64,000 nt of DNA from Henriciella sp. (GTDB taxonomy: Bacteria > Pseudomonadota > Alphaproteobacteria > Caulobacterales > Hyphomonadaceae), in NCBI GenBank assembly GCA_030066975.1, contig JASJAO010000007.1, forward strand, positions 1-64,000, given 5' to 3'. Shown here piece by piece: positions 1-64,000 of the stretch. Positions within the stretch are counted from its first letter, which is position 1, and each line of letters begins with the position of its first letter. Made by a program: the position numbers and the translations under genes. Under the pieces are notes generated by a model. It was not told the DNA's origin. It saw nothing but the letters and a program-made list of their open reading frames with translations, and searched no databases.

Positions 1-79
1 TGTCCGCCGCTCGCACACCTGCCTCGTGCTCCCTGATCATCCGTATGATCTGTTCTTCGCTGAAACGTGATCTTCTCAT
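1..79 (-). CDS. IS3-family transposase OrfA, N-terminal fragment (cut by window edge)
   Basis: Only the first 26 codons are visible, from the ATG at 79-77. The peptide starts MRRSRFSEEQIIRMIREHE, the usual start of the OrfA helix-turn-helix protein of IS3 elements (compare the common pattern of a basic start, then F-x-E-E-Q-I, then a GxxxAD segment). OrfA binds the element ends and, fused to OrfB by frameshifting, forms the transposase. The call rests on this short peptide and on the IS-like end just upstream. Confidence 0.6.
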   Translation of the reverse strand, partial: MRRSRFSEEQIIRMIREHEAGVRAAD

Positions 80-140
80 TTTGCATCCTCGTTTTCGAGG
101 ACTCTGCAAATTCATGGCCGGAAATTACGGGGCTGGGTCA
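1..140 (-). mobile_element. End of an IS3-family insertion sequence (partial)
   Basis: The window opens inside an insertion sequence. Read on the minus strand, position 140 begins with TGACCCAGCCCC, which looks like the terminal inverted repeat. It is followed by a short leader and then the start of an IS3-type orfA at 79. The same 12-base end occurs on the plus strand at 41887-41898, so this IS family has been present elsewhere in the window. The exact element boundary is inferred; the rest of the IS lies outside the window. Confidence 0.6.
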
Positions 141-207
141 AACTCTATACTTGAAGCTTCGTGTCCCCGAGTTATACAAAGCTACTGTTCGATTTGAGGG
201 GGAAATC

Positions 208-1542
208 ATGGAATTATCGCGTCGCTCTGTTTTGGCTGCATCCCTTGTTCCAATGTTGGCCGCGTGTGGTGTGGGTGGGACACGGAAAAAAATAGTCATC
301 CTGGGTGAGGACCTTCCAGGCAGTCGAGCGCTCGAAGCTGTTGCCAGTAGGATCCTCGGCGCAGGTCAAGTGAGTTTTGTTCTCGATCCCTATGAAATGA
401 TGACCGTCAAAGCGAACACAGATTTTGCATCGCGAGCAGGCAATTACGACGTTGTAATGCAGTACAATACAGCGCTCGCACCTTACGTGCAGAACGACTA
501 CATTGTTCCAGTCTCAGAGTTTTCAGATCAAGCTTGGGTCAACAGTCTTTCGCAATATTTGTTCGAGCAGTCTTGGAAAGAGATTGGCTGGTATCAACAG
601 GCCGGGACCCAGGATGCCGAGCCATTCGGCGTTCCGCATTCCGCAAATTCGATGTTACTCTGCGGGCGCAGAGAGCTATTCGAAGATGCCGATAATGCAA
701 CGCGCTTTAGGGAGCTCTTCGGATATGACCTCGCTTTACCAACCAGTTGGCGACAGCTCGAGGATGTTGCAAATTTCTTCACGACGTCTGAAACGCGCGG
801 GATTGCGCTCCAGGGTGCGGAGTACTGGAACTACTATGAATGGGCTAATTTTGCGTTCGGTAACGGCGGCGGAGTTATGCAAAAGGATTATGGCTGGATT
901 TCCGACGAGAACACACCGCTTATTCTGAACTCTCCTGAGACAATTGAAGCGACAGAGCGCTATGTTCGGCTGAAGAACTACAGCCAATACGGTATGCCAG
1001 ACGCCGATTTCTATAGCACAGACGCAGGCAATCAGATTTCGTTATTGCGGACCGGAAACTATGCGATGGGGATCGTTTGGAGCGATGTTGTTTTCGACCT
1101 AGTGAAAGGGCAGCAATCGTGGTCAGACGACTTCATCTTCGCCCCAATTCCAGGAAGTGTTTCGATGCTGGCGGGCGGTAGTTATTACGTAAACAAGAGA
1201 AGCAAAAACATCCAAGCTGCGGAGGGGCTGATTCAGTCCTTGTTTGATCTACCCCTTCAAAAAGAGCTCGCCCGCAATGGGCTATGTGTACCGCGTCGCG
1301 ATGTTTACGAAGATCCTGAACTTTTGAGTGAAATACCGTATCTTGATGCTCTCGGAAAATCTCTCGCTCGAGGTGTTTATATGCTCGAAGCTGGAATCGA
1401 TGGGGATCAAATCATTTCCCATCTATCTTCGGTCTTACAAGAACTCTTCAGAGCGGACGGCGAGTTGGATGTTGCATCCCGATTAGACATTGCACAAAGC
1501 CAAATATCTGACATTCGTACTAAGAATTTCGAGATGGAATGA
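208..1542 (+). CDS. ABC transporter substrate-binding lipoprotein (family 1 type)
   Basis: This 444-aa protein begins MELSRRSVLAASLVPMLAAC, a lipoprotein signal peptide with Cys20 as the lipidated residue, so it should sit in the periplasm. The body has the layout of family-1 solute-binding proteins (bilobed, around 400-450 aa), with a central aromatic-rich stretch around the YWNYYEWANF segment. The ligand cannot be read from sequence; family 1 includes sugar, polyamine, iron and thiamine binders. The start at 208 is chosen because GAGGGGGA lies just upstream and the signal peptide starts there; the open frame extends to 67. It is the first gene of a three-gene importer operon. Codon use is A+T-richer than in the exopolysaccharide genes downstream. 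Confidence 0.8.
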   Translation: MELSRRSVLAASLVPMLAACGVGGTRKKIVILGEDLPGSRALEAVASRILGAGQVSFVLDPYEMMTVKANTDFASRAGNYDVVMQYNTALAPYVQNDYIVPVSEFSDQAWVNSLSQYLFEQSWKEIGWYQQAGTQDAEPFGVPHSANSMLLCGRRELFEDADNATRFRELFGYDLALPTSWRQLEDVANFFTTSETRGIALQGAEYWNYYEWANFAFGNGGGVMQKDYGWISDENTPLILNSPETIEATERYVRLKNYSQYGMPDADFYSTDAGNQISLLRTGNYAMGIVWSDVVFDLVKGQQSWSDDFIFAPIPGSVSMLAGGSYYVNKRSKNIQAAEGLIQSLFDLPLQKELARNGLCVPRRDVYEDPELLSEIPYLDALGKSLARGVYMLEAGIDGDQIISHLSSVLQELFRADGELDVASRLDIAQSQISDIRTKNFEME

Positions 1543-3202
1543 CTTTATAGCAGTGCCGGCCCGAAGCTTAGTTCTCCCGGGGATCCTGTTTGCGGTCCCT
1601 CTGATTGCGACAGCATTCCTCTACTACCCTTTGGCCAATCACTTCGATTGGGGCAGGTTCGACGCTTCCATCCTTTCACCATCGGTCCGCAGCATTGTCC
1701 TCGCGAGCCTAGTGACTTTTCTTTCAGGGGCGATTGGGATTGGTCTTGGCTGGTGGACCTTTCGATGTCCTATGAGGGAATACATTTACCCATGGTTCGT
1801 CTTCCCGTTTTGTCTTGGAAGTGCTGCCTGGGCATTACTTTTTGCCCAACTACCTGATGCGTTGCCGGGATTCACAAACCGGCAACCGATGGTGGTTTTC
1901 GGCTACTACGTTTTCGTCCAGGTACTTCAATATGCACCGCTAATTGCATTTGTCGCAGTTCAGTCCTTCAAACGAACAGCAGAAGCGCAAACCACGGCAG
2001 TGATGTCCACTCGGATGAATAATCGCGAAGCTGTTCGTTACGCCTTTTGGCCGAAATTTAGGTTGTTTTGCTACTTTGTTTGCGCAATCGTTTTCTGCGT
2101 TTCGTTTAGCGATCACGGCCAGGCTTCACTCTTGTTTCGCCCCTCCAACGGGACAGACAGCCAACTAATGTCGCACCAAATGTCGCAGGTTTACGCCAAT
2201 TGGCACGGTCGACCGGACGTAGCTTTGTCTATGGTTAGTTCAGCAACTCTTGTCGTCACTGGCCTGGCACTGCTTTCGCTGATTGGTAGCATTTTTCTAT
2301 TTAGCCATGTCTGGCGATGGTTTTTTTTAGCGATCGCGGGTAACTCCCTCGACACTACAGCGATGTTGAAAACAGATCTAACGTCTGCCGAAAAAACATT
2401 TTGGAGCCTCGCGGCCTTGATTTCCGGAACCCTTGCTCTCGGGGTTTTTGTCTTTTCGTTCCTGACCCAGGATTTGCTCGTCCTTAAAGCAATTTTCACA
2501 GTTGGCGTTGCGGCTTGCTTCTTAACAGCCGTTTACGCGGGATATGCTTTTGTTCTTCGTTACAAGACTCGAAGCTTCTGGAAATCGACACAAGATCAAA
2601 GCCGCTGGAGTTACATCGCGCTTTTGTTGATTGTCCGAATTATTCCCGGGACCGCCATGTTCTACTCCATTCTCTCTTTCACGATCGGTTTTGAGCAATC
2701 CAGTTGGGTCGTACGGGGTGCCGCATGGCTATTCGCGCATTTAATTTACAACAGCGTCGTCGTGCTACCTTTCCTCTTTCTCATCTTAATGCGGCTGACG
2801 CAGGACGAGCTCGACTTCTTTCGTTCGCTTGGAGGGCGCCTACGGGAAACTGTTCGACTAACCATGGTCCGTCGATTCTCCGCTGAACTTTTGGTTATTC
2901 TGGTGTTTTGCTTCACTTTGATATGGAATGGAGATGCGGCTAACTACGCCGTTTCTTCGTTTTTTGAGTCAGTAAATGCCGAGATCGTCACCCAATCTAT
3001 CAACAAGCACGACAACTTCTCTCGTAGCATACATCTAGTATTTATTACCTCTGTGTTTGCTTTGCTGGCTATTTCGCTTTTTATGCGAATGTTGGTCGCT
3101 AGCAGCAGGACAATCGCACGAAAAGGGGTACCTAACGAGGAGACGATGAAGGCGCAAAAAAGCATGAATGCAAGAGGCCAACGCAATGGTAGCTCAGTTT
3201 AA
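1490..3202 (+). CDS. ABC transporter permease, fused two-domain type
   Basis: A 570-aa hydrophobic protein with about twelve predicted membrane segments. It resembles the fused permeases of iron/thiamine importers (ThiP/FbpB-like). Two cytoplasmic loops look like the ATPase-contacting EAA loops: one around residue 160-175 (before YAFWPKF) and one near the C terminus around ELDFFRSLGG. The frame overlaps the binding-protein gene; a TTG at 1490 or a GTG at 1553 are possible starts and neither has a strong ribosome site. It presumably forms the membrane channel for the neighbouring binding protein and ATPase. The substrate is unknown. Confidence 0.75.
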   Translation: MHKAKYLTFVLRISRWNDFIAVPARSLVLPGILFAVPLIATAFLYYPLANHFDWGRFDASILSPSVRSIVLASLVTFLSGAIGIGLGWWTFRCPMREYIYPWFVFPFCLGSAAWALLFAQLPDALPGFTNRQPMVVFGYYVFVQVLQYAPLIAFVAVQSFKRTAEAQTTAVMSTRMNNREAVRYAFWPKFRLFCYFVCAIVFCVSFSDHGQASLLFRPSNGTDSQLMSHQMSQVYANWHGRPDVALSMVSSATLVVTGLALLSLIGSIFLFSHVWRWFFLAIAGNSLDTTAMLKTDLTSAEKTFWSLAALISGTLALGVFVFSFLTQDLLVLKAIFTVGVAACFLTAVYAGYAFVLRYKTRSFWKSTQDQSRWSYIALLLIVRIIPGTAMFYSILSFTIGFEQSSWVVRGAAWLFAHLIYNSVVVLPFLFLILMRLTQDELDFFRSLGGRLRETVRLTMVRRFSAELLVILVFCFTLIWNGDAANYAVSSFFESVNAEIVTQSINKHDNFSRSIHLVFITSVFALLAISLFMRMLVASSRTIARKGVPNEETMKAQKSMNARGQRNGSSV

Positions 3203-4262
3203 CTTTTCCGGCGTTACATTGGCCTTCCCAAGAAAAGGGAAGGGGGATCCATACCATATCCTCAAAGAAGCCAATGCCAGTCTCAAAGTTGAAAAGGGCC
3301 AGGTTTTGGGTCTGCTCGGAGAGAGCGGTTCGGGAAAGAGCAGCCTGTTGAAGCTTTTAGCAGGAGAATTGTCATCCAATAAAGGCTCGCTGGAGCCTGA
3401 TGGTGTAAACGAACACGACATTATCCTCCTTCCTCAAGGCGGTGTTATCCTGGAACACCTTTCCATCCGGGAGAACCTTCAACTTTTTTCGAAACTGAGC
3501 GCCACAAAGTCCCGCTATAAAAAGGACAAACTCGACCGGGCCATCGAAATATTAGGGATCAGCGAAATTGAGCAAGACAAAGAAAAGCGAGTAGATCAGC
3601 TGAGCGGCGGGGAACGGCAACGCGTTTCTTTAGCGCGCGTCCTTTCTATTGATCCTAAGATCGTCTTGCTCGATGAGCCTTGTGCAGCCATCGGCGGTAT
3701 TCAACGTCAGCAATTTCTGACCTTACTCAAACGCTCATGCATCGAAGCAGGCTACGGCGCAATCATTGCCAGCCATGACTGGCGGGATCACCAGCTAGTC
3801 GCGAGCGACATTGTTTTTGTGCGCCAGACAAGGGGCGAGGGTCTATCCTCGCTCCAAGCAATGCCAATCTCCGAATTTGAGCTACGTCCGCAGCATATGG
3901 AGTCTATTCCATACACTACTTACGATCCGGTGAATTGGCTCCTCGCGCGACGGGCCAATGGTGATACGTTCGATGCGCTTCTGGGAGAGCAAAAGCTCTG
4001 CCAGATCACTTTGCCTGGTTTAGGGGGAGAAGACTTAGTCAGGGTTGCTTGCGGTCCGTTTGAGTACGGCAATACTAAAAACGTTGTTGATAACGACCGT
4101 CTTCTCCGGATCGGTCACTCAGGTTGTTATGAGTTTTTTCAGATCGAGCAGGAATTGGTGATCTGCAAACCATCCAGGGGACGCTCGACTAAAGAGCTTT
4201 CGCTACCTTCTGCTCTAACGGTGTTTTCTATCGAAGATGGGCGGATGCTTTCAAAGCTATAG
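3186..4262 (+). CDS. ABC transporter ATP-binding protein
   Basis: A 358-aa ATPase with Walker A GESGSGKSS at residues 45-53, a Q-loop at LLPQGG, signature LSGGERQRVSLARVL, Walker B IVLLDEP and a switch His in ASHDW. About 110 residues follow the ATPase core and may form a small regulatory domain as in the CUT1/FbpC group. The start at 3186 (MVAQFN) is inside the end of the permease gene, so the two are translationally coupled. It completes the importer operon 208-4262 and is convergent with epmA. Confidence 0.85.
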   Translation: MVAQFNFSGVTLAFPRKGKGDPYHILKEANASLKVEKGQVLGLLGESGSGKSSLLKLLAGELSSNKGSLEPDGVNEHDIILLPQGGVILEHLSIRENLQLFSKLSATKSRYKKDKLDRAIEILGISEIEQDKEKRVDQLSGGERQRVSLARVLSIDPKIVLLDEPCAAIGGIQRQQFLTLLKRSCIEAGYGAIIASHDWRDHQLVASDIVFVRQTRGEGLSSLQAMPISEFELRPQHMESIPYTTYDPVNWLLARRANGDTFDALLGEQKLCQITLPGLGGEDLVRVACGPFEYGNTKNVVDNDRLLRIGHSGCYEFFQIEQELVICKPSRGRSTKELSLPSALTVFSIEDGRMLSKL

Positions 4263-4298
4263 CAATTCAATATACATCGCCCATGAATTATTATTCTA

Positions 4299-5195
4299 TC
4301 AATTGCTCGCATGGATCGAAGTGTGTTTAAGCGCTCGTGCTATTAGTCGGTCAACTCCGATCGCTACCCCTGAGCAGACCGGAATGTCTCGCAATTTTGG
4401 TTTCGGTAGGCGATTCACTTTGAGCCGCTCGCGCTGATCGTTTTCCGCTTCAAACCGTAAGAGAAAATCACTCGCTTTTTCGATTTCCTGATATCCGTTC
4501 GCGATTTCAATCCCGTCGACATAAATTTCAAATCGCATAACCGTTCCATCATCACTTTGCTTAGCGAAGCAAGGATCTACAATCGGGTAGTCTAAGATGC
4601 AAAGCACCTTTTGTGCTGCGCGGCGCTCAATGGTGCTGTCCAACAAGTCGTCAAAGTGTTGACTTGGCAATACCTCCCCATCTCCAAGGTTACAACTTCC
4701 GAACGTCTTCTCATGAAGCAATCGAAGCTCCAAATCAGAAAGCTCGTGAAGCTCTACAGAAAATGCATCTTTGAACAGCTGCGCGCAGGTTATCGACTCC
4801 ACATCGAGATCATAAAGGTCTTTTAGAAAATGGCAGACTTCGGTCGCCATCTCCCGATATCCAAGTCCTGGGGCATACCATTCGAGGATACTGAATTCCG
4901 GTGAATGCGTTGCATCGGAAGGCTCATCTCGAAAAGCCTTACAAATCTGGTAGATAGCTCCAGATCCCTGTGAAATCAGAGACCGCATGGCTAGCTCTGG
5001 CGATGGTTGAAGGTACAGCGTGTCTTGTTTCGACTCCGATTGACTATGCGTCTCGAATAGCACAGTAGTGGGGTGCGCTAAAACAGCGTTATTTAGAATC
5101 GGGGTGCTTACCTCGACGGCGTCCATGTCGCGCATCCAGGTTCGAATCTGTGCTTTTAGGTGGGCTGTGAATTCCAAATCGACCCTTATATCCAA
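4299..5195 (-). CDS. epmA: EF-P lysine lysyltransferase EpmA (PoxA/GenX)
   Basis: A 298-aa paralogue of the lysyl-tRNA synthetase catalytic core without the anticodon-binding domain, as in EpmA. Class II motifs are visible: motif 2 as FRDEPSDATHSPEFSILEWY and motif 3 as GVAIGVDRLIARAL. Known EpmA enzymes activate (R)-beta-lysine and attach it to a lysine of elongation factor P, which helps ribosomes through polyproline stretches. The upstream gene on the other strand, epmB, makes the beta-lysine. No ATG is available: the annotated start is a TTG at 5195, and an ATT a few codons upstream is an alternative. The EF-P gene itself is not in this window. Confidence 0.88.
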   Translation of the reverse strand: MDIRVDLEFTAHLKAQIRTWMRDMDAVEVSTPILNNAVLAHPTTVLFETHSQSESKQDTLYLQPSPELAMRSLISQGSGAIYQICKAFRDEPSDATHSPEFSILEWYAPGLGYREMATEVCHFLKDLYDLDVESITCAQLFKDAFSVELHELSDLELRLLHEKTFGSCNLGDGEVLPSQHFDDLLDSTIERRAAQKVLCILDYPIVDPCFAKQSDDGTVMRFEIYVDGIEIANGYQEIEKASDFLLRFEAENDQRERLKVNRLPKPKLRDIPVCSGVAIGVDRLIARALKHTSIHASN

Positions 5196-6219
5196 TGATC
5201 GGTCTCCAATAAGCGGCTCAGAGGGTGCGGATTGGCAGATTGAGTACCGAAACGCAAATATTTCATTGTCCGAGCTACTCGAGCAGCTTGGTTTGTTGCC
5301 ATCAGATATCCCGTTTGAATTGGACCTGCAATCCGAGTTTCCACTAAAAGCACCTCCTCATTTTTTGTCTCTAATTCGTCCAGGCGACCCGTTAGATCCC
5401 CTTTTTCTCCAGATCGTCTCTCAAGCTGCCGAACGAATGGTTTCTGATGCGGCATCAGAAGACCCGCTTGAAGAAACTGACCGCTTTACCGATCAAGGAC
5501 TGATTAAAAAGTATGAGTATCGCGCTCTCATAGTCGCCACAGGAGTGTGTGCTTTGCATTGCCGATACTGTTTTCGACGCCATTATGACTACTCCGAAAA
5601 GGCCGCCAACGGCCAGGCGCTTGAGGATGCGCTTGATGCCATTGAAAAAAACCCGGCGCTCTCAGAGGTGATACTTAGTGGTGGTGATCCTCTTTCTTTA
5701 TCGGACGCCAAATTGAAAGCGTTGATATCCCGTTTGGAGGAGATGAACGAGATCAAAACAGTCAGGTTTCATACAAGAACGCTGACCGCAGTACCTTCGA
5801 GAGTAACTACGGATTTTCTGAACTTGATAGCGGAGACCTCCAAAAAGATCGTCATCGTGACTCACACCAATCACGCCAATGAATGGGACCCCATTACAAA
5901 ACACGCTATTGGACGCTTAAGAAAGGCTGGCGCGACGCTTATCAATCAATCCGTGTTGTTGGAAAGCGTGAACGACAATGCTAAAGCACTTTGTGATCTC
6001 AGCATTGCCATGTTCGATGCTGGCGTTCTCCCGTATTACATTCACTTGCTCGACCCCGTTGCGGGCGCCGAACACTTCCATGTCGGGTTAGATAGATCTC
6101 GTGCGCTCCGTCGAGAAATGATGCGGTCGCTTCCGGGGTATCTCGTTCCAAAGTTCGTTAAAGAAATTCCCGGCGAACAGAGCAAGGTTGATTTATTGGA
6201 CCTTCCGTTGTCGGATTAA
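5125..6219 (+). CDS. epmB: EF-P (R)-beta-lysylation protein EpmB, radical SAM lysine 2,3-aminomutase
   Basis: A radical SAM/PLP enzyme of about 340-364 aa with the [4Fe-4S] motif CALHCRYC followed by FRRH, the GGDPL segment, and the C-terminal LVPKFVKEIPGE region that carries the likely PLP lysine. EpmB converts lysine to (R)-beta-lysine for EpmA. It is divergent from epmA, and the two 5' ends overlap. Recognisable EpmB sequence begins around 5240 (DWQIEY). The nearest upstream in-frame ATG is at 5125, inside epmA on the opposite strand, so the true start is uncertain and may be a non-ATG codon between 5190 and 5266. Confidence 0.85.
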   Translation: MSRIQVRICAFRWAVNSKSTLISNDRSPISGSEGADWQIEYRNANISLSELLEQLGLLPSDIPFELDLQSEFPLKAPPHFLSLIRPGDPLDPLFLQIVSQAAERMVSDAASEDPLEETDRFTDQGLIKKYEYRALIVATGVCALHCRYCFRRHYDYSEKAANGQALEDALDAIEKNPALSEVILSGGDPLSLSDAKLKALISRLEEMNEIKTVRFHTRTLTAVPSRVTTDFLNLIAETSKKIVIVTHTNHANEWDPITKHAIGRLRKAGATLINQSVLLESVNDNAKALCDLSIAMFDAGVLPYYIHLLDPVAGAEHFHVGLDRSRALRREMMRSLPGYLVPKFVKEIPGEQSKVDLLDLPLSD

Positions 6220-7056
6220 AACAATTTCAAGGGCCAGACTGCTCAGCTGCTGTAGAATGAGCTGGGCGCTAGTCACACCAAGAGCAACGCCAATCCAAAA
6301 GTTTGAGTTCGAGAGAACACGTTGCGTGTCTACCGCCGCGAAACAGGCTGGGCTAGCGAGCACGCGTTCGCCAGTCGGTTCGTTGAATATTTTATAGTAA
6401 ACTTCGGTGTAATTTGGGTGTGATGCATCCTGATAGAAGTACTGAAGAAATAAGATGATACCCGCGCCTATAACGATCGGAAAATCGCAAACAAACGCCT
6501 TGAGTACCCAGTAGAAAGAGGAACCGTGGACTGTGTCTTTGTATTCTACGCGTTCTGGTCGCTCCTCCACATCTCGTGCCTTGAGAAGGCTGCTTACAAA
6601 TGTAAGGAACGCGAATGCGAGGATCATCCACCCAATCAGGCTTATCTTACTCAAGTATCGCGGCACCACGGTATCAATTTTGCCATCCGGCCAACTTGAC
6701 CATTCGTCGAGTGGCCCCATGAATGACGTACAGATTAGAGCGATCGCGACACCCGCGAGGCACGCCCCAGCATAGGGGACAAGTCTAAGCGGCATGGGAA
6801 GGTCTAAATAGACAAGGAATGATGTTATCGAAGCGATGATCGCGCCGATGGTAAACGGAATGACTATTGCGCTATAGCGCGTTGGTGCCGTCGCAACCAT
6901 CTCTAGCGATTCTGAAAATATAAAGGCCGTCACGATCGCGATCAGGAGGATAACGTTCGAAAGCACGGGACCGCTCGCCTGTTTGAGCTTGGTTAGCAAT
7001 GCATCAAACTCACGCTTTCTTCTGCTCTCAGATTTCTGTTTCGTGTCATCAGCCAT
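6193..7056 (-). CDS. Integral membrane protein of unknown function
   Basis: A 287-aa protein with a basic, charged N terminus (about 35 residues) and around six hydrophobic segments, for example residues about 40-60, 68-85 and 95-115, plus a pair at the C terminus. I do not recognise a family. The start at 7056 (MADDTK) is chosen because GGGGGA lies at the right distance upstream. Its 3' end overlaps the end of epmB by 27 bp on the opposite strand. It is the last gene of the A+T-rich segment before the tRNA-Ser. Confidence 0.6.
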   Translation of the reverse strand: MADDTKQKSESRRKREFDALLTKLKQASGPVLSNVILLIAIVTAFIFSESLEMVATAPTRYSAIVIPFTIGAIIASITSFLVYLDLPMPLRLVPYAGACLAGVAIALICTSFMGPLDEWSSWPDGKIDTVVPRYLSKISLIGWMILAFAFLTFVSSLLKARDVEERPERVEYKDTVHGSSFYWVLKAFVCDFPIVIGAGIILFLQYFYQDASHPNYTEVYYKIFNEPTGERVLASPACFAAVDTQRVLSNSNFWIGVALGVTSAQLILQQLSSLALEIVLIRQRKVQ

Positions 7057-7395
7057 TTGATCCCCCAAAAACACTATCTATGTGTGACAATCGCGAAGTC
7101 TGCATCGTGTCCCGTGCGATTGAGTATCTTCAGAATAGTGCGATCACTCAATCTAATAATTGATTTCGTTCCAAAAAATCCCTGCCGTGTTGGGAGTCAA
7201 TTTGAAACCGCGGTTAGTATCCCTTCATATGGAATTATTAGAAGTGCGGGAGATTTACACGTCTGATTCAGCTCGTAGTTTGGTCCACGATTTGAGGCGA
7301 TGAGCACACTCCGAGAACAGAGAAGTGTCTAACCCATTAGGTTAGACATCTTTGATCTACAATTATTAAATGATACCAATGGTTTGATTTTTGGG
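7057..7395. other. Intergenic region between membrane protein and tRNA-Ser(GCT)
   Basis: About 340 bp with no convincing gene. It is A+T-rich and contains the inverted repeat at 7326-7348. It lies directly beyond the 3' end of the tRNA, where site-specific integrases often insert elements, but I see no integrase gene and no second copy of the tRNA 3' end in the window. Confidence 0.5.
7326..7348. repeat. Perfect inverted repeat TGTCTAACC-N5-GGTTAGACA
   Basis: Nine-base arms with a five-base centre (CATTA). There is no T-run after it, so it is not a typical terminator; it could be an operator or an IS end remnant. The string GGTTAGACACTT, read across this repeat on the minus strand, also occurs at 41862-41873 next to IS debris, which favours a mobile-element origin. 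Confidence 0.5.
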
Positions 7396-7485
7396 TGGCG
7401 GAGAGGAAGGGATTCGAACCCTCGATACGCGTGAACGTATACGCCCTTAGCAGGGGCGCGCCTTCAGCCACTCGGCCACCTCTCC
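7396..7485 (-). tRNA. tRNA-Ser(GCT)
   Basis: A 90-nt class II tRNA on the minus strand. The acceptor stem is GGAGAGG/CCTCTCC, the anticodon loop CTGCTAA gives anticodon GCT, there is a long variable arm, the T loop is TTCGAAT and the 3' CCA is encoded. It reads codons AGC/AGU. Its 3' end faces the A+T-rich accessory segment at 1-7395, so it is a plausible integration site. Confidence 0.95.
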
Positions 7486-7636
7486 ACTCAGGCACTTGTC
7501 CCTAATCAACAACCACCGACAGGGCAACTGCATTTTGCGGTTATCTGGACCGATACTGTGCAGTCGCCCGTGCAAACCTCGGGGCAATCCAAAATTCTCA
7601 AGTTCGTGGAAAGATTGATGTGCTATGGAACACGTT

Positions 7637-8110
7637 ATGTCTGAGAACACTCCACCCAAGCTACGCCTTGATAACTATCTGCCCTACCGGCTTTCGGTGC
7701 TGTCGAATGCGGTTTCTCGGTTGATTGGGGGGGTGTATGAAGGGGACTTTGATCTGTCGATCTGGCAATGGCGGATTATTGCGGTCCTGGGGGAAACGCC
7801 TGGTCTGACCAGCACTGAAGTCACCCAGCGCACATTGATGGACAAGCCGACGGTTAGCCGCGCGGCGGCGAGCCTTGTCGAGCGCGGGCTGCTGCGCCGT
7901 GATGTCGACACAGAAGATCGCCGACGAGTGCCTCTGTCGCTCACTGATGCCGGGCAAGCCATCTACAATCAGGTTATTCCCGAAGCGATCGAGAAGGAAA
8001 AGGCTCTGCTCGATGTGCTGTCGGAGGACGAACAGTGCCAGTTGCACGATATTCTGACGCGACTGGCGCGCGTGGCCTCCCCCGGAACCAAGCTTTGGGA
8101 TGATTTTTAG
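7637..8110 (+). CDS. MarR-family transcriptional regulator
   Basis: A 157-aa winged-helix protein. The MarR core is visible: LSIWQWRIIAVLGETPGLT leading into the recognition region around TLMDKPTVSRAAASLVERG, followed by the DRRRVPLSLTDAG wing motif (D-x-R motif). Such proteins bind as dimers and usually repress nearby genes. Two starts are possible, ATG at 7625 and at 7637; the second gives the more usual N terminus. The next gene, 8187, is on the same strand and may be a target, but no ligand or operator can be inferred. Confidence 0.85.
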   Translation: MSENTPPKLRLDNYLPYRLSVLSNAVSRLIGGVYEGDFDLSIWQWRIIAVLGETPGLTSTEVTQRTLMDKPTVSRAAASLVERGLLRRDVDTEDRRRVPLSLTDAGQAIYNQVIPEAIEKEKALLDVLSEDEQCQLHDILTRLARVASPGTKLWDDF

Positions 8111-8186
8111 CAGTAAGAACAGTGTTCTGATGCTGGTCAGCCCGCCCAATCTGTGTAAAAGTTAACTCACTGGAAGGGGTTCCAAA

Positions 8187-9278
8187 ATGGCAGTGCAAAT
8201 GATGGATGCGATTTTCGCAGGCCTGACGGAGAAACGTGCGGAATTTGCCGACGCTATGGAAACGTGGCGTGATCACTTGCAGCCTGAACTGGAAAAACGG
8301 GAGCAAGAACGCAAGGCGATCATCGCCACCGCCCGCAGCAAAACACTGAGAAATGGCTTGATTGTTGGCGGTCTGACCCTCATCGCCGCATTCCTGCTGA
8401 GCGGCATGATCGGGTTTATCCTGTTCGCGGGCGTTGCGATCACTGCGGTGGCGAGCGGTGTGGCCTGGGTGCCGCTATTTGCTATGAAAACGCGGACCAA
8501 GGAATTGGTTGTTGGTTCCGCGGCGGACGCCTTTGGCTTTGAGTATCGTACGCTACATCCGGACGTTTCAGGTATCTCCAACTGGCGCAGTGCGGGGGAG
8601 TGGATCAAGTCGCGCTCGTCAGCGAGTGGTCTGGCCGGAAAAAATTTCGCGCTGCACAAGGAAGACGAGCCACCCACCCCGGCCTTTGACACGCTAAAGG
8701 CCGCGCGCCTGATGCCGGGCTATGACAGTCGGCAATTTGAAGATCTGATCGAGGGAGAGCGGGCTGGTGCGGTGTTCTCTCTGGTTGAATGCAAACTGAC
8801 CGAGCAGCAGGGATCGGGCAAGAACCGGCGGACGGTGACAACCTTTCAGGGTTTGCTGTTTCACATTCAGTATCCCCAGCGCTTTCTGGGGCGAACTCTG
8901 CTTGCCCGTCAGGGCTGGTGGAAGGGCTGGTTCGGAGACAAAGACCTTAAGAAAGTCGATCTCGTCGCCAAGGAACTGGAAGACAACTTCACCATCTATT
9001 CCAACGACCAGGTCGAAGCCCGCGCGCTTTTGACACCTGACCGGATGGAGCGCCTGATTGCGCTGGAGCAGCACTTCAAAGGCGGCAAGTTGCGTGGGAT
9101 TTTCGAGGACGACCATCTCACGCTGGCGCTGGAGGCCAAGAACCAGTTCGAGGCCGGCTCGGTCTGGAAGCCACTGGTCAACCCCGAACGCTATATCAGT
9201 GCTCTAAACGAGATGGGCCTGGTCTGCGACGTGATAGACGGGTTCCTCACCCGAGACTGGGTCAAGGACAGAAGGTGA
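8187..9278 (+). CDS. DUF3137 domain protein with two membrane segments
   Basis: A 363-aa protein with a charged N-terminal helix, two adjacent hydrophobic segments at about residues 56-74 and 76-95, and a long soluble C-terminal part. This layout and the region around GERAGAVFSLVECKL match DUF3137 proteins, which are often called Galanin-like in alphaproteobacterial annotation. The function is unknown. A good ribosome site (GGAAGGGG) precedes the ATG. It follows the MarR gene by 76 bp. Confidence 0.75.
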   Translation: MAVQMMDAIFAGLTEKRAEFADAMETWRDHLQPELEKREQERKAIIATARSKTLRNGLIVGGLTLIAAFLLSGMIGFILFAGVAITAVASGVAWVPLFAMKTRTKELVVGSAADAFGFEYRTLHPDVSGISNWRSAGEWIKSRSSASGLAGKNFALHKEDEPPTPAFDTLKAARLMPGYDSRQFEDLIEGERAGAVFSLVECKLTEQQGSGKNRRTVTTFQGLLFHIQYPQRFLGRTLLARQGWWKGWFGDKDLKKVDLVAKELEDNFTIYSNDQVEARALLTPDRMERLIALEQHFKGGKLRGIFEDDHLTLALEAKNQFEAGSVWKPLVNPERYISALNEMGLVCDVIDGFLTRDWVKDRR

Positions 9279-9404
9279 CCCGCAATTTCGAGCGTTTTCA
9301 GGGGTCAAGGCCTGATTATTGCATATATTATGACACAATAGATTAAGCACATCTTGAAGCGAACGTGCGACAAGACAGAAGACAGGTAGGAAAGCCAGCT
9401 TACG

Positions 9405-10937
9405 ATGCCGCATGGGTTTGCAGACACTTCCGCATCGCGTTCAAGCGCGGCGAGTTCCGCGCGCCGTCTGCCAGCGGCGCCTGGCCTGATCACGACCAGC
9501 GAATTTGATACCGCGGCGGCGAAGTTCAAGAAACGTCCCACGCAGATCACCGTAGGCATGCTGCGCCACGCTTCGCGGTGGATTGACGCGGCGATCTTGA
9601 TCCTGCTGTCAGCCTATTTCCTCATACAGTCAGCTGAGGCCTTTCTGGACGCCACACTTGCCCAGACATTCCCTTTTCTGGTGATGCCCGTCCTCACCTT
9701 TTGGGGACTTCGGCTCGCGTGCGCCTATGACTTCGAGTATTCGAGATCCATTGTCGCACAGATAGTTTTGACCGCGGTTGGAGCCGGGATCCCACTTGGG
9801 CTGATCGTCTTTGGAACCTCGATGCTGTACTCGACGCCGATCGTGAACTGGGTGACGATTGCGGCTGCCGCCTCTTTCGTATCCATTTTGATCCTGCACG
9901 CGCATGCGCTCGCTGGGTTTCGTCACATTACCCGAAAAGGTTGGCTCAGCGAAAATGTCGTGATTGTCGGTGCGACGCCGAACGCCGAACACTTGATCTT
10001 AGAGAACGCGATGACGCGGGAATTGAACATTGTCGGTATATTCGATGACCGCCTCTCCCGCGCACCCAAATCGATCAGCGGTGCGCCGATACTGGGGCGG
10101 CTGGACGATATGTTGACCTGGGACCGGTTGCCCGATGTCGACCGTATCATCGTAACGATCACGTCAGATGCCCGTTCGCGGGTGAAGGATCTGATCGATC
10201 GATTGCGGGTTCTGCCGCAACGCGTTGTCTTACTGCTGGACCTTGATGGGTTTGATCCGGAATCGCAGACCTTGGGTGAAATCGCGCACTCTCCTGCGGC
10301 TTACGTTTCCGGCACGCCGCGTGATTTCCGGCGTGTCGCCGTCAAGCGCGTCTCAGACATCGTGTTCGCAAGTTTGCTTCTGGTGCTGACAAGCCCGGTC
10401 TTTCTGATCACAGCGATCCTGATCAAAACGACCGGCAAGGGACCGATCTTTTTTCGTCAACGCCGACATGGGTTCAACAACCAGATTATCCGGGTGTGGA
10501 AATTCCGGTCGATGATTGATGACCCAGACGCCGCAGACAAGATTGCCAGCCAAACGGTCGCTGATGATCCGCGTGTAACCCCAATTGGGCGGTTTATTCG
10601 CCAGACTTCCATTGATGAATTGCCGCAGCTCCTGAATGTGCTGAAAGGCGAAATGTCGATTGTGGGGCCGCGGCCTCACGCGGTTGGGATGACCAGTGAG
10701 GAGACCAGTGTTCACAGCATCGTTCAGGATTACGCCCATCGCCACCGCGTAAAGCCCGGCATTACAGGATGGGCGCAGATCAACGGGTCACGCGGGCCTG
10801 CGCTGACCAAGGCCTCGGTGCGCGAGCGGGTACGGCTGGACATGGAATATATCAACCGATCCTCGTTCTGGCTGGATGTTTATATCATGCTGATGACCGC
10901 GCCTTGCCTGCTCGGTGATGCCAAGAAGGCCCGTTAG
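9405..10937 (+). CDS. Undecaprenyl-phosphate sugar phosphotransferase (exopolysaccharide initiation)
   Basis: A 510-aa polyisoprenyl-phosphate hexose-1-phosphate transferase of the WbaP/WcaJ/ExoY type. It has N-terminal membrane segments (about residues 60-180), a CoA-binding-like middle domain, and the C-terminal sugar transferase domain with KRVSDIVFASLLLVLTSP, then FFRQRRHG, then IDELPQLLNVLKGEMS and VGPRP. It adds the first sugar phosphate to the lipid carrier at the inner membrane and so starts repeat-unit assembly. It opens the exopolysaccharide cluster, 12 bp before the first glycosyltransferase. Confidence 0.9.
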   Translation: MPHGFADTSASRSSAASSARRLPAAPGLITTSEFDTAAAKFKKRPTQITVGMLRHASRWIDAAILILLSAYFLIQSAEAFLDATLAQTFPFLVMPVLTFWGLRLACAYDFEYSRSIVAQIVLTAVGAGIPLGLIVFGTSMLYSTPIVNWVTIAAAASFVSILILHAHALAGFRHITRKGWLSENVVIVGATPNAEHLILENAMTRELNIVGIFDDRLSRAPKSISGAPILGRLDDMLTWDRLPDVDRIIVTITSDARSRVKDLIDRLRVLPQRVVLLLDLDGFDPESQTLGEIAHSPAAYVSGTPRDFRRVAVKRVSDIVFASLLLVLTSPVFLITAILIKTTGKGPIFFRQRRHGFNNQIIRVWKFRSMIDDPDAADKIASQTVADDPRVTPIGRFIRQTSIDELPQLLNVLKGEMSIVGPRPHAVGMTSEETSVHSIVQDYAHRHRVKPGITGWAQINGSRGPALTKASVRERVRLDMEYINRSSFWLDVYIMLMTAPCLLGDAKKAR

Positions 10938-10948
10938 GGTGGGATGCG

Positions 10949-11941
10949 ATGACCCTGTCGCGGCCAATGTCTGAACCAACTGAAACGGCCATTCCGGTGG
11001 GTCAAACTGCTCAGGGTGAAGAGGTCGTGTCGAACGGCGTTTGTGGCGAAGCGACGCTCAGCATCTGCGTTCCAACCTGGAAGGATGGCGCAGACGCCTT
11101 GTTTGCGAGCCTCGTGCGCCTGGACGGGGCCGGGCGCTGCACATTGCTGGTCTACGATGATGGATCGTCAGCATCTGATCTGACCCGGCAATTGACACGC
11201 CAGATCTTGAGATTTCCCGGGCCGGCTCGACTGATTACCGCGAGCAGTAACCAGGGACGGGCGATCGCGCGTAATCGATTACAGGCTTTGGCTGAAACGC
11301 GTTGGATCCTGTTTCTTGATGCGGATATGCGCCCCGATGATGATCAATTCCTGCTCCGCTATCTGGAGATGGCTGCAACACTCGACGCACCCGCGCTTGT
11401 GCCGGGGGGCTTCAGCCTGAAATACGCCACGCCGACGATCGAAACAAAGCTGCACGCGGCGCAATCAGAAGCCTCTGAATGTGTTTCAGCGGAAATTCGG
11501 CGCCGCGCCCCGGGACGGTTTGTCTTCACCTCGAATCTGATGGTGCATCGCGAGATTCTTGAAAACATTGAATTTGATCCGGGATTTACAGGATGGGGTT
11601 GGGAAGATGTGGATTGGGGACTTCAAGTCGCCGGACGCTATGACATCCACCACATCGACAATCCAGCTACGCATCTCGGGCTCGACACGGATGACGGGCT
11701 GATTGCGAAGTATGGCGGCTCCGGCGCCAATTTCGCGCGGCTGGTGCAGCGCCATCCTGCAGCCATGGAGACAACGCCGCTCTACAAGAGCGCGCGATGG
11801 CTGTCGCGCCTGCCGGGTCGCTCCGCACTTGCCTGGCTGGCACGCCGTATCGCTCTTGGCAAGGCATGGCCCTTGCAAGTCAGACTGTATGGTCTGAAAC
11901 TTTATCGTGCGGCGAAGTATGCGCCGCATCTGGAGAAATGA
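10949..11941 (+). CDS. Glycosyltransferase family 2
   Basis: A 330-aa GT2 (GT-A fold) enzyme. The N-terminal part has ATLSICVPTWKDG and the nucleotide-sugar/metal motif LFLDADMRPDDD (DxD). The later GWGWEDVDWG segment resembles the ED acceptor motif of this family. It probably adds a sugar to the lipid-linked repeat unit on the cytoplasmic face. Its stop overlaps the start of the deacetylase gene. The donor and linkage cannot be assigned. Confidence 0.87.
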   Translation: MTLSRPMSEPTETAIPVGQTAQGEEVVSNGVCGEATLSICVPTWKDGADALFASLVRLDGAGRCTLLVYDDGSSASDLTRQLTRQILRFPGPARLITASSNQGRAIARNRLQALAETRWILFLDADMRPDDDQFLLRYLEMAATLDAPALVPGGFSLKYATPTIETKLHAAQSEASECVSAEIRRRAPGRFVFTSNLMVHREILENIEFDPGFTGWGWEDVDWGLQVAGRYDIHHIDNPATHLGLDTDDGLIAKYGGSGANFARLVQRHPAAMETTPLYKSARWLSRLPGRSALAWLARRIALGKAWPLQVRLYGLKLYRAAKYAPHLEK

Positions 11942-12711
11942 TGCTGGATTCGTCGCGCTACAAGCCCGATCGCTCCTGCCGCGCCAAGGTGCTGCGCCGC
12001 CTCACACAGTGGCGATGCGCAAAGCCGCTGGAGAAAACGCCAAAGCAAGCGATCGTCAGTTTTACCTTTGACGACTTTCCCCGCTCAGCTGCTGAAGCTG
12101 GTGCAGAAGCGCTTGAGGCGTGCGGCACCAGAGGCACTTTCTACGTTGCGAGCAGTATGGCCCGCCAAACCAATCTGATGGGTGAGATGTACGGCCCTGA
12201 TGATTTGGAAAGGCTGGAAGCTGCGGGGCATGAAATCGCGTCACACACGCACCTTCATCTGGACTGTTCACGCGCGTCGCCGACACAAGTTCTCGATGAG
12301 CTGGATCTCAACCGGGATGCGTTGCGCGCGTATGGGGTAACTGGAGCAGCGTCGCAATTTGCCTGGCCTTATGGAGAGACCTGTTATGAGGCCAAGCGCG
12401 CGCTTGCCGGGCGGGTGGACACAGCGCGAGGCATTTTGCCGGGCATCAATCGCAAGGGCGCCGATCTGATGCAGCTGCGCGCGTTTGAACTAACCACGGA
12501 TGAGGCGACAGAGCGCCGGGCGGCGTCCGCCATTCGGCAGGCCACGAAAAGCGGTGGATGGGTCATCGTGTTCACCCATGATGTGCGAAACACACCGAGC
12601 GCATTTGGCACCAGACCCGACGTGCTGCGGTCCCTGATCCGGCAAGCGCGCGACAGTGGGGCCCAAATCCTGCCGGTCGCGCAGGCCTATGATGTGATCC
12701 GAGCCTCATGA
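11938..12711 (+). CDS. Polysaccharide deacetylase (CE4/NodB fold)
   Basis: A 257-aa NodB-homology enzyme. It shows FTFDDFP (motif 1, with the metal and base Asp pair), SHTHLH (motif 2, metal-binding His residues) and FAWPYG (motif 3). These enzymes remove N- or O-acetyl groups from polysaccharides or their precursors. No signal peptide is evident, which suggests action on the cytoplasmic precursor. The start overlaps the previous stop (ATGATG at 11938), and its own stop overlaps the next ATG, so three genes are tightly coupled. Confidence 0.87.
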   Translation: MMLDSSRYKPDRSCRAKVLRRLTQWRCAKPLEKTPKQAIVSFTFDDFPRSAAEAGAEALEACGTRGTFYVASSMARQTNLMGEMYGPDDLERLEAAGHEIASHTHLHLDCSRASPTQVLDELDLNRDALRAYGVTGAASQFAWPYGETCYEAKRALAGRVDTARGILPGINRKGADLMQLRAFELTTDEATERRAASAIRQATKSGGWVIVFTHDVRNTPSAFGTRPDVLRSLIRQARDSGAQILPVAQAYDVIRAS

Positions 12712-13703
12712 GCAAGCTGCCCGTCACCGTGATGGTGCCGACCTTTCGGCGGCCCGCCGAACTCGCCCGGGCGGTCGGGAGTCTGTACAGGCAGACACTT
12801 GCGGCGCGGGGCTTTGCCATCGTGATTGTCGACAATTGTCCGGACGCCAGCGCTGCGAGTACGATTGAGCACTTGCAGCGCGACTGCCCCGCCAGCATCA
12901 CCCTCACGGCCTTGTCCGAACCACGGCCCGGTGTGGCGACGGCCAGAAATACAGGCATGACGGCGGTGAAAACTGATCTCGTGGCATTTCTGGACGATGA
13001 TCAGACCGCGCCGGAAGACTGGTTGGAGCAATTGCTGGCCAATCACGAGCGGTTCCCGGCCAGCGTCACGTTCGGACCGGTCAAAACCGCATTGCCACCG
13101 GACCAGAAACGCCACCGCGCCTATTTCGAACAGTTCTTTGGACGCGAAACCGGATTGCCCAGCGGCTATATCGATACAACTCACGGGATCGGCAACGCCC
13201 TGGTCGACTTTTCGACGCTGACGAATGACGGCGAGTGGTTCGATACCGAGATGAATGAGATTGGCGGAGAAGACGACATATTGTTCGAATTGGTGCGTGA
13301 CCAGAGCGGACGCTTTGCCTGGGCTGATGAGGCCTTCGTCTGGGAGCATCCGGATCCGCAGCGGATTACATTATCCTACACCATGCGCCGGGCGTTTTCC
13401 TATGGACAAGCGCCGATCACACTGGCCAGGATGGCGAAATCGCCAAAATACCTCACTATGCTCATGTGGATCCTGGTTGGGTTTGGGAAAACCATCTGGC
13501 ACGGCGCGCAATGGATCGCGCTGGAGATGATCCGCCACCCTGGCCGCGCGTTTCAACTCGACGCCACCCTTCGCGGAATTGCGAAACTATTGTGGTTCAT
13601 TCCGATGCGTTTCTATGGCGTTGCGGCTGCCAAGAAGACCAAATCTACACCGACACAAACGACCGACGACTCGATCGAAGACAAACCGGCTAAGGTTGCC
13701 TAG
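12708..13703 (+). CDS. Glycosyltransferase family 2
   Basis: A 331-aa GT2 enzyme. It has VTVMVPTFRRP at the N terminus, FLDDDQTAP as the DxD region and GGEDDILF as the ED-type acceptor motif. A hydrophobic stretch around residues 240-260 may attach it to the membrane. It starts with an ATGA overlap to the deacetylase gene and ends convergent with the Wzy-like gene, overlapping it by 14 bp. It probably extends the exopolysaccharide repeat unit. Confidence 0.87.
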   Translation: MSKLPVTVMVPTFRRPAELARAVGSLYRQTLAARGFAIVIVDNCPDASAASTIEHLQRDCPASITLTALSEPRPGVATARNTGMTAVKTDLVAFLDDDQTAPEDWLEQLLANHERFPASVTFGPVKTALPPDQKRHRAYFEQFFGRETGLPSGYIDTTHGIGNALVDFSTLTNDGEWFDTEMNEIGGEDDILFELVRDQSGRFAWADEAFVWEHPDPQRITLSYTMRRAFSYGQAPITLARMAKSPKYLTMLMWILVGFGKTIWHGAQWIALEMIRHPGRAFQLDATLRGIAKLLWFIPMRFYGVAAAKKTKSTPTQTTDDSIEDKPAKVA

Positions 13704-14928
13704 GTTGCCTGTTGGACAGCGGGTTCGCCAGCTTCGCCGCGATCGCCACATAGATGATCCAGGTGATCGAGTTCTGTTGCAAGGCGTTGCTCTCCGACAA
13801 GCTGAACAGCAGGAATTGGCAACAGAGCCCAAGGGCCAAAACACCGGTCCATGTCGTGACTGCCAGCCTGATCGCTCGGCCAAGCGTCAGCGCGAAATTC
13901 AATCCAAACAGCACAAGACCGATGAGCCCCAGCGCAATGGCTATATCGAGCCAGGCATTGTGGGCGGTGGGCGACTCCCATTCCAGAACTTCTCGGACCC
14001 AGAAGGCCGGTTCGCTGTCAGGCGCCCAAAAGGCCCCATAGCCATATCCGAGCCAGGGCCGCTCTGAGATGACTTCGATGGAGGCTGACCAGATATCGGT
14101 TCGTCCGGTCAGGGTCGCGTCCTTTCCGAGAACAGACAGGATGAGTTCCGGCGCAAGTACCAAAATAGCGCTGCCAATCAGCACGGCGACACAACCGATC
14201 CAGACCCCAAAAACGGTCGTGAGCTGACCTCGCTTCATCCATAATGCCGCCACGAGAATGCCTGTCCCCAAAAGCAGTGCCAGAAGGGCTGTGGTTGACG
14301 TCGACATCAACACAAGTCCAGTGCAGATCCCAAATCCGATGACCCAGACCCGCCGCCAGTCCGTGTCCATAAGCGCCATGAAGCCGCAAATGAAGGACGC
14401 CGCAGCCATATGCGCCCCAAGCTGGTTTTTTTCATAATACATGCCGCGCCAGGCACCCGGATGGATATCCTGATGCACGCCAAAGCCTGGTACCAGAATA
14501 GCGACCAGGGCGCTGATACTGGCAATGGTCAACCAGGTCAGACCAATGACACGTAACAGTGTTCGCCAGTCATAGCGGGTGCCGATGTACAGTCCGGTCA
14601 GGGTTGTCATCACAATCGCGACGGCGCGCCTTTGCGTCAAACCCGTATCAATCGACCAGGTGAACGACAGGGCTGCCAGCCCCAGAAGCAGGATGAGAAA
14701 AGGAACACGCAAGGCGGTAAGCGCCATGGCCTTGGCTTGCCAAATCACACCAGCAAGCACCAAGGCATAGATCGGAAGCCAGGCAACCCGCAAAATGGGG
14801 GTGCCCTCAACGACCTCCTCGGCTGTGACGAGACGCGGCAACAGGCCTTCCGAAAACAGAACCAGCGCAACAAAAAACGCAGCCAGCTCAGCGATCGGAT
14901 AAGTGTGTTCGGACTTATCCTTAGGCAT
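13690..14928 (-). CDS. O-antigen ligase / Wzy-like polysaccharide polymerase
   Basis: A roughly 412-aa protein with about ten or more membrane segments and a large periplasmic loop region near GYGYGAFW, the usual pattern of the Wzy_C/O-antigen ligase family. It should polymerise or ligate lipid-linked repeats on the periplasmic side. The open frame extends to 14982, but that would overlap the upstream gene; ATG 14928 (MPKDKSEH) gives a clean start 11 bp after it. It forms a minus-strand operon with the BY-kinase relative and Wzz-like genes. Confidence 0.8.
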   Translation of the reverse strand: MPKDKSEHTYPIAELAAFFVALVLFSEGLLPRLVTAEEVVEGTPILRVAWLPIYALVLAGVIWQAKAMALTALRVPFLILLLGLAALSFTWSIDTGLTQRRAVAIVMTTLTGLYIGTRYDWRTLLRVIGLTWLTIASISALVAILVPGFGVHQDIHPGAWRGMYYEKNQLGAHMAAASFICGFMALMDTDWRRVWVIGFGICTGLVLMSTSTTALLALLLGTGILVAALWMKRGQLTTVFGVWIGCVAVLIGSAILVLAPELILSVLGKDATLTGRTDIWSASIEVISERPWLGYGYGAFWAPDSEPAFWVREVLEWESPTAHNAWLDIAIALGLIGLVLFGLNFALTLGRAIRLAVTTWTGVLALGLCCQFLLFSLSESNALQQNSITWIIYVAIAAKLANPLSNRQPRQP

Positions 14929-14938
14929 TGAGGGGCTG

Positions 14939-15625
14939 TCAGCTGAAGAGACGGTTTGCGATCTGAGCATCCGAGCCAACATGATTCATTGCGACACCCA
15001 GGACCAGCCCGCCGCTTGCCTCCAAACTTTCACAAGCGTCCATGATCTCGTCCTGCGCAGTGTGATCGGCGCGCACGACCAGGAAAATGCCGTCAACCTG
15101 ATCCGCGACAGTGTGTGCGGCATCAGAGACGTCCAGCGCCGGGGCATCCACAATGACATAGTCGGTAATACCGCGCAGAGTCTGCCACCAGTTCGGCTCC
15201 GAGACCAGTGAGACGCGCTGTCCAGCCGCTAGGCGTTCCGTACGAAACCGGGTGACCAGCATGTTTGTGCCTTCGATCTCGTGGGCCGTGAATAGTTTTC
15301 CGCGATCATCGGATTTAGGTGTTAACGTATAGATTGGCGGCTGGCGCAAAGATGCATCAAAAGCGCGACCGGGGCCGCGCCCTCCCCGTTCCAGACTTTT
15401 CTCAAAAGCGGCAATGACAGAGTTTCCCTCAAGATCGAGATCGACCAGCCATGGTGCTTTTTGGGCCTTGTCTGCCAGGCTCAGTGCGGTGCTGGTTGCA
15501 AAGCTCGTGGTGCCTTCGCCTTCATGCACGGACACGAACATGACCGCGCGCGCGCCCGGCTCAATCGGCTCAAGACGCGACGTGACCCGTTCCAGATGGC
15601 CAGTAAATTCCCGAAGATCCCGCAT
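14939..15625 (-). CDS. BY-kinase/CpsD-like protein with degenerate P-loop
   Basis: A 228-aa protein with the fold of capsular tyrosine autokinases (CpsD/Wzc C-terminal domain). The Walker A position reads HEGEGTTSFA where the family has GEGKST, so the nucleotide-binding lysine is replaced by threonine. The second motif, LVDLDLEGN, keeps the Asp residues. There is no tyrosine cluster at the C terminus. It lies directly between the Wzz-like and Wzy-like genes, so it probably still takes part in chain-length control, perhaps as a non-catalytic partner. The loss of activity is inferred. Confidence 0.75.
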   Translation of the reverse strand: MRDLREFTGHLERVTSRLEPIEPGARAVMFVSVHEGEGTTSFATSTALSLADKAQKAPWLVDLDLEGNSVIAAFEKSLERGGRGPGRAFDASLRQPPIYTLTPKSDDRGKLFTAHEIEGTNMLVTRFRTERLAAGQRVSLVSEPNWWQTLRGITDYVIVDAPALDVSDAAHTVADQVDGIFLVVRADHTAQDEIMDACESLEASGGLVLGVAMNHVGSDAQIANRLFS

Positions 15626-15693
15626 ACGCGAATGTCCCGCTAGCTTCCTGAATCAGTAGCACAATCTAGGTTAACGAGATTTTTCGGTACCGC

Positions 15694-17211
15694 TTACCGG
15701 TCGGCAATGGCCAGAACAGGTAAGCGTGTGGCGCGCGTCAATGCCTGGGGCGTCGCAAATCCCCTTCGTGTGAACGCATAGACAAGGCCGCCACAGAGTG
15801 CAGTGAACCCGGCAATCAGCACGCTTAACAGCGCAACCGGGAGCCTCAGGCTGCTGCCGCGGAGCGGAACGCGGGCCCGGTCGGTTATCCGGACGCTCTC
15901 GACGTCTCCGGCAGCCAAGTCCACCAGTGTGCCTTCCTGCTGCGCGCGTTGCGCGAGGGCATCAATGTTCTCCTCAAGCAAGGCGCGCTCCCGTTGAAGC
16001 TGGTTCCAACGCGGCTCAAGCAAAGTAAAGCGCGTCAGCCGATCCTCAAATTGATCAAGCTGGCGTTGCAGTTCCTGACGTTGGACTTGCAGCGATACCG
16101 CTTCGGCCTCGAGCGTCTTGAGGGAGGATTCCACCGATTGATAGAGGGGGTTTGGACCGGTTCGCACGGTTCCAACCGGACCGTCCTGGCTGGCCAGAAA
16201 CGCCTCGACCTGGGCAATCTGCTCGTCGAGATTGCGAACCGCGCGACTGTCGTCGGTATATCTTGCCAGCAACTGTTCCCGTTCCACGCGCAGAGCCGAC
16301 AGTGTCTGTTGAGATGTGTCTTCAACAAATAGATTTTGTTCCGGTTCAATCGTGGCAAGTTGCGCTCGCGTGGTTGAGAGTTGGCCTTGTACCGCACTGG
16401 CGCGAGATCGATTGGTGAACAGTTCGCTGGAGATCTGGGTGAAGAGTTCCTGCGCGGTTGCACGCTCCCGATCGAAATCTCCGATGCCGTTTTCGCGCAG
16501 AAACAGAGCAATCTCGTCCTCCAACTCCGCCAGTTCGCTTTCGCTTTTGCCGCGTTGTTCCAGAAGTTTCTCGACCGGGCGCTCGCCAAACAGCTCGGCG
16601 CGGTACTGCAGGTACGCGTCGAGGGCGGCATTGAGGACAGCGGCGGCTGTGTTTGCATCTTCGTTTTCAAACGCGACATTTATGACCGGATTGTTCGGAC
16701 GCACGCCCGCCCAGAAATCGCGCTGAAACTCGATTACAGCTTCCTGGCGATATTCTGCTTCGATCTCAGCCGGGCTCTTGGCCGATAACCTGCGCAGGTC
16801 ACGGTCGCGGGCTTTGGCAAGATCGGGATAGACTTGTTCGAGTGAGAAACTGGCCAGGGCCCGCTCAGCCACCACCGGACCGCGCAACAACTCCAGTTCC
16901 CCTTGGATGATTTGTTCGGCTTCCGGCAGCGTGTCTCGGTAGGGATCAGTTACAATCGAACTGACACGAAGTTCGTCGCCGGCACGCACGAACAGGCCGG
17001 CTGTCGCCTCATACTTGGTCGGCATTTGCAGTGCCAAGAATAGCCCGACAAAGAGAAGCGGCGCGCCGATCAGCATCATCAACCACTTGGCGCGCCACAG
17101 GCGAACCATGACGTCCAGCATTGATACGGGAGGACGAGCAACAGACGCGCGCGCGCCTGCCTGACCAGACGGCGCAGGCTTGCGGTCTTCCCATTCTCCA
17201 AGTGTCGCCAT
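15694..17211 (-). CDS. Wzz/GumC-family chain-length determinant (PCP)
   Basis: A 505-aa polysaccharide co-polymerase. It has an N-terminal membrane segment (about residues 40-60), a long coiled-coil periplasmic region (about 200-440, rich in Glu, Gln, Leu and Arg), and a second membrane segment near residues 460-485. It controls chain length with the polymerase and links to the export channel. It is the first gene of the minus-strand group, 68 bp upstream of the BY-kinase-like gene, and is divergent from the Wza-like gene. It lacks its own fused kinase domain. Confidence 0.87.
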   Translation of the reverse strand: MATLGEWEDRKPAPSGQAGARASVARPPVSMLDVMVRLWRAKWLMMLIGAPLLFVGLFLALQMPTKYEATAGLFVRAGDELRVSSIVTDPYRDTLPEAEQIIQGELELLRGPVVAERALASFSLEQVYPDLAKARDRDLRRLSAKSPAEIEAEYRQEAVIEFQRDFWAGVRPNNPVINVAFENEDANTAAAVLNAALDAYLQYRAELFGERPVEKLLEQRGKSESELAELEDEIALFLRENGIGDFDRERATAQELFTQISSELFTNRSRASAVQGQLSTTRAQLATIEPEQNLFVEDTSQQTLSALRVEREQLLARYTDDSRAVRNLDEQIAQVEAFLASQDGPVGTVRTGPNPLYQSVESSLKTLEAEAVSLQVQRQELQRQLDQFEDRLTRFTLLEPRWNQLQRERALLEENIDALAQRAQQEGTLVDLAAGDVESVRITDRARVPLRGSSLRLPVALLSVLIAGFTALCGGLVYAFTRRGFATPQALTRATRLPVLAIADR

Positions 17212-17320
17212 CGCTATCGATCTCGCTTAACTCGAACCGTTAAACTGTCATTAGTCGCTTGATACTTCCTTAAACATTAACGCTGACTTTGGCACAGATT
17301 TCAGCGAGCTAAAGACGTCC

Positions 17321-18019
17321 ATGTTCCGCTTCCTTTTACTCTTGCCCGCCTTGGTGCTCGGCGCCTGCGAAACGCCGCAGCCATCGCCCTATATGGAGAC
17401 GATGGACTGGCGCCACGAGGACGGTCTGGACGCCTCGTATCTACTTGCTCCCGGGGATGAGATCGAAGTCGTAGTACACAGCGCGCCAGAGCTCTCACGC
17501 ACAGTTACCATTAACCCAGACGGGCGCTTTCGGATGCCATTCACAGGTCCGATTCTTGCTGCAGCCCGCACGCTGGAGCAGGTCAAGTCAAACACAAGTC
17601 AGGCCCTGACGAGCGAGCTGCGGGACCCCGACGTAGACGTGTTTCTGGTGGAAGCGTCTTCGCAGCAAATTTTTGTCGGCGGCGCGGTCGAAAACCCGGG
17701 CCTGTTTGAGCTGCCGGGTCTGATCGACCCGCTACAGGCTGTGATCATGGCGGGTGATGTGACAGATGCCGGCCGCGATGATCAGGTTATCCTGATGCGC
17801 CGATTGCCAGGCGGTCAGGTCCAGTCAGCGATTTTTGACCTCAAAGCCGGAATCAATAATGCCGAGCTTGCGACCTGGACGCCGCTGCGCCGCTTCGATG
17901 TGGTCTACGTGACCCGCAAGCGGATCGCAGATCAGAACCTGTTCGTGCAGCAGTTCATCCGCAATGCGTTGCCGGTCGATTTCTCGATCTTTTACGATAT
18001 CGGTGGTGACAGCCGCTAA
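17321..18019 (+). CDS. Wza/GumB-like polysaccharide export lipoprotein
   Basis: A 232-aa outer-membrane lipoprotein. The signal peptide MFRFLLLLPALVLGAC has Cys16 as the lipidated residue. A Poly_export domain follows (LLAPGDEIEVVVHSAPELS) and then an SLBB-type domain (IFVGGAVENPGLFELPG). It is shorter than full-length Wza, like GumB-type proteins. It should form the outer-membrane exit for the exopolysaccharide. The divergent promoter region shared with the Wzz gene is 109 bp. Confidence 0.88.
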   Translation: MFRFLLLLPALVLGACETPQPSPYMETMDWRHEDGLDASYLLAPGDEIEVVVHSAPELSRTVTINPDGRFRMPFTGPILAAARTLEQVKSNTSQALTSELRDPDVDVFLVEASSQQIFVGGAVENPGLFELPGLIDPLQAVIMAGDVTDAGRDDQVILMRRLPGGQVQSAIFDLKAGINNAELATWTPLRRFDVVYVTRKRIADQNLFVQQFIRNALPVDFSIFYDIGGDSR

Positions 18020-18088
18020 ACTGGTCTTTTCGATCCCTGCTGAACGGCTTATGCGAGGGGAAACCTTCAAGACAGGAGCCGCTCTGCT

Positions 18089-18553
18089 ATGGCTGATCCA
18101 GAAAACACTCTCATCCTCGAAACCACAAAAGGGACAGCGACCATCGAACTGCGCCCGGACCTCGCCCCTGGGCATGTGGCGCGGATCAAGGAATTGGCAC
18201 GCGAGGGGTTCTATGACGGTATTGTGTTTCACCGGGTGATTGACGGGTTTATGGCACAGGTTGGCTGCCCGCAGGGAACCGGTATGGGCGGCTCTTCCAA
18301 GCCGAACCTGAAAGCCGAGTTCAATTCTGAACCGCATGTGCGTGGAACCTGCTCCATGGCGCGGACCAATCAGCCGGATACCGCCAACAGCCAGTTCTTC
18401 ATCTGCTTCGGCGACACGGGATTCCTCGACAACCAATACACCGTCTGGGGCAAAGTCACCGAGGGCATGGAGGCGATTGACCAGCTGCAGCGTGGTGAAC
18501 CCCCACGCAGCCCGGACTCCATTGTGTCGATGAAAGTCGCTGCAGACACTTAA
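18089..18553 (+). CDS. Peptidyl-prolyl cis-trans isomerase, cyclophilin type
   Basis: A 154-aa cyclophilin without a signal peptide. Visible family features are FYDGIVFHRVIDGFMAQ, GTGMGGSS, and SMARTNQPDTANSQFFICF, which includes the catalytic Arg and the QFFI motif. It speeds proline isomerisation during folding in the cytoplasm (PpiB-like). It is upstream of the ChvG gene with a 33-bp gap but is not functionally linked in any obvious way. Confidence 0.93.
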   Translation: MADPENTLILETTKGTATIELRPDLAPGHVARIKELAREGFYDGIVFHRVIDGFMAQVGCPQGTGMGGSSKPNLKAEFNSEPHVRGTCSMARTNQPDTANSQFFICFGDTGFLDNQYTVWGKVTEGMEAIDQLQRGEPPRSPDSIVSMKVAADT

Positions 18554-18586
18554 GGTTCACGTCGCAGGCGCTACACTGGCGAAGAC

Positions 18587-20191
18587 ATGAACACAACGCC
18601 GACGAGAAAAGCGAGCAGATTCCGCGGGACCAATCTCTTTGGGTCGCGGATCGCACGTTTAATTTTTGCGTCCAATCTTGCCGGGCTCGCGATCCTGATT
18701 GCCGGAGCGATGGTGCTGAACGGCATGCGTGCGAGTTTTGTCCTTTCAAAGAAACAGGATCTGGTTGGACAGGCGCAGCTATTGTCCAATCTGATCGCGG
18801 ACGCAGCGACTTATGGACAGCCTGAGCCCAGTATGGACGAAACGCTCGCCCGCGATGCCTTGGCGTCGCTATCGCTGCCGGTGACCATTCGCGGCAAACT
18901 GTTCATGCCTGACGCGACCCTGCTTGGTGACAGCTACTTTCTCTCAGACCGGGTCGTCATCAGCAGCTTGCCGCCATTGCAAGAGCCGGGGCGGTTCGAG
19001 GTGTGGAGCACACAGCTTTCTGAAATGGCGATCAGCGCCATCGACTCCTTTACACCCTCCGGCGGGACAGCGGCGGTGCGCACGCGAACCTATGAGGAAG
19101 AGTTTGCAGAAGCCGTGGATGGCAACGAAGCAGCCAGCCAGCGCTTTAATGATCGGGGGCAGCGGATCATTTCTGTGTCTGTGCCAATTCAGCGCGTTTC
19201 AGCCGTGGTTGGCGTTCTGACCCTGGAATCAAACGACATTGAGGGGATCATCCGGGCCGAGCGCGCAGCGCTTATACCCTTTATTGCCGTGGCGATCCTT
19301 GTCGCACTGATTACATCGGCTTTGCTGACAATCGGTATCGCCAATCCCCTTCGGCGATTGGCACTTGCAGCCGATGATATTCGCTCCGGTGTGCGCAACA
19401 GTGTCGACCTTCCGAAGGTCACAGGGCGGCATGACGAGATTGGTCGCCTGGCAAGGTCCATGGAGACCATGACGTCTGCTTTGTTCGAACGTATCACAGC
19501 CAATGAATCATTCGCCGCTGATGTGGCGCATGAGCTTAAAAACCCTCTGACCTCAATCCGATCCGCAGTTGAAACAGCCGACATGGTACAAGATGACCCC
19601 GTGGCGCTGGCCAAACTGCGCGCCGTCATCGCCAAGGACGTCAAACGCCTCGACCGTTTAATCACTGACATCTCGAATGCCTCCCGGCTGGAAGCGGAGA
19701 TCACCCGTATTCCAACCGAGAAACTGGACATTAGCCGGTTCGTTCATGACGTCGTCTCGACCTATGACGGACTGGAACCGGCGCGAGGGGTCAAAGTGGT
19801 GCTCGAGGATCGAACCATGAATGCAGGACTGACCGTGCGGGGGCGCGAAGGACCGTTGGGTCAGGTTATGCGAAACTTGATCGATAATGCGCGGTCGTTT
19901 TCGCCGGAAAACGAAACGGTCCACGTCACCCTTGAACAGGGACGAATTGGTCCGCAAACAACGGCGCGCATTTTGGTTGAAGACCACGGGCCGGGTATCC
20001 CGGAAGACAAGCTGACGAAGATCTTTGACCGGTTTTACACTGACCGCCCGGCCGGAACGGCGTTTGGCAACAATTCGGGCCTGGGCCTGTCAATCGTGGC
20101 ACAAATCGTAGAAACGCACCGCGGTACCGTCACTGCCGAGAACCGCCCCTCAAAAGGCGCCAGATTCATCGTTGAACTGCCAGCGGCTTGA
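18587..20191 (+). CDS. chvG: Sensor histidine kinase, ChvG type
   Basis: A 534-aa membrane kinase. Two membrane segments (about residues 25-47 and 225-248) flank a periplasmic stimulus-sensing domain; a HAMP segment follows, then the H-box VAHELKNPLTSIRSAVETA, and the ATPase N, G1 and G2 boxes (NLIDNARSF, VEDHGPGIP, NSGLGLSI). ChvG senses acid or envelope stress in alphaproteobacteria and phosphorylates ChvI. Here the ChvI gene is not adjacent; a cyclophilin gene takes that place. The PTS genes that usually follow in the ChvIG cluster are present. Confidence 0.85.
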   Translation: MNTTPTRKASRFRGTNLFGSRIARLIFASNLAGLAILIAGAMVLNGMRASFVLSKKQDLVGQAQLLSNLIADAATYGQPEPSMDETLARDALASLSLPVTIRGKLFMPDATLLGDSYFLSDRVVISSLPPLQEPGRFEVWSTQLSEMAISAIDSFTPSGGTAAVRTRTYEEEFAEAVDGNEAASQRFNDRGQRIISVSVPIQRVSAVVGVLTLESNDIEGIIRAERAALIPFIAVAILVALITSALLTIGIANPLRRLALAADDIRSGVRNSVDLPKVTGRHDEIGRLARSMETMTSALFERITANESFAADVAHELKNPLTSIRSAVETADMVQDDPVALAKLRAVIAKDVKRLDRLITDISNASRLEAEITRIPTEKLDISRFVHDVVSTYDGLEPARGVKVVLEDRTMNAGLTVRGREGPLGQVMRNLIDNARSFSPENETVHVTLEQGRIGPQTTARILVEDHGPGIPEDKLTKIFDRFYTDRPAGTAFGNNSGLGLSIVAQIVETHRGTVTAENRPSKGARFIVELPAA

Positions 20192-20285
20192 ATCGCTATC
20201 GTATTTGTCCGTGATCGGAATAGTGAGTGTGACCAATTTGTCGAATTTTCGCAGCTGGATTGGTTAACCCCTGCATAACCTACTT

Positions 20286-20323
20286 GACGTTAACGTCGTG
20301 TCTGGCAGCCTGATTTGCAGGCT
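20286..20323. promoter_or_regulatory. Palindrome GACGTTAACGTC and hairpin before the PTS EIIA gene
   Basis: The 148-bp gap between chvG and EIIA contains a perfect 12-bp palindrome (20286-20297) and, ten bases on, a hairpin AGCCTG-N5-CAGGCT followed by TTTT (20307-20323 plus tail). The palindrome could be a regulator site, and the hairpin a weak terminator or attenuator before the EIIA start at 20340. No protein can be assigned from sequence alone. Confidence 0.4.
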
Positions 20324-20339
20324 TTTCGGACGAAGACGG

Positions 20340-20744
20340 ATGATAGGTATCGTTGTTGTCAGCCACGGAAAATTAGCACGCGAACTCGTGCGTGCGACCG
20401 AACATGTTGTGGGAGAGCAACCCGCATTCCGGTCCATTTCGATTGAAGCCGAGGACGATATTGATGACCGCCGGGATCAAATTCGCGACACGGTGAAGGC
20501 CTGCGATAAAGGCAAAGGCGTTATCATCCTAACCGACATGTTTGGCGGAACACCGTCAAATCTTGCCTTGTCGAACCTGAATCCAGGCCGGGTTGACGTC
20601 ATTGGCGGCGTAAACCTGCCGATGTTGATCCATCTGGTACAGGTGCGCAGTGATTTGTCCCTGGAAGAGGCCGTAAATGCGACCTGTGACGCCGGACGTC
20701 GCTATATCCGGATCGGATCTGAAGTATTGAGTCGCGCAAAATGA
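20340..20744 (+). CDS. PTS EIIA component, mannose family (ManX-like)
   Basis: A 134-aa EIIA of the mannose family. The phosphorylated His is in IVVVSHGKLARELV near the N terminus, and MFGGTPSN is typical of the family. In alphaproteobacteria this protein belongs to a regulatory PTS with EI-Ntr and HPr rather than to a sugar transporter. The start ATG 20340 is preferred over a GTG at 20298 because it gives the standard N terminus. It overlaps ptsH by 4 bp. The usual hprK gene is missing from the position before it. Confidence 0.87.
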   Translation: MIGIVVVSHGKLARELVRATEHVVGEQPAFRSISIEAEDDIDDRRDQIRDTVKACDKGKGVIILTDMFGGTPSNLALSNLNPGRVDVIGGVNLPMLIHLVQVRSDLSLEEAVNATCDAGRRYIRIGSEVLSRAK

Positions 20745-21040
20745 CCTGTTCCACCGAAGTCGAAATTGTGAACCGAAAAGGCCTGCATGCCCGGGCTTCT
20801 GCCAAACTGGCCAATCTGGCACTGACCCTGCCAGCGACCATTACGCTGTCGCACGAGGATGAGACAGCAAATGCGCGCTCCATTATGGACCTGCTCTGTC
20901 TGGGCGCCAGCAAGGGTGACACAATCCGTCTCAGGGTCGAAGGCCCCGAAGAGAAAGCGGCATTAGAGGCCATACTGGAACTGATTGAGGACGGGTTCGG
21001 AGAACTCGCCGAAGACGCTGCCTGCTGCAAACCGTCTTGA
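20741..21040 (+). CDS. ptsH: HPr family phosphocarrier protein
   Basis: A 99-aa HPr. The active-site His is in RKGLHARASAKL, and the regulatory Ser region reads ARSIMDLLCLGASKGD. It passes phosphate from EI to EIIA. The regulatory Ser is kept although no HPr kinase gene is next to it here. It overlaps the EIIA stop by 4 bp and converges on the DASS transporter gene, with 3 bp between the stops. It is slightly longer than classical HPr (85-90 aa). Confidence 0.92.
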   Translation: MTCSTEVEIVNRKGLHARASAKLANLALTLPATITLSHEDETANARSIMDLLCLGASKGDTIRLRVEGPEEKAALEAILELIEDGFGELAEDAACCKPS

Positions 21041-21043
21041 GCG

Positions 21044-22483
21044 TTACAGGATCAATGGTGCCAGCCAGTAACCGATCACTGTGATGATCACCACGCCCAT
21101 CAAGTTGATGGTAAGACCCTTGCGCATCATCTGCGCGACTGTGATCTCACCCGTGGCATAAACAATTGCGTTGGGTGCTGTTGCAACCGGCAGCATGAAG
21201 GCGCAACTCGCGGCAACTGCGGCCGGCGCCAGCAAACTCGACGGCTCAGCACCGATCGCCACGGCCAGCGCCCCAAGTATCGGGGCGAGTGTGGTCATCG
21301 TAGCGACATTGCTCGTCAACTCTGTCAGGAAGATCACCAGTGCGACCACCAGGCCCACAAAGATGATCAGCGGGAAAATCGACAAGACCTGCAATTGCAA
21401 TCCGACCCATTCCGACATGCCGGTCGATTTCACTGCGTTACCAAGCGCAATACCGCCGCCGAACAGCAACAAGACCCCCCAGGGCAGTTTAACCGCTTCT
21501 TCCCAGTTCATCAGGGCGCGGCCTTCGCCTTTGCCCGCAGGCACCAGAAAGACGGTTACGGCACCCGCGATCGCAATCCCCATATCGGACAGTGCAGCAA
21601 GGGGAACGATCCCGTAGGTGAGACCGAGATTGTTGATCGGCAGTCTGAGGATCCAAAGCGTAGCGACACAGGCAAAGACGATAGCCACCCGGGCCTCCGG
21701 CGTTGTCATCGGCCCAAGATGAGACTTCTGATCGCGAATGTCTTCCAACACGGCCGCGCCACCAGAAAATGCGGGCAGATCGCGGGTCACCGTCCACCAG
21801 GCCACAGGAATCATGACCAGCATGGCCGGGATGCCAAACATCATCCATTGGGGAAATCCGATCCCCGCCCCGGCATTGGTCTGCAGCCAATCAATCGCAA
21901 TCAGGTTCGTAGGGGTTCCGATCGGTGTCGCCACACCGCCAATGGAAGCCGCATAACAGATCCCGAGCAGAAGAGCCGTAACGAACCGACCGCTCTCATC
22001 TTTTAGTGTGACCGCAGCCGACAGGGCAATGGGCACCATCATCAGCGTCGTCGCAGTGTTGGAAATCCACATGGACAGCAACGCAGTGGCAATCATGAAG
22101 CCAAAGATCATCAGGCGGGGTTTCGGCCCCGTGCGTGAGACAAACTCGAGTGCAATTCGCTTGTGTAGATTCCAACGCTCAATCGCCAGCGCGATGATAA
22201 ACCCGCCGAGGAGCAACATCACGATATGGCTGGAATAGCCTGCAACAACGGTCCGATGTGTCCCAGCGCCGACAAGCGGCAGCACCACCATCGGCAGCAG
22301 GGAGGTTACCGGGATGGGGATTGGTTCGGTGGCCCACCATATTGCCATCCAGACCATCAGGGCCCCGGTCGCCCACGCCGCGAAGGTCAATCCTTCCGGG
22401 GGCCCGAGCATCATCATCACCGCCGCGAGGCTGGGCCCCAGCACGAGGCCAATACGTTTCACAGAGACTTGCCCGCCACTCAT
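21044..22483 (-). CDS. Divalent anion:sodium symporter (DASS/SLC13 family)
   Basis: A roughly 479-aa transporter with eleven to twelve membrane segments. Family features include IWWATEPIPIPVTSLLPM, MWISNTATTLMMVPIA (first SNT motif) and ELTSNVATMTTLAPIL (second SNT motif), which form the sodium and carboxylate sites. It should import dicarboxylates or sulphate with sodium. The exact substrate is not decidable. The frame can start at 22501; ATG 22483 is also possible. Confidence 0.87.
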   Translation of the reverse strand: MSGGQVSVKRIGLVLGPSLAAVMMMLGPPEGLTFAAWATGALMVWMAIWWATEPIPIPVTSLLPMVVLPLVGAGTHRTVVAGYSSHIVMLLLGGFIIALAIERWNLHKRIALEFVSRTGPKPRLMIFGFMIATALLSMWISNTATTLMMVPIALSAAVTLKDESGRFVTALLLGICYAASIGGVATPIGTPTNLIAIDWLQTNAGAGIGFPQWMMFGIPAMLVMIPVAWWTVTRDLPAFSGGAAVLEDIRDQKSHLGPMTTPEARVAIVFACVATLWILRLPINNLGLTYGIVPLAALSDMGIAIAGAVTVFLVPAGKGEGRALMNWEEAVKLPWGVLLLFGGGIALGNAVKSTGMSEWVGLQLQVLSIFPLIIFVGLVVALVIFLTELTSNVATMTTLAPILGALAVAIGAEPSSLLAPAAVAASCAFMLPVATAPNAIVYATGEITVAQMMRKGLTINLMGVVIITVIGYWLAPLIL

Positions 22484-22521
22484 CTTTGCATGGGACCGCA
22501 CCCATTTCAGAAGTCAAGCGA

Positions 22522-23651
22522 TCACGGTTCCAGGATCAGATCGTTGCGGTGAATGATGGAAGGACGACCGCGATAGCCCAGAACATCCGCAATTTGGTCC
22601 GAGCGCAAACCCAGGATCCGACGTGCATCAACTGCGCTATAGGCCGTAATGCCTTTGCCAATCATCTCGCCCGTATCGGTTAGCACAGCGACAGCGGCGC
22701 CGCGCGCGAAATCACCATCAATGCCGGTAAGACCTGCTGCCAGGAGACTGGCCCCATCGCGCAAGGCCCGGGCTGCGCCATTGTCGACAAAGACCGCGCC
22801 CTCTGGTGTCAGGTGACCGCGGAGCCAGATTTCCCGCGCCTTGGCCGGAGTCAAAGGCGGCAGAATCCACGTAGCTTTCGCGCCGTTCAGCAACCCGCTG
22901 AGCGGATCGGTCCGATCCCCAAGCGTAATCGCAGTAGCGCAACCGGCGCTCCAGGCGATCCTGGCAGCGGCCAGTTTCGTCGCCATACCACCGGACCCGA
23001 TATCAGCCTGCGTATTCGTGCCGCCTGCCATCTGCTCATGCTCAGCTGCGATTTCAGTGAGCTGTGGAATGTGGGCAGCTTCTGGAGAGAGCCGTGGGTC
23101 AGCGGTGTAGAGGCCGTCTATATCGGACAGCAGGATCAGAACATCTGCCGACACCATCTGGGCGACCCGGGCCGCAAGCCGATCATTGTCGCCATAGCGG
23201 ATTTCATCGGTTGCAACCGTGTCATTCTCATTGATTACCGGGATCGCTCCTGCACTCAGCAGCGTTTCGAGGGTTGAGCGCGCGTTCAGCCACCTGCGGC
23301 GATTTTCGGTGTCTTCCAGCGAGAGGAGCGACTGCGCAACGGGAACGTCATGCGGCGAGAAGGCTTGGGAGAGCGCGGCCATCAGCAGAGGCTGTCCAAG
23401 CGCCGCAGCCGCCTGCTTTTCTTCAAGTTTCTTTGGCTTGTGCGGCCCAAGAAGCTGCCGCCCCAAGGCAATGGCACCGGAGGACACCAGAACGACTTCA
23501 CATCCGCGGTTCCGGAACGCGGCGATATCTTTCGCGAGGTCGTTCAGCCAGCTCTGGCGGGGGTCAGGCCCGTCTGCGATCAAGGCTGAACCGACCTTTA
23601 CAACAATGCGTTTCGCGCTTGAGAGCGGCGAGGATGAGGATGACCCGGTCA

Positions 23652-23652
<1 letters not shown>
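22522..23652 (-). CDS. proB: Glutamate 5-kinase
   Basis: A 376-aa enzyme of proline biosynthesis that phosphorylates glutamate. It has the amino-acid kinase domain (VVKVGSALI, VSSGAIALGRQLLG, INENDTVATDEIRYGDNDRLAARVA in parts) and a C-terminal PUA domain, the usual length for ProB. The start overlaps the obgE stop by one base (TAATG at 23654-23650), so translation is coupled. proA is not next to it in this window. Confidence 0.96.
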
Positions 23653-24704
<1,052 letters not shown>

Positions 24705-24830
24705 TTAGCGCGGTCTCGCAAACATGACCAGCGATCTGAGTCGGCGCTTCACTTCGCCGTGAACTGCAAGAGTTGAGCTGTCCGCAGCGCGATTTTCGGT
24801 GTAACCTCAACGAAAAGGGAGGACCATCTT

Positions 24831-25742
24831 ATGACACGTACCTGGATGATCGCATTGGCTTTGCTGGCGCTGTCCGGCGCTGCTTCACCGATAGCCAATG
24901 CGGCAGGAGGCGGATCTTCCGCGCCCAGCAGCAGCGGCCCGAGCTATGATCCTGTCGAAGAGTATCAAAAGGGCGTACAGGCACTTCGCGATCAGAACTA
25001 TAAAGCTGCCGAAAGAGCTATGAAACGTGTGATCAAAGTGGCCAAGCGAGATGCAAACAGCCACTATATTCTCGGCCTCGCGCACTTTGGTCAGGAAGAA
25101 TACAAATCGTCGGCCAAAGCTTTAAGCAAGGCGGTTCGGTATGATGAGACCCTCTATGACGCGCATGCGAAGCTCGGGATGTCCTATTTGCTGACCGATA
25201 AACCGGAGAAAGCTGAAAAAGTTCTCACGGATCTGAATGAAGCGAAAGCCATTTGCGCGGGGACCTGTGATCAAGCGTCCGCAATTGAGACGGCGATTAT
25301 GCAAATTGAGGGCATGAAATCGCAACCGGGACCAACTGAGACCTCCGATCTTGCGCCGCCAATCATTCACGCAAGCCTTGATCATGGTGATCTGCTTTAT
25401 GCAGACGCAGTCCGCCTGATCAACCTGGAGCGCTATGACGAGGCCATTACGGAGCTGAAAACCGCAGCGGCAATCCTTGGGCCCCATCCTGATGTCCTGA
25501 CCTATCTCGGGTTTGCCCACCGTAAAAAGGGCGCGTCAGATGAGGCGCTGACCTATTATACCGAAGCCCTGACCATCGCTCCGGAGCATCTCAACGCGAT
25601 CGAGTATCTCGGCGAGTATTATGTTGAACAGGGCAATTATGCTGCAGCCCAGGTACAGCTGATGAAGCTGGAGGCGCTCTGTCCATTTGGTTGTGCACAG
25701 ATCGAAGAGCTTCGCGACTGGATTGGTGACACACCGACGTGA
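24831..25742 (+). CDS. Periplasmic TPR-repeat protein
   Basis: A 303-aa protein with a Sec signal peptide (residues about 1-25, ending near AASPIANAAG) and two groups of TPR-like helices, around residues 40-130 and 195-280. A CAGTC pair of cysteines at about 142-146 and an LCPFGC pair near 281-286 may form disulphides. It probably acts in protein contacts in the periplasm. Its stop overlaps the next start, and the neighbour is a c-type cytochrome-like protein, so the two may work together. Confidence 0.75.
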   Translation: MTRTWMIALALLALSGAASPIANAAGGGSSAPSSSGPSYDPVEEYQKGVQALRDQNYKAAERAMKRVIKVAKRDANSHYILGLAHFGQEEYKSSAKALSKAVRYDETLYDAHAKLGMSYLLTDKPEKAEKVLTDLNEAKAICAGTCDQASAIETAIMQIEGMKSQPGPTETSDLAPPIIHASLDHGDLLYADAVRLINLERYDEAITELKTAAAILGPHPDVLTYLGFAHRKKGASDEALTYYTEALTIAPEHLNAIEYLGEYYVEQGNYAAAQVQLMKLEALCPFGCAQIEELRDWIGDTPT

Positions 25743-26644
25743 GGTCCGCACTTTGGGGCGGGTTTTGGGCTGCGGCACTTCTCTCCGGGTGCTCAGCCCC
25801 TGATCCTGCGCCTGTAGAGATTACAGAACTTGCCTGGCTGATTGGTTCCGCAGACGCCCCGCACAAACTGACGACAGAACCAGCTGCGTGTCTAAGCACC
25901 CGGTCTGGCGACGTGATGTTGGGTGAGCTCTTGTTCAACAGTCCCTTCTTGCTTGGTGGCCAGGCCGCCAAGGCCGGATTACATTGCGGCGCCTGTCATC
26001 AAAATGGGCGCGACAATCCAGACTTTGTCTTTCCGGGCGTTTCCAGCACTGCAGGCATGGCAGATGTTACGCATGGCCTGTTCGGGCCGAAACGCGAAGA
26101 TGGAACCTTCAATCCCGTTCCAATCCCCGATCTTGCCAGCGAACAGGGACGTATTCTGGTCGATCGCAGCGAACCCGGCGCATTGGAGCACTTTCTTCGA
26201 GCGCAGATTGTTGAAGAGTTTGAAGGCACGCCCCCTTCGGACAAAGTTGTCGACGCGGTCGCCAGCTACATTCGCGCCCTGGATGACCGGTTTTGTCCCG
26301 AACCCGCGCGGGTGGCTAAGACCTGGCGCGACGAAACACGGCGCATTGAAGCTGGTTTAAACGCTCTGTCTGCGCATTTAGGCATTGATGAGCCGACGGC
26401 CAAGGCGATCCGCGGCGCCATGCGAGCTGCGCTCGGGCGCTTACACGCGCGGTTCGCCTTGCCCCAGCATGCCGAGATCCAGACCGCCCTTCGCGCGCTC
26501 AGCGCATCGATCGCCGATCGCTCAGATTCGGCCACATTACGCACGCAGATGACCAATCTGATGGCGCAGCTCAACGCCGAAACGCACGCCTCTTACTACG
26601 ATGAGGCGACCCTTCGCGCAGCGCTGGACACGCAGCGTCGATAA
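25739..26644 (+). CDS. Cytochrome c-like lipoprotein
   Basis: A 301-aa protein starting with GTG that overlaps the TPR gene stop (GTGA). A lipobox LLSGC at about residues 15-19 points to a lipoprotein. A single haem c site CGACH lies near residue 82, in a region that resembles the di-haem peroxidase/MauG-like cytochrome family, but the second haem motif is absent. The C-terminal half is helical, rich in Ala and Arg, with no motif I recognise. Role unknown; perhaps electron transfer in the periplasm. Confidence 0.65.
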   Translation: MRSALWGGFWAAALLSGCSAPDPAPVEITELAWLIGSADAPHKLTTEPAACLSTRSGDVMLGELLFNSPFLLGGQAAKAGLHCGACHQNGRDNPDFVFPGVSSTAGMADVTHGLFGPKREDGTFNPVPIPDLASEQGRILVDRSEPGALEHFLRAQIVEEFEGTPPSDKVVDAVASYIRALDDRFCPEPARVAKTWRDETRRIEAGLNALSAHLGIDEPTAKAIRGAMRAALGRLHARFALPQHAEIQTALRALSASIADRSDSATLRTQMTNLMAQLNAETHASYYDEATLRAALDTQRR

Positions 26645-26656
26645 GTATCGTGACGG

Positions 26657-27214
26657 TTAATGTGTGTGCCAGTTCAAGGCGATGTCTGCGGACGCTTCAT
26701 CGCCGCAAATGTACCGTTTCGCCGGCACATCCATATTCCGCGCGCGAGCATACCATGTCACCTCTCCGACGGGCTCGAAGCCGAGCTTTCTGAGCACGGC
26801 ACCCGAAGCCGGATTGTCGGTATAGTGACCAGCCATGAATTTGGTCGCTGATTTGGTCTCTCTCGCCCAATTCATCACACCGCGGGCCGCTTCCGTCACA
26901 TAACCTTGGCCCCAGTAAGGCTTGCCAACCCAGTAACCAAGTTCCCATTGGCCGAAGTGGAGGCTGACGCCGCTGGCGCCGATGAGCTGATCCTCAAGGT
27001 CAATCACAAACGAGTATTCAGAGCCTTCTGCCCGTGCCTGCTGCGCCTTTTCGATCCACTCGACGGCATCCTGCTCGGTATAGGGATAAGGCGCGCGGCC
27101 CAAGTTCCAGGCAATATCCTTTTCGCTGATCAGAGCCGTCACGGCCGCCGCGTCTCGAGGTTCGGGTGGTCGTATTGTCAGCCGCTCTGTGCTGATTTCG
27201 ATTGGAATGCTCAT
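26657..27214 (-). CDS. GNAT N-acetyltransferase (RimJ/RimL type)
   Basis: A 185-aa GNAT enzyme with TERLTIRPPEPRDAAAV at the N terminus and the acetyl-CoA loop around YWGQGYVTEAARGVM, followed by NPASGAVLRKLGFEPVG. Such enzymes acetylate protein N termini or small amines. The start at 27214 (MSIPIEIS) is chosen because the longer frame would start inside the rpmA terminator at 27250-27271. Confidence 0.87.
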   Translation of the reverse strand: MSIPIEISTERLTIRPPEPRDAAAVTALISEKDIAWNLGRAPYPYTEQDAVEWIEKAQQARAEGSEYSFVIDLEDQLIGASGVSLHFGQWELGYWVGKPYWGQGYVTEAARGVMNWARETKSATKFMAGHYTDNPASGAVLRKLGFEPVGEVTWYARARNMDVPAKRYICGDEASADIALNWHTH

Positions 27215-27243
27215 TCTGGGGCCTCTTGCGACGAGGAGACATG

Positions 27244-27271
27244 AAAAAAGGGAGACAGTGGCCTGTCTCCC
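27244..27271 (-). terminator. Rho-independent terminator after rpmA
   Basis: On the minus strand the hairpin GGGAGACAG-gcca-CTGTCTCCC (nine-bp perfect stem, four-base loop) is followed by six T residues. It lies 47 bp after the rpmA stop and ends the rplU-rpmA transcript. Confidence 0.9.
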
Positions 27272-27317
27272 CTTGAGAATTCTGTTGGCCACCCTCCGGC
27301 GGCCGTGCTGAGCCGCG

Positions 27318-27587
27318 CTATTCTGCTGCGTCTGCGAGCGGAGACACCGTCACATACTGGCGATTGTCCTTTTTACGCGTAAACTGAACTTTGCCTTCGA
27401 CCAGAGCAAACAGGGTGTGGTCCTTGCCCATGCCGACGCCGCGGCCAGGATAAGTCTTGGTGCCGCGCTGACGCACAATGATATTTCCAGGCACAACGTG
27501 CTCACCGCCATATTTCTTGACGCCGAGATATTTTGGATTTGAATCGCGACCGTTCTTGGACGAGCCACCTGATTTCTTATGAGCCAT
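27318..27587 (-). CDS. rpmA: 50S ribosomal protein L27
   Basis: An 89-aa L27 protein with [16 protein letters not shown] at the N terminus, [20 protein letters not shown] and the [17 protein letters not shown] segment. The N-terminal tail reaches the peptidyl-transferase centre. It follows rplU by 43 bp in the standard order. Confidence 0.98.
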
Positions 27588-27630
27588 AACCGCTCTCCGT
27601 ATCTGAACTCAGCTTATAGCTGAAACTGTC

Positions 27631-28296
27631 CTATTTCGCGAGGTCTTTTGCCTGGGCGACCCAGTCATTCTTCTCAAACTTGCCGGTTGCGCCAATCTTT
27701 TCTTCCAGCGCCGCGATGTCGGCAGCTTTCATTTTGGCGATTTGAGCAAAAGTTATGATGCCTTCACCGGCGAGCTTTTCTGCGAACACCTTGCCGAGGC
27801 CTTTCATGACCGTCAGGTCGTCAGCTTTCGCTTCAGACTTTGGCGCGGTTTTTTTGGCCGCTTCAGCTTTTGGAGCCGCCTCTTTCTTCGGGGCAGCTTT
27901 CTTTGGAGCCTCAGCTTTTGCAGGTGCTTCTTTCTTGGGCGCGGCTTTCTTGGCAGCCGTTTTCTTCGCGGGAGCTTTCTTGCCGTCGGCGAGAATCGAC
28001 TCGATTGTCACCACTGTCTCGAGCTGGCGATGCCCTTTCTTGCGGCGGTAGGTATTGCGCTGCCGACGCTTCATGATCATGACTTTCGCGCCTTTGCGCT
28101 GTTCAGCCACTTTTCCAACCACGCTTGCGCCTGAAACGGTTGGCTCGCCGATGGTAACTTTATCACCGTCGCCAAGCATCAGAACGTCCTCGAACGTGAC
28201 ATCGTCGCCAGCGTCAGCAACGAGTTTTTCGATGATGATTTCATCACCTTCGGCAACTTTATACTGTTTGCCACCTGTCTTAATGACCGCGAACAT
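27631..28296 (-). CDS. rplU: 50S ribosomal protein L21 with long C-terminal extension
   Basis: A 221-aa protein. Residues 1-105 are ordinary L21 (MFAVIKTGGKQYKV at the start, and the KRRQRNTYRRKKGHRQ segment). A Lys/Ala/Pro-rich tail follows (about 105-160, AKK and AEAPKKA type repeats), then a helix-hairpin-helix-like region (LTVMKGLGKVFAEKLAGEG). Extended L21 proteins are common in alphaproteobacteria. The extension may bind rRNA or DNA; this is inferred from the helix-hairpin-helix look. The tail is coding low-complexity sequence, not a frameshift. Confidence 0.95.
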   Translation of the reverse strand: MFAVIKTGGKQYKVAEGDEIIIEKLVADAGDDVTFEDVLMLGDGDKVTIGEPTVSGASVVGKVAEQRKGAKVMIMKRRQRNTYRRKKGHRQLETVVTIESILADGKKAPAKKTAAKKAAPKKEAPAKAEAPKKAAPKKEAAPKAEAAKKTAPKSEAKADDLTVMKGLGKVFAEKLAGEGIITFAQIAKMKAADIAALEEKIGATGKFEKNDWVAQAKDLAK

Positions 28297-28460
28297 GACG
28301 CCCGTCCTTCGTAAGAAGATAAAAGTATGAGATTCCGCAGCCGCAAGGCGCAGACGTGAAACGGCGGGTAAACACTAAAGGGGCCGACAAGTCAAACCGA
28401 ATTTGGCATGAAAAGCAGGGCTTGTGCAGCTATGAGGTCGAGGCTACAGCCAAACGCCGC

Positions 28461-28547
28461 GGAGAGGTGCCGGAGTGGCTGAACGGGACGGTCTCGAAAA
28501 CCGTTGAACGCGCAAGCGTTCCGAGGGTTCGAATCCCTCTCTCTCCA
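28461..28547 (+). tRNA. tRNA-Ser(CGA)
   Basis: An 87-nt class II tRNA. The acceptor stem is GGAGAGG/TCTCTCC, the anticodon stem ACGGT/ACCGT encloses CTCGAAA (anticodon CGA), there is a variable arm, and the T loop is TTCGAAT. CCA is not encoded, unlike the tRNA-Ser(GCT) at 7396, and the discriminator position is A, which is odd for Ser. The sequence just past the 3' end leads straight into the decayed E1/JAB segment, so the 3' end may have been altered by an integration event. Confidence 0.9.
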
Positions 28548-28593
28548 GTTCGCAATTCTCCTCGAAACGCCTTTAATTCGATGGGGGTTGCGA

Positions 28594-28953
28594 TTATGAA
28601 AAGCAAAGGAGAACCAGTTCGCCGGACGGCGGCTCGCCAAGTGTTTTATCAATGCTTGAAGGAATCGCTTTGCCGACGGGGTGAGTATGCCACTCGCCGA
28701 CATATGTTTGGGTTTGGCTCGACGTAAGCCATGCATTCATTGCTGATGTTTGATGCGATGCATCTACCCGGATGAATCGCGAAAAGCTGCTTTCATCGCT
28801 TCGTCCTGGCATCGCAATCTCTGTGATGGCGATATGCGGCCCACGATACTCTCCAATGAGAATACCACCGCACTCTTTCAACCTTTAGTTCTCCGCTGCT
28901 TGGCTGGTGATAGCATCTAGGAGCTCTTCCTTTATCGAACAGTATGTTTTCAT
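28594..28953 (-). pseudogene. JAB/JAMM-family deubiquitinase-like peptidase, broken by an in-frame stop
   Basis: Read from ATG 28953, three bases after the E1 stop, the frame gives 22 residues (MKTYCSIKEELLDAITSQ and on), then TAA at 28887-28885, then continues in the same frame with RLKECGGILIGEY. The joined sequence has the normal JAB order: an N-terminal helix, the catalytic Glu in ECGG, and the zinc motif HTHPVGKAIPSSID (HxH-x7-S-x2-D). The C terminus, ending LVLLCFS, is shorter than usual. Known relatives remove ubiquitin-like tags in bacterial conjugation systems. A TTG at 28881 could restart translation, but the helix would be lost. Confidence 0.75.
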
Positions 28954-28956
28954 TCG

Positions 28957-30207
28957 CTACTTGAGCTTAGCGCAAAACGGACAGGCCTCGCTCCGCTTTG
29001 GAATTACGTTTTTGACCTCGCGAGTTGTTTCATCGTTGACTCGAACTGTTCTCAGGCGTGGTGAAAGGTTTTCGCTAGCTCAGTCTAACGCAGCCGCACT
29101 AGCTAAACCTGCGACCATCACTGATCCAGCGACGCCATATGGCACAAATGGGGCCTGCCCGCACGCGGCAGGCGTTATCTCGATGGAATTCGGATCTCGG
29201 CGTGGTTCGTATCGCGCCGGCTGACCTTGTCTAGGTTTGATGCACCGAAAGCACGCATGATCACTTGCATCAACCATCAATACTTGGCCTGCTTCGGCGT
29301 TTCCATACAGGTATGCAAACATCCCAACTATTTTCTCGTTCCGAAGTTGTACACCTTTCAGCCATTCGTTGACCTGTACTGATAATGCTTCTTCACCCGT
29401 GGCATCGATGACAAGGTCTAATTCTGCAAGCTCCTTTAGAGTATCAACTATGTTTGCGTTTAAACCTCTTATGTTAGCCCGGGGGAACAGCCGCACGAGC
29501 TCTCGTTCGCAAGCTGTAGCTTTGGACTGACCAATGCGATTAGGCCCTAACCAATGCCGTCCTACGTTTTCTGTTCCCAAGTTTTGATTATCGATCAATA
29601 CTAGCTCGCCGCCGGAAGAGCCTGCTCCGTTCTGCGCCAACAGTTTACACAGCTGGCTTCCGATGGTGCCGCATCCCAAGATCGCAATTTGTTTCCCCGT
29701 TAAATTCTTGGATCCATGTTCCAAATTTCTTTGAAACATGAGATCAGAAGATACCGGCATGCAAAGGATAGGAGCAATCTTGATCTTATTGCTGTTTGCC
29801 AAGATCATTTTGTTGAGACCAGCCTTTCGTTTGAGAAGCTGAGGCGGCACATCGGATGTATCTAACGTCATACCGACAGTAGCGTTTTGGGCCTGTAGAA
29901 ACACAGTATCGATCTCGCTTTCACCCCTCCTACCAAACGCGTTGATAACACGATCGCCTAATCGATCTTCTAAACTGTTGCCCCAGCTCACTAGATCTCC
30001 GAGGGACTCCGGTTGTATTTGACCGGGCAGAAAAGTCAGATCACAGTTGCAAACGACAACTCGTGAGGGGATCGCAGGGCTCTGTTTCGTCTCGATCAGC
30101 TGCCCTAAGATAGAATGATCAGCATTTGCTTCGGCAGCAAGCCGATGACGTCCACCATCATTTTTCGCATAAACGAGTTTAATGCTTCGATCCGACGTTC
30201 CTGGCAA
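28957..30207 (-). pseudogene. ThiF/E1-like ubiquitin-activating protein, broken by an in-frame stop and probably 5'-truncated
   Basis: The frame runs 375 codons from 30207 to TGA 29082-29080, then continues in the same frame for 40 more codons to TAG 28957. The E1 domain starts near residue 165: GCGTIGSQ (nucleotide loop), LIDNQNLGTENVGRH, IGQSKA and VIDATGEE. A first zinc pair CFRC is before the stop and its partner CPFC is after it, so the TGA looks like a nonsense mutation. TPAACG may hold the thiol Cys. The 5' end has no ATG (a TTG is used here), and the frame runs back into the antisense of the GH16 fragment, so an N-terminal part may be lost. It pairs with the JAB gene. Confidence 0.75.
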
Positions 30208-30218
30208 TTCGATGTAAG

Positions 30219-30533
30219 TTGATGAAGTTGCAAACCAATTATGCGGCTCGAGCGATTGAGAACCTAGGCTATTTCGGCGGCGACTGGCAATCCATGATGT
30301 TGGTTAGAGCCGCGCCGCTCGGGGAGTTCAATGAATACTCTGTCGAATGGGTCGAAGACGACCTGATCTATCGTCTGAACGGCGAGGAAGTTTATCGCAA
30401 TGTCGGGCTTGGCCCGAGCTTTCCTGAACCGCTTTTCGCGGCGCTAAACTTTGCCAAGATCAACGCGTCCCCGATGACCCAAACTTGGGAAATGGAAATC
30501 GACTGGGTCAAGCATGAGTACTGGCAAGATTAG
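30219..30533 (+). pseudogene. C-terminal fragment of a GH16 beta-glucanase-like gene
   Basis: About 85-100 codons with no proper start. The peptide carries FNEYSVEWVEDDLIYRLNGE and ends EMEIDWVKHEYWQD, the C-terminal strands of a GH16 concanavalin-like domain. The catalytic ExDxE motif is missing, so it cannot be active. It differs from the intact GH16 at 34367 in its loops. It sits at the outer edge of the glucan locus, next to the E1 gene, so the rest was probably lost when that segment was joined here. The exact junction lies between about 30205 and 30280. Confidence 0.65.
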
Positions 30534-30583
30534 TACCGGGCAAACCAGCGAAACGTATTCCGCTGGCGACCGGTTCCTTTTCG

Positions 30584-31975
30584 TCAGGCCCGGCTGGCCG
30601 CCAACTCCCGTCCCATCTGTTCGACCGTCTCCTCCCGGATGGGATAGAGGAGGAGCACCAGTCCATTGCATAGGGCCAATGCCCCGGGCACCAGGCTGAA
30701 GATGATACGCAAACCTTCAAGTGCTTCAGGGGATTGCTCTTGATTGGCGACAAAACCGATCAAACCGAGCAGGGCGCCAGCACCCGCCCCACCAATGGTT
30801 AGACCCATTTTCTGCGCAAACATGGCGGCAGAAAAAACAAGCCCCGTGCTGCGTCGGCCTGAACGCCATTCACCATAATCGGCGACGTCCGCATACATTG
30901 ACCAAACCAATGCCGGGGTCGGTCCCGCCAGCAAGCTGCCGAGAACGTTGACGCCGACCATTACCCAATAGGCTTCCGGTGGAATAAAGAAGAACGCCAT
31001 CATGGTCAGCGCGTTTAGGACTGTCAGTCCAATCAGCGCGTTGCGTTTGCCAAATGTCCTAGCAAGGGTCTTGGTAAACACTAAACCTGCGATGAAGGCG
31101 AGTGAGCCTAATGTCAGGAAGAGCGAGGTCTGATCCAGGAACAAGAAATACGGTGAACCGTCATCGCCGACATAGTATTTAAAGAAGTGAAACGTCACCG
31201 CATTGCGCACGGCTACATTTGAAAGGGTGAGCACGCCTGCCGCCGCCATCACCAACCAGGCCCGGTTCTGCAGCAGCACTTCCACATCCTTTCGAATGTT
31301 CGGATCGGTAACCTTGGGCGGTGCCACGCGCTCTCGCGTGGTTAAGAATGTAACCAGAAATAGCACTGTCGCCAGCGTCGCAAGCAGCAGGAATGTGAGC
31401 CGAAACCCTAGCGCCTCATCAAACCCTTCTGTCCCTTGCCCACCGCCAAACAGCGAAACCATAGGCCGTGCAGCCATGCTGATGATGAGGGCGGCGGTGA
31501 ATGCGCCCACGAACCGATAGCTCGACAGAATTGTCCGCTGCTCAGAGTTTGAGGTCATCACGCCCATCAAGGCCGAGTAGGGCACATTGATCGCTGTATA
31601 GACCATCATCAGGATGAGATAGGTCACCGTCGCATAGGCGATTTTTAAAGTATCGCCCATGCTTGGTGCGGCGAATGTGAGGAACGTAATCAGCCCGAAG
31701 GGAACCGCCATCCACAACAGATAGGGGCGGTATTTGCCGTGCCTGGTTTGAGTGCGATCGGCAATGATGCCCATGACCGGATCGTTCACGGTATCCCAAA
31801 TTCGGACCCCGACAAAGATCAGCGCGACTGTTGCGGGGGCCAGGCCCATGACGTCTGTGTAGAAGTAAAGCAATAGAATGTTGACGCCCTGAAATACGAT
31901 ATTGGACGCTGTATCGCCCATGCCGTAGCCCAGTTTCTCGCTGAAACCCGGTTTGTCGTCCGATCCGTTTGTCAT
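30584..31975 (-). CDS. GPH-family (MFS) sugar:cation symporter
   Basis: A 463-aa transporter with about twelve membrane segments. It shows the GPH pattern: KLGYGMGDTASNIVFQ at the N terminus, then VRIWDTVNDPVMGIIADRT and the RHGKYRPYLLWMAVPFG loop. Members carry glycosides such as melibiose, glucuronides or glucan oligomers. GGAGG stands seven bases before ATG 31975. It lies next to the GH3 and GH16 genes on the same strand and probably imports the oligosaccharides they release. Confidence 0.87.
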   Translation of the reverse strand: MTNGSDDKPGFSEKLGYGMGDTASNIVFQGVNILLLYFYTDVMGLAPATVALIFVGVRIWDTVNDPVMGIIADRTQTRHGKYRPYLLWMAVPFGLITFLTFAAPSMGDTLKIAYATVTYLILMMVYTAINVPYSALMGVMTSNSEQRTILSSYRFVGAFTAALIISMAARPMVSLFGGGQGTEGFDEALGFRLTFLLLATLATVLFLVTFLTTRERVAPPKVTDPNIRKDVEVLLQNRAWLVMAAAGVLTLSNVAVRNAVTFHFFKYYVGDDGSPYFLFLDQTSLFLTLGSLAFIAGLVFTKTLARTFGKRNALIGLTVLNALTMMAFFFIPPEAYWVMVGVNVLGSLLAGPTPALVWSMYADVADYGEWRSGRRSTGLVFSAAMFAQKMGLTIGGAGAGALLGLIGFVANQEQSPEALEGLRIIFSLVPGALALCNGLVLLLYPIREETVEQMGRELAASRA

Positions 31976-32068
31976 GTTTTCCTCCCAACTTTTTAAACTC
32001 TCAGCCCGTTCTTTTATCTTCATCTAGGGACGCAGAGAGCACTCAAGTAATCCCATTTAATCAGTAGT

Positions 32069-34321
32069 TTACTTCATTATCTCGGATCGTTGTCCGAGCG
32101 ATCTCAATTGGTCTGACGAGAGCCTTATCGTCTGGGTCAAACTCGTCTGCGAAGACCCCCCTACGAAGATGTCAAACTCACCGGGCTCCAGGCGAAAAGC
32201 CCCATCTGGGCCGTAGAACCCAAAGTCCCGCGCGGATAGTTTTAGCTCGATGACGAGACTGGACTTTGCCTTCAGCATTTCTTTCTCAAAGGCCTTCAGC
32301 TCCCTGACCGGCCGAGCAATGCTGGCCACGCGATCACGAATGTAAAGCTGAATGACCTCTTCACCATCAATCTCACTCTCATTGGTGACTGTGACATTGA
32401 CCGCGATGTGGTCTGACTGGATGGAAACGGTCAAACCTGAATAGGAAAATGTCGAATAACTGAGACCATGACCGAACGGGTAGAGCGGGCTGTTATCGAC
32501 ATCCGAGTAATGCGCCCACACCACTTGCTCTCTTCGATTCGGGCGACCGGTATTGAGATGGTTATAGTAGAGCGGAAGCTGACCAACCGCGCGGGGAAAA
32601 CTCATCGGAAGCTTGCCGCTCGGGTTCTCTTGTCCAGTCAGAACCTCGGTGATGGCCTGCCCACTTCGGTGCCCGAGATGCCAGGCCTGCACGATTGCTG
32701 GCACGTGCTGGTCAGCCCAACTCAGCACCAAGGGACGCCCGCTCACAACCACAAGAACCAAGTTCTGATTCACAGCATAGATGGCTTCCAGCAGCTCCTG
32801 CTGCAAGCCCGGCAGGCCCAGCTCTGTCCGGCTGCGTCCTTCGCCTGTCTGGCGGGCGGTTTCGCCGAGCACAAGCACAACTTTGTCAACGTCTCGGGCT
32901 ACCGCAACGGCATCTTCAATGCCGTCTCGATTGCCGGTGTTCACCATCACGGGATACTCGAAACCGGCTTCGCCGACTTGAACGGACACGCCCTCTGAAT
33001 ACGAGAACTCGAGACCGGCTCGTTCGAAGCCCTCCAGCACGGACATCGCCGAATGAGCGTCGGCCTGAGCGCGCCAGTTTCCTAAGGGTGCATCCTTGTC
33101 GGCCGCGAGGGCACCGACCAGCGCGACTTTCTCTTGCTTGCGCAAAGGCAACGTATCACCGTCGTTCTTCAGCAGAACAATTGATTTGCGGGCCATGCTC
33201 AAGGACGCTTCGAGATGCGCTTCTGAGAGCAATAGTTCCCGCTCGCGGTCTCGGTCGAGATAGCGATATGGATCGTCGAACAGGCCGAGTTCGAGTTTCA
33301 GGCGGAGCGTGCGGCGTACGGCATCATCAACGAGGGCCATGTCCACCTCGCCAGACACAACCAAGTCCTCAAGATGATCGAGATAGACGTAGGATTCCAT
33401 ATCGACGTCACACCCAGCCTGAATGGCAAGGCGCGCGGCATCACGACTGTCTTCCGCGAAGCCGTGATCAATCATTTCGATGGCGGAGGCCCAATCTGAC
33501 ACGACCACACCATCAAAGCCCCAATCCTCCTTTAAGAGGTCGCGCTGCAAGACTTTGTCTCCCGTAGCTGGAATGCCATTCAAGGTGTTGAACGCGTTCA
33601 TAACGGATCTCGGATTGGTCGCTTGAAGCACGTCTCTGAACGGCTGAAGAACCGTGTTGAAGAGGGTGACCGTGCCAATTTCTGCGGCGTTGTATTCTTT
33701 GCCAGCTTCGACGAATCCGTACCCGGCGAAGTGCTTGATTGTTGAAGCAACTGTATCTCTGGCTTTCAGATCATCGCCTTGGAAGCCATTCACTCGCGCT
33801 TCGGCTATTACCGCATTGAGAAACGGGTCCTCGCCGGCCCCTTCCATAACTCGTCCCCACCTGGCATCGCGTGTGACGTCGACCATCGGTGCATAAGTCC
33901 AATTCAGACCTTGCGCAGACGCTTCAATGGCGGCGATGCGTGCACTTTGCTGGATCAGATCCAGATCCCAGCTCGCCGCCTCTGCCAAAGGGATAGGAAA
34001 CATGGTCTTCTGGCCATGGATCACGTCATAGGCAAACAGCATCGGAATACCGAGGCGAGAGTTTTCGACCGCCCAAGTCTGAAAGGTCCGCACCTCATCA
34101 CAGCCGACAACGTTCAGCATTGAACCAATGATTCCGCTTTGCAGAAGACGGTGCTTTTGAGCTTCACGCTCACCCTCGGGCGCTGGGCCGGTCACATCAT
34201 AGAACCCGGAAAACTGGATCAGCTGTCCGACTTTTTCCTTGAGCGTCATCTGCTCGAGTAAATCAGAAATACGCGCTTCGTTTGCGGCACTTGTGTCTGG
34301 GTTGTTGGTCTTCGTTAGCAT
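32069..34321 (-). CDS. Glycoside hydrolase family 3 beta-glucosidase
   Basis: A 750-aa GH3 enzyme with the N-terminal TIM barrel, the nucleophile region GFDGVVVSDWASAIEM, the substrate-site segment IKHFAGYG, the central alpha/beta sandwich and a C-terminal fibronectin III-like domain (VNVTVTNESEIDGEEVIQLY region). It should release glucose from beta-glucan oligomers. There is no clear signal peptide, so it may act on imported oligomers in the cytoplasm. The frame can also start at GTG 34357. It lies 10-50 bp after the GH16 gene, in the same operon. Confidence 0.92.
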   Translation of the reverse strand: MLTKTNNPDTSAANEARISDLLEQMTLKEKVGQLIQFSGFYDVTGPAPEGEREAQKHRLLQSGIIGSMLNVVGCDEVRTFQTWAVENSRLGIPMLFAYDVIHGQKTMFPIPLAEAASWDLDLIQQSARIAAIEASAQGLNWTYAPMVDVTRDARWGRVMEGAGEDPFLNAVIAEARVNGFQGDDLKARDTVASTIKHFAGYGFVEAGKEYNAAEIGTVTLFNTVLQPFRDVLQATNPRSVMNAFNTLNGIPATGDKVLQRDLLKEDWGFDGVVVSDWASAIEMIDHGFAEDSRDAARLAIQAGCDVDMESYVYLDHLEDLVVSGEVDMALVDDAVRRTLRLKLELGLFDDPYRYLDRDRERELLLSEAHLEASLSMARKSIVLLKNDGDTLPLRKQEKVALVGALAADKDAPLGNWRAQADAHSAMSVLEGFERAGLEFSYSEGVSVQVGEAGFEYPVMVNTGNRDGIEDAVAVARDVDKVVLVLGETARQTGEGRSRTELGLPGLQQELLEAIYAVNQNLVLVVVSGRPLVLSWADQHVPAIVQAWHLGHRSGQAITEVLTGQENPSGKLPMSFPRAVGQLPLYYNHLNTGRPNRREQVVWAHYSDVDNSPLYPFGHGLSYSTFSYSGLTVSIQSDHIAVNVTVTNESEIDGEEVIQLYIRDRVASIARPVRELKAFEKEMLKAKSSLVIELKLSARDFGFYGPDGAFRLEPGEFDIFVGGSSQTSLTQTIRLSSDQLRSLGQRSEIMK

Positions 34322-34366
34322 GGTAATCTTATCTTGAATCAATCGATCTGGCGGCACGTGTCCGAT

Positions 34367-35320
34367 CTAATCTGAACTCGCATTCGAACCGTCCCACTCG
34401 TAATATCGAAACCAGTCATACTGGGCGATCAGCGGATATTCATTGCTCGCTTTGTTGCCACCAAAATGGTCTTGGATCTCATCATTCGGGATCCATGTAT
34501 TCATCATGATTGTGGTCGGGTTGTTCGGGATCGGGGTCGGTCGTTCCTGCGGCGGCACGCATTCGGAATCACAGTCGATATCAGATGCTCGCAAAGTCTT
34601 CACCAGTTCACCATCGACATACCAGCGGATTGAGTCTGGTAACCACTCGATTGCAAACACACGCCATTCATCCACCGGCGCGGTTTCGATTTTATCTTCC
34701 CAGGCGCCATAGCGGCGCGTTTCTAGCCAACTCTCAGCGTCCATGCCATAGATCAAATTGGCTTGAAACTTGTCTGGTCGACCCCCTTCGAGTTCGACGT
34801 CGATCTCTTCCCATTCAATTTCATGGGGGATATCGGAGGTCGGATCACTTTCGAATCGAAATGTGAATAGAGAGGAGATGTATCCCGAGGCCTTGTCGCG
34901 ATCGGGCGCTCTCATTCGGGCTTCTAAGCGCCCATAGTGGAACTTTCGTTCATCAATCGTCCGCAACTCGCCGCAGGAGTAGTCGTAGGCGCGCTTTTCT
35001 TTCTGATGATCATGAGAATAACTCGCCGGTACAGCTTCCTGCCTGACAATCAGTTTAAGCTTTCCGTCCTCGACGAGAACGCCTTGGTCCTGAAACCGGC
35101 ATGCCGACTCTGTACCAACCGCCCCGTCTCCCCTGCGCCAAACGGTGGAATCGAACTGGTCGAAACGTTCGTCAATAACCAGCGTGAACCCCTCATAGAG
35201 ACCGGTGAAACCCGGATAAGTCTCAAACGTAGTCCCGCCTGTCGCCGGTTCTGACAAACCCGATGAGCAGGCGCCGAAAAGTAAAATTGAAGCGAGAGAA
35301 GCTGTAGAGAAGTGTTTCAT
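34367..35320 (-). CDS. GH16 endo-beta-glucanase lipoprotein (laminarinase-like)
   Basis: A 317-aa GH16 enzyme with a lipoprotein signal peptide (MKHFSTASLASILLFGAC, Cys18). The catalytic motif is EWEEIDVELEGG, which contains ExDxE with nucleophile and acid/base Glu. The C-terminal strands FAIEWLPDSIRWYVDGE and YDWFRYYEW are typical. It should cut beta-1,3 or mixed-linkage glucan at the cell surface or in the periplasm; laminarin is the most likely substrate for a marine bacterium, but porphyran or agar relatives cannot be excluded. It is followed by GH3 and the transporter. Confidence 0.9.
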   Translation of the reverse strand: MKHFSTASLASILLFGACSSGLSEPATGGTTFETYPGFTGLYEGFTLVIDERFDQFDSTVWRRGDGAVGTESACRFQDQGVLVEDGKLKLIVRQEAVPASYSHDHQKEKRAYDYSCGELRTIDERKFHYGRLEARMRAPDRDKASGYISSLFTFRFESDPTSDIPHEIEWEEIDVELEGGRPDKFQANLIYGMDAESWLETRRYGAWEDKIETAPVDEWRVFAIEWLPDSIRWYVDGELVKTLRASDIDCDSECVPPQERPTPIPNNPTTIMMNTWIPNDEIQDHFGGNKASNEYPLIAQYDWFRYYEWDGSNASSD

Positions 35321-35343
35321 GAAAACGTCCTTGTTCAGCGCTC

Positions 35344-35355
35344 TAAACGTTCTTC
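35344..35355. promoter_or_regulatory. Possible weak LacI operator before the GH16 gene
   Basis: The string TAAACGTTCTTC lies 24 bp upstream of the GH16 start and matches nine of twelve positions of the TGAACGTTCTCA half of the strong operator pair at 40061-40105. The shared core is AACGTT. Assignment is by similarity only. Confidence 0.35.
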
Positions 35356-35399
35356 TGCAGGCTTATGACGGGCCTGAGCTGGGGTCGCCCGATCATCAT

Positions 35400-36467
35400 C
35401 TAAACGCTCCCGGACGCACATCGGGGCGGCGCAACAGACTCGCGCTCAATCAAGGTGGCTGGCTGGACAATTACGTTTTTTGGAGGCGATGCGCCGCGCA
35501 GGGCATTGATGATCAGCTCAACAGCCAACGCCGTGGCTTCTGCGACAGGTTGATCGATCGCCGTTAGCGGCGGCTGACAAAAGCTAACGCCTGGTGAGTT
35601 TTCAAGGCTGATGATCGACACATCTTCCGGAACCTCCAATCCGAGCTCACTCGCAACTTTCAGAGCCCCAAACGCCATTTGATCATTGCTCGAAATGATG
35701 GCGGAACAGCGGTTTACGCCGGTCAGCAATCCCCGCGCCGCGTCCATCCCCGAGGTCACACTAAAATCGCCTTCAGCCCGCCGACCAGATGTCTCCAGGC
35801 CGAGATCCTGCATCGTGCTGAACCAGCTTTTCTCGCGCCATCCGCTGACATTGTAGTCTGGAGGTCCGGAGATGAACCCAATCTTGCGATGACCAAACTT
35901 GTGAAGATACTCCGTCGCGATCCGTGTCGATCTTTCTTCGTCCATGGACACGGGAATTCCTTCGCCCTGACGACGTGACCCCACGCGGACAAAGGGGATA
36001 TTCGCCTTAGCAAGCATGCCAACAATCTTCGGATTCGCGGAGTGGGGTTGCGTCAAAATCACCCCGTCGGGCTGTAGTGAGGCAAGCGCAGCGCCAAGCT
36101 CGCGTTCGATGTGCTCATCTCTCGTATCAACGAGTTCAATCAGCATGCGGTAGCCGTGTTCGGCACATCTCAGCATGCCTCCTAAAAGCATCTGGTCGAC
36201 CCAGTCATTTCCCTGGCGTGCCCGCCAATGTTCGATTGTTCGGTCGCGATCATTGAGCGCCAGAATAAGGTACGAACGCGATCCACTCATCCGCTGGGCT
36301 GCGATGGATGGCACATAGCCAAGCTTATCGATGGAGGCCTGAACGCGCGCTTTCATGGAAGCGCTGACATTGGGCTCCTTATTGATGACACGGCTGACGG
36401 TTTGAAGGGACACTTCAGCGTCTGCAGCGACATGCTTGATCGTAACTGACTGACGACGTCTCGCCAT
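35400..36467 (-). CDS. LacI-family transcriptional regulator
   Basis: A 355-aa regulator. The N-terminal helix-turn-helix and hinge read VTIKHVAADAEVSLQTVSRVINKEPNVSA in parts, with LGYVPSIAAQRM as the hinge helix, followed by a periplasmic-binding-protein-like ligand domain. ATG 36467 is chosen over 36515 because it gives the standard LacI N terminus. It lies between the glucan hydrolase genes and the TonB receptor, so it probably controls both in response to a sugar. The palindromic AACGTT sites at 40061-40105 are its likely targets. Confidence 0.9.
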   Translation of the reverse strand: MARRRQSVTIKHVAADAEVSLQTVSRVINKEPNVSASMKARVQASIDKLGYVPSIAAQRMSGSRSYLILALNDRDRTIEHWRARQGNDWVDQMLLGGMLRCAEHGYRMLIELVDTRDEHIERELGAALASLQPDGVILTQPHSANPKIVGMLAKANIPFVRVGSRRQGEGIPVSMDEERSTRIATEYLHKFGHRKIGFISGPPDYNVSGWREKSWFSTMQDLGLETSGRRAEGDFSVTSGMDAARGLLTGVNRCSAIISSNDQMAFGALKVASELGLEVPEDVSIISLENSPGVSFCQPPLTAIDQPVAEATALAVELIINALRGASPPKNVIVQPATLIERESVAPPRCASGSV

Positions 36468-36631
36468 TAATCTCTCACCTATGTCGTCCCCAGCGCAATC
36501 GGGGATATGCCACAATCTTTAGAACCTCAAGGCAGACCACCAAGCCGTTTTTTCGACCGGTTTTGCTTTGAAAATCTATTGAGGGAGGAAAGGGCTCCGA
36601 TGGGTTAGAGCCCTTCCCAATTCTGCTCTGA

Positions 36632-39600
36632 CTAGAACGAGAAACGCCCCAATACGGAGAAACGACGGTCGTTGCGGAACGCAGAGCGCGTCACCCGAGT
36701 TCCGTCAAAGTCCACGACCTGCGTGGTCTCCGTGATTTCATCAAGCAGATTTACGCCTTGGATGCCGATCTTGAAGTACTCGTTCACTTCATAGAAGGCA
36801 GAGGCATCAAGTTGACCGGTCGCTTCCTGCCAAATTGGCGAGAATGGGAAGATGTCATCGCGAGGTGTGACAAGGAATTCGGACCGCCAGTTATAGGCTG
36901 CCCGCAGTGCAATCCGGTCATACTCGTAGAACACGGTCGCGTTGATCGTATCCTCCGATATGCCGGCCAGAGGTTGAAGATCAGCGAATGTACTTGGGTT
37001 CAGAGTGCCGGTATTGTTGACCGATGACTGCCCAAAGGAGGCCAGGTTCGGGTTTGAGAAATCGCTGCCATCAACATACGTATACGTGACCTGCGCGCCG
37101 AGCCCACTCAAAAGCCCTGGAAGCATGTCGTAAGTCTGCTGATAGGTCAGTTCGAAGCCGGACAGCGTGCCGTCCTGGCCATTAACCGGACCCTCAATCT
37201 GTACATCGATAGATTGACCGCTCGGTGAGGTGTAATCGACCGTTGAGAAGCCGGTATTCACGAAACCACTAATATCTTTCCAGAAGAGCGATCCGGTGAG
37301 CGAGCCGACATCGTCCCAGTACCATTCCACGGATATGTCGTAATTAATCGACTCAATCGGACGAAGGTTTCGGTTACCCGTCTCCGCCGCGAAGAGTGGA
37401 CCCGTTTCCAGATTGCCAGCGTCCCTTAGAGCGTCAGTATTGTCACCAATCGGAACGCCAGCACGGAACAGTTGGAGATCGGGCCGCGAGATCGCCTTGG
37501 ACACAGCGCCGCGTACAAGCCAGCCATTGCCGAAGTCGAGTTTCGCGTTGAAGCTTGGGAGCCAGTCGTCAAACTTAATGTCGCGATCATCGATCAGGAC
37601 TTCGCCGGTATGTGCAGCGGCGAACTCAGCTTGTCGCTCCGGGCTGAGCGAACAAACGCCCGGTAGGGTGTTTGCGCTCATCGCCTGGAAGTCACAGAAG
37701 CCTGTAATTTCCGAGACCTGGACGATCCCATCACCGTTTCCACCGCCAATTTGATTGCCCATAGCATCCAGCGCTGGCGTGTCGTAAAGATCCGGCACCG
37801 GGAAGCGGGTTTCGCCGCCTGCCTCAATAGTGGTCTCGACGTAGCGAAGACCAAAGTTACCATCCAGAGCGATCCCGTTCTTGAATTCGTGCCCGAAGTC
37901 CAGACGTCCGTAGAACGCGTTCGTGATCTCCGTCACATCCGAAATCTCTGATGGGCAGAATGGGTCACACTCGACAACCTCGCCGGTAACGGCATTGGTC
38001 TGTGTGCGACCGTTCACGCCATAGGTCGCGTTTGGCGTTTGAGAGAAGGTTTCAATGGCAGCGACTGTCTCGTCGGTTTGTCCAGACAGGTATTCACCCA
38101 GGAAATCATCCCCGCCGAAGAACCATCCCGCACCGCCCGGTGTTGGGACCGGGGCGTTGCCGCGCTGGAAGCTGGAGAAAGGATCCAGGAAGGAAGATGC
38201 ACCCGGGAATTCATCCACGAACGCGCCGCCACCCGTCGCAAACTCCTGACCAGGCAGTCCAGAATAGAGACGCCCGGGCACAAACCCGCCTGTCTCAGCA
38301 CAACCTGGGCCCGCATTCCATGGGGCGCAGCCTGCGCGGCCCGCCCATGGTGCTGACAGGTTCCCCCAGGTGCTGAAATTCGTGTTCCGTGTAATTCGAT
38401 CACGTTCGGCCCAGCGCGCACCAAAGCGGGCAGACCGGAAGAAACCGGTATCACTGATATCGTACTCACCATCCAGACGCAGACTGTTTAGATCGCCTTC
38501 GTTTTGCTCGCGGCTATCAAGTGCAAACCAGTAATAGGTGTAGAACCCGCTCGTCAGTGCATCATCCGGTGCACCTGGAGCGAAGCTTGGTGTGAGGAAC
38601 TGCACTTGTGGTGTATTGCCTGTAATATCCAGCTCGATATCGGACCAGGTGTTCATGGTACCGATAATGGAGTCTCGTTTCAGATCCGAACTGATTGACT
38701 GGGCTTCAAGGTTAAAGCGTAGACGATCCGTCGCCGTGTAAGAGAGATCGAATGAGAAATCTTCGGTTTCTGCATCCGAGCCGCGTTCGAAGCGCAGATA
38801 CTCCGTTGGAATGCCACCATATGGGCTTCCATAGCCGCCACTATTCGTTTGCGTCAGACGCCCGCTCTGGAAAACGCCGTTACTGTCGAATTGCCAAGTG
38901 GAACCAGGCGCCTCAACGGGGAAGAGGGAATCATCGTTCACCAGAGCGAGAATTGAAAACTCTTCGGTTTCGAAAGTGGTTTGTGAGTTCAGCCACTCAA
39001 ATGTGGCCAGCCATTTACGATCAGGGCTTTCCCACTGCCCGACAAACGAAAGCGCTTCGCGTTCCCGGAGCAGATTTGTAGTTCTGACACCGGCACCCTT
39101 CGGTACAAGAACAGAATTTTCGGGCGGGAAGTTGGATGCGTCGAATAGCGGGTCACCAGCGAACCCGGCGGAGCTCACGCTTTGTGTGCGAAAACACGGA
39201 CCGTCGAGCGTATCGGCCCGATAGCAGGGGTCGGTAACTTGTGATGCGTCGGTACGACTTTCCAACTCGGATGTTGCAAAGCCAATCTGCGCCCCAAACT
39301 GACCGATGCCCGTTTCCCAAGTGTTGGACACCAAGCCGGAAAACTCAGGAGACCACTCCTCTCGAAGGTCCCCATAGTTGTAGCCGACGGTCCCAGACGC
39401 CTTGAAGCCTTGAGTGTCAAGCGGTTTGCGGGTGATAAGGTTCACTGTACCGGCAATTCCACCTTCGATCATATCCGCCGTTACGTTTTTGAAAACCTGA
39501 ACACTGCCTAGCAGCTCGGGCGAAACATCGTTGAAGCTAAGAACGCTTCCGCCCGTCGCCGAGAAAATATCGCGACCGTTCAGTTCAGAGCGGACGAAAG

Positions 39601-40009
39601 GCAAGCCGCGGACAATTACACCGGTGCCTTCAACTGAGAACCGGTCTGGGTCCGACGTTTTTTCAAAGCGGCCAATATTTACGCCCGGTACACGCTGTAA
39701 CGATTCGGCGACTGACCGATCCGGCAGAGCGCCGATGTCCTCGGCCGTAATTGCGTCAACGAAAGTATCAGCGTTCTCTTTGATGTCTTGAGCAGACGAT
39801 AGTGATTTGCGAAAGCCAGTGACCACCACGACATCCTGGACACTTACATCATCCTCTTCCGCCACGGTGTCGTCGGCAATGTCTTGCGCGATCGCCACCG
39901 GCCCAATCGCGACCGCCATCGCGAGGCTCGACGCAGCCGCGAGCATAGTTGAACGCCCACGGGACTCCCCGAGTCGATTAAACCTGTTGTTCTGCAATTT
40001 TTCCTCCAA
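36632..40009 (-). CDS. TonB-dependent receptor, large carbohydrate type
   Basis: A 1125-aa outer-membrane receptor. A signal peptide lies near residues 20-42 (after MLAAASSLAMAVAIGPVAIAQ). The TonB-box-like stretch VQDVVVVTGFRKSL follows, then the plug (RSVAESLQRVPGVNIGRF, ADMIEGGIAGTVNLITRKPL) and a 22-strand barrel ending in RFSVLGRFSF. This is the long receptor group found in Caulobacterales and Sphingomonadales saccharide loci. It probably takes up beta-glucan oligomers. Its promoter region, shared with the halogenase gene, holds the LacI operator pair. Confidence 0.93.
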   Translation of the reverse strand: MEEKLQNNRFNRLGESRGRSTMLAAASSLAMAVAIGPVAIAQDIADDTVAEEDDVSVQDVVVVTGFRKSLSSAQDIKENADTFVDAITAEDIGALPDRSVAESLQRVPGVNIGRFEKTSDPDRFSVEGTGVIVRGLPFVRSELNGRDIFSATGGSVLSFNDVSPELLGSVQVFKNVTADMIEGGIAGTVNLITRKPLDTQGFKASGTVGYNYGDLREEWSPEFSGLVSNTWETGIGQFGAQIGFATSELESRTDASQVTDPCYRADTLDGPCFRTQSVSSAGFAGDPLFDASNFPPENSVLVPKGAGVRTTNLLREREALSFVGQWESPDRKWLATFEWLNSQTTFETEEFSILALVNDDSLFPVEAPGSTWQFDSNGVFQSGRLTQTNSGGYGSPYGGIPTEYLRFERGSDAETEDFSFDLSYTATDRLRFNLEAQSISSDLKRDSIIGTMNTWSDIELDITGNTPQVQFLTPSFAPGAPDDALTSGFYTYYWFALDSREQNEGDLNSLRLDGEYDISDTGFFRSARFGARWAERDRITRNTNFSTWGNLSAPWAGRAGCAPWNAGPGCAETGGFVPGRLYSGLPGQEFATGGGAFVDEFPGASSFLDPFSSFQRGNAPVPTPGGAGWFFGGDDFLGEYLSGQTDETVAAIETFSQTPNATYGVNGRTQTNAVTGEVVECDPFCPSEISDVTEITNAFYGRLDFGHEFKNGIALDGNFGLRYVETTIEAGGETRFPVPDLYDTPALDAMGNQIGGGNGDGIVQVSEITGFCDFQAMSANTLPGVCSLSPERQAEFAAAHTGEVLIDDRDIKFDDWLPSFNAKLDFGNGWLVRGAVSKAISRPDLQLFRAGVPIGDNTDALRDAGNLETGPLFAAETGNRNLRPIESINYDISVEWYWDDVGSLTGSLFWKDISGFVNTGFSTVDYTSPSGQSIDVQIEGPVNGQDGTLSGFELTYQQTYDMLPGLLSGLGAQVTYTYVDGSDFSNPNLASFGQSSVNNTGTLNPSTFADLQPLAGISEDTINATVFYEYDRIALRAAYNWRSEFLVTPRDDIFPFSPIWQEATGQLDASAFYEVNEYFKIGIQGVNLLDEITETTQVVDFDGTRVTRSAFRNDRRFSVLGRFSF

Positions 40010-40060
40010 AACTAGTACGCAGCCATTTTTCTGACTGTCTTATATTTTTGCGCCTAGCAC

Positions 40061-40105
40061 TAAATGAGAACGTTCACAATTCCCTTAGATGAACGTTCTC
40101 ATTTA
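40061..40105. promoter_or_regulatory. Paired LacI-type operators between TonB receptor and halogenase genes
   Basis: Two copies of the site TAAATGAGAACGTTCA are arranged as an inverted repeat: 40061-40076 and, reversed, 40090-40105, with 13 bases between. Each copy contains the palindromic core GAACGTTC, the usual layout of a LacI-family operator. The site lies 52 bp upstream of the receptor start and 87 bp upstream of the halogenase start, so one regulator can control both directions. Confidence 0.75.
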
Positions 40106-40191
40106 ACCTTGCAGCTGTTACATATTTGTCGCAAATGACATACGAAGCGGTGTTAGACTAATACAGAGCGGTTGGAGACAGGACCGAGACA

Positions 40192-41700
40192 ATGGGAATA
40201 CGAAGAATTGTAATCGTTGGAGGCGGTACCGCTGGATGGATGGCGGCGGCCACGTTTAGCCGTCTGAAGTCTGGCGCTCCACTGGATGTTCAGCTGATTG
40301 AATCTGAACAAATTGGCACAGTCGGTGTCGGCGAAGCCACGATCCCTCCCTTCGTAGAATTCAACCAATTGTTGAATATTGACGAGCCAACTTTACTCGC
40401 AGCGGTGCAAGGCACTTTCAAAGTCGGTATTCAGTTCGAGAATTGGGGAAAAGTCGGCGACAGCTACATCCACCCTTTCGGCAATTACGGCTATGAGATG
40501 GGCGGCATTTCGTTCCACCAAATCTGGCGCAAACTCCGACAGGATGGGGATAAGCGCCCCATTCAAGCCTTCAATCTTGAAACCATGGCAGCTTATTTTG
40601 GCAAGTTCGCGCGCACGGCAGATTACAGCCGCGAAGATTTGCCGCCGATGAATTACGCTTACCATATCAATGCGACAGCCTACGCCCAGTTCCTGCGCCG
40701 CGATGCTGAGGCCCGCGGCGTGATCCGCCGTGAAGGCAAAGTCGTCGATGTGACGCTTGATGCTGAAACGGGCAATGTCCGCTCAGTCACCATGGATGAC
40801 AAGGAGATCATCCAGGGCGACTTGTTCATAGACTGCTCGGGCTTTCGCGGCCTGTTGATCGAACAGGCTTTGGAAACGGGGTACGAAGACTGGCGGCATT
40901 ACCTGCCCTGCGACCGCGCTGTCGCCCTGCCTTGCAACCGCGATGATGGCAGTCCACCACCCCCGTTCACCAAGGCCACAGCACATCGTGCAGGCTGGCA
41001 ATGGCAAGTGCCGCTTCAACACAGAAATGGCAATGGTCATGTCTATTGCAGCGAGTATATGCAAGATGATGAAGCCCACGATATTCTCGTCGCGAATATG
41101 GCCGGTAAGCCCACTGCAGACCCCAACTTCTTGAGATTTATTACCGGGCGACGCAAGAAATTCTGGAACAAAAACGTGGTCGCGCTCGGCTTGGCAGCGG
41201 GATTCATGGAACCGTTGGAGTCGACCTCCATTCACCTCATCAATACAGGCATCAACAAGCTCATCGCCCTGCTCAGCCTGGACGGCATCACCCAGACACA
41301 ACAAGACGCCTATAATCGCCTGACGATAAAAGAGTATGCGCGGATCCGGGACTTTTTGATCCTTCACTATAACGCCACTGAGCGAGACGATTCAGAGTTC
41401 TGGAACTACTGCCGCACCATGGACGTTCCGGAGACTTTAACTGAAAAGGTCGAGCTGTTTCGATCAAATGGTCAGATCTTCCGCGAGGAGGACGAGCTCT
41501 TTACCGAGACAAGTTGGGCGGCGGTCATGATGGGACAAGGCATCGAAATGGAGGGCTATAGCCCGGTCGCCAGCGCGCTTGATTCGAATGCCATCAAACC
41601 CGAAATCGACGGTATGGAGCAATCCATTCGATATCTCGTGCAACGGATGCCCGGGCACGGAGAATTTTTGAGCCGGTATTGTCCAGCCGCACCGGCGTGA
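40192..41700 (+). CDS. Tryptophan-halogenase-family flavoprotein
   Basis: A 502-aa FAD-dependent halogenase-family protein. The FAD loop is VIVGGGTAGWMAA at the N terminus. The family motif appears as GWQWQVP (the WxWxI/VP motif that keeps the enzyme from acting as a monooxygenase), and GLAAGFMEPLESTSIHL is also conserved. Such genes are frequent beside TonB receptors in alphaproteobacterial sugar loci, where their substrate is not known. It is divergent from the receptor and shares its operator. Confidence 0.87.
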   Translation: MGIRRIVIVGGGTAGWMAAATFSRLKSGAPLDVQLIESEQIGTVGVGEATIPPFVEFNQLLNIDEPTLLAAVQGTFKVGIQFENWGKVGDSYIHPFGNYGYEMGGISFHQIWRKLRQDGDKRPIQAFNLETMAAYFGKFARTADYSREDLPPMNYAYHINATAYAQFLRRDAEARGVIRREGKVVDVTLDAETGNVRSVTMDDKEIIQGDLFIDCSGFRGLLIEQALETGYEDWRHYLPCDRAVALPCNRDDGSPPPPFTKATAHRAGWQWQVPLQHRNGNGHVYCSEYMQDDEAHDILVANMAGKPTADPNFLRFITGRRKKFWNKNVVALGLAAGFMEPLESTSIHLINTGINKLIALLSLDGITQTQQDAYNRLTIKEYARIRDFLILHYNATERDDSEFWNYCRTMDVPETLTEKVELFRSNGQIFREEDELFTETSWAAVMMGQGIEMEGYSPVASALDSNAIKPEIDGMEQSIRYLVQRMPGHGEFLSRYCPAAPA

Positions 41701-42088
41701 CGCCGCTTTTCTCGAGTGGCGCGGACATCTCCCCACCTCGCAGGTTTCTGTCAGACCATGCTGGAGACCGGTTCGCTCTAGACTGACACCAACGCCACGC
41801 CCTACATTTTTACTTTATGAATACGACATGTTCGCGCAGAGTTAGGCATTTTGTTTTACAAGGTTAGACACTTTCTGTTTTGTTCCTGACCCAGCCCCAT
41901 GATCCGGGCCGTGTAGTTTGTAGAGTTTGTTCTATAACACAGCCAGACCATCTCTTCGCTGGGCGATAAACCGCCTGGCACCGAGATCCATCTTGCCCGC
42001 GACTTTCATGCCGCCTTCGATCCTGACATTACGGTTAGGCCGGTGCTAGTCGCGATTCCGACTCGGCTGAACAACTTACAGTGATAGG
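41701..42088. mobile_element. Intergenic IS debris
   Basis: No intact gene is present. At 41761-41776 the sequence CTGGAGACCGGTTCGC ends a short frame (QTMLETGSL, stop) and is nearly identical to 57684-57699, where the frame also ends in a few codons (QTVLETGSH, stop), so both look like transposase tails. GGTTAGACACTT at 41862-41873 repeats the 7326 region. TGACCCAGCCCC at 41887-41898 equals the IS3 end at 129-140. Several old elements seem to have decayed here. Confidence 0.55.
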
Positions 42089-43102
42089 CTATCGAACCAC
42101 ACACACAGTGTGACTGCCGGCAGTCTCGAAAGAAATTCGACGCCCGGTGAATTTCGAAATGATTTCGGCATTTGTGGTGGCATGCAAACTCGGGCGCAGG
42201 GTCGAGAAAGTGCCACCCTTTGCTATAGCCATAGGCAATAGAAGCTGATCAGCAAGGTGATGATCTACAGCGGCACTGCTCGCTTCAAATGTTCTCATTT
42301 GCTTTGCGAGCCGTTTGGCAACTTGTTCTGCGCTCACACGCTTTTGGCCGAATTGGGCCATCAATACGGATCCGTGTTCATACTCCAGCCGTCCGAAAAG
42401 CGCATTGCCGGGGCCCCTTGAATCTGTCGAACGAAAACTGCAACCCGTTTCACAGTCGATCCCGAGAATCTTGGATGCAGTTTCCAGCTCACGCTTCGCG
42501 ATGTCGCCGGGGAGGTTGGAGATCAGTGCCTCGAGCGAACGCGAAACTTCATCGCCGCGTTCCAAGTGCTCGAAAGAACAGAGATCATTCGACGCGCCGA
42601 CTTTGGCGACAATCTCGCCCCCACCCGCCGGATAATATCCATATGCGTTCAGGTGACCATCCACTGCATAGCCGATCTTTCGAAGTGCTGGAAAAAAGCA
42701 CTCAGTCAAAAAATCGAAAGGGGGGGAACTTGGGTTATGCGTTCCGCCTTGGACGGTAACTTTGGAGGGTTGTCCGAGATGAAGGAGGACTGGAAGCACC
42801 GTTTGCAACACCAAATTTGCGCTGCCCGCCGACCCAACCGAGAACACGTAGTTTCCAGGCCGCACCGTGCCTGGACGAAGCATGATTTCAGAGCTGCCGA
42901 GTTCAGCACCAGATGCATGTCCGCCGCAAATTTCTGTCACGGCATTCAGTGCCGTCAAATGCTGTCGAAGCAAACCGGGCTTTGACCGATTTGCGCGAAC
43001 ATTTTCGATTCTTACCGGCTCACCAGTGATCGCGGACAAAGCAAGAGAAGAGCGGAGGATCTGTCCTCCGCCCTCCCCAAATGAACCATCAATCGTGATC
43101 AT
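42089..43102 (-). CDS. rtcA: RNA 3'-terminal phosphate cyclase
   Basis: A 337-aa RtcA. It starts MITIDGSFGEGGGQILRSSL, with RxxKPGL-type sequence after it (RANRSKPGLLRQHL), and the catalytic His is in the AVDHHLADQLLLPMA motif. RtcA converts RNA 3'-phosphate to 2',3'-cyclic phosphate with ATP. It is the last gene of the rsr-[RNA array]-rtcB-rtcA transcription unit, 75 bp after rtcB. Confidence 0.95.
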   Translation of the reverse strand: MITIDGSFGEGGGQILRSSLALSAITGEPVRIENVRANRSKPGLLRQHLTALNAVTEICGGHASGAELGSSEIMLRPGTVRPGNYVFSVGSAGSANLVLQTVLPVLLHLGQPSKVTVQGGTHNPSSPPFDFLTECFFPALRKIGYAVDGHLNAYGYYPAGGGEIVAKVGASNDLCSFEHLERGDEVSRSLEALISNLPGDIAKRELETASKILGIDCETGCSFRSTDSRGPGNALFGRLEYEHGSVLMAQFGQKRVSAEQVAKRLAKQMRTFEASSAAVDHHLADQLLLPMAIAKGGTFSTLRPSLHATTNAEIISKFTGRRISFETAGSHTVCVVR

Positions 43103-43177
43103 GGTTTTTATCCTTAGCCTTCGTTCGGCGCTTGCAAAGGTCCACTGGACCTTTGCATTGACTGCGCCAAACGCACC

Positions 43178-44401
43178 TCACCCTTTCACACACACGACCT
43201 GGCGGAGTATGTGGACAACCTCGACGAGATCTTTTTGTGCTTCCATGACCGCATCGATGTCTTTGTACGCGGCTGGCGTTTCATCCAGCACACCTTCATC
43301 AGTCCGGCACTCAACGTGGCTCACAGCCGCCAAATGCTCTTCCATTGAAACAGCCTTTTTTGCTGCTGTCCGAGACATGACCCGTCCAGCGCCATGGCTG
43401 CATGAGCAGAAGCTTTCGGCGTTGCCCAATCCGCGCACGATGTAAGACCGTGCGCCCATCGATCCAGGAATGATCCCCATTACCCCCAGAGCGGCGCGCA
43501 CGGCACCCTTCCGTGTTACGAAGATATTCTCTCCGAAGTGGTTTTCCCGCGTCACATAATTGTGGTGGCAGTTCACCGCTTCGGCTTCCGCATCGAATGG
43601 CATTGGCAGTTCTACCCGAAGAGCCGCGATGACGTTTGCCATCATCACCGTCCGGTTTGCCGCTGCAAAACTCTGAGCCCAATCAACCGCTTCAACATAG
43701 TCGTGAAAATGGTCTGTCCCTTCCGGGAAGTAGGCCAGGTTTTCATCAGGCAAATTGATGAACCATTTGCGCATGTCCTTTTTTGCAAGCTCGATGAAGT
43801 AAGAGCCGATCCGGTTGCCGACACCCCGCGAGCCGGAGTGCAACATAATCCAGACTTGATCGACTTCATCCAGGCAAATCTCAATGAAGTGGTTGCCTGT
43901 GCCAAGCGTGCCAAGATGCTTGTGGTTATTGGACCGCGCAATCGCCGGATGTTTGTCCGTAATCAGATCAAACTTCGGTTTCATTCCAACCCAGACGTCG
44001 TCCGCGGACTTTGGAGGGTTCTCCCACGAGCCTTTATCCCGACGTCCCCGACCAGATGTCCGCCCATGCGGTACAGCTTTCTCGATCGCAGACCGAATAG
44101 CCCCAAGAGAGTCTGGCAAATCGTTCGCTGTCAAAGACGTGCGCACCGCCATCATTCCGCAACCGATGTCTACCCCGACTGCGGCCGGGATGATCGCGTC
44201 CTTGGTTGGAATGACCGAGCCAACCGTAGAGCCAATACCGACATGAACGTCGGGCATCACTGCGAGATGCTTGAAAATGAAAGGCATTTGAGCGGTTTTG
44301 TTCAACTGCTCTCTCGCTTTGTCTTCAACAGGCACACCCCGAGTCCACATTTTTACGGGAGCACCGTGGTCAGATTCCATTACGTCAAAAGTGCGTTGCA
44401 T
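43178..44401 (-). CDS. rtcB: RNA-splicing ligase RtcB
   Basis: A 407-aa RtcB ligase. It shows GVDIGCGMMAVRT (Mn-binding Cys), GTGNHFIEI, MLHSGSRGVGN, and SCSHGAGRVMSR with the His that is guanylylated. RtcB joins RNA 2',3'-cyclic phosphate or 3'-phosphate ends to 5'-OH ends. ATG 44401 is preferred to 44407 because AGGAG lies eight bases upstream of it and only two from the first ATG. The 5' leader carries the last tRNA-like unit, whose stem ends 33 bp before the start codon. Confidence 0.95.
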   Translation of the reverse strand: MQRTFDVMESDHGAPVKMWTRGVPVEDKAREQLNKTAQMPFIFKHLAVMPDVHVGIGSTVGSVIPTKDAIIPAAVGVDIGCGMMAVRTSLTANDLPDSLGAIRSAIEKAVPHGRTSGRGRRDKGSWENPPKSADDVWVGMKPKFDLITDKHPAIARSNNHKHLGTLGTGNHFIEICLDEVDQVWIMLHSGSRGVGNRIGSYFIELAKKDMRKWFINLPDENLAYFPEGTDHFHDYVEAVDWAQSFAAANRTVMMANVIAALRVELPMPFDAEAEAVNCHHNYVTRENHFGENIFVTRKGAVRAALGVMGIIPGSMGARSYIVRGLGNAESFCSCSHGAGRVMSRTAAKKAVSMEEHLAAVSHVECRTDEGVLDETPAAYKDIDAVMEAQKDLVEVVHILRQVVCVKG

Positions 44402-44433
44402 CGTCATTCTCCTATCAGAGCGTGGTCTTCAAA

Positions 44434-44562
44434 CGGCGACAAGGGGGTGATGAGACATTGCCTGATGCTCTACCTGGCTGAGCTACAGCGCTATGAGTGC
44501 GCTGGCGGGATTTGAACCCGCGACCTTCAGATTCGGAATGTAGTCCCATCGGCATTCGCCAA
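44434..44562 (-). ncRNA. Y-RNA-like unit 4 with permuted tRNA-Arg(CCG)-like module
   Basis: In transcript order: the stem strand GGCGAATGCCGATGGGACTA (44560 down), then a tRNA 3' half (44538-44498) with loop TTCCGAA, stem TCTGA, T-arm GCGGG-TTCAAAT-CCCGC and acceptor CAGCGCA. A five-base linker CTCAT follows, then a tRNA 5' half (44492-44461) with acceptor AGCGCTG, TA, D-arm GCTC/GAGC and anticodon stem TCAGG. The transcript closes with TTGTCGCC, whose TCGCC pairs with the first GGCGA. Six of seven acceptor pairs and all five anticodon-stem pairs (one G-U) form. The loop gives anticodon CCG. Confidence 0.75.
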
Positions 44563-44573
44563 TGAATATGAAC

Positions 44574-44723
44574 GGCGACTAGCAATTGGTCAGATGTGAA
44601 TTTTCCGCCACTCTTCCTTATTCAGGAGAGGCTGGTTTCGAACCAGCACGGAGAGGCTTGCGCCGACCTCCACCCGAAACTTAAACGGGCGCGTCTACCA
44701 TGTAATCCGACCGGCATTCGCCT
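44574..44723 (-). ncRNA. Y-RNA-like unit 3 with permuted class II tRNA-Leu-like module
   Basis: The stem strand AGGCGAATGCC starts at 44723 and its partner TCGCC is at 44578-44574. Between them, TGGTAGACGCG (the 3' part of a Leu D-arm) is followed by an anticodon arm with loop TTAAGTT (AAG, or TAA if the loop is read one base earlier), a long class II variable arm, the T-arm GCTGG-TTCGAAA-CCAGC and acceptor CTCTCCT (44630-44624). A five-base linker GAATA leads to acceptor AGGAAGAG (44618-44611, one extra A), TG and GCGG of the D-stem. So the tRNA is opened in the D-loop rather than in the anticodon loop. Confidence 0.7.
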
Positions 44724-44730
44724 GATCTTA

Positions 44731-44826
44731 GGCGGAGGACAAGTGGGTTGCGACACGCGCTGGATTTGAACCAGCCTTCAGTCCGTAGACCTTCAACCAA
44801 ATGTAGTGCCGCAGGCATTCCTCCTT
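44731..44826 (-). ncRNA. Y-RNA-like unit 2 with reduced tRNA-like module
   Basis: The 5' strand GGAGGAATGCC and CACTACAT match the other units except at the stem, where GGAGGA replaces GGCGA. The 3' strand at 44739-44734 is TCCTCC instead of TCGCC, so pairing is kept (a compensatory change). Inside, GGTTG (44798-44794) pairs with CAACC (44750-44746) and encloses a T-arm GCTGG-TTCAAAT-CCAGC. A CTACGGA string resembles a tRNA-Arg(ACG) anticodon loop, but no 5' tRNA half is present. It may be a shortened or decayed unit. Confidence 0.6.
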
Positions 44827-44867
44827 TTGCTCTTTCCTTTCTTTCTTGCGCTTGCGCGCGTTGAATT

Positions 44868-44945
44868 TGGTCAGAGTGGCTGGACTTGAACCAACGACCC
44901 CCGGCTTCCAAAGCCGGTGCTCTACACAGACTGAGCTACACTCTG
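44868..44945 (-). tRNA. tRNA-Pro(TGG)-like gene inside the RNA array
   Basis: A 78-nt canonical cloverleaf in normal order. Acceptor CAGAGTG/CACTCTG pairs fully, the D-arm is GCTC/GAGC, the anticodon stem CCGGC/GCCGG encloses TTTGGAA (anticodon TGG), the T-arm is GTTGG-TTCAAGT-CCAGC, and A73 plus CCA are encoded. C1-G72 and A73 agree with bacterial tRNA-Pro. It begins three bases after the outer helix of unit 1. Whether it is a working tRNA or a decoy substrate of the repair system is unknown. Confidence 0.85.
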
Positions 44946-44948
44946 TTT

Positions 44949-45115
44949 CCATCTGGAATGAAGACTGGCGACCAGTGTTCGGCGAAACGTCTCCTGCTCT
45001 ATCCGGTTGAGCTACAGGCCCGCATTTGGTGGACCCGACGGGACTCGAACCCGCAACCTGGCGATTAACGATCGATGTAGTTCCACCAGCATTCGCCAGC
45101 CTACATTCCAGATGG
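44949..45115 (-). ncRNA. Y-RNA-like unit 1 with permuted tRNA-Asn(GTT)-like module and a long terminal stem
   Basis: The outer helix CCATCTGGAATG (45115-45104) pairs perfectly with CATTCCAGATGG (44960-44949). The inner helix GGCTGGCGA (45101-45093) pairs with TCGCCAGTC (44971-44963). Inside are a tRNA 3' half (loop TCGTTAA, T-arm GCGGG-TTCGAGT-CCCGT, acceptor CGGGTCC, ACCA) and, after AATGC, a 5' half (acceptor GGGCCTG, TA, D-arm GCTC/GAGC, GGAGA). All seven acceptor pairs form (two G-U); the anticodon stem has one mismatch, and position 33 is C instead of T. The start GGCTGG and the following bases resemble the Ro-binding strand of animal Y RNAs. Confidence 0.7.
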
Positions 45116-45137
45116 ATTTCCTTTCTTTATTACCTCT

Positions 45138-45167
45138 CCCCGGGCGAGGCGGATTCCCCGCCCGGGG
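45138..45167 (-). ncRNA. GC-rich hairpin between rsr and the RNA array
   Basis: CCCCGGGCG and CGCCCGGGG form a nine-bp perfect stem with a 12-base loop, starting about 20 bp after the rsr stop. No T-run follows on the minus strand (AGAGGTAATAAAG), so it is more likely a processing or stability element, or an attenuator, than a full terminator. It would separate the rsr message from the small RNAs. Confidence 0.55.
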
Positions 45168-45186
45168 CCACTTCACCAAGATCTTC

Positions 45187-46740
45187 TCAGATCTCGATCT
45201 TGTTGATTTCTTCGACCCAAAATTCTGGGCCGGATTTGCCTTCAGCGAACTGCGCGATGACATCGAAAACTGTGTCGGAGAAACCTCCGACGTTCAGAAT
45301 GTCGTCTCGAGACTTCGCTTGCGTCGTGCCGTATGGGGCGATGTCGATGCAAACCAGTTTCGAACGCGGGTTACGCTGCTTGATCTTGTCCCACTCCGCC
45401 ATCATCGGCGTGGTGCGACCGTCTCCAAGGTGGCGCCATGACTCGTTATCCGAGACAAAGACGACCAGGTCAGGCGCCCGGCGATGCTTGTTCAAAGCGC
45501 GCAGTGGTGCCGTGCAATCGGTGCCTCCCCCGCCATAATCAGCAAGCCGCTGGGCGTTGCTCATGACAGTGTCTCGACCCGACAGCCACGCCTTGTGGAC
45601 TTTCGTATCGAAAGGCATCAATTGAGCGCCCGGATTGTTCCGCAACATTGCTGCGGCTACCAATCCAGCCACATCGATGCAGCGGACCGAAGTCGTGGCG
45701 CCGCGGCGATGACCGGTGACCGGCGATTGCATCGACCAAGAGACGTCGGGGCATATAACCAGCCCACCTGCGATCTTTGGCGCATTCGCAACAGCAACTT
45801 CCATTGCATCGATCAATGCATCACGTACCTCAGACGGCACTTTTGCATCCAGCGAGTTCGCTGCAGCCAAGAGCTGGTAGGGCATCGCTTTCGCAGCCCG
45901 CACGGCCTCGGGATCGCGCAACTTCGTCGCAATCTCGGACGCAGAGCGCTTCAAGCGAAACACGCCGTGACGCGCGAAAGTGTTCAGGTTCATTCGAACC
46001 ATTTGCCAGCTTCCACGCCGCGCGATTTTTGCCCAATGCTCCGCCGTTAACGACAACGCCGTCAACATCTGGAATGGCACGTCTGGCAAAGCACCTTTTC
46101 CGGTGTCCTTGAACAGGCGGTACTCCTGAATCGCTTTTGGCAGCATGCTGAACTCGTGGGGCTTACCCATGATCCAGGCAAACAAGGCAGCGCGCTCAGC
46201 CGTATTTGGCTTCGGGTGCACCATCTTGATGACATCCGCCAAAGACGGATCGTTGCCAATAGCGGCATTCATGAGCTGCCAATCAGTTGCATTGTTCAAC
46301 CAGGCTTGGACGCGGCGCTTTGGGGCGGACCCCAGCGACTTCCGACCAGCTACGCCTGAGCGCATGATTTGGACGAAAGTTCGAAGCATCTTGCCGTTCG
46401 TAATCACGCGGTTGAACACGCGATGGAACAGCGTTGCGTCCATGCCGGACAAAACAGCCAGCAGAAGTGCCGGTGCGTCTTTCATGTAACCATTTTCGCG
46501 AGCGTAGATTGCGGTTCGAGCAACCGTGATTGCATCAACAGCTTCACACGCGTCTCGAATATCGGCGACTTGCATTTCGCCGGTACCGTAAAACCCGTCA
46601 TTGAAGGTTCCGGTCATGGCGAGTTGCGCAAGCATATGGGCTGGATCGTAGGCAAACGCTTCCGCACCGGACCGATTGAATGCATCGGTCTTCGGCAGGC
46701 GGTTCCCAGTGAACCCTGCAAAGATAGATTTATTCGCCAT
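45187..46740 (-). CDS. rsr: Ro60 orthologue Rsr (TROVE and vWA domains)
   Basis: A 517-aa TROVE-domain protein. The HEAT-like ring covers about residues 1-350; the C-terminal von Willebrand A domain has a MIDAS site DVSWSMQS (DxSxS) and the Thr in GGGGTDCT. Bacterial Rsr binds Y RNAs and helps RNA quality control and decay with polynucleotide phosphorylase. AAGGAGG stands seven bases before the ATG. It is the first gene of the sigma54-driven repair operon, and the Y-like RNA units directly downstream are its expected partners. Confidence 0.94.
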   Translation of the reverse strand: MANKSIFAGFTGNRLPKTDAFNRSGAEAFAYDPAHMLAQLAMTGTFNDGFYGTGEMQVADIRDACEAVDAITVARTAIYARENGYMKDAPALLLAVLSGMDATLFHRVFNRVITNGKMLRTFVQIMRSGVAGRKSLGSAPKRRVQAWLNNATDWQLMNAAIGNDPSLADVIKMVHPKPNTAERAALFAWIMGKPHEFSMLPKAIQEYRLFKDTGKGALPDVPFQMLTALSLTAEHWAKIARRGSWQMVRMNLNTFARHGVFRLKRSASEIATKLRDPEAVRAAKAMPYQLLAAANSLDAKVPSEVRDALIDAMEVAVANAPKIAGGLVICPDVSWSMQSPVTGHRRGATTSVRCIDVAGLVAAAMLRNNPGAQLMPFDTKVHKAWLSGRDTVMSNAQRLADYGGGGTDCTAPLRALNKHRRAPDLVVFVSDNESWRHLGDGRTTPMMAEWDKIKQRNPRSKLVCIDIAPYGTTQAKSRDDILNVGGFSDTVFDVIAQFAEGKSGPEFWVEEINKIEI

Positions 46741-46777
46741 GTCATTCCTCCTTCTTAGTCGGACATGCCAGAGTAAT

Positions 46778-46794
46778 TACAAGAGGCGTGCCAA
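46778..46794 (-). promoter_or_regulatory. Sigma54 promoter of the rsr-rtcBA operon
   Basis: On the minus strand TTGGCACGCCTCTTGTA matches the -24/-12 pattern TGGCACG-N4-TTGC with one difference (TTGT). It lies 38 bp before the rsr ATG and faces rsr. The divergent gene encodes RtcR, the sigma54 activator that controls such operons. Confidence 0.8.
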
Positions 46795-46941
46795 CCCGAA
46801 GAAAGTGATCAATTTACTTTTTAAGTCATTGTTTATATTAAATAAAATATTTTAAGTAGCGCTTATTCAGAGCGCATAGGGTCTAGAATAATTATCGAAA
46901 TAAATATGGTATTATAAATTATTATAAGTTACGGTTCGCAC
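46795..46941. promoter_or_regulatory. A+T-rich divergent control region of rsr and rtcR
   Basis: This stretch holds long A/T runs, including AAATAAAATATTTT near 46838-46852, and no frame. It is the expected place for RtcR upstream activator sites and the rtcR promoter. I cannot define individual binding sites. Confidence 0.5.
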
Positions 46942-48528
46942 ATGAGAACCGTCGCATTAAGTTTCCTGGGCACTCAAATCGATGCCGGCAAAGGACCAGA
47001 TAGGTGGAATCGGTGGCGTCCTAGCGTTGCGCTTTGCCAACAGGAAGACTTGGTGATTGACCGATTCGACCTGATCCACGACCGGCGTCACACGAAATTG
47101 GCTGAACTGATTGAGGAGGACGTTCGAGGCGTCTCGACTGAGACGGAGGTGGTTCACCACATCATCGACTTTGATAATCCCTGGGATTTTCAGGAAGTGT
47201 ACAGCGCGATGCGCGACTTTGCTGATGCGTACACATTCAAACCCGATGAAGAGACGTATCTCGCCAATCTCACAACTGGCACGCATGTCGCGCAGATCTG
47301 TTGGTTTCTTCTGACGGAAGCTCGATACATACCCGGTCAATTAATCCAACTTTCGCCACCACGCGGGCGATCGGGAGATCTTAAAGGCCAATATCAGATT
47401 ATAGACCTCGATCTCTCAAAGTATGACGAGATCGCTAGCCGCTTCGCGGAAGAGCGTGTTGAAGGCACCAATTTCCTGAAATCGGGGATCGTTACAAAAA
47501 ACGAGACCTTCAACACGATGATCGATCAAATCGAGAAAGTGGTCATTCGATCTCAAGCGCCAGTTCTGCTGCTTGGCCCGACCGGAGCCGGTAAGTCTCG
47601 GCTCGCAGAACGCATCTACGAGCTAAAGAGAACCCGGCATCAAATTGAAGGTGACTTTATCGAAGTAAATTGCGCCACGCTTCGAGGTGACAATGCGATG
47701 TCTGCCTTATTCGGGCACAAACGCGGCGCATTCACAGGCGCCATTGCTGAACGAAAAGGCCTCCTGCGTGCCGCCGATAAAGGACTGCTTTTCCTTGATG
47801 AAATCGGAGAGTTGGGGCTCGACGAGCAAGCAACAATTCTGCGCGCCATTGAGGACAAGCGGTTTCTGCCTGTCGGATCAGATAAAGAAGTCTCTAGCGA
47901 TTTCCAACTCATCGCCGGCACCAATCGAGATCTGCGCAAAGCCGTTCGAAATGGTGAGTTTCGCGAAGACCTTCTCGCGCGCCTCGATTTGTGGACGTAC
48001 GAGATGCCAGGCCTGAAAGATCGACGAGAGGACATCGCGCCGAACATAGAGTTTGAACTAACGAAGTACGCACGAGAAACGGGGAACAAAATGAACTTCA
48101 ATCAAGCTGCACTGCGAAAATACTTGAAGTTTGCGAACAGCCCGGAAGCGATTTGGAGCGGTAACTTTCGAGACTTAGGGGCGTCGATTATGAGAATGGC
48201 GACACTCGCGGATAGCGGGCGGATCTCAGATGATATCGTTGAGATTGAGGTTTCGCGATTACGCTCCGCCTGGATCGGTGTTGATCCGGCTTTTTCTCGA
48301 CTAGAATCGATCCTCGGACCGAAACGGTCGAGCGAGATTGATCCGTTCGACAAGCCGCAACTCGAGCTAGTACTAAATGTATGCTCAAAACACAGCAGTA
48401 TGAGTGCAGCGGGCCGCGAACTGTTTGCAGTTTCTCGGTTAGCTAAATCGTCGTCCAACGATTCAGATCGTTTGAAAAAGTACCTCTCAAAATGGGGATT
48501 AAGTTGGGCGGATGTTCAGCAAGCCTAA
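46942..48528 (+). CDS. rtcR: RtcR, sigma54-dependent activator of the RNA-repair operon
   Basis: A 528-aa activator. Residues 1-185 form the RtcR/CARF-type sensor domain; known RtcR proteins sense RNA fragments with 2',3'-cyclic phosphate ends or related nucleotides. The AAA+ domain has Walker A GPTGAGKS (about residue 212), the sigma54-contacting loop GAFTGA (about 261) and Walker B LLFLDEIGE. The C terminus has a Fis-like helix-turn-helix (SSMSAAGRELFAVSRLAK). It is divergent from rsr and activates the promoter at 46778. Confidence 0.95.
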   Translation: MRTVALSFLGTQIDAGKGPDRWNRWRPSVALCQQEDLVIDRFDLIHDRRHTKLAELIEEDVRGVSTETEVVHHIIDFDNPWDFQEVYSAMRDFADAYTFKPDEETYLANLTTGTHVAQICWFLLTEARYIPGQLIQLSPPRGRSGDLKGQYQIIDLDLSKYDEIASRFAEERVEGTNFLKSGIVTKNETFNTMIDQIEKVVIRSQAPVLLLGPTGAGKSRLAERIYELKRTRHQIEGDFIEVNCATLRGDNAMSALFGHKRGAFTGAIAERKGLLRAADKGLLFLDEIGELGLDEQATILRAIEDKRFLPVGSDKEVSSDFQLIAGTNRDLRKAVRNGEFREDLLARLDLWTYEMPGLKDRREDIAPNIEFELTKYARETGNKMNFNQAALRKYLKFANSPEAIWSGNFRDLGASIMRMATLADSGRISDDIVEIEVSRLRSAWIGVDPAFSRLESILGPKRSSEIDPFDKPQLELVLNVCSKHSSMSAAGRELFAVSRLAKSSSNDSDRLKKYLSKWGLSWADVQQA

Positions 48529-48609
48529 CCTCACGCTACAAGTAACGACAATCGGGAATCCGGCGCACTTCAAGGTCTTGACTTCGAACACGCATTTCAC
48601 CAACTACAC

Positions 48610-49437
48610 TCAAAGCACCTTTTTATTTGCGCGATCAATGAACCGTTTGGTAAAAAACCGGGTCATCCAGTCTGCGTGCCTTGCATCCTTTCCAACGAGG
48701 ATCTTGCTGCGCTTCTCAGCGATACCATCAAGGATGGTTTTGGCCGCCTCGGAGGCCGGAAGGCCGGTCGCTTCGAACGCATCCAGGATATAGTCCTGGT
48801 GAGCTTTCGAAAGCGGTTCGCCTGAGATATTTCCCGCCTCAACGGCATTTCTCACAACCTTTGTCGCGATATGTCCGGGATGAATACTCGACACCGTAAT
48901 CGAGGTTGATTTCAGTTCTTGCTCCAACACGCCGGTAAACCCGCGGATCGCATATTTAGACGCGCAATAGGCGGCTTGCTTCTTCATGGGATAGAGGCCG
49001 TAGACGCTGGAAACGTTGGCGATGAAGGCTTCCGGGCGCTGTTTTAGTAGCGGCAAGAACTCCTTGGTGCCGTAGACCATGCCCATGAAATTCACAGCCA
49101 TCACAGCGTCAAAACGATCATAGTCTGTATCTTCAACTGTTCCCGAGAACGTAATCCCAGCATTGTTGATGATGCCGTCAACATGGGCGTGAGAACTCGT
49201 CACTTCCCTCACGAAGGTGCGCCAGTTTTCGAGGCTTGAGACATCAAGGCTGTGACGAGTGTGAGCGACATGTTGCGGTTGCGTTGCCTCGATCTGCTGC
49301 AAGGTTTTGTCCAACCCGTCGCGATCGAGATCGGCAAGCGCCAGTACCGCGCCACGCGTCGCGGCCTCGAGTGCCAAGCCTCGTCCAATACCCGAAGCTG
49401 CGCCGGTGATGACAATCGTCTTGTTTCGAACTCTCAT
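48610..49437 (-). CDS. Short-chain dehydrogenase/reductase
   Basis: A 275-aa SDR with the NAD(P)-binding TGAASGIGRG, the NNAG motif, catalytic Ser in NVSSVYG and YCASK (Tyr/Lys). It probably oxidises an alcohol to a ketone or the reverse. It is 12 bp downstream of the flavin monooxygenase gene in the same operon, a typical pair in alicyclic ketone or terpenoid breakdown, where the SDR makes the ketone that the monooxygenase attacks. The substrate is inferred only by context. Confidence 0.88.
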   Translation of the reverse strand: MRVRNKTIVITGAASGIGRGLALEAATRGAVLALADLDRDGLDKTLQQIEATQPQHVAHTRHSLDVSSLENWRTFVREVTSSHAHVDGIINNAGITFSGTVEDTDYDRFDAVMAVNFMGMVYGTKEFLPLLKQRPEAFIANVSSVYGLYPMKKQAAYCASKYAIRGFTGVLEQELKSTSITVSSIHPGHIATKVVRNAVEAGNISGEPLSKAHQDYILDAFEATGLPASEAAKTILDGIAEKRSKILVGKDARHADWMTRFFTKRFIDRANKKVL

Positions 49438-49449
49438 GATCGCGAGCGC

Positions 49450-50916
49450 CTAGTCATAAACCAGAGTGTCGTCTTCGAGATCGAAAAGAGGCATCTGCAC
49501 CTTTTCCTCATAATAGTCCGGGGAGAATCTCCACGGATCCCGATCACCGCTCTTTGGCATGAGGTCGGCTGCGCGTTTCATATAGCCGGGATCAAATTCA
49601 TTCTCATCAATCCAACGATTACGGGGCATATCTCGATCCTGGGCGCGCAGCTTCGGGACAACCGTTTGTGCGCCCTTTTTATCCATCAGCTTGAACAGTC
49701 GGCAAATATAGTCTGACACGAGATCAACACGCATGGTCCAACTGGTCCGCAAATAGCCAAAGATCATTGCGAAGTTGGGAAGGTCTGAAATCATAATGCC
49801 GCGATGAGTATAGGCCGTAGCCGGATCAAAGACTTCGCCATCAAGCCTATAGGGAATGCCACCAATCGGCAGAAGGTTGAAACCCGTCGCCGTGATGATC
49901 ACGTCAGCGGTTAGCTCTTCGCCGGATTTGAGCTTTATGCCGGAGGGCGTGAAGTGATCGATATGGTCTGTGACGACAGATGCTTTGCCGTCAGTAACCG
50001 CTTTGAACAGATCCGCATCGGGTACAAAAGCCAGCCTTTGCTGCCATGGGCGATAGCTGGGGGTGAAGTGCTTCTCTGTGAGTTCCGGCCCGATATGCTC
50101 GCGCACTACTCTGAGCAATTCTTCCTTCACGTAGTCCGGGTATTGGGCCGCTCCGTGTTGAATCTCTTTCTGAGTCTGCAGCAAGTCGCGCCGAACGATT
50201 TCGTGAACCCAATCCTCAGGCAGCTCCAAGAGACGCAGACGGTCCGCCATTTCATTCCGATTGGCATCTGTCCAGAAATAGGTTGGTGAGCGCTGCAGCA
50301 TGGTGACGTGAGCTGCCTCATCACAAATATTCGGGATCAGGGTGGCTGCTGTCGCGCCGGAGCCGATTACAATAACGGCTTTGTTTTTCAGATCAGCAGC
50401 ATCGGGCCAGAACTGCGGATGGATGATTTCGCCCTGATAATCGCTGAAGCCTGGCCAATCCGGCGTATACGCGGTTTCGTGGTCATAGTACCCGCCGGTC
50501 CAGATGAAGAAATCGCAGGAGATTTGGATCGTCTCATCATCGTCTGTAAGGCGCACATCAAGTGTCCATTGTTTATCCTCGCTCGACCAGTTCGCGCCGA
50601 TAATCTTGTGATTGTATCGAATGTTTTGCTCAAGCTGGTCGTCTTCGATGACCTCCTCAAGATATTTGAGGATGAGGTCGCCATCAGCGATGGGAGCTCC
50701 GGTCCAGGGTTTGAAGCGATACCCAAATGTGTAGAGATCACTGTCTGAGCGAATACCCGGATACTTGTGAAGTTCCCATGTTCCACCGTGCGTGGCTTTT
50801 TGTTCCAGGATCAAAAAGCTTCGTTCAGGGCACTGTTCTTTGATGTGATGCGCAAGACCAAGACCTGATATCCCAGCCCCGACAAGCACAACATTCACGT
50901 GTTCTACAGGCGTCAT
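49450..50916 (-). CDS. Baeyer-Villiger-type flavin monooxygenase
   Basis: A 488-aa FAD/NADPH monooxygenase. The FAD loop VVLVGAGISGLGLAHH is N-terminal, GGTWELHKYPGIRSDSD follows, and the fingerprint YQGEIIHPQFWPD fits the FxGxxxHxxxW(P/D) motif of Baeyer-Villiger enzymes, with Tyr instead of Phe. IVIGSGATAAT is the NADPH loop. It likely turns a ketone into an ester or lactone. ATG 50916 has GGAG upstream; 50967 is a longer alternative. It is divergent from the carboxylesterase gene, which could open the product. Confidence 0.9.
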   Translation of the reverse strand: MTPVEHVNVVLVGAGISGLGLAHHIKEQCPERSFLILEQKATHGGTWELHKYPGIRSDSDLYTFGYRFKPWTGAPIADGDLILKYLEEVIEDDQLEQNIRYNHKIIGANWSSEDKQWTLDVRLTDDDETIQISCDFFIWTGGYYDHETAYTPDWPGFSDYQGEIIHPQFWPDAADLKNKAVIVIGSGATAATLIPNICDEAAHVTMLQRSPTYFWTDANRNEMADRLRLLELPEDWVHEIVRRDLLQTQKEIQHGAAQYPDYVKEELLRVVREHIGPELTEKHFTPSYRPWQQRLAFVPDADLFKAVTDGKASVVTDHIDHFTPSGIKLKSGEELTADVIITATGFNLLPIGGIPYRLDGEVFDPATAYTHRGIMISDLPNFAMIFGYLRTSWTMRVDLVSDYICRLFKLMDKKGAQTVVPKLRAQDRDMPRNRWIDENEFDPGYMKRAADLMPKSGDRDPWRFSPDYYEEKVQMPLFDLEDDTLVYD

Positions 50917-50976
50917 TTCTCCACTCCCTAAGCTTGTCGCCGATAATCGAACGTAGCCATCTTGCATCGCCTCGGC

Positions 50977-51004
50977 ACTTTGATATAGTTTACTACATCA
51001 AAGT
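50977..51004. promoter_or_regulatory. 28-bp palindrome in the monooxygenase/esterase divergent promoter
   Basis: ACTTTGATATAGT, a TT centre, and ACTACATCAAAGT form an inverted repeat with 12 of 13 matching arm positions. It lies between two divergent catabolic genes. The TetR regulator encoded at 54092 in the same locus is the natural candidate to bind it. A much weaker resemblance exists near 57350 upstream of the TonB receptor. Confidence 0.65.
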
Positions 51005-51053
51005 CAAGAGGAAGGTAATTGGACAAAGAAGTCCGATCTACTGGTGAGGAAAC

Positions 51054-52517
51054 ATGTCAGAGTCCCAAATTGCCGTCCAGGCGCCCGCAGGCCGTTATCA
51101 AGGTGTTGCTCAATCCGGGATTTCGAAGTTCCTTGGGATACGTTATGCGGCCGCGCCGATCGGTGAACGACGGTTCAAAGCACCCGCACCCTTGCCCCCG
51201 CGCGCTAAGACGATCGACGCAACCGAATTTGGCGGCCGCAGTTTCGACATTGGGCAGCCGGAGCAGTTTACAGCTATGTTTGATATTCAAGGCGCAGAAG
51301 GCGAGGATTGCCTGTTCTTGAACATCTATGTCCCAACAAATGGGACGCCGAATAAACCCGTCATGTTCTGGATCCATGGCGGTGCCTTCATCGGGGGATC
51401 GGGTAATCAGTATGACCCGACCAATCTTGTCCGCAAAAATGACGTCATCGTTGTTACTGTAAACTATCGGCTTGGCATATTCGGTTTCCTAAATCTGCAG
51501 CGATTAGGTGAGGGTTTCGAAGCAAGCGCTAATCTTGGAATTGCCGATCAGATCGCGGCTTTAAAATGGGTTAACGAGAATATTTCGGCCTTTGGCGGTG
51601 ATGATAGGAATATCACGATATTCGGTGAGAGTGCAGGCGCAGCCTCGGTCTTCGCGCTAATGGGCGCGCCTGCGGCCAAAGGTTTGTTTCAGAAAGCGGC
51701 AGCTTTCAGCGGTGGTGAAACCCTCGCCCCTGCTATGGATTATGTGGATATCCTGAAAGCGCATTTTAGTGTTGAGACGGATGCGGCGTGCCTCGAGAAA
51801 CTCATGGCAATGCCTGCACTAGAGCTTTCGCAGCTCCATCAAGATCTGCGTTTGTACTTTGGCTCAAGTCTTGACGGGATTGTTATCACCCGCCCCGCTT
51901 GTGAAGCGATCAAGGATGGTGGTGCAGCGCATGTGCCGATCCTTACCGGGGCCACGAAAGATGAAGGCACACTGCTCGCCCCTTTCTATTCCGAGCATGA
52001 GCAGGAAGCGAACATGACCCTCATGGGGCTATCGGCATCGATCGGACGCAATGATGGCAGCACCTATTGGGAGCATCTTCACAAGCTGATGCCAGAAGCC
52101 AGCATGCTTCAGAAAATGACTCATGTCTGGTTCGATCTGTTTCGCGCCAGCGCGCTGCGCGTGGCCTCGACAGCGACACAGCATGGTGCCGGTGGGTGGG
52201 TGTACAATTTCGAGGTCGAGACAGACGACCCAATGGGGGTGACCCACGCTGCAGATATTCCGTTCTTCTTCGACTGGACCGAAGATGGCAAAACCATCTT
52301 CTTCGTGCATGAAGCCTCGAACGCAAATTTGCGCCTGGCTGAACAGTGGTCTCAAACGGTTGTTGCCTTTGCACGCAGGGGCGATCCCAACGGTGCCGGC
52401 TTACCTGAGTGGCCACACTACGGACCCGACGATTACAAGTGTCTGCGCATCGCGCATCAGCCTGAGATCGTCGCAAACCCCGACGGTGCAATGCTCAAGA
52501 CCTACAGCGTTGTTTGA
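51054..52517 (+). CDS. Type B carboxylesterase
   Basis: A 487-aa alpha/beta-hydrolase of the carboxylesterase type B family. The oxyanion segment is WIHGGAFIGGSG, the nucleophile elbow GESAGA, and the catalytic Glu/Asp region lies near TGATKDEGT. It has no signal peptide and is shorter at the C terminus than eukaryotic forms. It would cut the ester or lactone formed by the monooxygenase. Its stop overlaps the transporter start by 4 bp. Confidence 0.9.
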   Translation: MSESQIAVQAPAGRYQGVAQSGISKFLGIRYAAAPIGERRFKAPAPLPPRAKTIDATEFGGRSFDIGQPEQFTAMFDIQGAEGEDCLFLNIYVPTNGTPNKPVMFWIHGGAFIGGSGNQYDPTNLVRKNDVIVVTVNYRLGIFGFLNLQRLGEGFEASANLGIADQIAALKWVNENISAFGGDDRNITIFGESAGAASVFALMGAPAAKGLFQKAAAFSGGETLAPAMDYVDILKAHFSVETDAACLEKLMAMPALELSQLHQDLRLYFGSSLDGIVITRPACEAIKDGGAAHVPILTGATKDEGTLLAPFYSEHEQEANMTLMGLSASIGRNDGSTYWEHLHKLMPEASMLQKMTHVWFDLFRASALRVASTATQHGAGGWVYNFEVETDDPMGVTHAADIPFFFDWTEDGKTIFFVHEASNANLRLAEQWSQTVVAFARRGDPNGAGLPEWPHYGPDDYKCLRIAHQPEIVANPDGAMLKTYSVV

Positions 52518-53956
52518 GCGGCTTCGTCATGACAGCGGCCCATAAAGTACCTCTTGCAACCAAAACGCTCTATGGTAGCGGCGCAGTTGCCACCGGCGTC
52601 AAGGACACTGCCTTCAACGTCTTTCTGCTTTTCTTTTATACCCAGGTAGCCGGGCTCCCCGGTGCACTGGCGGGTATTGCCATCTTCGTCGCGCTCTTGC
52701 TCGATGCCATAAGCGATCCCCTTATCGGATACTGGTCGGATCGCTTCACCTCAAGCTGGGGACGGCGTCATCCCTTCATGTATTTCGCCGCCATCCCAAT
52801 GGGCGTGTCCTTCTTCTTCCTGTTCAATCCGCCGAGCGACGCAGGCCCGCAGTTCCTGTTTGCCTGGATGCTCGTGTTTGCGGTTCTGGTACGGTTCTTC
52901 ATGACCTTTTATGCTGTGCCATCCAGCGCGCTCATTGCAGAGATGACCTCGAACTATGATGAACGGACATCCCTTTCTGGATACCGCGTGTTGCTCGGAT
53001 GGTTCGGTGGCCTCGCATTCGCAACGATTGGATATGTCGTGTTCTTCGCACCGAGTGAGGCTTTTGAGGATGGGCGTCTTGATCCAGGCGCCTATCAAGA
53101 CTTCGCACTGCTCGGTGCCAGCCTCATCGTAACGGCCATTCTGCTCTGTGCGATTGGAACACATCATCTCATCCCGCAGCTCAAAAAGGCGGCGAGTGAT
53201 GCCGCCAGATCAGAAGGACTGAGGAAAGACTTTTCCAATATGTTGCGCAATCGGCCATTTATGATCCTGGTCGCTATCATCTTCGTGTCGGCATCCGCTT
53301 TCGGCTTCACCGAAGTCATCGGCCTTTACATGTTCACCTATTTCTGGGGGCTCAGCACCACCGACCTTGCGGGCCTTACCCTCGTCGCTTTTTTAGGAAC
53401 GCTCAGTGCCTTCATTCTGGCTCCCTGGTTGTCTCAGCGGTACGATAAGGGGCCGATCGCATTCATGGCCATTGTCATTCTGATGGTGACCTATCCATCA
53501 TTTATCGGAATGAGGTTTTTGGGATTCCTGCCTGAGAATGGCGATCCAAACCTGATGATTGCTCTGAGCATAAACGCGGTGATTACAGTGTTCGCAGCGG
53601 TAACGATGGCAATCTTATTTGTTTCAATGATTGCCGATACGATTGATAAGAACGAACTCACAACAGGTCAGCGTCAGGAAGCCATTTACACATCCGCCTA
53701 CACATTTTCGATGAAAGCCACGTCCGGCCTTGGCGGGCTCATGGCGGGGATTGCCCTTCAGCTCATCCGGTTCCCACAAAACGTTGAGGCGAGTGATGTT
53801 CCGCAAGCGACGCTTGATGGGCTCGGCATGATTGTCGCTGTGATCATTATTGTGTTCTGGTTTGTCGCTTTGATGATTTTACGGTTTTACCCGCTGACCC
53901 GGCAGTCGCACGCGGCAATACTCGATCAGCTTGCAAACCGCGCGGCTACTAAATGA
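52514..53956 (+). CDS. GPH-family/MFS transporter
   Basis: A 480-aa transporter with about twelve membrane segments. The motifs LLDAISDPLIGYWSDR and SSWGRRHPFMYFAAIPMG are typical of the GPH family. It is coupled to the esterase gene by an ATGA-type overlap. It may import the substrate of the pathway or a glycoside of it. It is a different branch from the glucan transporter at 30584. Confidence 0.87.
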   Translation: MSGFVMTAAHKVPLATKTLYGSGAVATGVKDTAFNVFLLFFYTQVAGLPGALAGIAIFVALLLDAISDPLIGYWSDRFTSSWGRRHPFMYFAAIPMGVSFFFLFNPPSDAGPQFLFAWMLVFAVLVRFFMTFYAVPSSALIAEMTSNYDERTSLSGYRVLLGWFGGLAFATIGYVVFFAPSEAFEDGRLDPGAYQDFALLGASLIVTAILLCAIGTHHLIPQLKKAASDAARSEGLRKDFSNMLRNRPFMILVAIIFVSASAFGFTEVIGLYMFTYFWGLSTTDLAGLTLVAFLGTLSAFILAPWLSQRYDKGPIAFMAIVILMVTYPSFIGMRFLGFLPENGDPNLMIALSINAVITVFAAVTMAILFVSMIADTIDKNELTTGQRQEAIYTSAYTFSMKATSGLGGLMAGIALQLIRFPQNVEASDVPQATLDGLGMIVAVIIIVFWFVALMILRFYPLTRQSHAAILDQLANRAATK

Positions 53957-54091
53957 TCCAAGAGTGCACAAACAGCTCCTAATTTACAGGGAGCCTTTGA
54001 CCGGCTTCACGACCATGATGTATGTCTGGCGCAAAAGAGGCTTATATGTCTTCACATCGGGCTTTGAGGCGGACGACGCCAGGTTGGTACT

Positions 54092-54721
54092 ATGAGCGAA
54101 TTGTCGGGTAAGTTTCCAAAACGCGAAAAGAAGAAAGCTGAAACGCGCAAGAAGATCATCCTTGCCTCGCTCGACCTGTTTTTCGAGCGTGACAGCAGCG
54201 ATGATGTCACGCTGGAAGAAGTCGCAGAGCGCGCGGGCATACATGTTCAAACCCTATACCGCCACTTTCCAAACAAGGTCAGTCTCATGCTGGCGGGCGA
54301 CCAGCACTATCTCGATCAATTTGAGGCCTTCATCAAGGACCCGATCCGAGAAGGTGATACATTCTCGATTTGGCGAGAGTGGCTAAAATTTGCCTATCGG
54401 GAATTTCTTGAGGATGAGAGCAAGTACAAGGGCCTATATCTCAGAAAGTTTGAATCCATGAGCGGCGTTGCGGGCTTATGGAAAATTCAGAATGCTTATG
54501 AAGATATCCTCTGCGCCTCGCTCGCACGAGATTTTGGGATGAGTGCTGAAGGTATGGGATTGCCGCGTTTGGTTGCCGGAATGCTGACGGCGGGAAATGC
54601 GGCTGTTGTCCGGCGCTTTACCGAGCAAGAGATCGATTTCATGGGCGAAACGCTTGAGACCGTTGCAATGGTTAAAAGCCTATTTTCACATTTGATTGTG
54701 GATCAGGCCAAGTCTGCGTGA
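54092..54721 (+). CDS. TetR-family transcriptional regulator
   Basis: A 209-aa regulator. The N-terminal helix-turn-helix reads KKAETRKKIILASLDLFFE, then TLEEVAERAGIHVQTLYRHFPNK. The C-terminal ligand domain has no assigned family. It follows the transporter gene by 135 bp and is convergent with the TonB receptor. The palindrome at 50977 is the best candidate site. It probably responds to the pathway substrate. Confidence 0.9.
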   Translation: MSELSGKFPKREKKKAETRKKIILASLDLFFERDSSDDVTLEEVAERAGIHVQTLYRHFPNKVSLMLAGDQHYLDQFEAFIKDPIREGDTFSIWREWLKFAYREFLEDESKYKGLYLRKFESMSGVAGLWKIQNAYEDILCASLARDFGMSAEGMGLPRLVAGMLTAGNAAVVRRFTEQEIDFMGETLETVAMVKSLFSHLIVDQAKSA

Positions 54722-54725
54722 GGCT

Positions 54726-54765
54726 AAAAAAATGGGCCGCAAATGCCAAAGACAGTTTGCGACCC
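54726..54765 (-). terminator. Terminator after the TonB receptor gene
   Basis: On the minus strand GGGTCGCAAA and TTTGCGGCCC pair in nine of ten positions around a 12-base loop, and ATTTTTTT follows. It lies just past the receptor stop at 54782 and between two convergent genes. On the plus strand the hairpin lacks a T-run. Confidence 0.8.
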
Positions 54766-54781
54766 TTAGGAGTGAGGCTTT

Positions 54782-57301
54782 TTAGAAGCGCTTCTGGAGT
54801 TCGATGAAGAAATTGCGCTGACTTACAAACTGCTCAAGACGCACGAAACCAAGCTCTGGCGTTGAGACGGTCACAGAGTCGGGCACGTCTTCATCAAACA
54901 CGTTGCTGACAGACCCAATAATCGTCCAATCTCCCCGTTCATTGGTCCAGATCGCACGGAGATTGAGGATGTCATTTGACTCGATTGTGTAGACGGGATC
55001 GTCAAACAGCGTGTTGTGCAGGTCGTCCGTATACGTCCAGTCGCCCAGTAAGGTGAGATCACCTGAGTCTGCAAGTTCAAACGTGTAACCTGCAAATGCG
55101 GTGAGCGAATGTTCGGGCGAACGCGGCAGAGTGCTGCCTTCGACTGACTCTGTCACACCAAGCGCATCATTGATCAGCAAGGTGCCAAAGGACTCAATTT
55201 CAGTATCAAGGTAGCCGTAATTGAAACCAAGTTGCAGCGCTTCTGTCGGAAGCCATTGCGCTTCGATCTCCAACCCGGCTGTCCGTGATTCCGGCACGTT
55301 GACGATGAGTTGTTGAACAATCCCACCATCATTCACAAAGTTCACTGGCGCCTGTTGATCCTGATAATCATAGTAAAAAACACTGGCTGCAAATTGGACC
55401 GTGCCCTCGGCATTTTGTGCTTTGGCGCCGATCTCATAGGCATCTACAAGCTCCTCATCAACGAAGCGTTCGTCTTGAGGTGTCGTCGGATCATCTGGAG
55501 TTAACTGACCGAGCCGCATGCCTCCAGATTTATAGCCTCGCGTGTACTGAGCATACATGAGACCGTCTTGACCGAACTCGCGGCTAAGGCCTGCAGTTCC
55601 AGTCAAAGCATCCCACTGGTTCTCGAAGGTTCGAGTATTGTCGTTCGGCGTCAATTGTATCCACTGGATTGGAGCGCCTATGCCAGCACCCGCACCAAAA
55701 GCGCCGTTCGGATCAAACGCATAAACGTTTTGTTCCTCGAAGCCTTTTTTTTCATCCTCGGTGTAGCGAAGGCCGAGCTTGGCTGACCATCCTGGCGCAA
55801 ACTCCCAATCAACTTGGCCGTAGGCAGCGATAGCTTGCGAGTCCAGAATACCGGTTTGGAAATAGTAGCTATTGTCCGGATTGGCCTCTCCAGGCGCCCC
55901 GCCCAGCCCGCAGATATAATCCGGCGCGAAGCCAAAAAAGCAGGCGCCCGTGTTCAGGGTAAAATCGAAGATTTGAGGCGTTCCAGCATCCACCGCCTGG
56001 GGCAGATTCAGCGCGAAGGGCTGCTCCGAGTTCTCTTCATAATAATAAAGACCCGCAATCCATTGGACTGCGCCGTCCCCGTTCGAAAGGAATTGAAGCT
56101 CGTGGCTGGAAGTCTCCAGATCATCGCCAATTTCATTCACATGAAACGTCGTTGTCACAGTACCAAATGGGTCAGCGCCAGTCGGATCCGTTGTGCTCAG
56201 CGTGTGCGAGGCGCGCGCCGTGCCATCCGCATCGGCGGCATAATCGAAGCTGCGCCGGTAGTTTGACCCCAAATACTTTATGTCGAAGAGATCGGTATTC
56301 CATTCGACTTCCCAATTGAACTCATGGATATCCTCAAAGCGTGTCCGTCCGGCGAAATCGAGACTTTGGGCAAGAGGGTCGCCTACACTCGGATTGGTGT
56401 CGTTCAAACCGTACAACACGTTTGGGGTTAATGCGCCCAAATAGGTTAAGGCCGGAGCCGCGGGGGCCCGAAAGTCATAGGCTTCTGTTCGGCGATCCGT
56501 AACCGCTGTTCCGTCAATGAACTCAGTCCGGTATCTACCCCAAACGGAGAGCCTGTCGCTGAAATTATGGGTAAGCTGTAGGTCAATCGAGTATTGCTCG
56601 TCATCACTCGCGATTTCAGATGTGCCCGACGCAGTATTGTCATAACGACCCTCGCCCTGAAAATTAGCATGCAGATTAATCCGGTATGCCGTTGTATCAG
56701 AACTAAAGAGCGGGCCACTTGAGGTGAAAGCCCCATCGATTGCTTCGAACTTTCCAAGACGAATACGGACTTCATTCTCCGGTTCAAATTGCGGTCGTTT
56801 GGAGATGAGATTAATCAGACCCCCGATCGCATTGCGTCCAAAGAGCGTGCCCTGTGGGCCCCTCAGAACCTCTATACGCTCGACAAAGAGCGGCGATCTA
56901 TCGAGTGTCAGGGCATCAGGCGTATAAGCGCCGTCTATGTAGGTTGCGACACCGGGATCGGTTCCGAGCGCATTGTCGAGACGGCCGATCCCGCGAATGG
57001 TAATCCGGTTCGGACTAACCTGATAAGTCATACCTGGCGTGAAGTCGGCAATATCGTTGGCGTCCAAAATACCCAGATTGTCGCGGTCTTCAGACGTGAA
57101 TGCTGAGATCGCAACGGGTGTGTCGAGGAGAGATGTTTCGCGGCGTTCACCGGTCACAGTGACATTTGGAAGCCTCTTCATCTCCGTATTTTCAGATTCG
57201 GCGTTCTCACCAACAATAGCGTCCTGTCCGTGTGCGCCTGCTGCGAACACCATGAGCGCTCCAAACGACGCACTCGCCCTGATGACGATCTTATAGTCCA
57301 T
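54782..57301 (-). CDS. TonB-dependent receptor (839 aa)
   Basis: An outer-membrane receptor with a signal peptide (about residues 1-25, ending near AAGAHGQ), a TonB-box-like NVTVTGERRETSLLDTPVAIS segment, the plug with RGIGRLDN and EVLRGPQGTLFGRNAIGG, and a barrel ending in RNFFIELQKRF. This is the type common in sphingomonad and hyphomonad catabolic loci and unlike the larger glucan receptor. It is placed beside the monooxygenase/esterase genes and probably takes up their hydrophobic substrate. Confidence 0.93.
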   Translation of the reverse strand: MDYKIVIRASASFGALMVFAAGAHGQDAIVGENAESENTEMKRLPNVTVTGERRETSLLDTPVAISAFTSEDRDNLGILDANDIADFTPGMTYQVSPNRITIRGIGRLDNALGTDPGVATYIDGAYTPDALTLDRSPLFVERIEVLRGPQGTLFGRNAIGGLINLISKRPQFEPENEVRIRLGKFEAIDGAFTSSGPLFSSDTTAYRINLHANFQGEGRYDNTASGTSEIASDDEQYSIDLQLTHNFSDRLSVWGRYRTEFIDGTAVTDRRTEAYDFRAPAAPALTYLGALTPNVLYGLNDTNPSVGDPLAQSLDFAGRTRFEDIHEFNWEVEWNTDLFDIKYLGSNYRRSFDYAADADGTARASHTLSTTDPTGADPFGTVTTTFHVNEIGDDLETSSHELQFLSNGDGAVQWIAGLYYYEENSEQPFALNLPQAVDAGTPQIFDFTLNTGACFFGFAPDYICGLGGAPGEANPDNSYYFQTGILDSQAIAAYGQVDWEFAPGWSAKLGLRYTEDEKKGFEEQNVYAFDPNGAFGAGAGIGAPIQWIQLTPNDNTRTFENQWDALTGTAGLSREFGQDGLMYAQYTRGYKSGGMRLGQLTPDDPTTPQDERFVDEELVDAYEIGAKAQNAEGTVQFAASVFYYDYQDQQAPVNFVNDGGIVQQLIVNVPESRTAGLEIEAQWLPTEALQLGFNYGYLDTEIESFGTLLINDALGVTESVEGSTLPRSPEHSLTAFAGYTFELADSGDLTLLGDWTYTDDLHNTLFDDPVYTIESNDILNLRAIWTNERGDWTIIGSVSNVFDEDVPDSVTVSTPELGFVRLEQFVSQRNFFIELQKRF

Positions 57302-57747
57302 GCTTTTCCTCCCATGGCGGCGAACTTCGACTCGTCTACTGAACCATTAACTTGAGTGTAGTGAGCTATCGCGAAATGTAAAGTAGAATCGAAACCGGCT
57401 TCGTGCACGTGCAATCTATTGACGGGGATTGTCAGCCGAACTTGGACACAAGATGTTTGAGTTGGCTTTTCCGGATGAGCAAAGCCCCGTTGCGCTAGTT
57501 CAACACGTCTCCGAAGATCATCCAGCTTGCTGTAACGATGTAGCTCAGGTTTCCGCTGTCTCTGCACAACATTGAAGACCTACTCCACGAACGCGGGATC
57601 GATATCTGTCATGAAAGCATGCAGACATGAGTAGACCGTTTCGGGCCAATCTGCGCTGGATGAACGCCACCTTCCAAACGGTGCTGGAAACCGGTTCGCA
57701 TTGAACTGACAGCACCGTCTCGGCGGCTTAACGTTATACAACCAAGC
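57302..57747. mobile_element. Intergenic region with transposase-tail remnant
   Basis: No intact gene is seen. At 57655-57707 a short frame RANLRWMNATFQTVLETGSH followed by a stop looks like the end of a transposase; CTGGAAACCGGTTCGC at 57684-57699 matches 41761-41776 in 15 of 16 bases, and both are soon followed by ACTGACA. The first 60 bp should hold the TonB receptor promoter. The rest shows nothing I can name. Confidence 0.5.
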
Positions 57748-58221
57748 CTACATCGGGCCGTAGGGTCGATAATAGGTTGGTTCGTATTCTTTCAGAGAAT
57801 AGTGTTGCTCCAAAAATGTGACCAGGTCCGCCAGTTCGGTGACGGTCATGATATCATTCTGAGTGCGCATCAGGGAGGCCCCGTCTTGCTCCACAGCCTC
57901 GTCCAGGTGTGTCTGTGAAATCTTGTGTGAGGGATTGATCACGGAGGTGACGAGTTCGCCATAGGTGTAGATTCGTGTTTTCTCACCGCCGAGAACAATT
58001 GTCCGTTCTGGTACATCGAGGTCACCCCTTAAGCCGGTGACGCCGCTGACGGTGTGGCAAGAAATACAGCCCATTTCGACAAAGGTCATCTGACCGGCTT
58101 CGGCGTTGCCTTCCGGAAGCGAAAACCCTCTGGATTCGGGGGGTTGGCAGGCTGACAGCACCAAGATGGTCGCACAAACCGATATTATCTGTGCGAGCGT
58201 TGATCCGATTGAGATGCGCAT
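57748..58221 (-). CDS. Small c-type cytochrome lipoprotein
   Basis: A 157-aa protein. The signal peptide MRISIGSTLAQIISVCATIL runs to the lipobox LSAC, and one haem site CISCH lies in the first half of the mature protein, with Met ligands possible further on. ATG 58221 is chosen because AGGAGG stands seven bases upstream; the open frame extends to 58335. It should carry electrons in the periplasm. It is last in a minus-strand group with the YtfJ/DUF2953 genes, though a 110-bp gap separates them. Confidence 0.85.
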   Translation of the reverse strand: MRISIGSTLAQIISVCATILVLSACQPPESRGFSLPEGNAEAGQMTFVEMGCISCHTVSGVTGLRGDLDVPERTIVLGGEKTRIYTYGELVTSVINPSHKISQTHLDEAVEQDGASLMRTQNDIMTVTELADLVTFLEQHYSLKEYEPTYYRPYGPM

Positions 58222-58331
58222 GACAAAACCTCCTGAGTATCTCAAAGAGTCTAATTTCGCCCGGCCCGGTCGGCCTTGATAAAAATCAATCTTCGGCTGA
58301 AGGCGTGTCTGTATCGCAGGATCGCCGCCGA

Positions 58332-58610
58332 TCACGGCGCCTCATCTGTGACATCCAAACTTGAGACCGCTTGATTGAACTCAGCCCATTCAGCCGGGTA
58401 GGTATCGGCCACTTCAGAAAGCGAAACGGGCACGCCGTCCGCCGTGTAGGCTTCAATACGCTGATGGATGGCTGAAAGTAGAATTTCAGGGGCTTGGCGC
58501 GCGGTGTATATCAGCCGTCCGGCAGACGCTTCCCCTCCAAGATGTCGCTCTGCGATAGCGCCAACGACGTTGTCGCGATCAAGCCTGATGATCTGCAGAT
58601 GATAGCTCAT
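58332..58610 (-). CDS. Small protein of unknown function
   Basis: A 92-aa protein starting MSYHLQIIRLDRDNVVGAIA. The start codon overlaps the stop of the DUF2953 gene (ATGA at 58610-58607), so it is cotranslated. No family is recognised. It has a mixed alpha/beta look and no membrane segment. The tight overlap suggests a role linked to its neighbours. Confidence 0.65.
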   Translation of the reverse strand: MSYHLQIIRLDRDNVVGAIAERHLGGEASAGRLIYTARQAPEILLSAIHQRIEAYTADGVPVSLSEVADTYPAEWAEFNQAVSSLDVTDEAP

Positions 58611-59155
58611 CGTCTGCGCGCAAAGATATACCACGCGATCCATATGGCTGTCGGTGTGAGCATGATGGGGGTGAAGCGAAACTGAGCCGCAAGCGTCAAA
58701 TCAAGCCGGGTGTTTGAAAAGTCTGGTTGCGCAGTGATAGCGAACCGCTGCTGGTCCCCCACCCCATACAGAACGGGCGATAAATAGCCGTATAGCTCCC
58801 CTGTCGCGGCTGGATCGGTCAAACCAAAATCCAGGTGGAGGGAAAGGCGCTGCCACCGGATGGTGGAAACTATTTTTCGGATCGCTTTTGGGACCACCAC
58901 CAAGATGTTCTTAAGGCGAGAGTTGGAAATTTGCGCACGTGGGTTTCGGTTGTCCCTTGTGGTTCGCCGATCTGGAATTGTCGGAATATCAATCCAAGGA
59001 GTTAGTCCAGCAAACAGCTTGAAACGAAATCTGCCCGTGTCGCCCCGCTGCCCCGTGCGGCAGTCGACGAAGATTGGCAGAGAAATGAGCAACAAGAGTC
59101 CCACGAGGCCGAAGATCACGATGGACAACCCGACTTCGCCCAGGGTGCCCAACAT
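58607..59155 (-). CDS. DUF2953-like membrane protein
   Basis: A 182-aa protein with one N-terminal membrane segment (about residues 8-28), a charged middle and a C-terminal hydrophobic segment. The FRFKLFAGLTPW region and the LHLDFGLTDPAATGELYGYL stretch match DUF2953 proteins (YtfI in Bacillus). It is 6 bp downstream of the YtfJ-like gene, the same pair order that is known from spore formers. Its role here is unknown. Confidence 0.65.
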   Translation of the reverse strand: MLGTLGEVGLSIVIFGLVGLLLLISLPIFVDCRTGQRGDTGRFRFKLFAGLTPWIDIPTIPDRRTTRDNRNPRAQISNSRLKNILVVVPKAIRKIVSTIRWQRLSLHLDFGLTDPAATGELYGYLSPVLYGVGDQQRFAITAQPDFSNTRLDLTLAAQFRFTPIMLTPTAIWIAWYIFARRR

Positions 59156-59161
59156 AGCGGT

Positions 59162-59524
59162 TTAGCTCTTCTTGCTGCGCGTCGACGAGTCTCTACCCGC
59201 CGGTTTGTCCATAGCGTGTGAAGCCGTTTCGCCAATGACTTCAGCCAAAGTGCGCATCGCGCCGCGAATGCCTTCGACCCGCGCGCCTTCCTTATCAATA
59301 ATGATTGCCCCAAGTGGCTTAATCCCACCACCGCCACCCGAACCGCCGCCAGGTCCATCCTTTATATTGGATGTACCGCCAGCCCCGAATCCGAAGCCAT
59401 AGCTGACCATCGGGATAATGGTCGCGCCGTCCCGTTCAATCGGATCGCCGAGGACGTTTTTGGCGTTAAGCAGCTTGTCCAGTTCCTCCACAGTCCCTTT
59501 GAGAAGGTTCTCTACCTCATTCAT
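59162..59524 (-). CDS. YtfJ/GerW-family protein
   Basis: A 120-aa protein with a helical N terminus (MNEVENLLKGTVEELDKLL), GFGFGAGG, a Gly-rich linker of about ten residues and a GGIKPLGAIIIDKEG segment, all typical of the YtfJ/GerW family. CAGGAG stands upstream of ATG 59524. In Bacillus this family is a sporulation protein, but it also occurs in non-sporulating bacteria. It lies with a DUF2953 gene, its known partner type. Confidence 0.8.
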   Translation of the reverse strand: MNEVENLLKGTVEELDKLLNAKNVLGDPIERDGATIIPMVSYGFGFGAGGTSNIKDGPGGGSGGGGGIKPLGAIIIDKEGARVEGIRGAMRTLAEVIGETASHAMDKPAGRDSSTRSKKS

Positions 59525-59664
59525 CGCATACTCCTGTCTGGTTCGGGTTTTCTTACTTCTACGGGCGGGTGGCGCGCTCAACTTGATCTGCGTCATTCCC
59601 GGGACGGTTTGTTTGAGCCAGGTCAAACAGCAGGCGGGCTGCGGCGATTAAAATCGCGCCGTAA

Positions 59665-60138
59665 ATGATCCAGGAGGGCTTCTCAGTGGACCGAGCCACG
59701 AAGGAAAAAATCGTGTCGATAATTGACCGGGCGAGCGACCTTTCGATTGCAACCAATCGACCAGACGGATATCCGCAGAATACCACCGTCAGCTATGTGA
59801 ATGATGGTCTGGCCATCTATTTCGGCACGTCCGACAAAGCCCAGAAGGCTCAGAACATCGCGCAGGACGACAAGATATCGCTCACCATCAACCTGCCCTA
59901 CTCCAATTGGGAACACATTCGCGGAATTTCGCTGGGAGGGCGCGCCTGTCGTATCGTGGATGCCGAGGAGTTCCAGAAGGTTGGCGAACTCATGTATGAT
60001 AAATTTCCGCAAATCGTAGCCTACGCGCCTGACGCGGCAACACTGGGCGAGTTGTTGCTGTTTCGGATTGATCCAGAAGTCATTTCCGTGCTGGACTATT
60101 CAAAAGGGTTTGGACACGCGGATCTGTTTCGACTGTAA
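59665..60138 (+). CDS. Pyridoxamine 5'-phosphate oxidase-family (split-barrel flavin-binding) protein
   Basis: A 157-aa split-barrel protein. ATKEKIVSIIDRASDLSIAT and GYPQNTTVSYVNDGLAIYFG are typical of the N-terminal strands of PNPOx-like proteins, and KAQNIAQDDKISLTIN follows. Such proteins bind FMN, F420 or haem; the exact cofactor is not clear. It is divergent from the ytfJ-like gene. Confidence 0.8.
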   Translation: MIQEGFSVDRATKEKIVSIIDRASDLSIATNRPDGYPQNTTVSYVNDGLAIYFGTSDKAQKAQNIAQDDKISLTINLPYSNWEHIRGISLGGRACRIVDAEEFQKVGELMYDKFPQIVAYAPDAATLGELLLFRIDPEVISVLDYSKGFGHADLFRL

Positions 60139-60183
60139 CGATGCCAAACCAATAATCGCCCGGCTCCAAGTCCCCTGCGCGTC

Positions 60184-60690
60184 TCAAGACCGATCGATCT
60201 GGCTCTCCAGGTTTTCTTTCACCACACTGGCTGAGAATGTGTAGGGATCGTTGTCTGGTTTGTCGCCGCGATGCAGAGTTATAAAGGCCACAGACTCATA
60301 TCGTTTGGACTCCTCAAAGGTGCGCGTCGGATCGCAAAGGAAGCCATAGCTGCGATACGGAAACCGGGTGTCGTAACGGACGTGATAGGAACATGGTCTG
60401 GTATCGGTGCTGCGATACTCGGTGTGACACTCGGTATCGGTTTCGAGCACTTTGAAATGATCATAGCCGTTATTCAGCGTAATCTCTGACATTCGATAGA
60501 GAAGGAAGTTTTCAACAGTGGCACGCGGCGTCGACGAGTCGCCATTGTAGGACACTCGATAGCGGTCGTCTTCAATTCTCTGTTCAGTGTATCCAAAATC
60601 GTTCGGATTATCTGCCGCCTCATAAACAGGGGTCGTCGCGCATGCCACGAGGCCAAGGGCACACAGCCCGCTTAGGATGAGTTTCTGCAT
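60184..60690 (-). CDS. CC0125/CC1285-type lipoprotein
   Basis: A 168-aa lipoprotein. The signal peptide MQKLILSGLCALGLVAC has Cys17 as the lipidated residue. GYTEQRIEDDRYRVSYNGDS, then ATVENFLLYRMSEITLNNGY, matches a lipoprotein family widespread in Caulobacterales and relatives, with no known function. Two cysteines (DTECH and RPCSY) may pair. GGAGAAATCG precedes ATG 60690. Confidence 0.8.
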   Translation of the reverse strand: MQKLILSGLCALGLVACATTPVYEAADNPNDFGYTEQRIEDDRYRVSYNGDSSTPRATVENFLLYRMSEITLNNGYDHFKVLETDTECHTEYRSTDTRPCSYHVRYDTRFPYRSYGFLCDPTRTFEESKRYESVAFITLHRGDKPDNDPYTFSASVVKENLESQIDRS

Positions 60691-60824
60691 CGATTTCTCC
60701 TCGACTCGTCTTTGATGCACTGAACTTGTTGTGAGATATCTCAGTCCGTTTCGACGTTTGGCTGTTGAGCAATGTCAAAAAGGTCATATGAATCTTCGTT
60801 TAGTGCTCCGACCTCGGAGGATTA

Positions 60825-62084
60825 ATGATCGACCTCAATCATCTTTTCAGTCTGGCCACAGCCCTGGGCATCGGTTTGCTGATCGGACTGGAACGCGGCT
60901 GGAAAGAACGCGAAGGCCCTGAAGGCTCACGTATTGCCGGCTTCAGAACGTTCGGACTGATCGGTTTTCTGGGCGGAATGTCCGCACTGGCCGATCAGGG
61001 CACCGGCTTCGTTCTAACCGGCGGCTTGATCGGAACCGTGTTGCTCTTGCGGCAAGGCTATAAGGAGCAGCTCCAAAGCTCTGATGAAGCCAGCGTGACG
61101 ACTTTGATCGCGGCGCTGCTGACCTATGCGCTCGGTGCAGTGGCAGTGCTCGGCCACTCACAGATAGCCGCCATGGGCGGCGTGGTGACGGCATTTGTGT
61201 TGTGGCTTCGTGTGCCCTTGCATGCCTTCCTTGACCGGTTGAGTGAAGCAGAGATCAGCGCGTTTCTGAGATGGCTGCTGATCACCATCGTCGTTCTGCC
61301 CTTGCTACCAGACGAAAATTTCGGACCTTTTGAGTCGCTCAATCCGAGATCAATATGGTTGATGGTCGTGTTGATCAGCGGTCTGAGCTTTTTTGCCTTT
61401 CTCGGGATCAAGTGGTTGGGCCAACGGGGCGGTCTACTGCTGACGGCATTCCTAGGGGGTCTGATCTCCTCAACGGCTGTCACCCTCGCCATTGCGCGCC
61501 TGGTTCGCGCTAAGGACATCCCCGGTGGAGCAGGTTTGGCAGCCTTGTGCCTCTCCTGGATGATGATGCTCGCGCGCACAGCCATCGTCGTCGGCCTGAT
61601 CGCACCTGTTTTGCTCATTGATCTCGGTCCGGTATTGATCGCGGCGATGATTGTTATTGCCGCGGTCTTTGTTCTGACGTTTCGCCGCCTTTCGGTCTCA
61701 GGGCCCTCGGAGCCGATGAGCCTCAACAATCCGGTCGATCTGCGCGAGGCTGCAACATTTGCATTGGTCCTGAGCGCCGCCTTGATGCTCTCCAAAGGGG
61801 TTGCCACTATGCTGGGTCCAGAAGCGCTGCTCTTCGTCTCTGCGCTGACGGGAGCGGTGGATATTGAGGCGGTATCTTTATCCGTGACCCGATTAGCCGG
61901 CACGATCATTACCGATCAAACGGCAACCCTGGCCATCGCTTTCGCTGTGTTTGCAAACACAGTGTTCAAGGGGGTCTTGTTTCTCGTCATCGGCAAAGGG
62001 CAAAGCGTACAAACGGTGAGCGCACTTGTACTGGGCACAATCGCAGCTGGTGCCGGTGTTCTGGTGCTTGGCTTACAGACCTGA
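60825..62084 (+). CDS. MgtC/SapB and DUF4010 membrane protein
   Basis: A 419-aa membrane protein with around eleven segments. The N-terminal MgtC-like part contains GIGLLIGLERGWKER and GSRIAGFRTFGLIGFLGG; the C-terminal half is DUF4010 (GGLISSTAVTLAIARLV, then FAVFANTVFKG). The function is not settled; magnesium or stress roles are suggested for MgtC relatives. Confidence 0.88.
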   Translation: MIDLNHLFSLATALGIGLLIGLERGWKEREGPEGSRIAGFRTFGLIGFLGGMSALADQGTGFVLTGGLIGTVLLLRQGYKEQLQSSDEASVTTLIAALLTYALGAVAVLGHSQIAAMGGVVTAFVLWLRVPLHAFLDRLSEAEISAFLRWLLITIVVLPLLPDENFGPFESLNPRSIWLMVVLISGLSFFAFLGIKWLGQRGGLLLTAFLGGLISSTAVTLAIARLVRAKDIPGGAGLAALCLSWMMMLARTAIVVGLIAPVLLIDLGPVLIAAMIVIAAVFVLTFRRLSVSGPSEPMSLNNPVDLREAATFALVLSAALMLSKGVATMLGPEALLFVSALTGAVDIEAVSLSVTRLAGTIITDQTATLAIAFAVFANTVFKGVLFLVIGKGQSVQTVSALVLGTIAAGAGVLVLGLQT

Positions 62085-62144
62085 GATTGACCGCGACGAA
62101 ACTCCTTGGTCAAGCTGATCGAACGCGATGGAGCTCCACCGCGG

Positions 62145-62582
62145 TCAGCGAAGATGTGTGAGCAGGTTCTCGACTTGCGCCACCGTCTGGTGAGCATGAT
62201 CGCCCGCAATCTCCTTCCGGATCGCAGCGTGGGCGACTTCAGGAAGCTGGCTTCGCAACAGACCAAGTGTCTTGGGATCAGCGATCAGAACCAGGCTCGC
62301 CATGCTGCCATCGACAATTCTTTCCGTGAGTTCAGATGCAATTGATTGAACAAACCTGTGTTCAGCCAGATCCTCGACGGAAGTGGAGTCAGCACGACCG
62401 ACAAGGGCCGCGTGACCATCCGGCGATGGACCGCGGTCGCGAAGCTGCGCCAACGTTTCCAGAGAACGCTCTTCATGCGCAATGACGCGCAGATCGATGA
62501 GATCCGCATCTCCCTTATTTTGGAGCAACAAGAACTTGCCTCCATCACAGACAGCTACCCAAGTTCCGTTTTCGAGTTTCAT
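62145..62582 (-). CDS. Host attachment family protein
   Basis: A 145-aa cytoplasmic protein. WVAVCDGGKFLLLQNKGD at the N terminus and the middle HRFVQSIASELTERI, followed by ADPKTLGLLRSQLP, match the host-attachment family first linked to Agrobacterium binding to plants. Its actual role is uncertain. ATG 62582 is chosen because GAGGAC stands eight bases before it. Its 3' end is 60 bp from the end of the DUF4010 gene. Confidence 0.85.
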   Translation of the reverse strand: MKLENGTWVAVCDGGKFLLLQNKGDADLIDLRVIAHEERSLETLAQLRDRGPSPDGHAALVGRADSTSVEDLAEHRFVQSIASELTERIVDGSMASLVLIADPKTLGLLRSQLPEVAHAAIRKEIAGDHAHQTVAQVENLLTHLR

Positions 62583-62701
62583 CACCATGTCCTCTTGTAT
62601 TTGGCTCGAACGTAGAGCCGTTTTGCGGTGATGGTTTGATCCTGCTCAAGCGGGTTCGCCGGATTGGATTCTAATGTACGGCTTCAAAACTGGAGCCTGC
62701 T

Positions 62702-63832
62702 ATGATCACCACATCGATATTTCCCGGTCGCTATGTTCAAGGGGCGCACGCGCTCCAGAAGCTTGGCGAGGAAGTCGGAAGATTGGGTCGCACCCCTCTG
62801 GTTCTGGCCGATCCGTTCGTTCTTTCGAACCTCAAGGATCAGGTCGTTGAGCCGATTGCCGATATGGTTCCAATTCTGGAAAAATTCGAAGGCGAATGCT
62901 CTCAGGTTGAGATTGATCGCCTTCTGAAAGTGGCAACTGAAGACAATGTGGATGTGATTGTCGGTGTGGGTGGCGGCAAAACGATGGACACTGCGAAAGC
63001 CGTCGCCCATGCACTCGCACGATCGGTTATTATTGTTCCAACCATAGCCTCAACAGACGCACCCTGTTCGGCGCTCTCAGTGATCTATTCCCCGGAAGGC
63101 GAGTTTGAACGATACGAGATCCTACCCAACAATCCCGATACGGTTCTGGTCGATACAGAGCTGGTCGCCAAAGCGCCGGTTCGGTTTCTTTCAGCTGGCA
63201 TGGGAGACGCGCTGGCGACATGGTTTGAGGCTGAGAGCTGTCGGATCAGCCGCTCGGCCAATATGACCGGCCGGGTCGGATCGATGACCGCCTACGCGCT
63301 CGCCAAACTCTGCTATGACACCCTGATGCAGTATGGTCGTATCGCCTACACAGCCTGCGAAGAGAACGTCACCACACCAGCGCTTGAGCATGTGGTTGAG
63401 GCAAACACCCTGCTCTCTGGATTAGGCTTTGAATCGGGTGGTCTCGCCGCCTGTCACGCAATCCACAATGGCCTCACCAAGCTCGAAGAAACGCACAAGT
63501 ACTGGCACGGCGAAAAAGTCGCGATTGGCGTTCTTGCAGGATTGTTCCTCACCGACCAGCCAAGCACTCGCATAGATGAAGTCTATGATTTCTGTCTCGA
63601 TGTCGGCCTACCAGTCACCTTGACGGATGTGGGCCTGAAGCCTGTCACAGACACAAAACTCATGACGATTGCCGAGGCGGCGTGTGCGCCGGGTGAAACC
63701 ATACACAACGAGCCGCATGACATTTCTCCTGAACGCGTGGCCTGGGCTTTGAAAGTCGCAGATGCGGAAGGACACCGGCGCAAGAGCAGACGCTTCAGTT
63801 CTGAGCCGGCTAGACTGCGCGCGACAGGATAG
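62702..63832 (+). CDS. gldA: Glycerol dehydrogenase (GldA type)
   Basis: A 376-aa iron/zinc-dependent alcohol dehydrogenase of the GldA group. The NAD loop is VGVGGGKTMDTAK. The metal ligands are Asp in GMGDALATWFEA, His in ACHAIHNGL and His in HKYWHGEKVAIG. It oxidises glycerol to dihydroxyacetone with NAD. It is separated from its neighbours by about 110 and 160 bp and seems to be a single gene. Confidence 0.92.
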   Translation: MITTSIFPGRYVQGAHALQKLGEEVGRLGRTPLVLADPFVLSNLKDQVVEPIADMVPILEKFEGECSQVEIDRLLKVATEDNVDVIVGVGGGKTMDTAKAVAHALARSVIIVPTIASTDAPCSALSVIYSPEGEFERYEILPNNPDTVLVDTELVAKAPVRFLSAGMGDALATWFEAESCRISRSANMTGRVGSMTAYALAKLCYDTLMQYGRIAYTACEENVTTPALEHVVEANTLLSGLGFESGGLAACHAIHNGLTKLEETHKYWHGEKVAIGVLAGLFLTDQPSTRIDEVYDFCLDVGLPVTLTDVGLKPVTDTKLMTIAEAACAPGETIHNEPHDISPERVAWALKVADAEGHRRKSRRFSSEPARLRATG

Positions 63833-63898
63833 TCACTCAGATAACAAATTTTTAACCCTATAAACGACTGGTTTCTAGGCGCTGTATCGTCTGAGCTA

Positions 63899-63910
63899 CG
63901 TACATGTACG
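63899..63910. promoter_or_regulatory. Perfect palindrome CGTACATGTACG upstream of the last gene
   Basis: A 12-bp perfect palindrome lies 83 bp before the start codon at 63993, between gldA and the next gene. It could be an operator for a dimeric regulator. No second copy is noticed in the window. Confidence 0.35.
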
Positions 63911-63992
63911 AAGTTAAAAAACGGGTCGGTGTTCTTAACTTCTTCTCACACCAATAACAATAATCAAACCCGTGGGGATGGAGGACCAAAAG

Positions 63993-64000
63993 ATGAATAC
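63993..64000 (+). CDS. Start of a gene cut by the window edge
   Basis: ATGAATAC is preceded by GGAGGACCAAAAG, a strong ribosome site. Only two codons (Met-Asn) and part of a third are visible, so no function can be given. The 160-bp leader upstream contains the palindrome at 63899. Confidence 0.5.

Follow-up and report, generated by a model that had tools for sequence, protein, structure and literature searches.

Why should the interval between a gene for a bacterial Ro60 orthologue and a gene for an RNA ligase hold RNAs that resemble rearranged tRNAs, together with a tRNA gene? We addressed this question in a 64,000-nucleotide stretch of Henriciella sp. DNA (the window), in which an initial annotation had placed four Y-RNA-like units and a tRNA-Pro between rsr and rtcB. 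Stem pairing, Rfam models, a covariance model (R1) and ARAGORN all bore out this arrangement, and the locus is best explained as an expanded rsr-Y RNA-rtcBA RNA-repair operon (Table 1).

Table 1. Positions of the genes, RNA units and unit 3 elements in the window.
Feature	Position	Strand	Evidence
rtcR, sigma54 activator	46942..48528	+	divergent from rsr; PF06956 263 bits, PF00158 167.7 bits
sigma54-like promoter TGGCACGCCTCTTGTA	46778..46793	-	11/12 specified consensus bases; consensus match only
rsr, bacterial Ro60 orthologue, 517 aa	45187..46740	-	vWA_Ro60 PF25045 56.4 bits
unit 1, YrlA-type Y RNA	44965..45099	-	RF02553 71.7 bits
tRNA-Pro(UGG)	44868..44945	-	ARAGORN; RF00005 66.1 bits
unit 2, reduced Y RNA: Y stem and T-arm hairpin	44733..44825	-	stem pairing, fold, R1 30.5 bits; RF02553 25.3 bits, below gathering
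unit 3, D-loop-open type II (tRNA-Leu-like) Y RNA	44572..44724	-	fold z -2.58, covariation n=16; RF02553 17.5 bits, below gathering
unit 3 D-loop and D-stem 3′ half, GGTAGACGC	44691..44699	-	
unit 3 anticodon-arm-like hairpin, 9-base loop	44673..44689	-	
unit 3 T-arm	44631..44647	-	
unit 3 acceptor-like hairpin	44611..44630	-	
unit 3 D-arm 5′ half, TGGCGGAA	44603..44610	-	
unit 4, YrlA-type Y RNA	44433..44562	-	RF02553 70.6 bits; fold
rtcB, RNA ligase	43178..44407	-	PF01139 435.6 bits
rtcA, RNA 3′-terminal phosphate cyclase	42089..43102	-	PF01137 255.5 bits

The protein genes agree with the Rsr/RtcB operon frame that had been proposed. On the minus strand, rsr is followed by the array (45099-44433), rtcB and rtcA, and the profile matches of RtcR, RtcB and RtcA place their genes in the order expected of an RtcR-regulated RNA repair operon. 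The divergent orientation of rtcR was found in all 45 loci with a long enough contig among the 46 rsr loci surveyed below. For the window Rsr, the vWA_Ro60 match lies above its cut-off and the TROVE match (PF05731, 20.8 bits) under its cut-off of 23; a phmmer match to Rsr 2nvo (E 4.3e-13) spans residues 14-502. A scored consensus identified the sigma54-like sequence TGGCACG-N4-TTGTA, whose 3′ end lies 37 bases upstream of rsr. Sites of this type, with 11/12 specified bases each, are also present in three other loci (L024, L065 and L066); none was found in the other 41 of the 45 loci examined, where the best scores were 6-10 of 12.

Chen 2014 reportedly catalogued more than 250 species in which Y RNAs lie near Ro60, every species having one or more that resemble tRNA; multi-Y loci are therefore known. 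Thus Y RNAs, their tRNA mimicry and rsr loci with two or more of them are not new. In Salmonella, RtcR activates the rsr-yrlBA-rtcBA operon via RNA with a cyclic-phosphate end (PMC9879122; PMC7790460), and the published descriptions of this operon share with the window the gene order, the divergent RtcR, a sigma54-type site, matched in the window by consensus, and Y RNAs between rsr and rtcB (PMC9879122; PMC7790460; PMC8394870). As described there, the Salmonella operon has two units, whereas the window has four and an intact tRNA-Pro within the array.

The four units of the window share one stem architecture. The 5′ side consists of a lower stem with a terminal GA, ATGC plus one base, a 7-pair upper stem and CTACA or TTACA, and the 3′ side is its mirror, with TC and the complement at the terminus. 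The upper 7-bp stem is paired at 7/7 positions in every unit, and the lower 7-position stem at 7/7, 6/7, 5/7 and 6/7 positions in units 1, 2, 3 and 4, respectively. The common 5′ consensus attributed to all four units holds for units 1 and 4 (GGCGAATGCYGRTGG-ACTACAT) and fails for unit 2, which reads GGAGGAATGCCTGCGGCACTACAT, and unit 3, which reads GGCGAATGCCGGTCGGATTACAT. In the broad sense of a bacterial Y RNA, defined by a long stem joining the ends, an AATGC...CTACA strand and a position adjoining rsr, all four units qualify. By the gathering threshold of the Rfam YrlA model (RF02553, 69 bits), units 1 and 4 are YrlA RNAs, and units 2 and 3 score below it and were not filed as YrlA. R1 was built from unit 3 and 15 relatives, with units 1, 2 and 4 outside the training set; over the 64-kb window at E<=0.1 it gave four matches, which are the four units (91.4, 30.5, 30.2 and 20.2 bits). 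Computed folding energies lend the units weak support and speak partly against them in the case of unit 1: z is -0.41, -1.45 and -1.04 for units 1, 2 and 4 (unit 3 in Table 1), and the minimum-energy fold of unit 1 differs from the YrlA fold. We also considered a tmRNA identity for the units and rejected it, the matches to tmRNA models being short and all sub-threshold.

This one stem, used four times, closes different heads: two anticodon-open tRNA bodies (YrlA), a T-arm only and a D-loop-open type II body. The set of different mimics that had been proposed is therefore present, and its proposed content needs correction. A T-arm, an acceptor and a D-arm were said to lie between the stems; they do so, in YrlA order within the Y stem, in units 1 and 4, as in the published head of Salmonella YrlA, but unit 2 has a T-arm only and unit 3 a whole type II body. 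The head of unit 1 comprises a T-arm, an acceptor with CCA in its loop and a D-arm, with the Y stem replacing the anticodon arm, and it aligns with a tRNA-Met(cat) gene of the same genome (L040), the parts running in the permuted order T-arm, acceptor, CCA, spacer, acceptor and D-arm. Unit 4 aligns with a tRNA-Thr gene. The fold of unit 2 keeps the Y stem around its T-arm; a reading of this unit as a tRNA in normal order was wrong, since the supposed acceptor stem is the Y upper stem. Among 68 parsed units of the anticodon-open class (class A, defined below), CCA is kept in the acceptor loop of 18 (unit 1 included) and a GNRA or UUCG tetraloop seals the loop of only 6, so the tetraloop seal is a feature of the D-loop-open class B and not of class A.

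Within the Y stem, the minimum-energy fold of unit 3 shows a D-stem, then an anticodon-arm-like hairpin and a long variable arm, followed by a T-arm and an acceptor-like hairpin; as modelled, unit 3 is a type II tRNA body opened in the D loop. This opening, together with the anticodon-like and variable arms, sets it apart from Salmonella YrlA as published. The permuted order of tRNA parts resembles that of circularly permuted tRNA genes (PMC3978253). Unlike such genes, the units are closed by a Y stem and the acceptor is sealed, and unit 3, with its 9-base loop, lacks the 7-base anticodon loop expected of a circularly permuted tRNA gene.

To this head belongs a Leu-type D-open alignment of 16 members, from which two of 18 rows (L026 and L131+103) were excluded as other types and in which the 3′ arm of L139 was wrongly cut. 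Its 20 pairs are paired in 98.8% of cells, with both-sided changes in 13 of them, figures that are confined to the upper stem, D-stem, T-arm and acceptor. Covariation was 0.600 versus 0.153 for shuffled data, and slid partners were paired in at most 43.3%; the three D-stem pairs are invariant and hence uninformative in this test, and the tested structure was derived partly from the same 16 sequences. A GNRA or UUCG tetraloop caps the acceptor hairpin in 15/16 members, the exception being the window's unit 3, and a GNRA cap is found in 6/9 type I D-open members. In computed folds, the anticodon-arm loop has a size other than 7 bases in 15/16 Leu-type members (the fold of L082 did not resolve), and four of the 16 relatives (L134, L135, L138 and L140) fold without the full Y stem.

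R1 also matches D-open units outside its training set. These are L141, which is closely related to a training row (121 bits), L184 (83), L143 (70) and L186 (68; from another bacterial class). In the genomes of 170 relatives, under stricter filters, it exceeded 40 bits only for the window and G053. Six weaker matches lie in genomes other than G000, G050 and G053, and the four that were examined (L201-L204, 30-36 bits) coincide with tRNA-Leu genes, which supports tRNA-Leu mimicry by the class of unit 3. The view of the initial annotation that Y RNAs beside rsr mimic tRNA is supported.

The stem and the D-open head are conserved in relatives and covary there. Rsr relatives were found in 7/385 genomes of the class, 8/398 of the order, 9/137 of one family, 23/390 in the order of G350 and 10/349 of the phylum (counts that include the own genome where sampled), and at 6 loci in a set of genome contigs. 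Our first survey covered 46 loci (the window, L024-L029, L065, L066, L081-L091, L096-L099 and L122-L143), which comprise every hit from these samples except the phylum-level one, share genera and are not independent. The initial annotation had staked its reading on conservation in related rsr-rtcB intervals, and we found it: all 46 rsr loci carry 2-8 units, 207 in total. Another 10 five-prime arms, for which no good 3′ partner was found, are not part of this count, although some are probably real. An rtcB-like gene lies downstream in 42/46 loci, at up to about 3.3 kb. A further 13 bacterial loci, six from the phylum-level sample and seven drawn from the 62 plasmid records that match Rsr (Rhizobium, Shinella, Methylosinus, two Novosphingobium, Xanthomonas and Pseudomonas), all have units as well, 2-7 each, those of the Pseudomonas locus (L192) being weak.

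With the 207 units reduced to 157 distinct arm sets, own arms paired at 4.61/5 positions of the outer lower stem and 6.77/7 of the upper stem, compared with 3.04 and 5.05 when arms were exchanged between units, unit detection itself having used pairing. A pairing-free control, in which the 3′ arm was anchored on a literal motif (present in 148/173 arms; 63 distinct pairs), gave 4.27/5 for the lower stem versus 2.87 (sd 0.12; maximum 3.22 over 1000 shuffles). A chance origin of the units is ruled out by the conservation in 46/46 loci, the shuffles and the covariation. An automatic regular-expression rule divided the 207 units into class A (anticodon-open like YrlA, 73), B (D-loop-open, 29), C (a T-arm without the A or B pattern, 46), D (stem-only, 57) and X (unclassed, 2); these counts are approximate, as L143+485 is labelled C yet reaches 70 bits with R1, L086+17 is labelled A yet looks D-open, and 6 of the 57 "stem-only" units contain a T-arm-like motif. 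Sixteen class C units have in common an additional conserved fold with extra hairpins, which we could not match to tRNA parts.

A phage origin was rejected, as no IMG/VR stretch matches six peptide patterns of one protein, a search that detects close relatives only. In a phage collection, 189 records match; among the 15 matches listed, the best full-length one is Myxococcus phage Mx1 (45.1% identity), two short unannotated records reach 52.5 and 53.7%, and the rest range from 23.5 to 25.9%. The Mx1 region (L176) contains one weak unit and a tRNA-Gly.

The tRNA-Pro in the window is intact but atypical. The cloverleaf, the UGG anticodon, C1-G72, A73 and CCA are all present; A37 replaces G37, and the D loop lacks GG. 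ARAGORN found tRNA genes within the rsr interval in 30/46 loci, one to twelve per locus, compared with 0.63 loci expected from the density of this genome (40 tRNAs in 3.57 Mb). After two of 74 calls were dropped for lying inside Y units, the 72 embedded tRNAs comprised Asn 17, Gln 17, Pro 14, His 4, Lys 4, Tyr 4, Leu 4, Arg 3 and five singletons. Embedded tRNA genes are present in most arrays of two groups. None was found in 16/46 first-survey loci or in any of the 13 further loci, and spare tRNAs are therefore not a general part of these arrays. At L091, 12 tRNAs are accompanied by a Tpt1/KptA gene (PF01885) before rtcB. Most embedded tRNAs keep CCA, and those for Pro, Asn and Gln keep their end identity bases. 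The operon tRNA-Gln of L028 and tRNA-Asn of L029 differ at 6/76 positions, all within 34-44, and look as if one body had switched its anticodon. All four operon tRNA-Leu are 77-base type I molecules and would be doubtful LeuRS substrates. L066 contains two odd tRNA-like genes.

Position 37 distinguishes the operon tRNA-Pro genes from housekeeping-like counterparts. A37 is present in 14/14 of them (11 UGG, 3 CGG), with C1, G72, A73 and CCA kept, compared with G37 in 29/29 housekeeping-like tRNA-Pro from the same 14 genomes, a comparison whose query was a G37 gene and which missed an A37 gene, L060. Among all 40 tRNAs of this genome, the three non-operon tRNA-Pro are two with G37 and one with A37 (the orphan L060). 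When the 14 genomes were searched again, now with the operon tRNA-Pro as the query, 25 matches were returned. Every tRNA-Pro among them has A37; these are the L060 orphan and the operon genes of G000, G050, G053 and G571. The remaining matches are genes for tRNA-Thr or tRNA-Asp, or short hits that fall within or next to the tRNA clusters in the operons of G801 and G522. Beyond L060, no A37 tRNA-Pro outside operons was found in the 14 genomes by this search, which missed the diverged operon tRNA-Pro of eight, so that both tRNA-Pro searches fall short of a full census. The three operon tRNA-Leu(UAG) likewise have A37 and no long variable arm, compared with G37 and a long arm in this genome's own. 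According to PMC8643618, tRNA-Pro requires m1G37 for efficient charging and frame keeping, and without m1G37 it is charged less well in E. coli; A37 could therefore be a defect. A37 may either free the tRNA from the need for m1G37, alter a nuclease site or mark a disused tRNA, and the kept identity bases would favour use. These A37 genes constitute a natural test of the m1G37 requirement.

Spare tRNAs are known from other settings. Phage tRNAs with anticodon-loop changes also represent spare tRNAs with altered loops (PMC10264068); in contrast, the present case is a bacterial repair operon, and the loops of embedded Asn, Lys, Tyr and most Gln tRNAs look normal beside own-genome tRNAs. The inducible tRNA operon of Anabaena (TrcR regulon) provides stress-inducible extra tRNAs under a regulator common to rtcB, but there the tRNA operon and rtcB lie on separate replicons under another regulator, and the account in PMC10272220 includes no Rsr or Y RNA. 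Among the entries listed in a literature search at the level of titles and abstract beginnings, with the founding Y-RNA papers outside its scope, none described a D-loop-open (type II) Y RNA head, nor did any report A37 or tRNA genes at all between rsr and rtcB. Within that literature, the array is a known family with apparently new variants: the D-open head, the embedded tRNAs and A37.

Overall, we hold with moderate confidence that the locus is an RtcR-controlled RNA-damage operon producing Rsr, tRNA mimics of several shapes predicted to dock on Rsr, and spare tRNAs; its expression, docking and function are what we infer. In this putative mechanism, cut tRNAs would cause RtcR to switch the operon on, and the array transcript would be processed to separate RNAs. 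Each Y stem would dock on Rsr and leave its head, with the surface of a type I tRNA, a type II tRNA or a lone T-arm, to recruit or block proteins reading the tRNA elbow, which for YrlA include DusA, TruB and PNPase in published work. One ring protein, Rsr, would thereby gain several interchangeable adaptors. RtcB and RtcA would religate the broken tRNAs, the embedded tRNA genes would restock lost species, and A37 would either make the operon tRNA-Pro independent of m1G37 or alter a site in its anticodon loop at which a nuclease acts. The YrlA stem tethers Rsr; DusA and TruB both take the YrlA head as a substrate, and this head also binds PNPase (PMC8394870). In RYPER (Rsr-Y RNA-PNPase), the Y RNA is such an adaptor, with its stem on Rsr and its head on PNPase, and RYPER serves as the working model for how the window heads could act; unlike the window, its account in PMC8394870 contains no tRNA genes or D-open heads. 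The mimics had been suggested to be substrates, decoys or sensors of tRNA damage. The sensor role appears the least supported of the three, because the Salmonella RtcR signal is RNA with a 2′,3′-cyclic phosphate (PMC9879122). A substrate role is unlikely, because Salmonella YrlA fragments were not observed when tRNAs were cut (PMC7790460) and the relatives of unit 3 lack a normal anticodon loop.

The main rival, which we regard as unlikely, is that the mimics act by competitive inhibition, on anticodon nucleases or on other enzymes that attack tRNA, with heads that block by shape and real tRNAs that are sacrificial. Hughes et al. suggested such inhibition for YrlA (PMC7790460). The unusual anticodon-arm loops computed for the Leu-type D-open heads would suit a blocking head, but heads without an anticodon loop could block only nucleases that bind the tRNA body. 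The embedded tRNAs, mostly Asn, Gln, Pro, Lys, His and Tyr (60/72), also fit this reading, several of these being classic anticodon-nuclease targets; however, a decoy would need neither the CCA that most of them retain nor the end identity bases still present in those for Pro, Asn and Gln.

We think it distinctly improbable that the units are redundant YrlA copies arising by tandem duplication and drift, of which only the copy number matters. Arrays do differ between loci in the number and order of their units, but recurrent head classes are common to several orders, and the D-open class, which covaries, turns up again in Rhizobium, Novosphingobium and L186. Slightly less credible is that the tRNA-like parts and the tRNA are processing signals, at which RNase P and RNase Z would cut the transcript into rsr and rtcBA messages (tRNA punctuation). 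Intact tRNAs sit between the genes, and the CCA at the acceptor loop of unit 1 and other class A units would be in keeping with such cutting; nevertheless, the 57 units labelled stem-only, the tetraloops that seal the D-open acceptors of nearly all Leu-type members and a Y stem that covaries for its own sake speak against it. A hot spot accumulating tRNA debris is highly improbable and, as a full account, is ruled out by covariation, for although odd embedded tRNAs such as the two of L066 would suit it, compensatory changes, invariant D-stem and T-arm positions and units in every surveyed locus contradict it.

Beyond the RtcR-controlled operon that we favour for the window, we tentatively entertain the broader possibility that the repair operons of many Proteobacteria encode an RNA kit. 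This kit would consist of Rsr-docked mimics of both tRNA structural types without a normal anticodon loop and, in two groups, of spare tRNAs in which the G37-dependent Pro and Leu-UAG species have been changed to A37 so that they function or persist while the normal tRNAs are being cut or lack modification. If this were true, the Y stem would be a general plug for the evolutionary swapping of tRNA-shaped heads. With type I, type II, T-arm-only and headless versions of one stem, and spare tRNAs in the same operon, it could be tested directly what part of a tRNA is required by the Rsr machine and whether replacement belongs to RNA repair.

Among the T-arm-containing Y-RNA-like units that show neither the anticodon-open nor the D-loop-open pattern (class C, an approximate label), 16 share a conserved head, one such unit per relative's rsr locus (L082, L096, L122-L126, L128, L131, L132, L135-L138, L140 and L141). 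A T-arm-like hairpin is present in this head, together with additional hairpins around a motif similar to CCCAGACGGCAAAC, and comparison of the 16 sequences with the tRNA order yielded no match.

Operon tRNA genes showed several peculiarities. At the relative's locus L091, the operon tRNA-Glu carries T at position 37, adjoining the UUC anticodon. Four operon tRNA-Leu genes (UAG, UAA) of L091, L097 and L098, each of 77 bases, lack the long variable arm; the tRNA-Leu genes of the Henriciella genome have it. At L066, two tRNA-like genes with parts in normal order and unusual anticodon loops adjoin the operon tRNA-Pro.

The orphan tRNA-Pro(UGG) of the Henriciella genome is flanked by genes resembling, by eye, trkH and proA. 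A search of 28 other genomes of the genus gave matches in two, both normal Pro(CGG) with G37; a Pro(CGG) gene is absent from the Henriciella genome's 40 tRNAs.

Features of the operons and the orphan gene
Feature	Position	Remark
L091 cluster in the rsr-rtcB interval	L091:3510-5706	12 tRNA genes plus the Tpt1/KptA gene of the next row
L091 Tpt1/KptA gene	5103-5660	in the rsr-rtcB interval
L091 DUF4291 gene	7406-7987	between rtcB and rtcA
L066 tRNA-like pair	L066:4944-5094	
Orphan tRNA-Pro(UGG), L060	G000:C13:213020-213097 (= L174:7021-7098)	A37; outside operon
L028 operon tRNA-Gln(UUG)	L028:5541-5616	
L029 operon tRNA-Asn(GUU)	L029:2127-2202	

Finally, the operon tRNA-Gln(UUG) and tRNA-Asn(GUU) of two relatives, L028 and L029, have a common body; only six positions, all within 34-44, distinguish them. 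Judging from their sequences, the pair represents an apparent anticodon switch.
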